A DNA stretch of 36,899 bases from the NCBI GenBank assembly GCA_903642275.1, contig CAHJWK010000034.1, positions 1 to 36,899 on the forward strand. The letters are read 5' to 3'. Within the stretch, counting starts at the first letter, position 1, and each line of letters starts with the position of its first letter. Below the pieces are notes generated by a model. The model was not told where the DNA came from. It made no database searches and saw only the letters and a list, made by a program, of their open reading frames with translations. This DNA comes from Chitinophagaceae bacterium. GTDB lineage: Bacteria > Bacteroidota > Bacteroidia > Chitinophagales > Chitinophagaceae. Shown piece by piece: positions 1 through 36,899 of this stretch. The translations under genes were made by a program, and so were the position numbers.

Positions 1-331
1 TGGTGCGTACGCCACTTCTCTTTTTTGTATTGTACTCAACGGCGTATTTGTCGAGTGCAGTAACCATGTGACGCATCACCTGCTCATCACGTAAAAGCTG
101 AATTTTCAACTTTTCATTGAAGGTGGATGGCGCACTAAATTCCATAACCCAGTAAATACCAGTGGTCTTTTTCTGGATTGGGTACGCCAGTGATTTTAAT
201 CCCCAGGGATTACTATGTGCTACATTTCCGCCGTTTTCAGAAACGAAATCAGCGTATTTTTTCTGAACGTTTTTAAATTCTTCGTCAGAGAGCACAGGGG
301 TAAAAATCACCATCAATTCATAATTGTTCAT
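1..331 (-). CDS. rpsF: 30S ribosomal protein S6 (C-terminus cut by window edge)
   Basis: A reading frame starts at the ATG at 331 and runs off the left edge after 110 codons without a stop. It begins MNNYELMVIFTPVLSDEEF and contains NPWGLKSLAYPIQKK and YWVMEF. These are the N-terminal strand, the central GxkkLAYPI segment and the following strand typical of S6, which binds 16S rRNA with S18 in the small subunit platform. In Bacteroidota rpsF is usually followed by rpsR and rplI, which would lie outside the window. A consensus promoter sits 43 bases upstream. Recognition is from family motifs; the C-terminal end is unseen. Confidence 0.95.
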   Translation of the reverse strand, partial: MNNYELMVIFTPVLSDEEFKNVQKKYADFVSENGGNVAHSNPWGLKSLAYPIQKKTTGIYWVMEFSAPSTFNEKLKIQLLRDEQVMRHMVTALDKYAVEYNTKKRSGVRT

Positions 332-373
332 TACCCTGTTTTGTTTTATTGTTTGAATAATAATTAAGGGCGG

Positions 374-404
374 CAAAGTTAAGCCGGAAATGCATACCAC
401 CCAA
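374..404 (-). promoter_or_regulatory. Bacteroidota-type promoter for rpsF
   Basis: On the minus strand TTG (402-404) is followed after exactly 20 bases by TAACTTTG (374-381). This fits the known Bacteroidota sigma factor consensus TTG/TTTG-N19-21-TAnnTTTG. It lies 43 bases before the rpsF start, giving an expected leader of roughly 35 bases. It is the only place in the window where I found both elements at the right spacing. Confidence 0.65.
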
Positions 405-417
405 CAGTATAAGAAGA

Positions 418-945
418 TTATTGGGCAAACACTTTAAGGCCAATATCTACATTGTTCCCCATAACAGCACTGCCGCCACCAACACTAAAATCTTTACGAT
501 TAATACTAAAGTTGCCTGTAAAAAGCATTCCATTATCCTGTTTTGCTGCTGTAAAAGGAAAAGAAATAGTTTTTGTTATGCCTTTAATTGTTAACTGCCC
601 GGTAACCGTATAATCTTTATCAGCGGCTTTAATTTCTGTTGAGACAAAACTTAAAGCTGGATATTTTTCAGCATTAAAATATTCTTCTTTTTTAAGGTGA
701 TTATCACGCATATCAATCCCTGTATTTATTGTATTTACATCAACTGATACATTAAATTTTGATGAAGCAATCTGTGCAGGATCAAAATTTATATCACCTT
801 TTAAGCCACTTAAAGTGCCGGATGTGTTGAGTCCAAAATTTTTTATAGTAAATTTTATTTCGCTTTTAGCATCAATAGGTTTGTATTGTTGCGTGAATAC
901 AGATGTTGCAAAAAACGCAAGCATTATCACTAAACTTATCTTCAT
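418..945 (-). CDS. YceI-family periplasmic polyisoprenoid-binding protein
   Basis: About 175 residues from the ATG at 945. The frame stays open to 972, but MKISLVIMLAFFATSVFTQQ is a clear signal peptide start, so 945 is preferred. The mature part shows YceI features: YKPIDAKSEIKFTIKN at the start, GLKGDINFDP, a central segment with DMRDNHLKKEEYFNAEKYP followed by ALSFVST, and LTIKGITKTISFPF. The family forms a lipocalin-like barrel that binds isoprenoid chains; characterised members bound octaprenyl pyrophosphate or polyprenoids. It is the gene after the UbiA-PKS-methyltransferase-oxidoreductase operon on the same strand, with a 66-base gap. A role in carrying a prenylated product or precursor through the periplasm is plausible, but is inference. 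YceI genes also occur alone, so linkage could be chance. Confidence 0.88.
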   Translation of the reverse strand: MKISLVIMLAFFATSVFTQQYKPIDAKSEIKFTIKNFGLNTSGTLSGLKGDINFDPAQIASSKFNVSVDVNTINTGIDMRDNHLKKEEYFNAEKYPALSFVSTEIKAADKDYTVTGQLTIKGITKTISFPFTAAKQDNGMLFTGNFSINRKDFSVGGGSAVMGNNVDIGLKVFAQ

Positions 946-1011
946 TCTTAGTTTATTTAAGTAGATATGCATGAAGCGGGCAAAGTTTACGATTCAAATT
1001 GTAAATCATTA

Positions 1012-2145
1012 TTAAAATGGTTGTCCATGTGTTGAGCGAATAATTTTTTTTGATAACAATGGAACTGCATTCATCAATTTTAGAAATAAACCTGTTGAAG
1101 TGTTATTACCCATAAACTGTTGTACGGTTCTTCCGGTTGCTAACCTGAATGAAAAATTTTTTCTCCAGCTACTTACATAATTTAATTCCATTTGTAATCG
1201 TGAAATTTTTTGTTTAAAAAATAAGTCAATTTGATTGAAAGCAAGCAAAGCGCCGTGCATTGCCATGCTCATACCATTGCCACAAAGTGGTGTTATCATT
1301 CCGGCTGCATCACCTAATAGTAAAATATGATTCTCGGTTTGATTTTTTTTTTGAAAACTGATTTGTGAAATAATTAGCGGCGATGTGTATAAAAATTCAG
1401 CGGTATTAAAAAGATTTTTAAGCAACGGATTTTTATATAAGATATTTTCCTGCATTTGTTCAATTGAATTATTGTTTGCTGAAAGATTACCTGCTGTTGT
1501 TAAATAGCACAAGCAATATTTATCTTCTTCAATAGCAGAGATACCGCAATAACCATTGTTGAAATTGTGCAAAGCAATCTCGTTTCTTGCATGATTTGAT
1601 CGAATATGGTATTTAACGCCAATATAATTATTAAGCTTGTTTGGTTTTTTATGTATGAATGAACGCTTCCATCTTACATCAAGATTGCTGCGTTTGCCAT
1701 AACTGCCTGCAGCTACAGTAACAGTAACATTTTTAATGTTTGTTTTAATGATGTGAACATCCTCTTCAAATAAAATATCATTCACTTTTGTATTAATAAA
1801 AACATCAACATCTTTACTTAAAGCAAGTTGGAACAATGCATCATCAATTTTGTAACGGCTGATTCCAAAGCCACCAAGTTCAAGCGGAAAATTATAAGCT
1901 TTACCTTTTATATCTGAAACCTGTAATTGTTTTATGGTTGGCAAATTCCATTCATCTAAAGGCAAACCCAAACGTTCTAAAAAATCATAGCTTTCAAGGC
2001 TTATGTATTCGCCACATACTTTATGATATGGGTATGTTTCTTTTTCAAACAGTGCTACTTTATAGCCAGCATCTGCAGCAAGTATTGATAATGATAAACC
2101 TGCAAGCCCGCCACCAATAATTCCTATATCATAATCAGGCTGCAT
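1012..2145 (-). CDS. FAD-dependent oxidoreductase, geranylgeranyl reductase / monooxygenase-like
   Basis: 377 residues, ATG at 2145. The N-terminus DYDIGIIGGGLAGLSLSILA (residues 4-23) is the FAD-binding GxGxxG fold; an acidic residue closes the second strand in ALFEKE. HKVCGE (41-46) is the KxCGE motif common in the geranylgeranyl-reductase and halogenase-like branch. LLLGDAAGMITPLCGNG (275-291) is the second FAD motif with GD at 278-279. The protein could hydroxylate or quinone-oxidise an aromatic ring, as the flavoprotein SrsC does in the Streptomyces srs phenolic-lipid pathway, or reduce prenyl double bonds. Motifs alone do not separate these. Its start overlaps the methyltransferase end by 11 bases, which indicates translational coupling and a shared pathway. 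Confidence 0.88.
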   Translation of the reverse strand: MQPDYDIGIIGGGLAGLSLSILAADAGYKVALFEKETYPYHKVCGEYISLESYDFLERLGLPLDEWNLPTIKQLQVSDIKGKAYNFPLELGGFGISRYKIDDALFQLALSKDVDVFINTKVNDILFEEDVHIIKTNIKNVTVTVAAGSYGKRSNLDVRWKRSFIHKKPNKLNNYIGVKYHIRSNHARNEIALHNFNNGYCGISAIEEDKYCLCYLTTAGNLSANNNSIEQMQENILYKNPLLKNLFNTAEFLYTSPLIISQISFQKKNQTENHILLLGDAAGMITPLCGNGMSMAMHGALLAFNQIDLFFKQKISRLQMELNYVSSWRKNFSFRLATGRTVQQFMGNNTSTGLFLKLMNAVPLLSKKIIRSTHGQPF

Positions 2146-2842
2146 GTTTGTATGAAATTAAATAACGGAAAGCCCATTTCCATTCAATACTAAAGTTAAT
2201 AATGCCTGCACCTTTAAAAATCTTCATCCATTCATTTTTATGAAAGCCGCGTGCTACACTTAGTGGCGCATCATGCTTAACCAAATAAGATTTTGAAAAA
2301 AGTTGTGTAATAATTTTTATAGAATGATAGGCAAACCAGTTGCGTTGCAAATCATTTATAAAGAAGCCAACAGTTGAATTAAGTCTCATCCATTGCAGTT
2401 GTTGTATTAATTGTTCTTCTGTGAAATGATGACAAAACAAACTTGAAAAAATGATGTCTGGTTTTTGATTAAAATTAACTACGCTGTAATCTTTCGCAAT
2501 CCATTCAGCATTTAAAGAGTTATAGTTTTTTTTAGCTGCATCAATACATTCCTGTTTAATATCAATCCCTGTTATAACTAAAGTAACATTATTTTTTTTA
2601 CACCATTTTTTTATTATAAAAAGATTATTTCCGTCGCCAGAACCAATTTCGCAAACATGAACAGACTTCCTTTTTTTAATTAATTTTTTAAATCCATCTA
2701 ATGTTATTTTATGGCCGCCAAGTAACGTATTAATGGTATTTATTTCCTGCATGTTAATGCATACATCTTCAAACGGAATCGCATCATTATCCAGTAATTC
2801 TTTTTTATAAGAACGATGGCGAAGATTTATTGCTTTGTGCAT
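2135..2842 (-). CDS. Class I SAM-dependent methyltransferase
   Basis: 235 residues, ATG at 2842. SAM-binding motif I is VHVCEIGSGDGNNLF (61-75), followed by an acidic residue after the second strand in VITGIDIKQECIDAAKK. The segment PDIIFSSLFCHHFTEEQL is the usual motif IV region. Such enzymes methylate O or C atoms of small molecules. It overlaps the polyketide synthase gene upstream by 16 bases and the oxidoreductase gene downstream by 11 bases, so the polyketide or its prenylated derivative is the likely substrate. In the Streptomyces srs cluster an analogous methyltransferase (SrsB) acts on the alkylresorcinol made by a type III PKS; that comparison is by gene set, not by alignment. Confidence 0.88.
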   Translation of the reverse strand: MHKAINLRHRSYKKELLDNDAIPFEDVCINMQEINTINTLLGGHKITLDGFKKLIKKRKSVHVCEIGSGDGNNLFIIKKWCKKNNVTLVITGIDIKQECIDAAKKNYNSLNAEWIAKDYSVVNFNQKPDIIFSSLFCHHFTEEQLIQQLQWMRLNSTVGFFINDLQRNWFAYHSIKIITQLFSKSYLVKHDAPLSVARGFHKNEWMKIFKGAGIINFSIEWKWAFRYLISYKHAA

Positions 2843-3921
2843 AAAAATGTTTCCATCGTTAAGCCGGGGCCAAAAGCCGCACCCAAAATATTAGCAGGTT
2901 CATCATCTTTAAGGTTACCTATAATTTCTTTCAGCACGAATAAAACCGTTGGTGAAGACATGTTACCATAACGGCTTAAAATATCTTTTGAAAAACGCAT
3001 ATCATCACTGTTAAGATGCAACTGTTTCTGTATAGCGGAAATAATTTTCTTTCCACCAGGATGTATGCACCAATGCGTTATATCTTTTATATCATGCCCT
3101 GAATGTTTTGCAGCCTCATCAACCAGCGCTTGAATATCCTGTTCAATTAGATCTGGTATATAACTGCTTAGCGTAATAATAAAACCTTTATGACTCAGCT
3201 CCCATGCCATATCTTTTTTGCCGCGATAAGCAACCTTTGAATAAAAATCTGTAAGCTCAATTTTTTTTGATGAAGACAATTTATTTGAAATTAAAACAGC
3301 AGCACTGCCATCAGAAAATAAAATAGTGCTTGATGCACTGTCCGGCGTATATTCTTTTTGAAAATGAATAGAACAGAACTCAGTGGCAACAATTAATACG
3401 TTTGAACTTGGCGTGCTTAAGCAAATTAATTTGGCAAGCTTTAACGCATGCACCGCACCATAACAACCCATAAAGTTTACAGAGGTTCTAAACACCTGCG
3501 GCTGCATATCCATCATTTCTGCTATCTGCAAATCAAGACCCGGGGCACTCATACCTGTGCAGCTGACTGTAATTAAATGTGTAACATCCTGCGGCTTTAT
3601 AATATCTTTTAAACAATCATTTATTGCCAGTATAGATAATGGCAATGCTTCACGGTTATAAATCTTCATGCGCTCATCCAAATTTGGCATCGGCTCATCC
3701 TGCGTAGCAGAAACAAAATTCCATGCACCTTCATTAGAAAAATTACTGTAATCAGACAATACTGAATATCTTGTTTCAATATCACTTTGCCTGTACATGA
3801 ATGCAAGCCTGCGTGCTTCAACTGCATCAAGACCATAAATTTTTTGCATCATAGGTATCACATCTTTCTGCTTAAAACTGTGCTCTGGCACTGCTGTTCC
3901 TATCGAAATAATTTCAATCAA
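2827..3921 (-). CDS. Type III polyketide synthase (chalcone/stilbene synthase family)
   Basis: 364 residues, normal for the family. The catalytic triad is visible: Cys153 in NFMGCYGAVHALK, His287 in HWCIHPGGKK and Asn320 in RYGNMSSPTVLFVL. Other signatures are THLITVSCTGMSAPGLDL near 114-131 and FGPGLTMET near 350-358. These enzymes condense malonyl-CoA units onto an acyl-CoA starter and cyclise the chain to a phenol, pyrone or resorcinol. The start is TTG at 3919-3921, one base after the UbiA stop. The next Met is at residue 24, after the conserved N-terminal strand, so TTG is very probably the true start. FabH was considered, but the CHS-type Cys/His/Asn contexts fit type III PKS better. 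The starter unit and product cannot be read from the sequence. Confidence 0.93.
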   Translation of the reverse strand: MIEIISIGTAVPEHSFKQKDVIPMMQKIYGLDAVEARRLAFMYRQSDIETRYSVLSDYSNFSNEGAWNFVSATQDEPMPNLDERMKIYNREALPLSILAINDCLKDIIKPQDVTHLITVSCTGMSAPGLDLQIAEMMDMQPQVFRTSVNFMGCYGAVHALKLAKLICLSTPSSNVLIVATEFCSIHFQKEYTPDSASSTILFSDGSAAVLISNKLSSSKKIELTDFYSKVAYRGKKDMAWELSHKGFIITLSSYIPDLIEQDIQALVDEAAKHSGHDIKDITHWCIHPGGKKIISAIQKQLHLNSDDMRFSKDILSRYGNMSSPTVLFVLKEIIGNLKDDEPANILGAAFGPGLTMETFLCTKQ

Positions 3922-3922
3922 A

Positions 3923-4777
3923 TTATTGTAATATTAATAAAGTTATAAATGCAAGGTTTGTACAGGTTGATGCAAAAATATTCATGCGCATAGTATGTTT
4001 AAAATCAGCATTAACAACATCTTTACTAATCTTAAAAAACCATACCACAAAAAATATAAGCACAGGTGCAAAAAATATTGATATGATACTAAACAGAAAT
4101 AAATGCTGAATTGAATTGAAATAATAAAATAATAAACCAAAAACTATTGCATAAATGATTAGGCAAAAAATAAACGTACCTTTTTTGCCAAGTAACATGC
4201 TTATGGTTTTTACATTATCTGCTGCATCATCTTTATGCTGATATATTTGTGTTATAGGATAAAAGCCACCAATTAATAACGTGGCGCATAATATTCCAAT
4301 GAACGGAGCACCAGCGTTTACATTTTTACAGGCTGCGTGAAACACGGTGTAAAAGATAAGGCTACCCTGGTTTAATATTACAACTAAATAACCAATCAAT
4401 GCATATTGTTTTAAGCGGATTTTGCGATAGCTGTACAAACGAGAAAAAAGAATATAAATAAAAATGCACGTTGCAGTTGCCGGTGATATGATTAATGATA
4501 ACAACACACTCATTACATCCATTACAACGGTAAAAAAAAATAATTGTTTGGTAGGCTGAAGTGGCTTTTTAACACCACCGATACTTGATGTATCTCTGTC
4601 CATATAACTATTATAGCCGTTGCTTGCCGGATATACGAATACATGCAAAATCAAAAAAATAAAAATAGCATTTTTGATATTAAGGTTGCCTGCAAAAGAT
4701 AGCGCAAACCAGTAAACCGGCATTAAAAAGAAAGAAAATGGGAAACGCAAAAGTTGTATAGTTGATTTTTGTATCAA
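3923..4777 (-). CDS. UbiA-family membrane prenyltransferase
   Basis: 284 residues, mostly hydrophobic with about eight or nine membrane segments. The first Asp-rich motif is seen as NGYNSYMDRDTSSIGG (53-68; Asp60, Asp62). The second is YQHKDDAADNVKTISMLLG (179-197; Asp183, Asp184, Asp187). These bind Mg-prenyl diphosphate in UbiA enzymes, which prenylate aromatic rings in the membrane. The first motif is not the exact NDxxDxxxD pattern, so the acceptor may be unusual. The start is TTG; a stop lies six codons upstream and no ATG occurs before residue 19. It is the first gene of the tightly packed operon, one base ahead of the PKS gene. A menaquinone or heme enzyme (MenA, CyoE) is less likely given these neighbours. 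Confidence 0.9.
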   Translation of the reverse strand: MIQKSTIQLLRFPFSFFLMPVYWFALSFAGNLNIKNAIFIFLILHVFVYPASNGYNSYMDRDTSSIGGVKKPLQPTKQLFFFTVVMDVMSVLLSLIISPATATCIFIYILFSRLYSYRKIRLKQYALIGYLVVILNQGSLIFYTVFHAACKNVNAGAPFIGILCATLLIGGFYPITQIYQHKDDAADNVKTISMLLGKKGTFIFCLIIYAIVFGLLFYYFNSIQHLFLFSIISIFFAPVLIFFVVWFFKISKDVVNADFKHTMRMNIFASTCTNLAFITLLILQ

Positions 4778-4830
4778 GATAATTATTAACTACAAGTTAT
4801 AGTTGATTTGATACAACGGCTTGTTAATAG

Positions 4831-6420
4831 TTATTTTAAAACTTCCAGTGCTTTTTTTACGACCGGGTCATTATCGTTGCTTAATTCAAAATAACCTTCT
4901 GTTCTCCATATTTGCCTTGCCAGCAAATCTTCCATTTCACTCAACACAAAATTTTTAGATATTGTCGTTACAGAATTAAGATTTACAGAATCCTGCTTTG
5001 CATAATTATTAAGCTGTTGCCATTCTTTTTCACCAGGATGAAATTGTTTATAAAACTGGTCCGGCGATTTATATTGTTGGAGCGCATCTTTGTTTTCAAT
5101 GTAATAATTGTAAGCAAAATTGCGCAACGTGCCGTTGGCAAACAATTGCATTACAGCTTTTGGTTGTGATGTGGTATCATAAGCCACAAATATATCAGGC
5201 GTTATACCGCCGCCGCCATAAACAACATGTCCTTCTGGTGTTTTAAACGCAGGCCCTTTTGGTTTTGCAGTATCGCCTGTTACCAGTTCACCATCGTGAA
5301 AACGGTTTATAAGTTCCTGTTCATATTGCGCCTTACCTTTATCATAAGGCTTCTGAATATTTCTGCCCAGCGGCGAATAATATCTTGCTACGGTTAAACG
5401 CATTTGAGAATTATCAGATAATGTAAATTGTTCCTGCACCAATCCCTTACCAAAAGTTCTTCTCCCGATAATAGTTGCCCTGTCCCAATCCTGCAAAGCG
5501 CCGGCAAGTATCTCACTGGCTGATGCAGATGTTTCATCAACAAGCACTGTTAATTTTCCTGTTTCAAAAACACCTTCTTTATCACACCTGTAATCCGTTC
5601 GTGCCGAATGTGCACCTTGCGTATAAACAATCAGTTTATTGCCATCTAAAAACTCATCTGCAATTTCTATGGCCTGCTGCATTATACCGCCGCCATTATC
5701 CCGCAGGTCAAGAATAAGCTGCTGCATGTGTTGTTGCTTCAGTTTATCCATTGCAGCCATAAATTCATGATAGGTGGTTTCAGAAAATTTATTCAGTTTG
5801 ACATAGCCCGTATTAGCGTTAATCATATACGCAGCATCAAGCGAAAACAACGGAATATTGCCTCGTACAATTTTAATTTTTCTTTGCTGGCTGCCCCGCA
5901 TCACCACAATGTTTACATCACTATTTACAGGGCCGCGTAATTGTTTGCGCACATCGTCAACAGAAACTTTTTTGCCGGTAAGATTGAATGTATCATTTGC
6001 TTTGATAATCTTATCACCAATCTGCACACCGGCTTTAAATGAAGGCCCGTCAGATATAACATTCATTACATTTACTGTATCATTTATCATCTGAAACTCA
6101 ACACCAATGCCCTGAAAATTACCCTGCAAATCTTCATTCATACTTTCAATATCAGCAGCAGGAATATAAATAGAATGCGGATCAAGGTTATCAAGCAAAC
6201 CATTTATTGCGGGTGATTCAAGACTATCTAAACGTACATTATCAACATATTTATTTCGTATAAGATTGATAGCTTCTTCAAGCGGTGAACGATTATTATT
6301 TTTTAAAAATGAATTTCCGCCGGAGGTATTTTCACGAAGCCGGTAACCGATGATCATTCCGAAAATCATTACCAGCGAAAAAATCAAAGGCAGCCAAACC
6401 TGAACTTTTTTCTTAACCAT
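4831..6420 (-). CDS. C-terminal processing peptidase, S41 family, with PDZ domain
   Basis: 529 residues. An N-terminal membrane anchor or uncleaved signal (about 8-26) is followed by a helical part, a PDZ domain around 95-185 (FQGIGVEFQMINDTVNVM, GPSFKAGVQIGDKIIKAN) and the protease core. Catalytic residues are Ser300 in DETSASASEILAGAL, Lys325 in RRTFGKGLVQEQ and Gln329; the 25-residue Ser-Lys spacing equals that of Prc and CtpB. LILDLRDNGGG (235-245) is the usual core strand. The C-terminal 150 residues have no clear motif. These proteases trim or degrade envelope proteins in the periplasm. The UbiA gene begins 53 bases downstream on the same strand, so read-through is possible, but a functional link is not indicated. 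Confidence 0.95.
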   Translation of the reverse strand: MVKKKVQVWLPLIFSLVMIFGMIIGYRLRENTSGGNSFLKNNNRSPLEEAINLIRNKYVDNVRLDSLESPAINGLLDNLDPHSIYIPAADIESMNEDLQGNFQGIGVEFQMINDTVNVMNVISDGPSFKAGVQIGDKIIKANDTFNLTGKKVSVDDVRKQLRGPVNSDVNIVVMRGSQQRKIKIVRGNIPLFSLDAAYMINANTGYVKLNKFSETTYHEFMAAMDKLKQQHMQQLILDLRDNGGGIMQQAIEIADEFLDGNKLIVYTQGAHSARTDYRCDKEGVFETGKLTVLVDETSASASEILAGALQDWDRATIIGRRTFGKGLVQEQFTLSDNSQMRLTVARYYSPLGRNIQKPYDKGKAQYEQELINRFHDGELVTGDTAKPKGPAFKTPEGHVVYGGGGITPDIFVAYDTTSQPKAVMQLFANGTLRNFAYNYYIENKDALQQYKSPDQFYKQFHPGEKEWQQLNNYAKQDSVNLNSVTTISKNFVLSEMEDLLARQIWRTEGYFELSNDNDPVVKKALEVLK

Positions 6421-6515
6421 AAACTTTGATACTTATCTTAATGCTGTGAACACGAATATCAAACAAACGTTAGAATTATTAAATACAATATTTCAAAACA
6501 ACTATAAATACTCAA

Positions 6516-7358
6516 ATGAGCAATATATTGATTGCTGATAGCGGCTCTACCAAATGCGAATGGTGCCTGCTTAGTAATAAAAAAAAGAAAAAAATAATTA
6601 CGGCTGGCATTAGCCCATACTTTTTAAAAAGTGAAGAGATTGTTGCATTGTTGCAAACCGAATTGTTGCCACACATCAACCAAAATAACATTAATCATAT
6701 ATTTTATTATGGTACGGGTTTAAAAGACAACAGCAATAAACGTTTCATTCAATCAGCTTTAAAAAAAATTTTTTATGAAGCTGATATAGAAGTTCAGACA
6801 GACTTGCTTGGTGCAGCAAGAGCGCTTTGTAAAAGCGAGAAAGGCATTACCAGCATTTTAGGCACCGGTTGTAATTCCTGTTATTATAACGGCAGCAAAG
6901 TGGTAAAAAACAGCCCTGGCCTTGGTTATGTTTTAGGTGATGAAGGCAGCGGCGCCTATCTTGGTAAAAAAGTAATTCAAAATTATCTGTATAACACGTT
7001 TGATAAAGAGCTGATGCTCGCTTTTGATAAAAAGTATAACACTAATGCTGATTCTATTTTAAACAGTGTTTATAAACAACCACAGCCCAACCGTTACCTC
7101 GCTTCGTTTGCAATATTTCTTGCTGAAAACCGTGGACATTACATGATTGAAAATATTATAGAAAATGGGTTAAATGACTTTTTTTTTACACATTTAAGCA
7201 AGTATAATGAGAGTTGGCTCTATCCTGTGCATTTCACCGGAAGCGTGGCTTTTGGTTTTAAAACAGTGATTGAAAACTTATGCAGTAGTTATGGAATGAA
7301 GTTGGGTTTAATATTAAAGCAACCAATTAATGGTTTAGTCAAATATCATCAGCAATAA
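6516..7358 (+). CDS. BadF/BadG/BcrA-type ATPase, probable N-acetylglucosamine kinase-like
   Basis: 280 residues of the ASKHA fold. The phosphate-1 loop is ILIADSGSTKCEW (4-16), the phosphate-2 loop is SILGTGCNSC (113-122), and GLGYVLGDEGSGAYLGKK (135-152) follows, as in GlcNAc/MurNAc kinase-like members of the BadF family. In Bacteroidota such proteins are usually annotated as amino-sugar kinases and may act in cell-wall recycling. It is divergent from the S41 protease across 95 bases, and its end nearly touches the oppositely oriented lipoprotein gene. The substrate is inferred only from the family; a benzoyl-CoA reductase type activator is unlikely without partner subunits. Confidence 0.85.
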   Translation: MSNILIADSGSTKCEWCLLSNKKKKKIITAGISPYFLKSEEIVALLQTELLPHINQNNINHIFYYGTGLKDNSNKRFIQSALKKIFYEADIEVQTDLLGAARALCKSEKGITSILGTGCNSCYYNGSKVVKNSPGLGYVLGDEGSGAYLGKKVIQNYLYNTFDKELMLAFDKKYNTNADSILNSVYKQPQPNRYLASFAIFLAENRGHYMIENIIENGLNDFFFTHLSKYNESWLYPVHFTGSVAFGFKTVIENLCSSYGMKLGLILKQPINGLVKYHQQ

Positions 7359-7360
7359 AT

Positions 7361-7735
7361 TTATCTGTTAAGATAAACACTTCTGCCAGTACTACCACCT
7401 GGTGTACTAAATACAGGTGAGATAATTATAGCATTACCATCGGTAATTTTTATATGGCATTTCTTAGGAAAAGATTCAATAAAAATGGTATCAATAGCGG
7501 TTTGCTGATAAGTTAATGTTTCAAAATTGGTTCCCTCTTTTATATACAATTTCCCGCTTTTGTCAAAATTATAATAATCACCAATTGCGCCTTTATAAGT
7601 AACCATATGATTGTTTTCAGCAACACCGGAATAATAAGAATCTGATATTATATTCCATTTACCTAAAATACCTGTATCGGGCGCATCTTTGGAGCATCCC
7701 GCCAATAATAAAATGGCAGAAGCAATGTATTTCAT
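7361..7735 (-). CDS. Small lipoprotein, lipocalin-like
   Basis: 124 residues when started at the ATG at 7735. The frame extends to 7780, but MKYIASAILLLAGCSKDAPD is an evident lipoprotein signal with lipobox LLAGC. The mature part opens with ILGKWNIISDSYYSG and is rich in short beta strands. This resembles the small lipocalin-like lipoproteins common in Bacteroidota, which often start with a GxW motif. No catalytic motif is visible. It is convergent with the kinase gene, with a two-base gap. Function unknown. Confidence 0.75.
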   Translation of the reverse strand: MKYIASAILLLAGCSKDAPDTGILGKWNIISDSYYSGVAENNHMVTYKGAIGDYYNFDKSGKLYIKEGTNFETLTYQQTAIDTIFIESFPKKCHIKITDGNAIIISPVFSTPGGSTGRSVYLNR

Positions 7736-7809
7736 ATGCATATTTATAAGATGACAGGAGATAGTGTAGAAACGTTGCAAACAGTTAAGCTATAATAAAA
7801 TTAAATTGC

Positions 7810-8148
7810 ATGTGTTTTAATAAGCAGATGAAATTTAAACTATCGGTTGAAGAAGCAGTAAAAGCATTAACTAAATCTGATAAAAAGTTTGTGCAGTTAA
7901 TGCAACATGGTTCAATGAGGGTTGAATATTATGCGCCGGATAAAGTTGATTTACAAACGCCACATGCACAGGATGAATTGTATATTATCATCAATGGCAG
8001 CGGGAAATTTGTTAACGGAAATAATACTGTTGATTTCAGGGCTCATGATATTTTGTTTGTAGCGGCCGGTGTTGAGCACCGGTTTAAAAATTTTTCTAAT
8101 GACTTTGCAACCTGGGTTATTTTTTATGGAGAAGTAACCGATAGCTAA
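7810..8148 (+). CDS. Small cupin-domain protein
   Basis: 112 residues, or 106 if the second ATG at 7828 (MKFKLSVEEAVKAL) is used; the sequence does not decide. Cupin motif 1 is seen as TPHAQDELYIIINGSGKF, with His and two acidic residues in the right order. Motif 2 is HDILFVAAGVEHRFKNFS. Both metal-binding histidine regions are present, so it may bind a metal and act as a small enzyme or sensor. No signal peptide is seen, so it is probably cytoplasmic. It stands alone between the lipoprotein and the Asn-rich secreted protein. Confidence 0.85.
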   Translation: MCFNKQMKFKLSVEEAVKALTKSDKKFVQLMQHGSMRVEYYAPDKVDLQTPHAQDELYIIINGSGKFVNGNNTVDFRAHDILFVAAGVEHRFKNFSNDFATWVIFYGEVTDS

Positions 8149-8192
8149 GTCAGGTAGGCATATTTATTGAACATAATCCTTAAAATATAATT

Positions 8193-8732
8193 ATGAAAAA
8201 GGTATCAATAACTATTTGTGTAATAATTTGCTGCATAAATGTCTGCATGGCGCAAGCGCCTTCAAACTCTAAAAACACAATTAAGGATACTACGCCGGTT
8301 TCAACAGGTAATAATACACCCGCTCCAATAACTACACCTAATCCTTCATTGCTAACTGGTACCAATGGTAATACGGTTAATCCACCTACAAATAATATTA
8401 ATAATACGGCTCCCCTAAATAATAATATACCTGTTCAATCAAGTGCAGCAAAAAATACCATTATATATAATAGTGCAAATTCAACACCTCTGAACGGTGC
8501 TATCAATCCTGCCTCTACAAACAGTACAAACAATATTAGCAATACAAACAGCAGTACTTTATCAAATCAAAATAATAGTAATTCACAATTAAATGGCACA
8601 GGTGTAGTTACTCCTTTAAACGGTTCAAACGGCACTACGCAACCACTTAATGGAACAACTGTTAACCCACCAGTTGCACCTACAAATGGAACAAATACTT
8701 CTCCGGCTATACCACCATTAAATAATAATTAA
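8193..8732 (+). CDS. Secreted Asn/Thr/Pro-rich low-complexity protein
   Basis: 179 residues. MKKVSITICVIICCINVCMA looks like a signal peptide. The rest is almost entirely Asn, Thr, Ser, Pro and Gly, with recurring short motifs such as TPLNG, QPLNG, APLNN and PPLNN. There are no charged patches, no cysteines in the mature part and no recognisable domain. Such composition fits an extended, possibly glycosylated or matrix-like surface polypeptide, but no function can be assigned. The signal peptide and the long open frame support a real gene; the antisense frame over its start is a shadow. Confidence 0.7.
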   Translation: MKKVSITICVIICCINVCMAQAPSNSKNTIKDTTPVSTGNNTPAPITTPNPSLLTGTNGNTVNPPTNNINNTAPLNNNIPVQSSAAKNTIIYNSANSTPLNGAINPASTNSTNNISNTNSSTLSNQNNSNSQLNGTGVVTPLNGSNGTTQPLNGTTVNPPVAPTNGTNTSPAIPPLNNN

Positions 8733-8840
8733 TTACGAATAGTTTCTTTATCAAATATTTTTACCTTATAACAAACAACATAAACTTTAAAACAAAAGCC
8801 ATTTACAAGACGTAGCTTTTTTATAACTAAAATTATAAGT

Positions 8841-9770
8841 TTATAAAGTCTTCAGCACGTCATTCATACTTTTTACAGCATCTGCGCTTTTTGCGAAGGC
8901 TGATTTTTCTTCATCATTCAATTCAACCTCAACAATTTTTTCCCAGCCATTTTTGCCAACTACAACCGGCACACCCATACAAATATCCTTCTGACCATAC
9001 TCACCATCAATAAAAACACAACACGTAAATAATTTTTTCTCATCACGTACAATTGCTTCAACAAGAGCGGCGCCGGCGGCGCCTGGTGCATACCATGCAG
9101 AAGTACCAATCAGCTTTGTAAGTGTTGCACCACCAACCATCGTATCATTCACGATTTGCTTTTGCTGTTCAGCATTTAAAAAATTTGTAACAGGAATGCT
9201 GTTCCATGTTGCTAATCTAATTAAAGGAATCATTGTAGTATCACCATGCCCGCCAACAACAATTGCATCTAAATCGGCAGGGCTACAACCAAGCTGCTGA
9301 CTTAGCTGGTATTTAAAACGTGAGCTATCAAGAATTCCACCCATGCCTATAATCCTGTTTTTAGGCAGCTTGCTTGATGTTAAAGCGAGATACGTCATTG
9401 TATCCATCGGGTTGCTGATAACAATAATTATTGCATCAGGCGAATGCTTTAAAATATTTTCAACCACACCCTTTACAATACCTGCATTCGTACCAATTAA
9501 TTCTTCTCTTGTCATTCCAGGTTTGCGTGGCAGGCCAGATGTAATAACCACCACATCACTGCCGGCAGTTTTTGCATAATCATTTGTGCTGCCGGTAATA
9601 CGCGTATCAAAACCAAGCAGCGTTGCAGTTTGCATCATATCCTGTGCCTTGCCTTCTGCAATGCCTTCTTTAATATCGAGCAAAACAACTTCATGCGCTA
9701 ATTCTTTGCGAACAATATTGTCAGCACAAGTTGCGCCAACTGCACCGGCACCTACAACCGTTATTTTCAT
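8841..9770 (-). CDS. mdh: Malate dehydrogenase (LDH-like type)
   Basis: 309 residues. The NAD fold opens with MKITVVGAGAVGATCADNI, with Asp32 at the end of the second strand for NAD binding. Substrate residues are Arg82 (GLPRKPGMTREEL), Arg88 and Arg151 (LDSSRFKYQL). The catalytic pair is Asp148 and His175 (VGGHGDTTMIP). Arg rather than Gln at position 82 indicates malate over lactate. The enzyme interconverts malate and oxaloacetate in the TCA cycle. It stands as a single gene with its own candidate promoter, divergent from pyrG. Confidence 0.96.
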   Translation of the reverse strand: MKITVVGAGAVGATCADNIVRKELAHEVVLLDIKEGIAEGKAQDMMQTATLLGFDTRITGSTNDYAKTAGSDVVVITSGLPRKPGMTREELIGTNAGIVKGVVENILKHSPDAIIIVISNPMDTMTYLALTSSKLPKNRIIGMGGILDSSRFKYQLSQQLGCSPADLDAIVVGGHGDTTMIPLIRLATWNSIPVTNFLNAEQQKQIVNDTMVGGATLTKLIGTSAWYAPGAAGAALVEAIVRDEKKLFTCCVFIDGEYGQKDICMGVPVVVGKNGWEKIVEVELNDEEKSAFAKSADAVKSMNDVLKTL

Positions 9771-9802
9771 ATATATTTTTTATGGTTAAAAATTATTGGC
9801 TG

Positions 9803-9810
9803 CAAAGGTA
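9803..9810 (-). promoter_or_regulatory. Candidate -7 element (TAnnTTTG) of mdh
   Basis: TACCTTTG on the minus strand, 32 bases before the mdh ATG, matches the Bacteroidota -7 element exactly. No clear TTTG or TTG was found 19-21 bases further upstream, so support is partial. Confidence 0.4.
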
Positions 9811-9912
9811 ATAAAGCAAAATAGTTGTTAGCGATTTACTAACAGTAATTAAAAAATCTCAACTTTCCCAATGATTTTGCACTTCTTATTTCGACAGGCA
9901 AAAAATTAGTTT

Positions 9913-9920
9913 TAGTTTTG
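9913..9920 (+). promoter_or_regulatory. Candidate -7 element (TAnnTTTG) of pyrG
   Basis: TAGTTTTG lies 144 bases before the pyrG ATG. It matches the Bacteroidota -7 element, but no -33 element at normal spacing is seen. If used, pyrG would have an unusually long leader of about 130 bases, with a weak GAGA/TCTC inverted pair near 9931-9945. No further gene-like content is evident between mdh and pyrG. Confidence 0.3.
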
Positions 9921-10055
9921 TACGACCACTGAGAAATTTCGTCTCGCCGGTCAACAGGCAATAATCAAATTAATAAAGAAGAACGAGAATAATACAGCCA
10001 ACGCTGTTGCAGTTTTCATTTTGTTTTTTAAGATTGATGCTGAAACAAAAAATAA

Positions 10056-11720
<1,665 letters not shown>

Positions 11721-11740
11721 TAATTGAAAGTTTTTTGATT

Positions 11741-12553
11741 CTATTTTTCCATTTGTTCAATAACTTCCTGTGTTACGCCGGTAAAGCTGAAGCCGCCATC
11801 ATGAAATAAATTTTGCATGGTAACCATCTTTGCGTAATCGCTAAACATGAGCACACAATAATTAGCACAATCTTCTGCGCTGGCATTGCCAAGCGGGCTC
11901 ATCTTTTCAGCATAATTAATAAACCCATCAAACCCTTTTACGCCGCTGCCTGCCGTTGTTCTGGTTGGTGATTGAGAGATTGTGTTTATTCTTACTTTTT
12001 TCTTAATGGCGTAATGATAACCAAAGTTGCGTGTTACATTTTCCAGCAACGCTTTTGCATCTGCCATTTCATTATAATCCGGAAAAACGCGTTGTGCTGC
12101 TATGTATGTTAGCGCAACTACACTGGCACCTTCATTCAGCGCATCCATATCCCAGGCGGTGCGCAAAACACGGTGTAAACTCATGGCAGAAATATCAAGT
12201 GTTTTTTGGTTGAAGCCATAATCCATTGCAGTATAATGTTTGCCTTTGCGCATGTTTACACTCATGCCAATTGAATGAAGAATAAAATCTATTCCACCAC
12301 CAAGATGCTTTACGCTTTCTTCAAACAATTTTTTAAGATCTTCCATGTTTACCACATCGGCAGGTATAACCGGCGCATTATTACATTCTTTTGAAAGTTG
12401 ATTTATTTCACCCATGCGTAAAGCAATCGGGGCGTTAGTTAATACTAATTCTGCACCTTCATTAAAACAAGCTTTGGCAGTTTTCCAGGCAATACTTTGT
12501 TCGTTCAACGCGCCGAAGATGATGCCTTTCTTTCCTTTCAATAAATTATACAT
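11741..12553 (-). CDS. fabI: Enoyl-[acyl-carrier-protein] reductase
   Basis: 270 residues from the ATG at 12553 (MYNLLKGKKGIIFGALNEQS). The frame stays open to 12637, but the extra residues precede the conserved start of the nucleotide fold. The catalytic residues are Tyr150 (LTYIAAQR), Tyr160 and Lys167 (PDYNEMADAKALL), at the same 10 and 7 spacing as E. coli FabI. HSIGMSV (93-99) replaces the usual HSIGFA segment, and a longer MRKGKHYTAMDYGFNQ loop follows, so it is a divergent branch. It reduces enoyl-ACP in fatty-acid elongation. A 21-bp repeat array lies about 100 bases upstream of the start, between fabI and the OstA-like gene. Confidence 0.92.
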   Translation of the reverse strand: MYNLLKGKKGIIFGALNEQSIAWKTAKACFNEGAELVLTNAPIALRMGEINQLSKECNNAPVIPADVVNMEDLKKLFEESVKHLGGGIDFILHSIGMSVNMRKGKHYTAMDYGFNQKTLDISAMSLHRVLRTAWDMDALNEGASVVALTYIAAQRVFPDYNEMADAKALLENVTRNFGYHYAIKKKVRINTISQSPTRTTAGSGVKGFDGFINYAEKMSPLGNASAEDCANYCVLMFSDYAKMVTMQNLFHDGGFSFTGVTQEVIEQMEK

Positions 12554-12650
12554 GGTTACTATTTTAAAGTGGTAAAAATAAATGTAATCAGTAAATATGC
12601 ATTTAAGTAAAACAGCAATTAACCTGGCAAACATCAATCTTTATAATTAT

Positions 12651-12734
12651 CAAAGTCAACATCGGCACTTGCAACATCAACATTGACACTTACAACATCA
12701 ACATTGACACTTACGACATAAACATCGGCACCTA
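12651..12734. repeat. 21-bp tandem repeat, four copies
   Basis: Four consecutive 21-base units start at 12651, 12672, 12693 and 12714. The two central units are identical; the outer two differ at several sites. The recurrent core on the plus strand is CAACATCAACATTGACACTT, with CATCGGCACTT in the outer copies. A degenerate fifth copy may begin at 12735. On the minus strand, the frame that continues from the OstA-like stop codon is open across the array and reads as Val/Asp/Asn/Ser heptads (for example VVSVNVD). The array lies in the 215-base gap 3' of the OstA-like gene and 5' of fabI. Confidence 0.9.
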
Positions 12735-12768
12735 CAATGTTAAAACCGGTATATACAAAATCAATTTT

Positions 12769-14403
12769 TTAATTTCCAAACAAATCGTATTTGGTTTTAG
12801 GCCTTCTTTCATCAAGCCATTTAAAACCACGCAACCGCATGTCATCAGGGTTCATTTGCCGCATTGGATAACTTGTTCCGTTCAGGTTATTTCTAAACAC
12901 CACGCGTTGTGCTTCCTTATTGGCGAAATACATATCAATTACATCTGCTGTTGCCTGGTTTACACCAATAAATTTACTGCTGTCGTCCTGTCCATAATAT
13001 ATACTTTCTGAATTGCCTTTTACATGCACATGCTCAATATCACCATTCACAAAAAAAGCGTTCAGCGTTCTTCCTTTTACCTGGTTGTAATAATCCGGCC
13101 CAACCATTTGAACGCTTAAAGCGTTTTCATACACATACATGCGTTTTGGTTGTTTGTTTTGTGTGAATACATAAATCGTATCACCGGTTACCTGGCTTGC
13201 ACGGCTCCATACAACAGGGTTTTTAAATAACCGAAACGCAGAATCTTCAGACGAATAAAACAAGCTGTCACCAACAGCCTGCAAAGAATCAGAATAAATT
13301 TTCACTTTATAATATGCTTCAATATAACGGTCAGTTGCACTGTCTTTTTTTGATGACACAGAATCAATTACACGTATGGAATCTTTTACTGGCAATGAAT
13401 CAAGAATTGTGGGAACATTCCGGTATTTGCGCAGGTTAGAAAGTCTTGCAGTAAATAATGTATCAGCTGCCAGGTAAATAGAATCTTTATCCTGCTTGAT
13501 AATCATGATAGGATTTTGCGTTGCCAGTAAGGATGATACTTTACCATTAGTCTTCAGGTTGTTTGAAAGCAACGTTAAGCCCTGCGCAGTATCTTTATAA
13601 ACAGAGTTACCACTCGCCTCACTTTGTTGTGTTGAATCATCTGAAGCTACTTCATTTGCATCAAGCGTTGTAGTGCTGTCTTCAATATGCGGCCGCAGGT
13701 TAAAGTAAGCTTTCTTATTTTTCATATCATAATATCCGCCTGACGTAAGTATCCTTCTTTTTTTAGCACCTTTGATTATAGTAGGCACTGTAAAAGTTGC
13801 AATGCTTGTATAAGTATTATATAACAATGTATCTGTTGTAACATGATAATCAGGATTTACCAGCACTACATTTTTTTTGAAATACACATTCTTTGTTTCA
13901 CCATAATAATAACCTTCCTGGCTGGTAAGCACCGTTTTATCGCTAACAACTTTTCCTGTTTTGGTATATATACCGATATGTGTGTTCATATCATAATCAA
14001 GATCGGGTGTAGTTAATACACCGGTATTATCAACCAGTTTAACATTACCGCTTAAATATGCTTTTTTTTCATTGCCGTGATAGCGCAAGTAATCAGAATA
14101 AATATTGATGCTGTCATTATCATTTATATGTACATGACCAAAAGCTTCCATTGTGTTGCTTGTTTTATTAAGCACAACGCTATCGCAATACAATAAAGTT
14201 GTTTCCTGTTTCAGTATTACTTTACCTACGGCTGATTGAAATTCTGCAGAATCTTTTTTCTGATAATTAAGCCGCTCTGCATTAATAATGTTTATATTTT
14301 TTTTGCCAGATGTATCTGTACGCGGCTGTTGTGCCTTAACTGAAAAAGTAAAAAGTAAAAAACAAGAAGTAAAAAAAGAAAATATGAATCGTGTAGCCTT
14401 CAT
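12769..14403 (-). CDS. OstA-like (LptA-type) envelope transport protein
   Basis: 544 residues with a signal peptide (MKATRFIFSFFTSCFLLFTF, cleavage near AQQ). The first 200 residues show repeating OstA-type beta-jellyroll strands: INAERLNYQKKDSAEFQSAV, VGKVILKQETTLLYCDSVVL, FGHVHINDNDSINIYSDYL and YLSGNVKLVDNTGVLTTPDL. Later parts repeat the same style (YYKVKIYSDSLQAVGDSLF; RTLNAFFVNGDIEHVHVKGN). OstA/LptA proteins form the periplasmic bridge that carries LPS to LptD. The length is typical of the Bacteroidota OstA-like proteins and larger than E. coli LptA. Its start overlaps the MlaD-like stop by one base (TAATG), so the two are coupled. Confidence 0.85.
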   Translation of the reverse strand: MKATRFIFSFFTSCFLLFTFSVKAQQPRTDTSGKKNINIINAERLNYQKKDSAEFQSAVGKVILKQETTLLYCDSVVLNKTSNTMEAFGHVHINDNDSINIYSDYLRYHGNEKKAYLSGNVKLVDNTGVLTTPDLDYDMNTHIGIYTKTGKVVSDKTVLTSQEGYYYGETKNVYFKKNVVLVNPDYHVTTDTLLYNTYTSIATFTVPTIIKGAKKRRILTSGGYYDMKNKKAYFNLRPHIEDSTTTLDANEVASDDSTQQSEASGNSVYKDTAQGLTLLSNNLKTNGKVSSLLATQNPIMIIKQDKDSIYLAADTLFTARLSNLRKYRNVPTILDSLPVKDSIRVIDSVSSKKDSATDRYIEAYYKVKIYSDSLQAVGDSLFYSSEDSAFRLFKNPVVWSRASQVTGDTIYVFTQNKQPKRMYVYENALSVQMVGPDYYNQVKGRTLNAFFVNGDIEHVHVKGNSESIYYGQDDSSKFIGVNQATADVIDMYFANKEAQRVVFRNNLNGTSYPMRQMNPDDMRLRGFKWLDERRPKTKYDLFGN

Positions 14404-15410
14404 TATTTTTTTGTTGCTGAATCAACCGGCAACGGAGCTGTAAGATAATTGCCTTTGTCTTTGCCACCGAAGACAGAGATATTTACATACCGCTTTGGAT
14501 GAGCACGAAGGTCATCAATCAAAATATTAAGACTGCGGGTTATGTTGTTAAGATTATTGTATAATGATTTATCATTAATAAGCGCACCTACAGACCCGTT
14601 TGTTGAATTGATGCGGTTGATGATGCTTGATAAAGAATCTGCGCTAGTGTTAAATTTGTTCATCAAACCGGTTATATCTGCTTGTGAAAGGTTACGCGTT
14701 GTAGTTTGAAAATAATATAAAATACTATCAATTTTTTCATTGTTTTTGGCAAGGTTTCCCGTTATATCACTTGCATTACTTAATGTTTTTGCCAACGCAC
14801 CGGTTTGTAAATTCAATAACTTTTCCAGGGAAACCGTAGAGCGTGCAGCACTTCCGGTTATCTTATCAAGATTGGCAACCACACCTCGAATATTACCTTT
14901 TGTATTAGTATCAAGCAAAGTATTAAAATTGCGCATCAAAGAATCAAGTGTAACGAGCGATGATGTTAACTGATCAGACAGCGGGCCAATTTTATTTGAT
15001 ATAGATCCAATCAAACCAGCGTTATCAACGCTGCGTAATGTATCACCCGTTTTAGCAAATTGTGTGCTGTTGCCTAACTGAATATTTAATGCCGGAGAAC
15101 CTAAAGGATTTGTTTCAATAGCAACAACCGAATTAACAGGTATATTAAAATCCTGTGTTAGCTTAATTTCAACAACAAGTATTTTTAAAGATGGATCTTG
15201 CGCCGTTGTTGAATATACAGTGCCTATCTGCAGGCCATTTGCAAAAACAGGATTTGAAGAAGCGAGCTTTTTAAGGTCGCCATATTTTGCATATAAAAAG
15301 AAGCCGGTTTTTAAAACGCTTTTACCTTTTAAAAAATTAAAGCCAAGTATCAAAAAAACAACTGCTATGATAGTCAGCGCTCCGATTTTAGTTTCGTTTG
15401 AAATCTTCAT
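14403..15410 (-). CDS. MlaD/MCE-domain lipid transport protein
   Basis: 335 residues. One N-terminal membrane helix (KIGALTIIAVVFLILGFNFL, 8-27) anchors the protein. An MCE domain follows at about 38-125 (GDLKKLASSNPVFANGLQIG, VVEIKLTQDFNIPVNSVVAI, NPLGSPALNIQLG). The rest is a long helical segment rich in Ser, Asn, Thr and Leu with coiled-coil character (about 140-300). MCE proteins carry phospholipids between the inner and outer membranes. No permease or ATPase gene is adjacent, so the partners are elsewhere. It lies between the amidase gene and the OstA-like gene in one orientation, 100 bases after the amidase stop. Confidence 0.9.
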   Translation of the reverse strand: MKISNETKIGALTIIAVVFLILGFNFLKGKSVLKTGFFLYAKYGDLKKLASSNPVFANGLQIGTVYSTTAQDPSLKILVVEIKLTQDFNIPVNSVVAIETNPLGSPALNIQLGNSTQFAKTGDTLRSVDNAGLIGSISNKIGPLSDQLTSSLVTLDSLMRNFNTLLDTNTKGNIRGVVANLDKITGSAARSTVSLEKLLNLQTGALAKTLSNASDITGNLAKNNEKIDSILYYFQTTTRNLSQADITGLMNKFNTSADSLSSIINRINSTNGSVGALINDKSLYNNLNNITRSLNILIDDLRAHPKRYVNISVFGGKDKGNYLTAPLPVDSATKK

Positions 15411-15510
15411 TACAAGGTTTTATAAACTTGACATTTTTATTGCAACATAAACGCGCCAAGTTAATGCACGAAAAGCAAATCTAAAAGATATTATGAAGCA
15501 GTATTTATAA

Positions 15511-16440
15511 TTACTGGCTGCTGTCTGTTACCGGGCGGAAAGAATTTGTTTCTAATGAAGTTTTATATTTCTGAACTGCTTTAGTAATGCATTCGCATAT
15601 TTCCTGCTGACCATTTACGCTGTTTAAATAATCTTCATCAGAAGGCGTGGATATGTAACCTGTTTCTACCAGTATGCTTGGCATTGCTGTAGCTTGCAAA
15701 ACCCAAATTCCTACTTGTCTTTGCCGGGCACCATTCACAACACGGCCAACTTTTTCCAATTCATCCTCCACATCTAATGCAATGTTCGCGCTACGGTTAA
15801 AAAGTTGCTGCGTTTTAAGTGATGATAATATTCTTCCTTCGGGAGAATCAGCATCAAAATCTTCCACCTGTTGAGTACTGTCAATATATAAAGATTCATT
15901 TTCGCGCATGGCTAATTCTTTATCTTCATTTTTATGCGCTGCCCATATGTATGTTTCCGTACCGGTTACAGGGTTTTGCGTATACCATGTGCGGTATATG
16001 GGCACCTGCCTGCTATGCTTTTTTTTCTTTCTGCCTTTGCCGGTATAATACGTTTCTGATTTATGACCTATAACTTCACTATGCCTCACTTTAGGCACTG
16101 AGTTGCAGTGAATACAAATAAATAAATCACCTTTTGCTGCATTGGCTTTATTAGCCTTGACCGGTGGCGGGTCAAACACATCTGTAGTACGTGTCATCAC
16201 AATTTTTACATCAGGCATTGCCTGCTGCAATACTGTTTGCAGTTTTAGTGCTATTGCAAGCGCTACATTTTTTTCATAAGAATATTTACCTGCCGCACCA
16301 AAATCTTTGCCACCATGCCCGGCATCAATTACGATGGTGCGTAGCGTATTTTGTTTAGGTGATGATGGAGGAATTTTAAATGAAGCAAACAATATCGTTA
16401 TCAATAAAAAGAATAAACCGTCTCCAATTTTTTTTTGCAT
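15511..16440 (-). CDS. N-acetylmuramoyl-L-alanine amidase, Amidase_3 family
   Basis: 309 residues from the ATG at 16440 (MQKKIGDGLFFLLITILFAS, a signal peptide). The frame extends seven codons further upstream. Zinc and catalytic residues are visible: His42 in TIVIDAGHGGKD, Glu56 in SYEKNVALAIAL, His111 in DLFICIHCNS and Glu259 in SILVETGYIS. An insert with KGRKKKKHS sits between the His111 motif and the C-terminal part, about residues 120-180. Such insertions regulate access to the active site in some AmiA/B/C enzymes; here that is inference. The enzyme cleaves the stem peptide from muramic acid in the periplasm. It is the first gene of the amidase > MlaD > OstA-like series, divergent from lptD. 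Confidence 0.93.
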   Translation of the reverse strand: MQKKIGDGLFFLLITILFASFKIPPSSPKQNTLRTIVIDAGHGGKDFGAAGKYSYEKNVALAIALKLQTVLQQAMPDVKIVMTRTTDVFDPPPVKANKANAAKGDLFICIHCNSVPKVRHSEVIGHKSETYYTGKGRKKKKHSRQVPIYRTWYTQNPVTGTETYIWAAHKNEDKELAMRENESLYIDSTQQVEDFDADSPEGRILSSLKTQQLFNRSANIALDVEDELEKVGRVVNGARQRQVGIWVLQATAMPSILVETGYISTPSDEDYLNSVNGQQEICECITKAVQKYKTSLETNSFRPVTDSSQ

Positions 16441-16492
16441 GATGTGGTTCGTTAAAAACATTCCTTTACAAATCTTTTATAGTATTAAACTA

Positions 16493-16500
16493 TATTTTTG
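16493..16500 (+). promoter_or_regulatory. Candidate -7 element (TAnnTTTG) of lptD
   Basis: TATTTTTG ends 18 bases before the lptD ATG, in the 78-base divergent gap. It matches the -7 consensus exactly. A -33 element is not clear. The leader would be very short, about 10-12 bases. Confidence 0.4.
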
Positions 16501-16518
16501 TTTTAGCTCGACTACTGT

Positions 16519-19233
16519 ATGTTTACCCGTTATAAAGTTTGCGCAAATATAAAACCGGCAATAATTCTTTTTTGCCTCTTATGCCTTATAACGTTACCAT
16601 TACTTGCTAACAATAAGTGGAAAATTAAATTTCCAAAATCATTAACAGTTATCACAGATACAGTTCCTGTAAAAAAATTTGATTCGATTCATGCTAAAAA
16701 AAATAATGGCCGCCCGTTAAAAACAACTGACTCTGCTTTAGTTAACACACCTGATACTTCAATTAACGATTCATCAAAGCGTATAACAGCTGATACGCTA
16801 TTGCTATCAAAAGATTCAATTGATGCGCCTGTAAATTATACTGCACAAGATAGTGGTGTTCTGCTCATCCCCAACAAGCAATTCATTTTATACGGCAAGG
16901 CAAACACGGACTATAAAGATATTAAGCTTGATGCCAACACCATACAGTATGATCAGCAATCACACATCATTACAGCTTATGGCGGTACAGATACTTCAAC
17001 TGACAACCCGCTTAACAAACCCAAGTTTACACAAGCCGGTTCAGAATCTATCATGGATACCGTTATATACAATCTTAAATCTGAAAAGGGAATAACAAGA
17101 AACACCTATTATAAAGAAGGTGAGATGTTTGTAAATTCAGAAACGGTAAAGAAAGTAGATAAAGATGTAGTGTATGCTTTTCGCGGAAGATTTACAACCT
17201 GCAATCTTGATACACCGCATTTTGATATACGTGCAAGAAAGATTAAGATCATTAATAATAAGATTGCCGTTTCAGGACCTGCCTTCCCGGAGTTTGAAGG
17301 CGTGCCTATTCCTATCCCGATTCCGTTTGGTATTTTTCCATTAAACCGCGGCAGGCATTCCGGCTTGTTACCGCCGCGCTTTACCAATAGCGAAACGTTT
17401 GGTCTTGGCCTTGAAGGCATAGGATTTTATAAAGTGATAAGTGATGACTGGGATGTTACCACACAGGGTGATTTATATTCTTATGGTGGCTGGAAGCTGG
17501 ATATAAACCCCAAATATTATAAGCGATATAAATACCGGGGCAGCCTTACCGTAAGTGCACAACATACAAAATCGCTCAATACTACATTTGGCTCTAAGCA
17601 AGAGTTTACTACCGGCAATACGTATAATATATTATGGAACCACTCTTCTGATTCAAAAGCAAGGCCCGGTACCAGTTTCAGCGCCAGTGTAAATGCCGGC
17701 AGCACTAAGTATAATACTTATCTCACAGATAATGCTTTCCGCAATTATGATAATAACCTTGCATCAAATGTTTCTTATAATAAAACGTGGGATGAAGGAA
17801 AGTATAACTTTAGTGCTTCATTAAGTGAGAACCAGAACAGTGTAAGCAGGCTTATAAATCTTAATGCACCTACTGTTGCATTTACAGTTGCAACCATCTA
17901 TCCTTTTCAAAATCCTAATGCACCATCCAGTTCAAAATGGTATCAGAAATTAGGCATTGGCTATACCGGCAATCTTTTAAATGTTATTTCATTTTATGAT
18001 TCAGCTATAAACTTTAAACGCATTTTAGATACCATTCAATGGGGTGCGGATCACCGCATTCCCATTACACTTTCATTACCGCCGGTTGGTCCGTTCATTA
18101 TTACACCAGCAATTAGTTATGAGGAAAGATGGTTTGCACAAAAAATTATTTATACGTATGACGATAAGAAATTCAAAGTTGATACAAGCATTAAAAGAGG
18201 ATTTTATGCAGCCCGGGAAGTAACGTTTGGTTTAAGTACAAGCACCCGCATTTTCGGAACCTATAATTTCAGTCATTCAAAAGGTATATTAGCCATACGG
18301 CATGAAATAGATCCGTTCATTGGCATAAGTTATAAGCCTGATCTTGTAAGCCAGTTTTATCAGAATATAAAAACAATATCAGGGCAAACTGTAAGAATAT
18401 CACAACTCAGCGGCAATGTATTAGGCGGCTTTAGTGAAACACGGTTTGGCGGTTTAAACTTTGGTATAAATAATTTGCTTGAAATGAAAACCAGGAACCG
18501 CAAAGACTCAACCGGGGCAGATAGTGTGAAAAAAATAAGGCTGCTTGATAATTTAAGTATAACCGGCGGATATAATTTTATTGCGGACAGTCTTAACTGG
18601 CAGTCTATAAGCATAAGAGCAGGCAGCAGTTTGTTTAATAAAGTAAATATCAGCGGCGGAGCCACTATTGATCCTTATCAAAAAGATATTAATAATAAGA
18701 GCGTATTGTTGTGGAAACATGGAAAGCTGGGCAACCTTGAGTCAGGAAATCTTTCTTTATCTACTTCTTTACAAAGTAAATCAAAAGACAAGCGAAGTGA
18801 TGATAACCGTTTAACACCGGATGAAACAATAACACCGGATGAGCAGCAGCAGGAACTGCAATACGTGCGCAGCAACCCTGGAGAGTTTGTTGATTTTAAT
18901 ATACCCTGGTCAGTGCAGACTTCTTTCTCATTAAATTATACGCATTATCTTTCATCAGACCTTGTTCATTTTATTTCTCAACTAAATTCAAACTTAAATG
19001 TAAATGGAGATTTAAGTATTTCGCCAAAGTGGAAAGTTGGCGGTGGATTTTATTTTGATTTCAGAACAGAGAAGATAGCTGCAACAAGCATCTATCTTAC
19101 CAGGGACATGCATTGCTGGCAAATGGTGATTGATGTAAACGTCGGTCGTTATAAATCGTTTACCATCACACTAAATCCAAAATCAGGCATACTTAGAGAC
19201 CTTCATATAAATAAACATTTTCTTCAGCAATAA
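16519..19233 (+). CDS. lptD: LptD-like outer-membrane LPS assembly protein
   Basis: 904 residues. A hydrophobic N-terminal segment (about 11-30, PAIILFCLLCLITLPLLA) is the export signal. A Thr/Asp/Ser-rich linker is followed by an OstA-type periplasmic domain (about 125-250: YGKANTDYKDIKLDANTIQY, CNLDTPHFDIRARKIKIINN). Then comes the LptD junction FPEFEGVPIPIPIPFGIFPL and a large beta-barrel with alternating strands to the C-terminus. LptD inserts LPS into the outer leaflet. Conserved disulfide-forming cysteines of E. coli LptD are not obvious; only a few cysteines occur. The nearby OstA-like gene fits the same transport route. Confidence 0.88.
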   Translation: MFTRYKVCANIKPAIILFCLLCLITLPLLANNKWKIKFPKSLTVITDTVPVKKFDSIHAKKNNGRPLKTTDSALVNTPDTSINDSSKRITADTLLLSKDSIDAPVNYTAQDSGVLLIPNKQFILYGKANTDYKDIKLDANTIQYDQQSHIITAYGGTDTSTDNPLNKPKFTQAGSESIMDTVIYNLKSEKGITRNTYYKEGEMFVNSETVKKVDKDVVYAFRGRFTTCNLDTPHFDIRARKIKIINNKIAVSGPAFPEFEGVPIPIPIPFGIFPLNRGRHSGLLPPRFTNSETFGLGLEGIGFYKVISDDWDVTTQGDLYSYGGWKLDINPKYYKRYKYRGSLTVSAQHTKSLNTTFGSKQEFTTGNTYNILWNHSSDSKARPGTSFSASVNAGSTKYNTYLTDNAFRNYDNNLASNVSYNKTWDEGKYNFSASLSENQNSVSRLINLNAPTVAFTVATIYPFQNPNAPSSSKWYQKLGIGYTGNLLNVISFYDSAINFKRILDTIQWGADHRIPITLSLPPVGPFIITPAISYEERWFAQKIIYTYDDKKFKVDTSIKRGFYAAREVTFGLSTSTRIFGTYNFSHSKGILAIRHEIDPFIGISYKPDLVSQFYQNIKTISGQTVRISQLSGNVLGGFSETRFGGLNFGINNLLEMKTRNRKDSTGADSVKKIRLLDNLSITGGYNFIADSLNWQSISIRAGSSLFNKVNISGGATIDPYQKDINNKSVLLWKHGKLGNLESGNLSLSTSLQSKSKDKRSDDNRLTPDETITPDEQQQELQYVRSNPGEFVDFNIPWSVQTSFSLNYTHYLSSDLVHFISQLNSNLNVNGDLSISPKWKVGGGFYFDFRTEKIAATSIYLTRDMHCWQMVIDVNVGRYKSFTITLNPKSGILRDLHINKHFLQQ

Positions 19234-19237
19234 CATT

Positions 19238-19245
19238 TACTTTTG
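19238..19245 (+). promoter_or_regulatory. Candidate -7 element (TAnnTTTG) of the YtxH gene
   Basis: TACTTTTG lies 46 bases before the YtxH-type start and just after the lptD stop. It matches the -7 consensus; the -33 element is absent or weak. It would give this gene its own promoter. Confidence 0.3.
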
Positions 19246-19291
19246 GCAAGGTTGTTGAAAATTATTCAGCTTAACACTTTAAAATTTTTGT

Positions 19292-19525
19292 ATGAGCGTA
19301 CAGCGTACTTTAATTACAACTATTTCTGCTTTTGTTGCAGGTTTAGCAGTAGGTTTATTAGTTGCACCAGCCAGTGGTGAAGAAACACGTCAGCGTATAG
19401 CAGATTCTGCGGGTGATTTGGCTGATAATGTAAAAGATAAAATTCGTAACCTGCGTGGTAATGCGGAAGATGAATTAAGTGACCTTGGTTTTGATACCAA
19501 TGATGATTATGGTGATACACAATAA
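19292..19525 (+). CDS. YtxH-domain protein
   Basis: 77 residues. TTISAFVAGLAVGLLVAPAS is the characteristic Gly/Ala-rich membrane-spanning segment with the GLLxAPxSG motif. A helical, charged tail (ETRQRIADSAGDLADNVKDK) follows, and then an acidic end. YtxH-domain proteins are small membrane-anchored proteins of unclear function, often linked to stress response. It is followed closely by a bidirectional terminator. Confidence 0.85.
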   Translation: MSVQRTLITTISAFVAGLAVGLLVAPASGEETRQRIADSAGDLADNVKDKIRNLRGNAEDELSDLGFDTNDDYGDTQ

Positions 19526-19542
19526 TATCTTATCCATATAAT

Positions 19543-19573
19543 AAAAAAGAGTTCTAAACAGAACTCTTTTTTT
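19543..19573. terminator. Bidirectional intrinsic terminator
   Basis: AAAAAAGAGTTC (19543-19554), loop TAAACA and GAACTCTTTTTT form a 12-base perfect stem with T-runs on both strands. It lies between the convergent YtxH and DUF2807 genes and can serve both. It is the clearest terminator in the window. Confidence 0.85.
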
Positions 19574-19592
19574 ATGCTTACATCAGGCTGGT

Positions 19593-20312
19593 TTAACTTT
19601 CTTTTTTAATTCTGCCACCACTGCTGTTAGATATGTTTGTTGCAGATGCATTGCCCTTATAATGCACATCTCCGCCACTGCTGGCTTTTGCGTCTAATTC
19701 TTTATTTACAGTTATTTCAATGCCACTGCCGCTACTTGCATCTGCTTTGCAGGTTTCACTTACAAGATCATATCCTTTAAAATCTGATCCGCTGCTTGCG
19801 CTAACATCTATACTGCCTGCTTTGCCTTTAATATTCATATCGCTGCCGCTGCTTTGATCAACTTTTAGCGCTGAAGCAGTCACGTTGCCATCAAGATTGG
19901 CACCTGATGATAAAGTGATTTTAAGGTTATCCGCATTTATATTTCCATCAGTAATTACATCTGCGCCGGAACTTGCTTCAATGGCATCAATAGCTGCACA
20001 GGTAACATATGCCTTTAATTTAGCGCCTTTGTTATTCCAGTTGTTCCAGCCACTTCTGTCAAAATAAATTTTCAGCTTACCATTTTCAACTTCGGTTTTA
20101 ATACGAGCTACAATGTCATCTGATGAAGCGCTTACAGCAACCGCAGTTGTGTTGCCTTGCTTTAATATAAGGTTGATGCCGCTCGATACTTCAATTGCAT
20201 GAAAGCTGCCCACATTTCTTACCTGTGCATTATTATCGTATACAATTTTGCTTTGTGCAAACAAACAGGAAGCCGTTAGCAATAATAATAAGAGAAAAGA
20301 TATTTTTTTCAT
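19593..20312 (-). CDS. DUF2807 (head GIN domain) secreted protein
   Basis: 239 residues from the ATG at 20312; the frame opens two codons earlier at a TTG. The signal peptide is MKKISFLLLLLLTASCLFAQ. The mature part matches the putative auto-transporter adhesin 'head GIN' family: VGSFHAIEVSSGINLILKQG, then repeated strands ending in SSGxD or SSGS motifs (ASSGADVI, LSSGANLD, QSSGSDMN, ASSGSDFK, SSGSGIEI, ASSGGDVH, NSSGGRI). These repeats suggest a beta-helix with an Ser-Ser-Gly turn per coil. The family is very common in Bacteroidota; its function is not established. Confidence 0.9.
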   Translation of the reverse strand: MKKISFLLLLLLTASCLFAQSKIVYDNNAQVRNVGSFHAIEVSSGINLILKQGNTTAVAVSASSDDIVARIKTEVENGKLKIYFDRSGWNNWNNKGAKLKAYVTCAAIDAIEASSGADVITDGNINADNLKITLSSGANLDGNVTASALKVDQSSGSDMNIKGKAGSIDVSASSGSDFKGYDLVSETCKADASSGSGIEITVNKELDAKASSGGDVHYKGNASATNISNSSGGRIKKES

Positions 20313-20451
20313 GTTCAAAATTTTATGTGTTACGCCTGATTAATTAAAATGTTACAACTGGCAGAAAGTTTTTAAAAATAAGTTTTGTTTGAGAGTTACA
20401 AATGATACATTATGAAAGCGTTGCTTGCGGCGATATTGTCGCGCGTTTGAC

Positions 20452-20774
20452 TTACTTTTCTATAATGTAAGCTTTGTGTTTTTCGAGACCATTAACCTGA
20501 GTTTTAAACGAAGACATGAATAAAACAAGTTCTTCAATTTTACTCGTCTGAGAATTTAATACAGCAATTGTCAAATTATATTTGTCAAGGTTTTGCTGGT
20601 AGATTAGATTTTATCAATTGTTAGTAGCAAATCAAAATTATTTTCAACACAAAAAGCCATAAGTTTTCCGTTTTTAATTCCGTTCCATTTCATTTGTGAT
20701 ACAGTAAAAACTTCAAACACTGTTAAGTACGGTTTCAATCTTTTAGTCACACATTCGTCAAGCAAAATTTTCAT
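20452..20774 (-). pseudogene. DUF5615 (PIN-like) toxin, frameshifted
   Basis: The intact first part starts at the ATG at 20774: MKILLDECVTKRLKPYL up to LLLTIDKI, then a stop at 20604-20606. The N-terminal acidic MKILLDE motif is that of DUF5615 PIN-like nucleases. After the stop, another frame continues the family: YQQNLDKYNLTIAVLNS, then KIEELVLFMSSF and HKAYIIEK, ending at 20452. Adding one A to the four-base run (20609-20612) restores one frame of 107 residues (DKNLIYQQN at the junction), a normal family length. The start overlaps the DUF433 antitoxin gene by 17 bases. So this is either a recent inactivation or a homopolymer base-call error. Confidence 0.88.
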
Positions 20775-20991
20775 TGAGTATTCCTGTTGAAGTTTCAATT
20801 AGTTTTTGCGACATCTCTAAAACTTTTATTACCTGTTCTTTTTTTACTCCATCAAAATCATCAAGAAATGTTTCAATAGAATCACCGGTTTCCAGATAGT
20901 CAAAAAGATTCTTAATAGGAACTCTTGTACCATAAAACACTGGTGTGCCACCTAAAATTTCCGGGTCGATGTTTATAATTCGCCTGTCCAT
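20758..20991 (-). CDS. DUF433-domain antitoxin
   Basis: 77 residues, intact. INIDPEILGGTPVFYGTRVPIKNLFDYLETG is spread over residues 6-36 and shows the DUF433 pattern: DPxxxGGxPVxxGTRVPI. A C-terminal stretch of charged helix follows. DUF433 proteins are winged-helix antitoxins normally encoded just ahead of a DUF5615 PIN-like toxin, as here. It would bind the toxin and repress its own operon. With the toxin gene broken, the antitoxin may be an orphan remnant. Confidence 0.9.
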   Translation of the reverse strand: MDRRIINIDPEILGGTPVFYGTRVPIKNLFDYLETGDSIETFLDDFDGVKKEQVIKVLEMSQKLIETSTGILNENFA

Positions 20992-21117
20992 ATCTTATCA
21001 TTATTGAAATCAAATTTAAATAAGTTTTAAGTAGCACAAGCTGTTTGAAAATTTCATCTAAACACAAATATTTACAATATCAACACAATCCCAAATCTTT
21101 CTCAAAAACCCATAAAG

Positions 21118-21134
21118 CAGCGCCTGCGGCGCTG
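21118..21134. terminator. GC-rich hairpin, possible transcript end
   Basis: CAGCGCC-TGC-GGCGCTG is a perfect 7-base stem with a 3-base loop in AT-rich surroundings. On the minus strand it is followed by CTTTATGGGTTTTTG, so it could end the transcript of the 313-residue protein gene after the 21-bp repeat array. The T-run is interrupted, so termination is only probable. Confidence 0.45.
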
Positions 21135-21161
21135 ATTTATTCCATCAACAGTAAGTTTATC

Positions 21162-21297
21162 TGTACATTTTGCCATTACTTCTATACATTTTCCTGATTC
21201 TTTTGTACACTTTCTTTTATTTTCTGTACATTTTTTTGAATTTTCTATACACTTTTTCACTGTTTTTATACAGTAAACAGGCTGCTTTGTACATTTT
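21162..21297. repeat. 21-bp degenerate tandem repeat, seven copies
   Basis: The core TGTACATTTT / TATACATTTT / TGTACACTTT begins at 21162, 21183, 21204, 21225, 21246, 21267 and 21288, an exact 21-base period over seven copies. The copy at 21267 has TATACAGTAA. The other 11 bases of each unit are mostly T-rich and poorly conserved. On the minus strand one frame stays open over the whole array and encodes heptads of the form KC(T/I)(E/K)xxx with Cys every seventh residue. The array begins at the stop codon of the 313-residue protein gene and ends near a GC-rich hairpin. It fills most of the 304-base gap before the DUF433 gene; the remaining part (20992-21117) shows nothing recognisable. Confidence 0.9.
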
Positions 21298-22237
21298 AAT
21301 GAGCGCTTAATACAGTTATTTTAGCTTCTGTAAGAGTAGAGGCATTAACAATAGTAATGGTGCTATACCCTTTTATAATTCCAAACTTCTCCCCTGCATG
21401 TATTATAACCGGGGTGCCGCTTGTGCTTTTGCCGCGGTATAACTGAACATCATCAATGCCTGTATTGGTAAGCGTTCCGCCAATAACAAGCCCGTTTAAA
21501 ACACGGGTTTCCCCCAGCTTAAGCTTCGTGGTGCGCAGTTTTGGTTTTTGCGGGCTGTTATCAACCACAAAACCCCAGTCGCCAAGTGCTTTTTCGTTGC
21601 CGCTGTATAGCTTCATTAAAAAATTACCAATGTCTTTCAGGTGCTGTTCAACCGGGCTCCAAAGCTGGTTGCGCAGTTCTGTTTCATTCTCGCTTTGCTG
21701 GCTGGCAGCAGTAAAGCTGGCATCGTTATCACCGGCGGTTTGCACAAAGCCGGCATCTTTCGCAAGGTCAATTTGCTGTTGCATTAAATAAGCCTGCAAC
21801 GGGCTGCTGCCATCACCATAACTACTGTTTTTTTCCAGCAACGCATCAAATATCGTAACCCTGTCAGCAAAGGCAGGCGGGTAAATTATTTTGCCGCCGG
21901 TAGTAATGGTAATACCCCAATCGCCCAGCTGCTTTGTGTTGCCTTTGTAAAAAGATTTTAAGAACTGTACGCTGCCGGTAAGGTGTTGCCACGGTGCTGT
22001 AAAATTGTTGTCGCGCAGCTGGCGAAAGTTTTCGCTTTGCTTGCTGAAGAGCAGCCGGTTGGTTTCGTGCGTTTGGGCATTGTTACCGGCTGTTACATCA
22101 TCCCCCAAAACAATATTCTGCTGCGCCAGGTACGCGGTAACGGGATTGTTTTTGGTGATGAGGCCATTTTGTGCAACAACGTTTGCAAGCAGCGTAAGCT
22201 GGCTGGTGAAATCTTCGGGAAAAACAATACGTGCCAT
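21296..22237 (-). CDS. Unrecognised protein with two internal ~108-residue repeats
   Basis: 313 residues from the ATG at 22237 (MARIVFPEDFTSQL). The frame opens three codons earlier at a TTG. I do not recognise the family. Two copies of one domain are evident: about 4-111 (RIVFPEDF, NPVTAYLAQQNI, SENFRQLR, PWQHLTGSVQFLKSFY, QLGDWGITI) and about 117-225 (KIIYPPAF, SPLQAYLMQQQI, SENETELRNQ, PVEQHLKDIGNFLMKLY, ALGDWGFVV). A beta-rich C-terminal domain of about 85 residues follows. There is no signal peptide. The gene is visibly richer in G and C than its neighbours, which suggests transfer or unusual codon use. Its stop codon abuts a seven-copy 21-bp repeat array. Confidence 0.8.
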   Translation of the reverse strand: MARIVFPEDFTSQLTLLANVVAQNGLITKNNPVTAYLAQQNIVLGDDVTAGNNAQTHETNRLLFSKQSENFRQLRDNNFTAPWQHLTGSVQFLKSFYKGNTKQLGDWGITITTGGKIIYPPAFADRVTIFDALLEKNSSYGDGSSPLQAYLMQQQIDLAKDAGFVQTAGDNDASFTAASQQSENETELRNQLWSPVEQHLKDIGNFLMKLYSGNEKALGDWGFVVDNSPQKPKLRTTKLKLGETRVLNGLVIGGTLTNTGIDDVQLYRGKSTSGTPVIIHAGEKFGIIKGYSTITIVNASTLTEAKITVLSAH

Positions 22238-22408
22238 ATAATACAAGGTTTGATGACGAGTTTTAATCGTTATTCAGCGGGCACGGTTTAAAAGCAGCTA
22301 TCTGTTGATATTGATGAATCAAATATAAAATAAAATCTTACTTAAAAACACGCCCGGTGCACTAAATTGTTCGTTTAATTACAAACTATTAATTCTTTTC
22401 TTTACAAA

Positions 22409-23203
22409 ATGAAATATGCAGTATTATGTGTTTTAATTTTTTGTGTAAGCTGTGCCGGTAATAAGTATGCATCATCCAACAAAATATATAAGCAACAGGC
22501 AAAAGCGTTTGCAGCCATAATTAAAAAATATCCGCTGCAGGATACGTTTGGCAATAACATGTTCATCGGCACAACAAATTTTAATTTAAGAAAACCAAAC
22601 TTTGTAATCATTCATCATACGGCGCAAAACAGTTGCGATGAAACGCTTAAAACATTTACGCTGCAACGCACACAGGTAAGTGCGCATTATGTTATTTGTA
22701 AAGATGGAACGGTGCACCACATGCTGAATGATTATTTGCGTGCATGGCATGCAGGTGTGAGTAAATGGGGCAACGATATTGATATAAACAGCGCAAGTAT
22801 AGGTATTGAATTAGACAATAATGGCTTTGAAGCTTTTACGGATGCACAGCTTAACAGCTTGCTGAATTTACTTGCTGCTTTAAAAAAGCAGTTTAATATT
22901 CCTGCCGCAAATTTTATTGGCCATGCGGATATTGCGCCCACAAGAAAAGATGACCCGAATGTTTTCTTTCCATGGAAGCGGCTTGCAGACAGTGGTTATG
23001 GTTATTGGTATGATGATACGACAAACGTTATACTGCCTTCTACGTTTCAGCCGGTTCAGGCATTAAGAATTATTGGTTATGATGTAAAAGATACAACGGC
23101 AGCAACCATTGCATTTAAGCGGCATTGGTTGCAGGATACATTGCCCGGGCTTGATTCATCTCAATACAAAGTATTATTCCAGGTAATGAAAAAGTTTGAT
23201 TAA
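22409..23203 (+). CDS. N-acetylmuramoyl-L-alanine amidase lipoprotein, Amidase_2 (AmpD-like)
   Basis: 264 residues. The N-terminus MKYAVLCVLIFCVSCAGN has a lipobox-like FCVSC, so it is probably a lipoprotein. Zinc ligands are His69 (FVIIHHTAQNS), His172 (IGHADIAPTRKDDP) and Asp182, with the His-to-Asp spacing of 10 that AmpD also has. SAHYVICKDGTVHHML (91-106) and SIGIELDNNGF (130-140) are further family motifs. It would cleave muramoyl-peptide bonds in the periplasm, in turnover or recycling of peptidoglycan. It is divergent from the duplicated-domain protein gene and convergent with the oxidoreductase gene. Confidence 0.93.
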   Translation: MKYAVLCVLIFCVSCAGNKYASSNKIYKQQAKAFAAIIKKYPLQDTFGNNMFIGTTNFNLRKPNFVIIHHTAQNSCDETLKTFTLQRTQVSAHYVICKDGTVHHMLNDYLRAWHAGVSKWGNDIDINSASIGIELDNNGFEAFTDAQLNSLLNLLAALKKQFNIPAANFIGHADIAPTRKDDPNVFFPWKRLADSGYGYWYDDTTNVILPSTFQPVQALRIIGYDVKDTTAATIAFKRHWLQDTLPGLDSSQYKVLFQVMKKFD

Positions 23204-23251
23204 TGCAGATTTATTTTAGCGTCTTCATTCACTTTCAATCTGCTGAACAAT

Positions 23252-24325
23252 CTATATAAATTCTTCCTTGCAGGCAACCGTTCTTTTTTCATTACTGCTT
23301 TGCATAGCCAACTCTATAACACGGATAATATTCCGTGCATGTTCAGCCGTAACATCTAATGGCTTTTTGTCAGTAATTGCATCACGCACGTTTGCATAAT
23401 AGCCGCGGTAATCACCCACTTCGCTTTGTATTTTTCCTGAAAACTGCACGCCGTTTATTTCAGTTACCAGATTGCCCCAAACGCTTTCCGGCTCTGTGCC
23501 CCAGTCGCTTTTTGTATGTGGCGTTAAGTCTGCTTTTAAAGCTGCTTCCTGCACATCCAAACCATATTTTACAAAGCTGCCTTTATCGCCCATCAAAATA
23601 TATCTTGGCAAAGGCTGGCTTACCAGCATGCCTGCTTTTACTGTTACTTTTAAATTTTTATAATGCAAAATCAGTTCAAAATTATCGGTTGCTTTAGTGC
23701 CTTCGCGCTGTGCACGAATGTCTGCAGTTACAGCTTCAGGCAAACCAAATAAAACCAATGGCTGATCAATTAAGTGCGAACCTAAATCGTATAAAATGCC
23801 GGCTCCGGGCTCATCTTTTTCGCGCCATGCGCCAGGCTTTAAAAAATTTCTGAAGCGATCATAATGGCTTTCAAATTCAACAAGCCTGCCAAGCAAGTTG
23901 CCTTTTAATATTTTTTGTATCGTTTTAAAATCACTGTCGTAACGGCGGTTATGGTGAACAGATAAAATTCTTTTTTCCTGCTTCGCAATTTTTATAAGAT
24001 CATCTGCATCAGCAGAAGTAATGGTAAACGGCTTATCAACCACCACGTGTTTGCCGGCCAGCAAAGCTTGTTTGGTTAATGAATAATGAGAATTATTTGG
24101 TGTTGCTATTACAACTAATTCAATGGATGCATCATTAATAATATCATCTGCATTACCAGTTATCAAAGTTTGCGGGTAACGTTGCCTTGCTAGTTTTATT
24201 TCCGATTCTTTCCTCGCTCTGATCTTGCTGATTTCAAATCCTTCTGTTGTGTGTATAACAGGCGCATGAAACGTATTACCGCCGACACCAAAGCCTATAA
24301 TGCCTATTTTGATTATTCTTTTCAA
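23252..24325 (-). CDS. Gfo/Idh/MocA-family oxidoreductase
   Basis: 357 residues. The Rossmann start is IIKIGIIGFGVGGNTFHAPV (4-23). The conserved VVIATPNNSHY and AGKHVVVDKPFTIT (with the family Lys) follow, then the C-terminal sheet domain with GILYDLGSHLIDQ, which carries the catalytic His. These enzymes oxidise or reduce sugars and related polyols with NAD(P). The specific substrate is not evident. The start is TTG at 24323-24325; a stop lies seven codons upstream and no ATG fits. It overlaps nothing and is convergent with the amidase gene. Confidence 0.93.
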   Translation of the reverse strand: MKRIIKIGIIGFGVGGNTFHAPVIHTTEGFEISKIRARKESEIKLARQRYPQTLITGNADDIINDASIELVVIATPNNSHYSLTKQALLAGKHVVVDKPFTITSADADDLIKIAKQEKRILSVHHNRRYDSDFKTIQKILKGNLLGRLVEFESHYDRFRNFLKPGAWREKDEPGAGILYDLGSHLIDQPLVLFGLPEAVTADIRAQREGTKATDNFELILHYKNLKVTVKAGMLVSQPLPRYILMGDKGSFVKYGLDVQEAALKADLTPHTKSDWGTEPESVWGNLVTEINGVQFSGKIQSEVGDYRGYYANVRDAITDKKPLDVTAEHARNIIRVIELAMQSSNEKRTVACKEEFI

Positions 24326-24389
24326 ATGATGTTTTTTTAATAACTACAAACCTGTTCAAAGATGTAAGAATACAAAAAAAATTTACCGT

Positions 24390-25817
24390 TCACTTTGTTT
24401 TCTTCATTTCACTTTTAATTTCTGCAAAATTTAAACGTGCGGCGTATTGCTGAAACTCAGGTTGTTGCTGCATTCGGTTCGCATCATTAAAACCTAAGCT
24501 AACCGCTTTAAGCAAATCATTTTTTGTTGTTTCAACTGCCTTGTTTCTTGCATTCAATATCGCAGAAAAATACCAGGCTTCACTGTTGGTTGAATCAGCT
24601 ATTTTATACAACGTAACAAAGTATTGTGCCGGTTGATTTTGGTTGCTGTTTATTAACTGGTTACTGATAGAATAAAACGCTAATGAAAGATAAGCAAGCA
24701 GGCGTTGATACATCTCTCCTTCTGCTATTTTTACTTTTGATTTTGTTTGAAGCGAGCTGATTGTATTTGCCCAGTACTGCATATCAAGCTGCTGAAAATG
24801 CTGCTGGTATTCTGCTTTTTTACTCTGCTCTATCCCAAATAATTTTTGCTGTTGCTGAAACTGCTGCTTATAAGCGACGCTGTTTATAAAGGAAATATCT
24901 TTTTGTTTAAATTGATTTACCGCATCAGTCAATCCGTTCAACATACTTATTGAAAGCCGGCATTCTTCTTCTGCGCGTAACAGATTGTTCGCTTTCATAT
25001 CAGCGCTTAATCTTTTATTACCTGAATCAACATACTTATTTATTGATGAATCGTTTTTAGTAATAAGTTTATTAAACATGGCATCAAGCTGCAAACCTGT
25101 TAACGCTATATTCATAATTTTTGGCGGTGACCATTCGTGTTTGCCATCAAACAAAATTAAATGATGCCTTGTTGATGTTTGATCAAGCTCATTATTCAGT
25201 GCAACAAGATCAGTCATATTCATGTCACCTTTACCGGCAATGCCTGTAAAAGAAAAATTAAAATTACCTGCCTGTACTTCATCAGGCAAACCAGCGCCGC
25301 CAGCAATCACTGCTTTAATTTCAGGATGATGCAATGCTATATAACTTGCCACTTTTGCACCTCCTGAAAATCCACAGGTATAAATCCTGCTCGTATTAAA
25401 TTTTATTTTGCTTCGTGCATCGTTGAACAATGTATTCCAGATATTTTCTGTAGTTGGCCAATTGTTACCATTTTTTGAGTTGTTGCTTCCAATCATTATA
25501 AAGCCAAATACATCTGCCAAAGCTTTATATTTTTTCAATGGCAAAGCGCCATCTGCATGTGGATCAAAAAAATAAATTATTGGTAATGTATTAGCCTTAT
25601 ATTCATGAGGTAAATACAATGCATAAGATTGAGCAGCATCACTTTTACAGGCAACGTTGTTATATAATTTTCCTATTTCAAAAGAATCTTTTGTGCTTGA
25701 AGTTAAGATAGTAGTATCGATAGTATTTTCTGTATCTGTATTTTGCGAAGATTGCCTGTTAGCACAAGCGCTTATACAAAACAAAAATAATAATATTAAA
25801 ATATGGTATGTTTTCAT
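24390..25817 (-). CDS. Lipoprotein with esterase-like alpha/beta hydrolase domain and helical C-terminus
   Basis: 475 residues from the ATG at 25817 (MKTYHILILLFLFCISACAN, lipobox ISAC). The frame continues ten codons upstream. The N-terminal half shows hydrolase features: SYALYLPHEYKANTLPIIYF, then FFDPHADG, the nucleophile elbow TCGFSGGAKVASY (GxSxG) and HHPEIKAVIAGGAG. A candidate acid or His is in LILFDGKHEWSP. This resembles PHB-depolymerase/feruloyl-esterase-like domains. The C-terminal half is Gln-rich and helical, like tetratricopeptide units (LYKIADSTNSEAWYFSAILN). The substrate is unknown. It is divergent from the two-component genes across 157 bases. Confidence 0.75.
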   Translation of the reverse strand: MKTYHILILLFLFCISACANRQSSQNTDTENTIDTTILTSSTKDSFEIGKLYNNVACKSDAAQSYALYLPHEYKANTLPIIYFFDPHADGALPLKKYKALADVFGFIMIGSNNSKNGNNWPTTENIWNTLFNDARSKIKFNTSRIYTCGFSGGAKVASYIALHHPEIKAVIAGGAGLPDEVQAGNFNFSFTGIAGKGDMNMTDLVALNNELDQTSTRHHLILFDGKHEWSPPKIMNIALTGLQLDAMFNKLITKNDSSINKYVDSGNKRLSADMKANNLLRAEEECRLSISMLNGLTDAVNQFKQKDISFINSVAYKQQFQQQQKLFGIEQSKKAEYQQHFQQLDMQYWANTISSLQTKSKVKIAEGEMYQRLLAYLSLAFYSISNQLINSNQNQPAQYFVTLYKIADSTNSEAWYFSAILNARNKAVETTKNDLLKAVSLGFNDANRMQQQPEFQQYAARLNFAEIKSEMKKTK

Positions 25818-25974
25818 ATAGCAGAGACGAGATAAATTATTCATCAATATTAAATATACTACCAGATAAAATTATTACAGGATTAATAAATCAAATTCTG
25901 GCAGAGATTATACTTTACAGATAAAGATTAATAATTATTACCTTACTATTGTTATTATATACTTTGTATTATAA

Positions 25975-26682
25975 ATGGGAAAACAGCTGACTTATATTTT
26001 GGTTGATGATGAAGAGCTGGCATTGTTAAATATTGAAGCCATGGCTGCTGAATTTTCTTTTTTAAAAAAAATTGCTTCCTGCAGTAATGCGATAGAAGGC
26101 CTTGAAACAATTTCCAATTTAAAACCCGATATAGTTTTTGCAGATATTGAAATGCCCGGAATAAGTGGCATAGACATGATAAAAAGTTTGAGTGGAACTG
26201 TTCCGGCGCCGGTATTTATAACCTCGCATCCTGAATTTGCTTTAGATGGATATGAACTGCAGGTGTTTGATTATTTATTAAAACCTGTAAGCAGTGAGCG
26301 TTTTGAAAAATGTGTGTTGCGATTAAAAGAATTTTTTCAATTACGTAATGATGCCTTTGCATTTTCACATGAACAGGAATCGAATTTTATAATTATAAAA
26401 CAAGGTTATGATAAATACAAATTATTAATGAATGAAATTATGTACCTGGAAGCAATGAAGGATTATACCAAAATTGTAACACCCTCAAAAAAATATCTTG
26501 TGCTGGAAACATTCAGCAGCATGCATACAAGGTTACCAACTGAAAAATTTGTAAGAATACATCGCAGTTATATTGTAAATAAACACAGGATTGATTCTGT
26601 TCAAAAAAATAAAATAAATATTCACTCAGAAGAATTGCCCGTAGGAAAATTATATAAACACGCTTTGGATTTTACAAATTAA
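25975..26682 (+). CDS. LytTR-family response regulator
   Basis: 235 residues. Receiver domain 7-122: acidic pair Asp11-Asp12 in LVDDEELALLN, phosphoacceptor Asp57 in PDIVFADIEMPGISG, Thr83 in FITSHPEFALDGYE and Lys103 in DYLLKPVSSERF. The LytTR DNA-binding domain covers about 135-232, with IMYLEAMKDYTKI, KFVRIHRSYIVNKHRID and LPVGKLYK. Such regulators usually bind direct repeats upstream of target genes. It is followed after 52 bases by a sensor kinase gene on the same strand, the probable partner. Confidence 0.95.
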   Translation: MGKQLTYILVDDEELALLNIEAMAAEFSFLKKIASCSNAIEGLETISNLKPDIVFADIEMPGISGIDMIKSLSGTVPAPVFITSHPEFALDGYELQVFDYLLKPVSSERFEKCVLRLKEFFQLRNDAFAFSHEQESNFIIIKQGYDKYKLLMNEIMYLEAMKDYTKIVTPSKKYLVLETFSSMHTRLPTEKFVRIHRSYIVNKHRIDSVQKNKINIHSEELPVGKLYKHALDFTN

Positions 26683-26734
26683 TTTGTTCAATTTTTTTGA
26701 TTGTTTATCTTACTCATTCATATTATAATTCAGT

Positions 26735-28858
26735 ATGAAAAAACTGCTTTTTATAGTTTTTGTATCTTTAAATACAATAACAACAAGCGTTAAATCACAG
26801 GCCCCTGATTTATCAAAATTTAATAACACGAATAATAAAATAAAAGCGTGGCTTGATTACTGCAAAATTTTGCGTTTAAATAAAGATGGCGCAGCTAACA
26901 ATTACATGCTGTTACAAAATGCTGGTTTAAAAGGTTTGCAGCTATTAAAATCTAATGATGATTCAGATAAAGCAAGTTTTAATTTATATGCAGCGCTTGG
27001 ATATTATTACCAGATAAAATTTGACAGTGCTCAGTACTATTTTTATCAAAGCCAGCATAGTGCCCAACTCGCCAAATCAACTAAATTAATTGCCGGCGCC
27101 AGCGAAGCATTAATGAGCCTTAATTTTCAATTGCAGCAATTTGATAAAGTTGATGAATGTAAAAACCTTCTTCAAACTATTGCAGATACTGCAAAAGATA
27201 AATCTATACTGCAGGATATCTATTCTGCTTTCGGCAGTTACTATCAGCAAAAATCTTATTACAGCGCAGCGCAGGATTATTATATCAGGAGTATTCAGTT
27301 GCGCGAAAAAAATGTTGATACAACAACAGATTCAAAAGCGAAATTTGATTATGCTATTCAATGCGACCAGCTTTCCAAGCTTTATCTTAATACACAAATG
27401 GCTGATAAAAGCCTTGCAGCATTAAGACAAGGGCAACGTTTTGGCGATATATCTCCGCTTGTAAATAATCGTTTGCTAAGTTCTTTTGTTGAGGCCTTTA
27501 CAACTTCCGGCAATATTGATTCTGCATTATATTATAATAATCAACTAACGGAAAATACAAAGAACCAATCTTCATTCTCATCGGAACTTGTTTCTTCAAA
27601 TTTGAATATTGCTATATATTATATTGACCACAAACAATATGAGAAAGCACTTCCTTATGCAACTAAAGGAGATTCATTAGCGGCGTTAACGCAGTCTCCT
27701 TTTTTAATCTTCCAGTCACAAATGATAACGGGAAGATATTTACAGGAAACAGGCAAATATGAAAAGTCAATTGCATTATTAAACAAGGCGATTCCCATAG
27801 CACAGCAACTGAATAAAGAGCTTTATTCCAACATACTTAAATACCTGGCGCTTGATTATAAAGGATTAAATAATGCTGCAACATCGTTACAATATTATGA
27901 GCGTTATGTTGATTTGCAGGATACACTTTCAAAAGAAAAATTATCACGAACGTTTGCTGATCTTGAAACGCATTATCAAACAAATGAAAAAGAACAAAGA
28001 ATTGTTTCTCTTAATCAAAAAAATAAGTTAGGTATTCTTGAACTGAAGCAGGCTTCTAACACAAGAAATATCTTAATACTCGGTTTAATAAGCCTGGCAA
28101 TTTTTTCTTTACTGCTTTATCTTATTTATCGCAACAGGGAAAAATTGAATAAACAACTCAGCCTGCAAAAAGCAGAATTGCAAACATTAAATAACCAGCT
28201 TTCAGTTGCAAATGATACTAAGGCAAAATTGTTTGGAATTATCAGTCATGATTTTCGATCGCCGGTTAGCCGTCTTGCACAATTAATGCAATTGCAAAAA
28301 GAACATCCTGAAATTTTGGATGAACAAACAAAGCAAAAGCATGAAGCCAGTATAAAAAAAGCAACCGAAAGTGTTTTGGAAACCATGGAAGATTTGTTGT
28401 TATGGAGTAAAAGCCAGATGCAACAATTTACGCCAAATGATACACCGGTTAATATCAATGATATTGTTTTAAAAGAATCAGATTTTCTTTATTCTGCAAC
28501 AGAAGAAAAAAATATTACGTTGAATAACCAGATTGAATCAAATTATATTCAAACAACAGATGAAAATTTTATTGCTGTTATTATTCGTAATCTTTTACAA
28601 AACGCAATAAAGTATAGTGATGCAAATACTATAATTCTAATTACTGCCGATAAAAATCAATTAAGCATTATTAATAATGCTGCAAACGCTAATGCTGATA
28701 CATTAAATAACCAGTTAAATAGTAAACAGGTTAGCAGTAAAACTTCCGGGCTTGGTTTACAAATTATCAGCGACCTGGCTGCTCAACTTAAATTGAAAGT
28801 ATTTTTTGAAAAGCAGGATGATCAAAATCTTGTCGCAATCATTCAATTTAAAAATTAA
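26735..28858 (+). CDS. TPR-containing sensor histidine kinase (HisKA type)
   Basis: 707 residues. A signal peptide (MKKLLFIVFVSLNTITTSVK) is followed by a large periplasmic region with several tetratricopeptide-like repeats (about 85-420; LNFQLQQFDKVDECKNLLQ, YYSAAQDYYIRSIQLREK). One membrane helix (about 446-465, ILILGLISLAIFSLLLYLIY) and a coiled coil come next. The HisKA box has His505 in IISHDFRSPVSRL. The ATPase domain has the N box NLLQNAIKYS (about 617-626) and SGLGLQIISDLA (about 670). The usual G1 DxGxG box is replaced by SIINNAANAN. LytTR regulators are more often paired with LytS-type kinases, so a HisKA partner is somewhat unusual. Confidence 0.93.
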   Translation: MKKLLFIVFVSLNTITTSVKSQAPDLSKFNNTNNKIKAWLDYCKILRLNKDGAANNYMLLQNAGLKGLQLLKSNDDSDKASFNLYAALGYYYQIKFDSAQYYFYQSQHSAQLAKSTKLIAGASEALMSLNFQLQQFDKVDECKNLLQTIADTAKDKSILQDIYSAFGSYYQQKSYYSAAQDYYIRSIQLREKNVDTTTDSKAKFDYAIQCDQLSKLYLNTQMADKSLAALRQGQRFGDISPLVNNRLLSSFVEAFTTSGNIDSALYYNNQLTENTKNQSSFSSELVSSNLNIAIYYIDHKQYEKALPYATKGDSLAALTQSPFLIFQSQMITGRYLQETGKYEKSIALLNKAIPIAQQLNKELYSNILKYLALDYKGLNNAATSLQYYERYVDLQDTLSKEKLSRTFADLETHYQTNEKEQRIVSLNQKNKLGILELKQASNTRNILILGLISLAIFSLLLYLIYRNREKLNKQLSLQKAELQTLNNQLSVANDTKAKLFGIISHDFRSPVSRLAQLMQLQKEHPEILDEQTKQKHEASIKKATESVLETMEDLLLWSKSQMQQFTPNDTPVNINDIVLKESDFLYSATEEKNITLNNQIESNYIQTTDENFIAVIIRNLLQNAIKYSDANTIILITADKNQLSIINNAANANADTLNNQLNSKQVSSKTSGLGLQIISDLAAQLKLKVFFEKQDDQNLVAIIQFKN

Positions 28859-29197
28859 TCCCGCCTTTTTTTCTTTTGTCGATTTTCTCTATCCATTTGT
28901 CGTTTATAATAGATAACTGATAAAACATGTATCACTTTTATGATAATGATTGAACAGAAAACAATCTTAAGAATCGTTGTACTGATTAAAAAAGTGATAT
29001 GAACAAAGCCTTGCAGAGAAAAGTAAAAGTTGTAGCACAGTACCACTACAACCTTAAGCAGGGATGTAATGCGGGCTTCATTTTATAAATATTGTCATGC
29101 CCGGCATGCTTCATTTCGACATTATTTCTTCAGATTAACAGAAAGAAAACACTGCTTTGTATAACACTCATAATAATCGTTTTAAAAAGTAAAAAAA
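28859..29197. other. 339-base gap without a convincing gene
   Basis: The stretch between the sensor kinase and the first lipoprotein gene holds a GTG-started 63-codon minus-strand frame over 28855-29046, which I do not accept as a gene. A near-palindrome CATGCC-C-GGCATG lies at 29096-29108 and could be a protein-binding site. The 29160-29197 segment is the A-rich leader of the next gene. Nothing else is evident. Confidence 0.5.
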
Positions 29198-29746
29198 ATG
29201 AATCATTTAAAACTACTATTAGCAATCATTTTTGGGATATGTTTATTGCAGGCATGCTTAGGCAATAATTCAGCATACGCGGCAAAGAAAGATGCTGCCA
29301 ATAAAAATGTATCCGGTTCTTCTGCGGCTGATGCAAGCTTCTCCTGTAAAATTGATGGCAGAGATTTTTCAGAAAATAAAAATGACAACTTAGCAAACGC
29401 AGCGTTTAAAACCAGTCCCGGCATTATAAGTTTTGCTTTGGTAAAAATTGATAAGTCGCAAAAGGGCATTCCTGAGCAATTCAAGTTTGTTGTAGCTGAC
29501 CACGGCACTACAACAATGCATAATTCAAATAGCACGGACAATGATAACTATTCTGCATCGTATGGTCCCCGCGATTATAATGATGCTTTTGGATTTAAGG
29601 AGTTAACAGTTACCGTAACTTCTTCAGACGCGTCCGGCATTAAAGGAACTTTTTCAGGAACCCTTATTGACCCGAGAGGTGACAAAAAAATTTCAGTGAC
29701 TGACGGCAAGTTCGATTTACCATGGTCACCTTATTCTACCAAGTAA
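29198..29746 (+). CDS. Lipoprotein, first of three tandem paralogues
   Basis: 182 residues. MNHLKLLLAIIFGICLLQAC is a lipoprotein signal with lipobox LLQAC. A Ser/Asn-rich linker follows, then a beta-rich domain that begins ASFSCKIDGRDFSENK and ends LTVTVTSSDASGIKGTFSGT and KKISVTDGKFDLPW. The C-terminal GTFSG...VTDGKFD signature recurs in the next two genes. It resembles small DUF6252-like lipoproteins of Bacteroidota, in which a SAxxNG segment precedes beta strands; that match is from memory. Function unknown. It begins a run of same-strand genes up to 33719. Confidence 0.82.
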   Translation: MNHLKLLLAIIFGICLLQACLGNNSAYAAKKDAANKNVSGSSAADASFSCKIDGRDFSENKNDNLANAAFKTSPGIISFALVKIDKSQKGIPEQFKFVVADHGTTTMHNSNSTDNDNYSASYGPRDYNDAFGFKELTVTVTSSDASGIKGTFSGTLIDPRGDKKISVTDGKFDLPWSPYSTK

Positions 29747-29872
29747 AAGCAATTAATAAATGCAGATTGACATACAAGTAAATATAAGTTCAGTAAAACT
29801 GCAATTTAATATTCCTTTCTCCCAAGGTAAGATGTCAATAAAAATCAATAAGTCATTTCTTTAAAAAATTAT

Positions 29873-30454
29873 ATGAAACAATTAAACTTATTTCTTCCAA
29901 TCATTTTCTTAGCAGGTCTATTTTTTGCATGTTCCGGAAGTAATACATCGAATAAAAACAATAGCAATATTTCTGATGCTTCACAGCCTTCCAATACTTC
30001 GGGTAAGGCAAGTTTCTCCGCAAACGTTGATGGGGTAAATATTAGTGGTGGTGAAATTGATAACATGCAAATACAGAACACCGCTTTCATTTACCCAACC
30101 GCTGATAACAGCGGGAAGCGGTTATTATTTTTTCTTCGTTCTGATAAAAATGGCGATGTTGTTTACTTTTTCAGGTTTTCTGTTCCTGACAAAACCGGCA
30201 CTTTTACTAAGAAAGACAGTGATGACAAACCCTTCAGTATTACACTTGATTTTCTTGGTGGTGATAATTCCCGCTATAATGCAGATGATGTCACTGTAAA
30301 TATTATTTCTGTTACCGCATCAAAAGTAACAGGAACTTTTTCCGGAAAATTTACTTTAAGTGTTGATACGCCACGTGGCGTTAAAAAAGAGGTAACAGTA
30401 ACAGATGGCAAATTTGATATTCCTTTTTCCACAGGAAATGTAAGGCCTGAATAA
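29873..30454 (+). CDS. Lipoprotein, second of three tandem paralogues
   Basis: 193 residues. The signal ends with lipobox LFFAC (MKQLNLFLPIIFLAGLFFAC), followed by an Asn/Ser-rich linker. The domain opens KASFSANVDGVNISGGEIDN and closes with VTVNIISVTASKVTGTFSGK and KEVTVTDGKFDIPF. It aligns by eye with the genes before and after it; all three keep the GTFSG or GKFSG turn and the final VTDGKFD or ITDGSFD strand. It also contains RLLFFLRSDKNGDVVYFFRF. The 126-base gap before it is AT-rich with no recognised element. Confidence 0.82.
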   Translation: MKQLNLFLPIIFLAGLFFACSGSNTSNKNNSNISDASQPSNTSGKASFSANVDGVNISGGEIDNMQIQNTAFIYPTADNSGKRLLFFLRSDKNGDVVYFFRFSVPDKTGTFTKKDSDDKPFSITLDFLGGDNSRYNADDVTVNIISVTASKVTGTFSGKFTLSVDTPRGVKKEVTVTDGKFDIPFSTGNVRPE

Positions 30455-30486
30455 AATAAATTAAGCGATTTTTTAAAAAGAAGTAT

Positions 30487-31074
30487 ATGAAACAAAAAAG
30501 ATTTATTACAACAGTTATACTTTCTGCAATTTTATTTATTGCCTGCTCAAACAACAATGTAAAATCTTCCGGGAAAGAAGATAATCCTACTTCAACTTCA
30601 TCAGGTTCTGGTGACAGCACTTATAGCGGAGATAACAGTTTCGCTTACACTATTAATGGGCATCACATTTCCATAAAAGATTTTATGCATGATGGAGATG
30701 GCAAAAACTGGATGGCGCTGTTTTTAAACGAAGTAAAAAATAATGCAGATAATGGAATGATAAAAGTGGAAGTTACCAATGAGCTTACAAAAGAAGTTTT
30801 CAAATTGTCTGTCGCAAATAGCGGGTCTTCCACTATCAATCACTCGAGTACATCGCTTTCAAATTTTGCGTATAAAAAAAGTAATGAAGCAACTTACATG
30901 TCGTCAGGTTATAAAAATTATTATGGCGATTCTGTAACGGTAAGTATTACTGCAATTAATGCAACAAGAGTTTCAGGAAAGTTTTCCGGTAAATTTTTAT
31001 CTGATGATAATAAGCCAATTCCCCTTGAGATAACAGATGGCAGTTTTGATGTTGCATTTACCAAAGACAATTAA
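30487..31074 (+). CDS. Lipoprotein, third of three tandem paralogues
   Basis: 195 residues. The signal MKQKRFITTVILSAILFIAC has lipobox LFIAC. The linker is Ser/Gly/Asp-rich. The domain begins SFAYTINGHHISIKDFMHDG and closes with VTVSITAINATRVSGKFSGK and PLEITDGSFDVAF, equivalent to the two preceding genes. The order of strands is the same but the sequence is quite diverged, so the duplications are old. It starts 32 bases after the second paralogue and is followed after 15 bases by the HExxH protein gene; an operon is likely. Confidence 0.82.
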   Translation: MKQKRFITTVILSAILFIACSNNNVKSSGKEDNPTSTSSGSGDSTYSGDNSFAYTINGHHISIKDFMHDGDGKNWMALFLNEVKNNADNGMIKVEVTNELTKEVFKLSVANSGSSTINHSSTSLSNFAYKKSNEATYMSSGYKNYYGDSVTVSITAINATRVSGKFSGKFLSDDNKPIPLEITDGSFDVAFTKDN

Positions 31075-31089
31075 AGTTGCTTTATAATT

Positions 31090-31959
31090 ATGAAAGCTAT
31101 AATCAAAATATCATTGCTTGTTTCAATCTTTACCTGCAATCTTTATTGCTTAAGAGCGCAATACCAGGATAGCATCTTGCAAAATAAAAAAGCAATTGAT
31201 ACAACACTTCTTAATGAGCATCTTGATTCATTAAATGATTTTCCTAAAACTTATTATACGCCTGGTTATAAAATAAGAGCAACTGCTCTTCAAAATCTTA
31301 TTAAAGAATACATAGGTTTTTATCAATCCAAATTTCCTGCACATCATTTTAATGTTCCGTTGTATGTTTTAGATAGTAATGATTGGAAAGAAGATTTATT
31401 TGCTGCTCCGTATGCTTTACCTAATTACCTGCCGGGGAATAACATCATTGTAATTGGCGCTGAAAAAAATGCGCTTGCAAAACTATCTGGTGTGCCGGTA
31501 ACAACAACATCTGATAGTATAGTTTCAGGGTATGATTATGTTGCCATACATGAGTTAGGGCATTATTTTTTTATCACACTTAATAAAACAAGAACAGATA
31601 AAAAATGGTTTGATGAATTTCTTGCAAATTATTTTTTAGTGAGTTTCATTGTTGAGAAAAAAACGGATGTTGTAAAACAATGGCAGCACATGATTGATGA
31701 TAATGATAAAAATGCACCGGCACATAGAACACTGCAGGATTTTGAAAAACTTTACGACCAGGTAGGTCCTCCGAATTATGATTGGTATCAGAAAAAATTT
31801 ATGAAGCTATGTTTTTTATTATACCTTAAGCTTAAAACAAAGCTTATAACAGAGGTAATTGAAAATTATAAACCAGGTGGGAAAAATCTTGATGCACTTA
31901 CGTTAATGAAAACGATTGCTCCAACAGTAATGAGCAAATGGCTTAAAGAAATGCAATAA
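31090..31959 (+). CDS. Exported protein with gluzincin-like HExxH motif
   Basis: 289 residues with a signal peptide (KAIIKISLLVSIFTCNLYCL, cleavage near LRAQ). VAIHELGHYFFITL (151-164) gives His154, Glu155 and His158 of a zinc metalloprotease motif. WFDEFLANYF (173-182) follows with Glu176, 18 residues after the second His, a spacing suitable for a third zinc ligand in gluzincins. A preceding segment NNIIVIGAEKNALAKL may be the edge strand. The whole protein does not match a family that I can name. Proteolysis in the periplasm or at the surface is inferred. It lies in line with the three lipoprotein genes. Confidence 0.75.
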   Translation: MKAIIKISLLVSIFTCNLYCLRAQYQDSILQNKKAIDTTLLNEHLDSLNDFPKTYYTPGYKIRATALQNLIKEYIGFYQSKFPAHHFNVPLYVLDSNDWKEDLFAAPYALPNYLPGNNIIVIGAEKNALAKLSGVPVTTTSDSIVSGYDYVAIHELGHYFFITLNKTRTDKKWFDEFLANYFLVSFIVEKKTDVVKQWQHMIDDNDKNAPAHRTLQDFEKLYDQVGPPNYDWYQKKFMKLCFLLYLKLKTKLITEVIENYKPGGKNLDALTLMKTIAPTVMSKWLKEMQ

Positions 31960-31975
31960 CCAAAATGTATTTAAC

Positions 31976-33179
31976 ATGCAATCAGCTAATCTTGTAAGCC
32001 CTCTTAAACAAACGCAGCGTGTTGCTATTGTTGATATACCTCGTGCTTATGCTTTATTAGGTGTTGCCATTATTAATTACACAAGTTTTAAAAATAGCGA
32101 ATCTTCAAATGGAAGTTCTATTGATGCGGTTTTAAGATTTATATCAATTTATATTTTTATCATAAATCAGCATTGCTGTTAAGCATATTGTTTGGATATG
32201 GTTTTGCAGTGCTTATAAACAATCTCCAATTAAAAAATTATAACACCGTTTCTTTTTTTGCAAGGCGTATGTTCTGGTTATTTGTAATCGCTTTTACCAA
32301 TTCTTTATTTTTTGGTGGCGACATTTTAAAAAGCTATGCCGTTTTGGGTATTGTGCTTTTATTGTTTCGCCACGCATCAACCAAAACCATTCTTATAGCT
32401 GCTATTATTTTGCTTGTGTTGGTTCCGTTAAGTTCAGGTTATACACGTTTCGTTGCATCAATGTTACCCATTGAAAATATTGACAAAATGCAACCATTAT
32501 TTTCAAGTCATCATTTAACCGATGTGCTGAAATACAATTTAACTGATTCGTATGTAATGCAGTCAACATGGGCGTTCTACGCCATCTTCGTTCAGCATGT
32601 TATGTTGTGTTGTTTTTTATGGGGAATGTATTTCCAGCGCATTAATTTTTTTGAAAATTTATCAGTCAATAAGAAATATATCAGGCGCATGTTTTGGTTC
32701 TCTGTTCCGGCTTTTGCAGCATCAACTTTAATAACAATTGCTGAACAAAAAATTCCGTAGCTTTTAAAGTATTATAACTTCTTATTATATCATTTATATG
32801 CGGAATGGTTTTCTTTATGTCAGCAGTTACGTGGCTATATGTTTCAGGAAAATTGATACGTATTTTTCACGCACTGCAATATTATGGTAAGATGACATTG
32901 ACGAATTATATCGTTCAAAACATCATTGCTTTTTTTATGTTTTCAGGAATGGGTTTATCAATCGGAAGTACTTATCCCTACTGGTTTTATTTTCTGTTAG
33001 CAGTTATCATTTTTATAATTCAAATATTTATAAGCAGGTATTGGCTGACGCGATTTAATTATGGACCTGTTGAATGGCTCTGGCGTGAATTAAGTTATGG
33101 AAGAAAGTTATTTTTTAAGAAAAACCATCAAAATAATTTAATCGTAAAAGCAGGTAATACAATAACGGACACTAAATAA
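31976..33179 (+). pseudogene. DUF418 membrane protein, broken by frameshifts and a stop
   Basis: Three fragments make one DUF418 protein. Fragment 1 (31976-32182) has QRVAIVDIPRAYALLGVAII, the N-terminal DUF418 motif. Fragment 2 continues in another frame (FYHKSALLLSILFGYGFA) to a stop at 32758-32760. Fragment 3 (from about 32778 to 33179) holds the C-terminal signature YYGKMTLTNYIVQNIIAF. The first shift is explained by one T missing from the run 32154-32158, the second by one A missing from the run 32747-32752. After the second repair a TAA at 32775-32777 still interrupts the frame, so a point mutation or another indel is also needed. DUF418 proteins are multi-pass membrane proteins of unknown role. 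Confidence 0.85.
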
Positions 33180-33203
33180 TTAATCAGAATTACTAAACAA
33201 CGA

Positions 33204-33719
33204 ATGAAAATTATATTATTGTCCTTAAGCGTTTTAATTGGAGTGTTAATCGGTTTCTTTTTATCAAATCAATTAAAGACCAAACATTAATCTGCTGTTA
33301 AGCGAAAAGAAAATGCGCAATCAGCAGATTCAATAAAATGGCAATGGGCAGATAGTCTTGATGCCGTAAAAGCCTCACCGCAAAATCATCGTGTAATATT
33401 TGAAAATGATAAGATAAGAATACTTGAAGTTATATTAAAACCATACGAGTTCGAGAACATGCATACACACCGTTTGTCAAGCGTTATGTTTGGCAATAAT
33501 AATAGCGATACATCCAGCTTCGAGATTATATATTACCGTTATGGTTATGATTCAGTCAACCATAGATATTTTATAAGAGACAGTATTAAGCAACATAGTG
33601 ATGCTGAAAATACTAATCAACCTGATACAGGTTATCTTATGAAACCTGAAGGTCCGCACAGGATTAAAAATCTTAGTAATGTAACTATTGATGTTTATAG
33701 AGTTGAATTTAAAAAGTAA
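33204..33719 (+). pseudogene. Cupin-like exported protein with in-frame stop
   Basis: An ATG at 33204 starts a membrane or signal segment (KIILLSLSVLIGVLIGFFLS), then a TAA at 33288-33290 breaks the frame. The same frame then runs open to 33719 with DSIKWQWADSLDAVKASPQN, VIFENDKIRILEVILKPYE and NMHTHRLSSVMFG. The last two are the motif of small Bacteroidota cupin proteins in which MHTHR supplies metal ligands. The restored length is 171 residues. No suitable start exists between the stop and residue 86, so the gene is probably dead, unless the TAA is a sequencing error. It lies 24 bases after the broken DUF418 gene. Confidence 0.8.
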
Positions 33720-33900
33720 CGGGTTTGTTCCGGTAAACTTCTGACGATTTTTAACTACTGTTTGTCGGTTTCTTTTAAGCTGAGGCCTTTTCAAGAACAT
33801 CTTTACAATAGAAATTTATAATTCTATTGCTAATTATTGGCAAAATAAAAAAGTAACTGCCTGCTTAATCAATCTTATAACAATCACAAACAATTAATTT

Positions 33901-36639
33901 ATGAAAACAATTTTTTACTTAACATTCAGCATTAGCTTTTTGTTTATACAGATAGCAAATGCACAAAACACATTTCCATCAAGCGGAAGCGTAGGCATTG
34001 GAACAACATCACCAGCTTCATCATCATTACTAGAAATTAAATCAACAACAAAAGGTTTGCTTATTCCACGCATGACGCAAACACAAAAAAATGCTATCAC
34101 GTCGCCTGTAACAGGATTATTAATTTATCAAACAGATAATTTTCCTAGCTTTTATTATTACGATGGCGCTGCATGGAGCATTATCGGTTATTGGAAACGT
34201 AATGGTACTTCTGTTTTTTTTAGTTCAGGTAACGTTGGCTTTGGAACGCTTTCACCTGCTTATAAAATTGATGTGAAAGGTGGTGATATTAATTTAAGTG
34301 CAGGCAACTATTTAAGAATAGGCGGCACTAAAGTTTTTTACGACAACCCTGCTGCTGGTAATAATAACGTTTTTCTCGGTGATTATACTGATACGGCATT
34401 ATCAACAGGCTTTAGAAACACAGCAGTTGGTTCTTTGTCGCTCAGTAAAAATACTGCAGCTTATAATACTGCGGTTGGTTCAACCAGTTTGCAAAATAAT
34501 ACAACAGGCAGTTCCAATACAGCAATTGGTGAGAAGGCAATGATAAGTAATACGAAGGGAAGCAATAACACTGCCATAGGCTCAGGAGCTTTATACAGCG
34601 ATACTACTTCGGGTTATAATACTGCCGTTGGTTTTCAAAGTTTATATTTTAATCAAAGAAGCTATAACACAGCGGTGGGCTACCAATCTTTATATCATGA
34701 TACTTCAGGATTTAATAATACAGCAAATGGTCCTTTCTCATTATATTCTAACACTACAGGATATAATAATGTAGCCATAGGCATAAATTCATTATATGCA
34801 AATACAACAGGAGGAGATAATACAGGTATTGGAGCGTATGCATTAACTTCTAACACAACGGGCACTGCAAATACTGCTACAGGTCTCTATGCCATGTATT
34901 TCAATACCACAGGCTCTTATAATACAGCAAATGGATTAGATGCCCTGAGCCGCAATAGCAGCGGTGTTTATAATACAGCGAATGGATTTGATGCATTATA
35001 TTATGATACAACCGGTTCTTATAATACTGCAAACGGCAGCTATGCTTTATTTTATAATGCTAATGGAAGTGATAATGTAGCAAACGGTTATCAGGCTTTA
35101 GAAAATAATACCACAGGTGCTGATAATACAGCGAATGGTTACCAGGCTTTGCTGGATAATACAACCGGATCAACGAATACTGCAAATGGTTATAATGCTT
35201 TAGCCTCTAATACAACAGGAATTCAAAACACTGCGAACGGCGGCGGTTCGCTTGCACGTAATACTACAGGGAGTTATAACACAGCAAATGGATTAACCAC
35301 CCTGTTTAATAATACCACAGGCAATTATAATACAGCGGAAGGATACTCAGCGCTTTATGACAATACTACCGGCAGTGGACTCACTGCTGTTGGTACAGTT
35401 GCATTAGGCATTAATACTTCAGGTAGTCAAAATACTGCAGTTGGTGATAGTGCTCTTATGACTAATACCTCAGGCAGTGCCAATACTGCAAGCGGAAATT
35501 ATACGCTTCTTTTTAATACCACTGGAACTTTGAATACAGCAATGGGTGTGCAGGCTTTAAGAAATAGTAATGGACATGATAATACTGCAGTAGGTGTAAA
35601 TGCAATAGTTAGTAATACTACAGGTAGCCAATGCACTGCTATTGGAAGCGGCGCTTTATTTGGAAGCACAGGTGATAATAATACAGCTATTGGTTACCTC
35701 GCAGATATGAACCCGACAAATATTACTAATGCAACGGCTGTTGGTGCTTATGCAGTTGCTACAGCGTCCAACCAGGTTATGCTTGGTAGTACTTCTATTA
35801 CATCAGTAAAAGCAGCGGGGAGTTTTGTTGTTTATTCTGACGGAAGGTTTAAGAAAAATATTAATTCAGATGTTCCGGGGCTTGCCTTCATCAAACAACT
35901 AAAACCGGTTACTTACAATTATGATATACATGGATTGAATAATCATATTAAAGGGTCAAACAATGATAACCAAACTTCACTTGCGGCAAAGCAAGAAAAC
36001 GAAAATGCTATCAATGCTAAAGAGAAAGTAAAATATACAGGCTTTGTTGCACAGGATGTAGAAGCTGCTGCTAAAAAAATAAATTATGATTTTAGTGGTT
36101 TGTATAAACCGCAAAATGAACATGATGCTTATGGATTAAGTTATGCTGATTTTGTTGTACCGCTGGTTAAAGCAGTACAGGAATTAAGTACGCAAAACGA
36201 TTCATTAAAACAGAACAATGCAACACTTCAATCTGATAATATTTTATTACATCAGCAGCTAAATAATATTAATACAAAGATCAGTCAAATTGAAAGTGCG
36301 ATGAGCCAGTGTTGCAGCAACTTTTCATCAAATATGCAATCAGTAATAAATGAACAAAGCTTACAAAAAAATAATGATGCAGCAAGATTAGAACAGAACA
36401 TTCCAAATCCATTTAATAGCAGCTCTTCTATCAGTTATTATATCCCTTCAGGTATTCACGCTGCACAATTAATGATTACAGATATTGGAGGGCATGTTTT
36501 AAAAACATATAGTCTTTCACAAAGTGGTTATGGGAAACAAATTATTTCCGGCGGTGAATTAACAAGCGGCACTTATCAATATTCTTTATTGATTGACGGA
36601 AAATTAATTGACACTAAAAAAATGATTTTATCTAAATAA
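33901..36639 (+). CDS. Repeat adhesin-like surface protein with S74 chaperone domain and T9SS signal
   Basis: 912 residues. Signal peptide MKTIFYLTFSISFLFIQIAN. An N-terminal module (SGSVGIGTTSPASSSLLEIK, LLIPRMTQTQKNA) is common in Bacteroidota tail-fibre-like proteins. About 26 repeats of 17 residues follow (about 170-630), consensus NTAxGxxALxxNTTGxx, resembling the beta-roll of YadA-type trimeric heads. A peptidase S74 chaperone domain starts at Ser646 (YSDGRFKKNI) and includes KPVTYNYDI, YTGFVAQDVE and GLSYADFVVPLVKAVQEL. A coiled coil comes next. The end (LEQNIPNPFNSSSSISYYIP to KKMILSK) is a T9SS sorting domain. It is probably a trimeric fibre exported by T9SS and fixed to the cell surface. 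Confidence 0.93.
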   Translation: MKTIFYLTFSISFLFIQIANAQNTFPSSGSVGIGTTSPASSSLLEIKSTTKGLLIPRMTQTQKNAITSPVTGLLIYQTDNFPSFYYYDGAAWSIIGYWKRNGTSVFFSSGNVGFGTLSPAYKIDVKGGDINLSAGNYLRIGGTKVFYDNPAAGNNNVFLGDYTDTALSTGFRNTAVGSLSLSKNTAAYNTAVGSTSLQNNTTGSSNTAIGEKAMISNTKGSNNTAIGSGALYSDTTSGYNTAVGFQSLYFNQRSYNTAVGYQSLYHDTSGFNNTANGPFSLYSNTTGYNNVAIGINSLYANTTGGDNTGIGAYALTSNTTGTANTATGLYAMYFNTTGSYNTANGLDALSRNSSGVYNTANGFDALYYDTTGSYNTANGSYALFYNANGSDNVANGYQALENNTTGADNTANGYQALLDNTTGSTNTANGYNALASNTTGIQNTANGGGSLARNTTGSYNTANGLTTLFNNTTGNYNTAEGYSALYDNTTGSGLTAVGTVALGINTSGSQNTAVGDSALMTNTSGSANTASGNYTLLFNTTGTLNTAMGVQALRNSNGHDNTAVGVNAIVSNTTGSQCTAIGSGALFGSTGDNNTAIGYLADMNPTNITNATAVGAYAVATASNQVMLGSTSITSVKAAGSFVVYSDGRFKKNINSDVPGLAFIKQLKPVTYNYDIHGLNNHIKGSNNDNQTSLAAKQENENAINAKEKVKYTGFVAQDVEAAAKKINYDFSGLYKPQNEHDAYGLSYADFVVPLVKAVQELSTQNDSLKQNNATLQSDNILLHQQLNNINTKISQIESAMSQCCSNFSSNMQSVINEQSLQKNNDAARLEQNIPNPFNSSSSISYYIPSGIHAAQLMITDIGGHVLKTYSLSQSGYGKQIISGGELTSGTYQYSLLIDGKLIDTKKMILSK

Positions 36640-36675
36640 TATTTAAAAAACCATTGTTCACTTTAAAACAAAATC

Positions 36676-36899
36676 ATGAAAAAAACAATTACTGTTTTGC
36701 TTGCAATGATGATTCTCATTGCTTCAAGAAATTTACATGCACAGAACATATTTCCTTCAACAGGAAGTGTTGGCATTGGAACAACGTCACCAAGTAGTTC
36801 ATCATTGCTGGAAATTAAATCAACCACAAAAGGTTTGCTTATTCCACGTTTAACACAAACGCAACGCAACAGTATTTCGGCACCTGTAACAGGGTTATT
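36676..36899 (+). CDS. Second gene with the same N-terminal module (cut by window edge)
   Basis: An ATG at 36676 opens a frame that runs off the right edge without a stop. A signal peptide (MKKTITVLLAMMILIASRN, cleavage near LHAQ) is followed by FPSTGSVGIGTTSPSSSSLL and LLIPRLTQTQRNSISAPVTG. This is the same module as at the start of the preceding protein, with few amino-acid differences. It starts 36 bases after the preceding stop, so the two are tandem duplicates at least at their N-termini. The rest is unseen. Confidence 0.85.
   Translation, partial: MKKTITVLLAMMILIASRNLHAQNIFPSTGSVGIGTTSPSSSSLLEIKSTTKGLLIPRLTQTQRNSISAPVTGL

Follow-up and report, generated by a model that had tools for sequence, protein, structure and literature searches.

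Awakawa et al. are said to have described, in 2011, the products of the agq cluster as alkyl-O-dihydrogeranyl-methoxyhydroquinones, with agqB-D reportedly encoding a methyltransferase, a hydroxylase and a UbiA enzyme. The cluster comes from Actinoplanes missouriensis and is cited as four genes, agqA-D (PMC7692728). Its type III polyketide synthase (PKS) is mentioned as giving alkylresorcinols that are later prenylated and hydroxylated (PMC10896814), and its membrane prenyltransferase as O-prenylating a small polyketide (PMC4044012). Planctomycetal PKSs found in a trio with a methyltransferase and an FAD oxidoreductase produce alkylresorcinols in C. glutamicum; for the trio of G. maris, the passages concerned leave the role of the FAD enzyme open and take the methyltransferase to be probably a C-methyltransferase (PMC10896814). 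Met at the gatekeeper position is reported for the HidC clade, and the same source mentions a hierridin-like cyanobacterial case with a predicted prenyltransferase, in Raphidiopsis mediterranea (PMC8086630).

The locus studied here lies in a window of 36,899 nucleotides, the whole stretch of DNA analysed, from a Chitinophagaceae bacterium (contig CAHJWK010000034.1). Its genes are listed in Table 1. A first-pass annotation had read four of them as tightly packed on one strand, with a 1-base gap and overlaps of 16 and 11 bases, and all the open reading frames were re-found where it had placed them: position 3922 alone separates UbiA from the PKS, the PKS and methyltransferase (MT) genes share 2827-2842, and the MT and FAD genes share 2135-2145. 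A YceI gene starts 39 bases downstream of the FAD gene. Rough dN/dS values were 0.07-0.21 across all five genes, which speaks against a chance arrangement, and an Rfam scan of the window gave zero matches at gathering score. We think it rather probable that the four genes specify a short biosynthetic route to a prenylated membrane phenolic lipid.

Table 1. Genes of the locus, with positions in the window, strand, size and domain matches.
Predicted product	Position	Strand	Size and start	Domain match
UbiA-superfamily membrane prenyltransferase	3923..4777	-	284 aa, TTG start	PF01040, 73 bits (cut-off 34.2)
Type III PKS	2827..3921	-	364 aa, TTG start	Chal_sti_synt N/C, 98/88 bits
Class I SAM methyltransferase (MT)	2135..2842	-	235 aa	Methyltransf_25, 37 bits
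FAD-dependent oxidoreductase, aromatic hydroxylase/halogenase fold	1012..2145	-	377 aa	FAD_binding_3, 37 bits
YceI-like lipid/isoprenoid-binding protein, optional neighbour	418..972	-	184 aa	PF04264, 129 bits

Conservation was followed in 395 sampled genomes from the class, with E<=1e-50 as the threshold for calling a genome PKS-positive. Neighbourhoods were taken around 80 PKS genes, 40 of the 144 positives in the family and 40 of the 110 in the class; the family picks stood near the top of the ranking, with four skipped, and the neighbourhood sample thus leans to closer homologues. Twelve further PKS loci, one from an already-sampled genome, were added later. The four-gene order proposed for the window, UbiA>PKS>MT>FAD, was searched for in Bacteroidota; it proved unbroken at 52 of the 81 loci and is shared by several families; in 63 of the 81, the four genes were all inside about 6 kb on either side. 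UbiA was not near the PKS in 7 loci, and all 7 had it elsewhere in the genome. The MT was not near the PKS in 11 of the 81 loci; 9 of the 11 genomes concerned had it at another place, while G637 and G531 (f68) gave zero MT match at 1e-8. The FAD gene was not near the PKS in 13 of the 81, and was present elsewhere in 10 of 10 genomes searched (G107, G367 and G514 were left out).

Co-occurrence was stricter than linkage for UbiA: the subfamily was found in 75 of the 75 class genomes with the PKS subfamily, unlinked cases included, and a UbiA match was obtained in 10 of the 320 class genomes without it. In two of these ten (L169, L170), UbiA stands next to a PKS fragment where the contig ends, two have a weaker PKS match (G570, G606), and in one (G636) UbiA is alone on the stretch examined. 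In the remaining five, the UbiA match is weak or divergent (E 1e-17 to 8e-39), and the motif was absent from the two of them that were examined (L171, L172). Chance linkage is ruled out by the kept gene order together with the co-occurrence. We conclude that the four-gene set is a real functional unit, which is well supported.

Clustering of neighbouring open reading frames for extra operon members gave mostly lineage synteny. The isoprenoid-binding YceI gene, first described as trailing the operon, is present at its place in the window, but it is optional: it is a recurrent neighbour that adjoins the operon in 8 of 93 loci. A short-chain dehydrogenase gene on the same strand was seen 2.7-3.1 kb past the PKS at four loci from two families (L097, L113, L123, L126). 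As a separate observation, COX1 was present in 376 of the 395 class genomes and the PKS in 0 of the 19 COX1-negative ones (Fisher p 0.031); this association with aerobic respiration is weak and confounded by kinship, and no support was drawn from it.

Outside the class, related PKSs often stand in PKS-methyltransferase-FAD trios. MT homologues also occur in such trios, and UbiA was found in 3 of 80 genomes with a related PKS. Because it is universal among the sampled PKS-positive genomes of the class and so scarce outside, UbiA seems to be a late addition; from this distribution, it seems to have joined an older PKS-MT-FAD trio and then become obligatory. The FAD match was weak (20-46 bits) in 8 of 12 outside-class trios, so the FAD enzymes concerned may differ in function. 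Among plasmids, 182 records had a PKS match, of which 12 were examined, and a UbiA query against the plasmid collection gave zero matches.

The catalytic residues of the PKS, described as intact in the first-pass annotation, are Cys153, His287 and Asn320, and they are unchanged in 81 of 81 PKSs, as are seven pocket positions. All seven are the same in 8 of 11 outside-class PKSs (full identity was seen in Deinococcus, Methylobacterium, Microvirga, Paracoccus, Paenibacillus, Psychrobacter and one Sphingobium); one position is changed in Paludisphaera and in a second Sphingobium PKS, and two in a Rhizobium PKS. At the gatekeeper, which we take from the Pks18 and Steely1 alignments to be the position of CHS Phe265, Met is found in 75 of 81 sequences, Leu in 1 and Ile in 5, these being the window PKS and its genus (5 of 5 rows). 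Starter and cyclisation are not fixed by sequence alone, and the PKS might instead form a different ring, that of a pyrone, an acylphloroglucinol or some short-chain product, for UbiA to prenylate, giving a meroterpenoid secondary metabolite and not an alkylresorcinol lipid. The best PDB matches would suit such a product, as Pks18 and Steely1 form pyrones and acylphloroglucinols, and so would the top NCBIfam match, DpgA, at 152.7 bits below its cut-off of 425. We nevertheless hold it to be unlikely: the pocket is largely that of the trio PKSs, and six of its seven positions are shared with the PKS of a planctomycete with the order MT-FAD-PKS, a PKS whose kin make alkylresorcinols (PMC10896814).

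The nearest structures to the UbiA protein are prenyl-diphosphate-bound UbiA enzymes, and PF01040 was also matched. The Asp-rich motifs noted at first are only partly in place. They read N56-S-x-x-D60-x-D62 and Q180-x-x-x-D184; N56, D60, D62 and D184 are retained, conservation does not extend to the +8 Asp of NxxxDxxxD, and Gln180 replaces the first Asp of DxxxD in 74 of 74 UbiA sequences. An invariant Tyr173 also occupies a canonical Asp position. With these positions lost, the donor or the reaction could differ. An NCBIfam scan gave three matches in all, none of them to a MenA or CyoE model, the best being a chlorophyll-synthase model with 32 of the 212 bits required. Identity with a MenA, CyoE or 4-HB UbiA equivalog was rejected, no NCBIfam score being above cut-off. 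A UbiA grouping with MenA or CyoE and unlinked to the PKS would have contradicted the first-pass reading; by its NCBIfam scores and its linkage, the enzyme does not fit that description. The same genome holds four other UbiA genes. If Gln180 and Tyr173 altered donor or chemistry, UbiA might not prenylate the PKS product at all, acting as another membrane transferase or on a separate lipid, and linkage would reflect shared regulation. This we judge very improbable, given a co-occurrence that holds even without linkage, against its rarity outside the class, and given the retention of N56, D60, D184 and Lys123, in the roles that we presume for them. There is, moreover, a precedent for a membrane enzyme that O-prenylates a small polyketide (PMC4044012).

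For the FAD enzyme, the closest folds among the matches listed were aromatic hydroxylases and halogenases, with halogenases on top. Flavin-dependent halogenases have a W-x-W-x-I motif; it was present in 0 of 68 sequences, and a halogenase was rejected despite the fold ranking. The best NCBIfam match, among the best 25 of 47 families, was the geranylgeranyl reductase model TIGR02032 (89.2 bits). An enzyme of this type would not hydroxylate the ring but act on the prenyl chain and reduce its double bonds, in keeping with the dihydrogeranyl group of the agq product (named in a title cited in PMC7692728). That it does so here seems improbable: the score falls under the cut-off of 158.8, the nearest of the folds listed belong to aromatic hydroxylases and halogenases, and relatives of the enzyme are present in trios without UbiA, so that its role need not depend on a prenyl group. 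The MT had a PRK06202-like match of 101 bits in NCBIfam, under the cut-off of 243.

Linkage, co-occurrence, trio homologues and folds all agree with the first-pass reading of one operon for a prenylated, methylated and oxidised phenol or quinone. For the substrates and the order of the steps, we infer the following from the genes, their linkage and co-occurrence, the predicted folds and the catalytic residues. The PKS would extend a fatty-acyl starter, probably iso-C15 or C17 in these bacteria, with three malonyl units and close the ring to a 5-alkylresorcinol. The FAD enzyme would hydroxylate the ring and the MT methylate one oxygen, giving an alkyl-methoxyhydroquinone able to cycle to the quinone. 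UbiA would prenylate this phenol within the membrane, probably as the final step, and at loci with YceI this protein may serve as a periplasmic carrier of the lipid. The product is most likely an alkyl-methoxyhydroquinone or quinone with a prenyl group.

A gene set present in about one fifth of the sampled class genomes (75 of 395) predicts a membrane lipid. The prediction can be tested directly in cultured carriers, among them Parafilimonas terrae (L039) and Algoriphagus marinus (L049), and related lineages with the trio, with or without UbiA, offer a natural experiment on what prenylation contributes. We would go further only tentatively, as the next step is rather doubtful: many aerobic Bacteroidota might own a second, polyketide-derived lipoquinone, serving as membrane redox carrier or antioxidant and handled by YceI in some lineages. 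In the same doubtful proposal it would have two tails, the alkyl chain made by the PKS and an isoprenoid attached by a dedicated branch of UbiA having Asp-motif chemistry of its own. To our knowledge, Bacteroidota are treated as a menaquinone-only phylum, and a redox-active product would be a new quinone type for it. If the product is not redox active, what is gained is a set of enzymes leading to prenylated alkylphenols, along with a branch of UbiA proteins in which metal-site residues have changed.

The hierridin-like hidABC and planctomycetal operons are, with agq, the nearest known kinds. They too bring together a PKS, a methyltransferase and an FAD oxidoreductase, the PKS of the Bacteroidota set having the Cys-His-Asn triad, and the Paludisphaera trio PKS has 6 of 7 pocket residues in common with ours, most Bacteroidota members also having the Met gatekeeper. 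Their order is MT-oxidoreductase-PKS, the usual hid form is without UbiA, and the genus of the window has an Ile gatekeeper; because the order here is PKS-MT-FAD, we call the Bacteroidota set trio-like and not a hid operon. Streptomyces srsABC differs in having no prenyltransferase, and its methyltransferase belongs to another family than the Bacteroidota MT. It is similar in leading from alkylresorcinols, made by SrsA, to alkylquinones (PMC10896814), with SrsB and SrsC in the roles generally attributed to them. Near losA, the alkylresorcinol synthase gene of Micromonospora endolithica (loseolamycins), UbiA and methyltransferase genes are found, with an acyl-CoA dehydrogenase gene where Bacteroidota have the FAD oxidoreductase; in the main text of that paper, "prenyl" occurs solely in the gene table (PMC7587189). 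No characterising paper on the Bacteroidota four-gene set was identified in a search covering mainly titles and abstract openings, with subscription journals mostly outside its coverage. The first-pass annotation named no characterised product for the gene set in Bacteroidota; a characterised cluster apparently of the same enzyme classes is the actinomycete agqA-D. The two clusters would each combine a type III PKS, a methyltransferase, an oxygenase and a UbiA enzyme, the agq classes being matched by description. They differ in host and gene order, in the altered Asp motifs of the Bacteroidota UbiA (QxxxD for DxxxD) and in its co-occurrence with the PKS in every PKS-positive class genome sampled. 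Since agqA-D apparently shares these enzyme classes, to judge from citing papers, the kind of pathway proposed here has a precedent.

The open reading frames of the window were re-read. The four operon genes, encoding a membrane prenyltransferase (UbiA), a type III polyketide synthase (PKS), a methyltransferase (MT) and an FAD-dependent oxidoreductase (FAD), and the neighbouring YceI lipid/isoprenoid-binding protein gene, lie where the first-pass annotation had placed them, with exactly the gap and overlaps it had described. Pfam thresholds were passed by UbiA (PF01040), PKS (both chalcone/stilbene synthase domains) and YceI (PF04264), and MT and FAD passed general family models; no NCBIfam model was matched over its cut-off among the matches listed (25 of 47 for FAD). 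The nearest named records to the window are from Parafilimonas (Chitinophagaceae). Further along, region 12769-19233 is an outer-membrane assembly neighbourhood. Several short ORFs precede the Peptidase_S74 protein; three were scanned, without a Pfam match.

Features flanking the operon in the window
Feature	Position	Strand	Remark
ORF at contig start	2-400	-	downstream of YceI; ribosomal protein S6 by eye only
S41 peptidase gene	4831-6420		53 bases upstream of UbiA
OstA-like	12769-14403	-	
N-acetylmuramoyl amidase	15511-16461	-	
LptD	16519-19233	+	
912-aa protein	33901-36639	+	Peptidase_S74 (endosialidase chaperone) domain at 646-725

The four-gene order was then sought in Bacteroidota genomes, and contiguous UbiA>PKS>MT>FAD was found in 52 of 81 loci (80 fetched, leaning toward closer homologues, plus the window). 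All four genes were inside the fetched stretch in 63, where pairwise distances correlated for all gene pairs (r 0.85-0.90); near PKS, UbiA was present in 74 loci, MT in 70 and FAD in 68. Other arrangements were FAD> UbiA< PKS> MT> (6 loci, plus named records L049-L051 and L053), PKS>MT>FAD> with UbiA in divergent orientation (5 loci, YceI lying beyond in one) and PKS-MT-FAD-UbiA (L177-L179). A gene missing from a locus was usually found elsewhere in the genome: UbiA in 7 of 7 cases, FAD in 10 of 10 genomes searched (13 loci lacking it), and MT in 9 of 11. The MT exceptions, G637 and G531, are large genomes of family f68 with PKS, UbiA and FAD and no MT match at 1e-8, possibly an unmethylated variant. 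Twelve additional PKS loci gave 10 with all four genes and 2 with three plus a weak FAD match. We conclude with high confidence that the four-gene unit is real and widely conserved. Just past the operon, on the same strand, four loci from two families (L097, L113, L123, L126) carry a gene for a short-chain dehydrogenase that might act as an additional tailoring enzyme.

At E≤1e-10, PKS matched 144 of the 294 genomes of the family; at E≤1e-20 it matched 110 of the 395 class genomes, 75 of which, at E≤1e-50, define the main PKS subfamily. UbiA matched 85 class genomes (E≤1e-12): all 75 with the main PKS, versus 10 of the remaining 320; most of these ten are cases of a broken contig, a weaker PKS match or a weak match to UbiA. 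The other 35 of the 110 genomes carry a distant PKS (about 27-35% identity; 9 in family f55), and the UbiA subfamily was absent from 33 and found in 2 of them. UbiA relatives with no PKS nearby were seen at L168 (G636), L171 (G330) and L172 (G303); the last two, in which the invariant UbiA motif was not found, may belong to a neighbouring subfamily. Stop codons interrupt the UbiA matches of G391 and G570, possibly broken genes or assembly errors.

In a quick PKS tree (good support for 29 of its 89 inner branches), families mostly kept together. The complete operon of L094 (G487, family f29) has its PKS nested within the clade of the window's family, a likely transfer within the class. On a plasmid of Psychrobacter urativorans, an Antarctic gammaproteobacterium (L134, 6989-9812), a PKS 39% identical to that of the window is positioned among Bacteroidota PKS, with MT and FAD present and UbiA not found in the stretch; this looks like a transfer between phyla.

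Outside the class, 86 genomes of the phylum sample had PKS (85 at ≤1e-50, G682 at 1.6e-50). Among 80 searched, the UbiA subfamily was found in 3, all of family f79 (E≤3e-56), 34 gave weak matches alone, none above 70 bits, and 43 gave no match. Twenty neighbourhoods were fetched: two, from f79, had UbiA adjoining PKS and MT, 12 were PKS-MT-FAD trios (FAD match weak, 20-46 bits, in 8) and 6 had PKS alone. By profile matches, the trio was also together in 10 of 12 plasmid regions, from Deinococcus (two FAD matches weak, 26-27 bits), Sphingobium, Methylobacterium, Microvirga, Paracoccus, Psychrobacter, Paenibacillus and the planctomycete Paludisphaera; it was not found in one Rhizobium region (profiles) and one Streptomyces region (annotation). 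Because trios without UbiA occur outside the class, where the UbiA subfamily is rare, the trio appears to be the more ancient unit and UbiA to have joined it in or near this class.

Of 93 loci, 8 had YceI as a same-strand neighbour within 100 bases: the window, L054 and L055 from one genus, L090, L095, L099, L124 and L182. Rough arithmetic gives a chance expectation of about 0.1 case, with 2-7 YceI genes per genome in ten genomes mostly chosen for YceI near the operon. PMC10896814 likewise describes a type III PKS operon of a planctomycete with a lipid/isoprenoid-binding protein gene. We regard YceI as an accessory to the operon rather than a core member.

As to the product, we lean towards a prenylated alkyl-methoxyhydroquinone or quinone. 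In Mycobacterium tuberculosis, quinones of polyketide origin reportedly serve as electron carriers (Anand et al. 2015, as cited in PMC10896814), and the quinone reading therefore merits testing. The first-pass annotation knew of no characterised product in Bacteroidota; none was found in the literature searched, but the kind of pathway has a precedent in the agqA-D cluster of Actinoplanes missouriensis. The hierridin and planctomycetal pathways resemble the trio part of the predicted pathway (PKS, MT, FAD), and the hierridin-like operon differs in gene order from that of the window. The likeness to agqA-D probably extends to the whole four-gene set: there, according to PMC10896814 and PMC4044012, type III PKS alkylresorcinols are prenylated and hydroxylated, the O-prenylation being carried out by a membrane enzyme.
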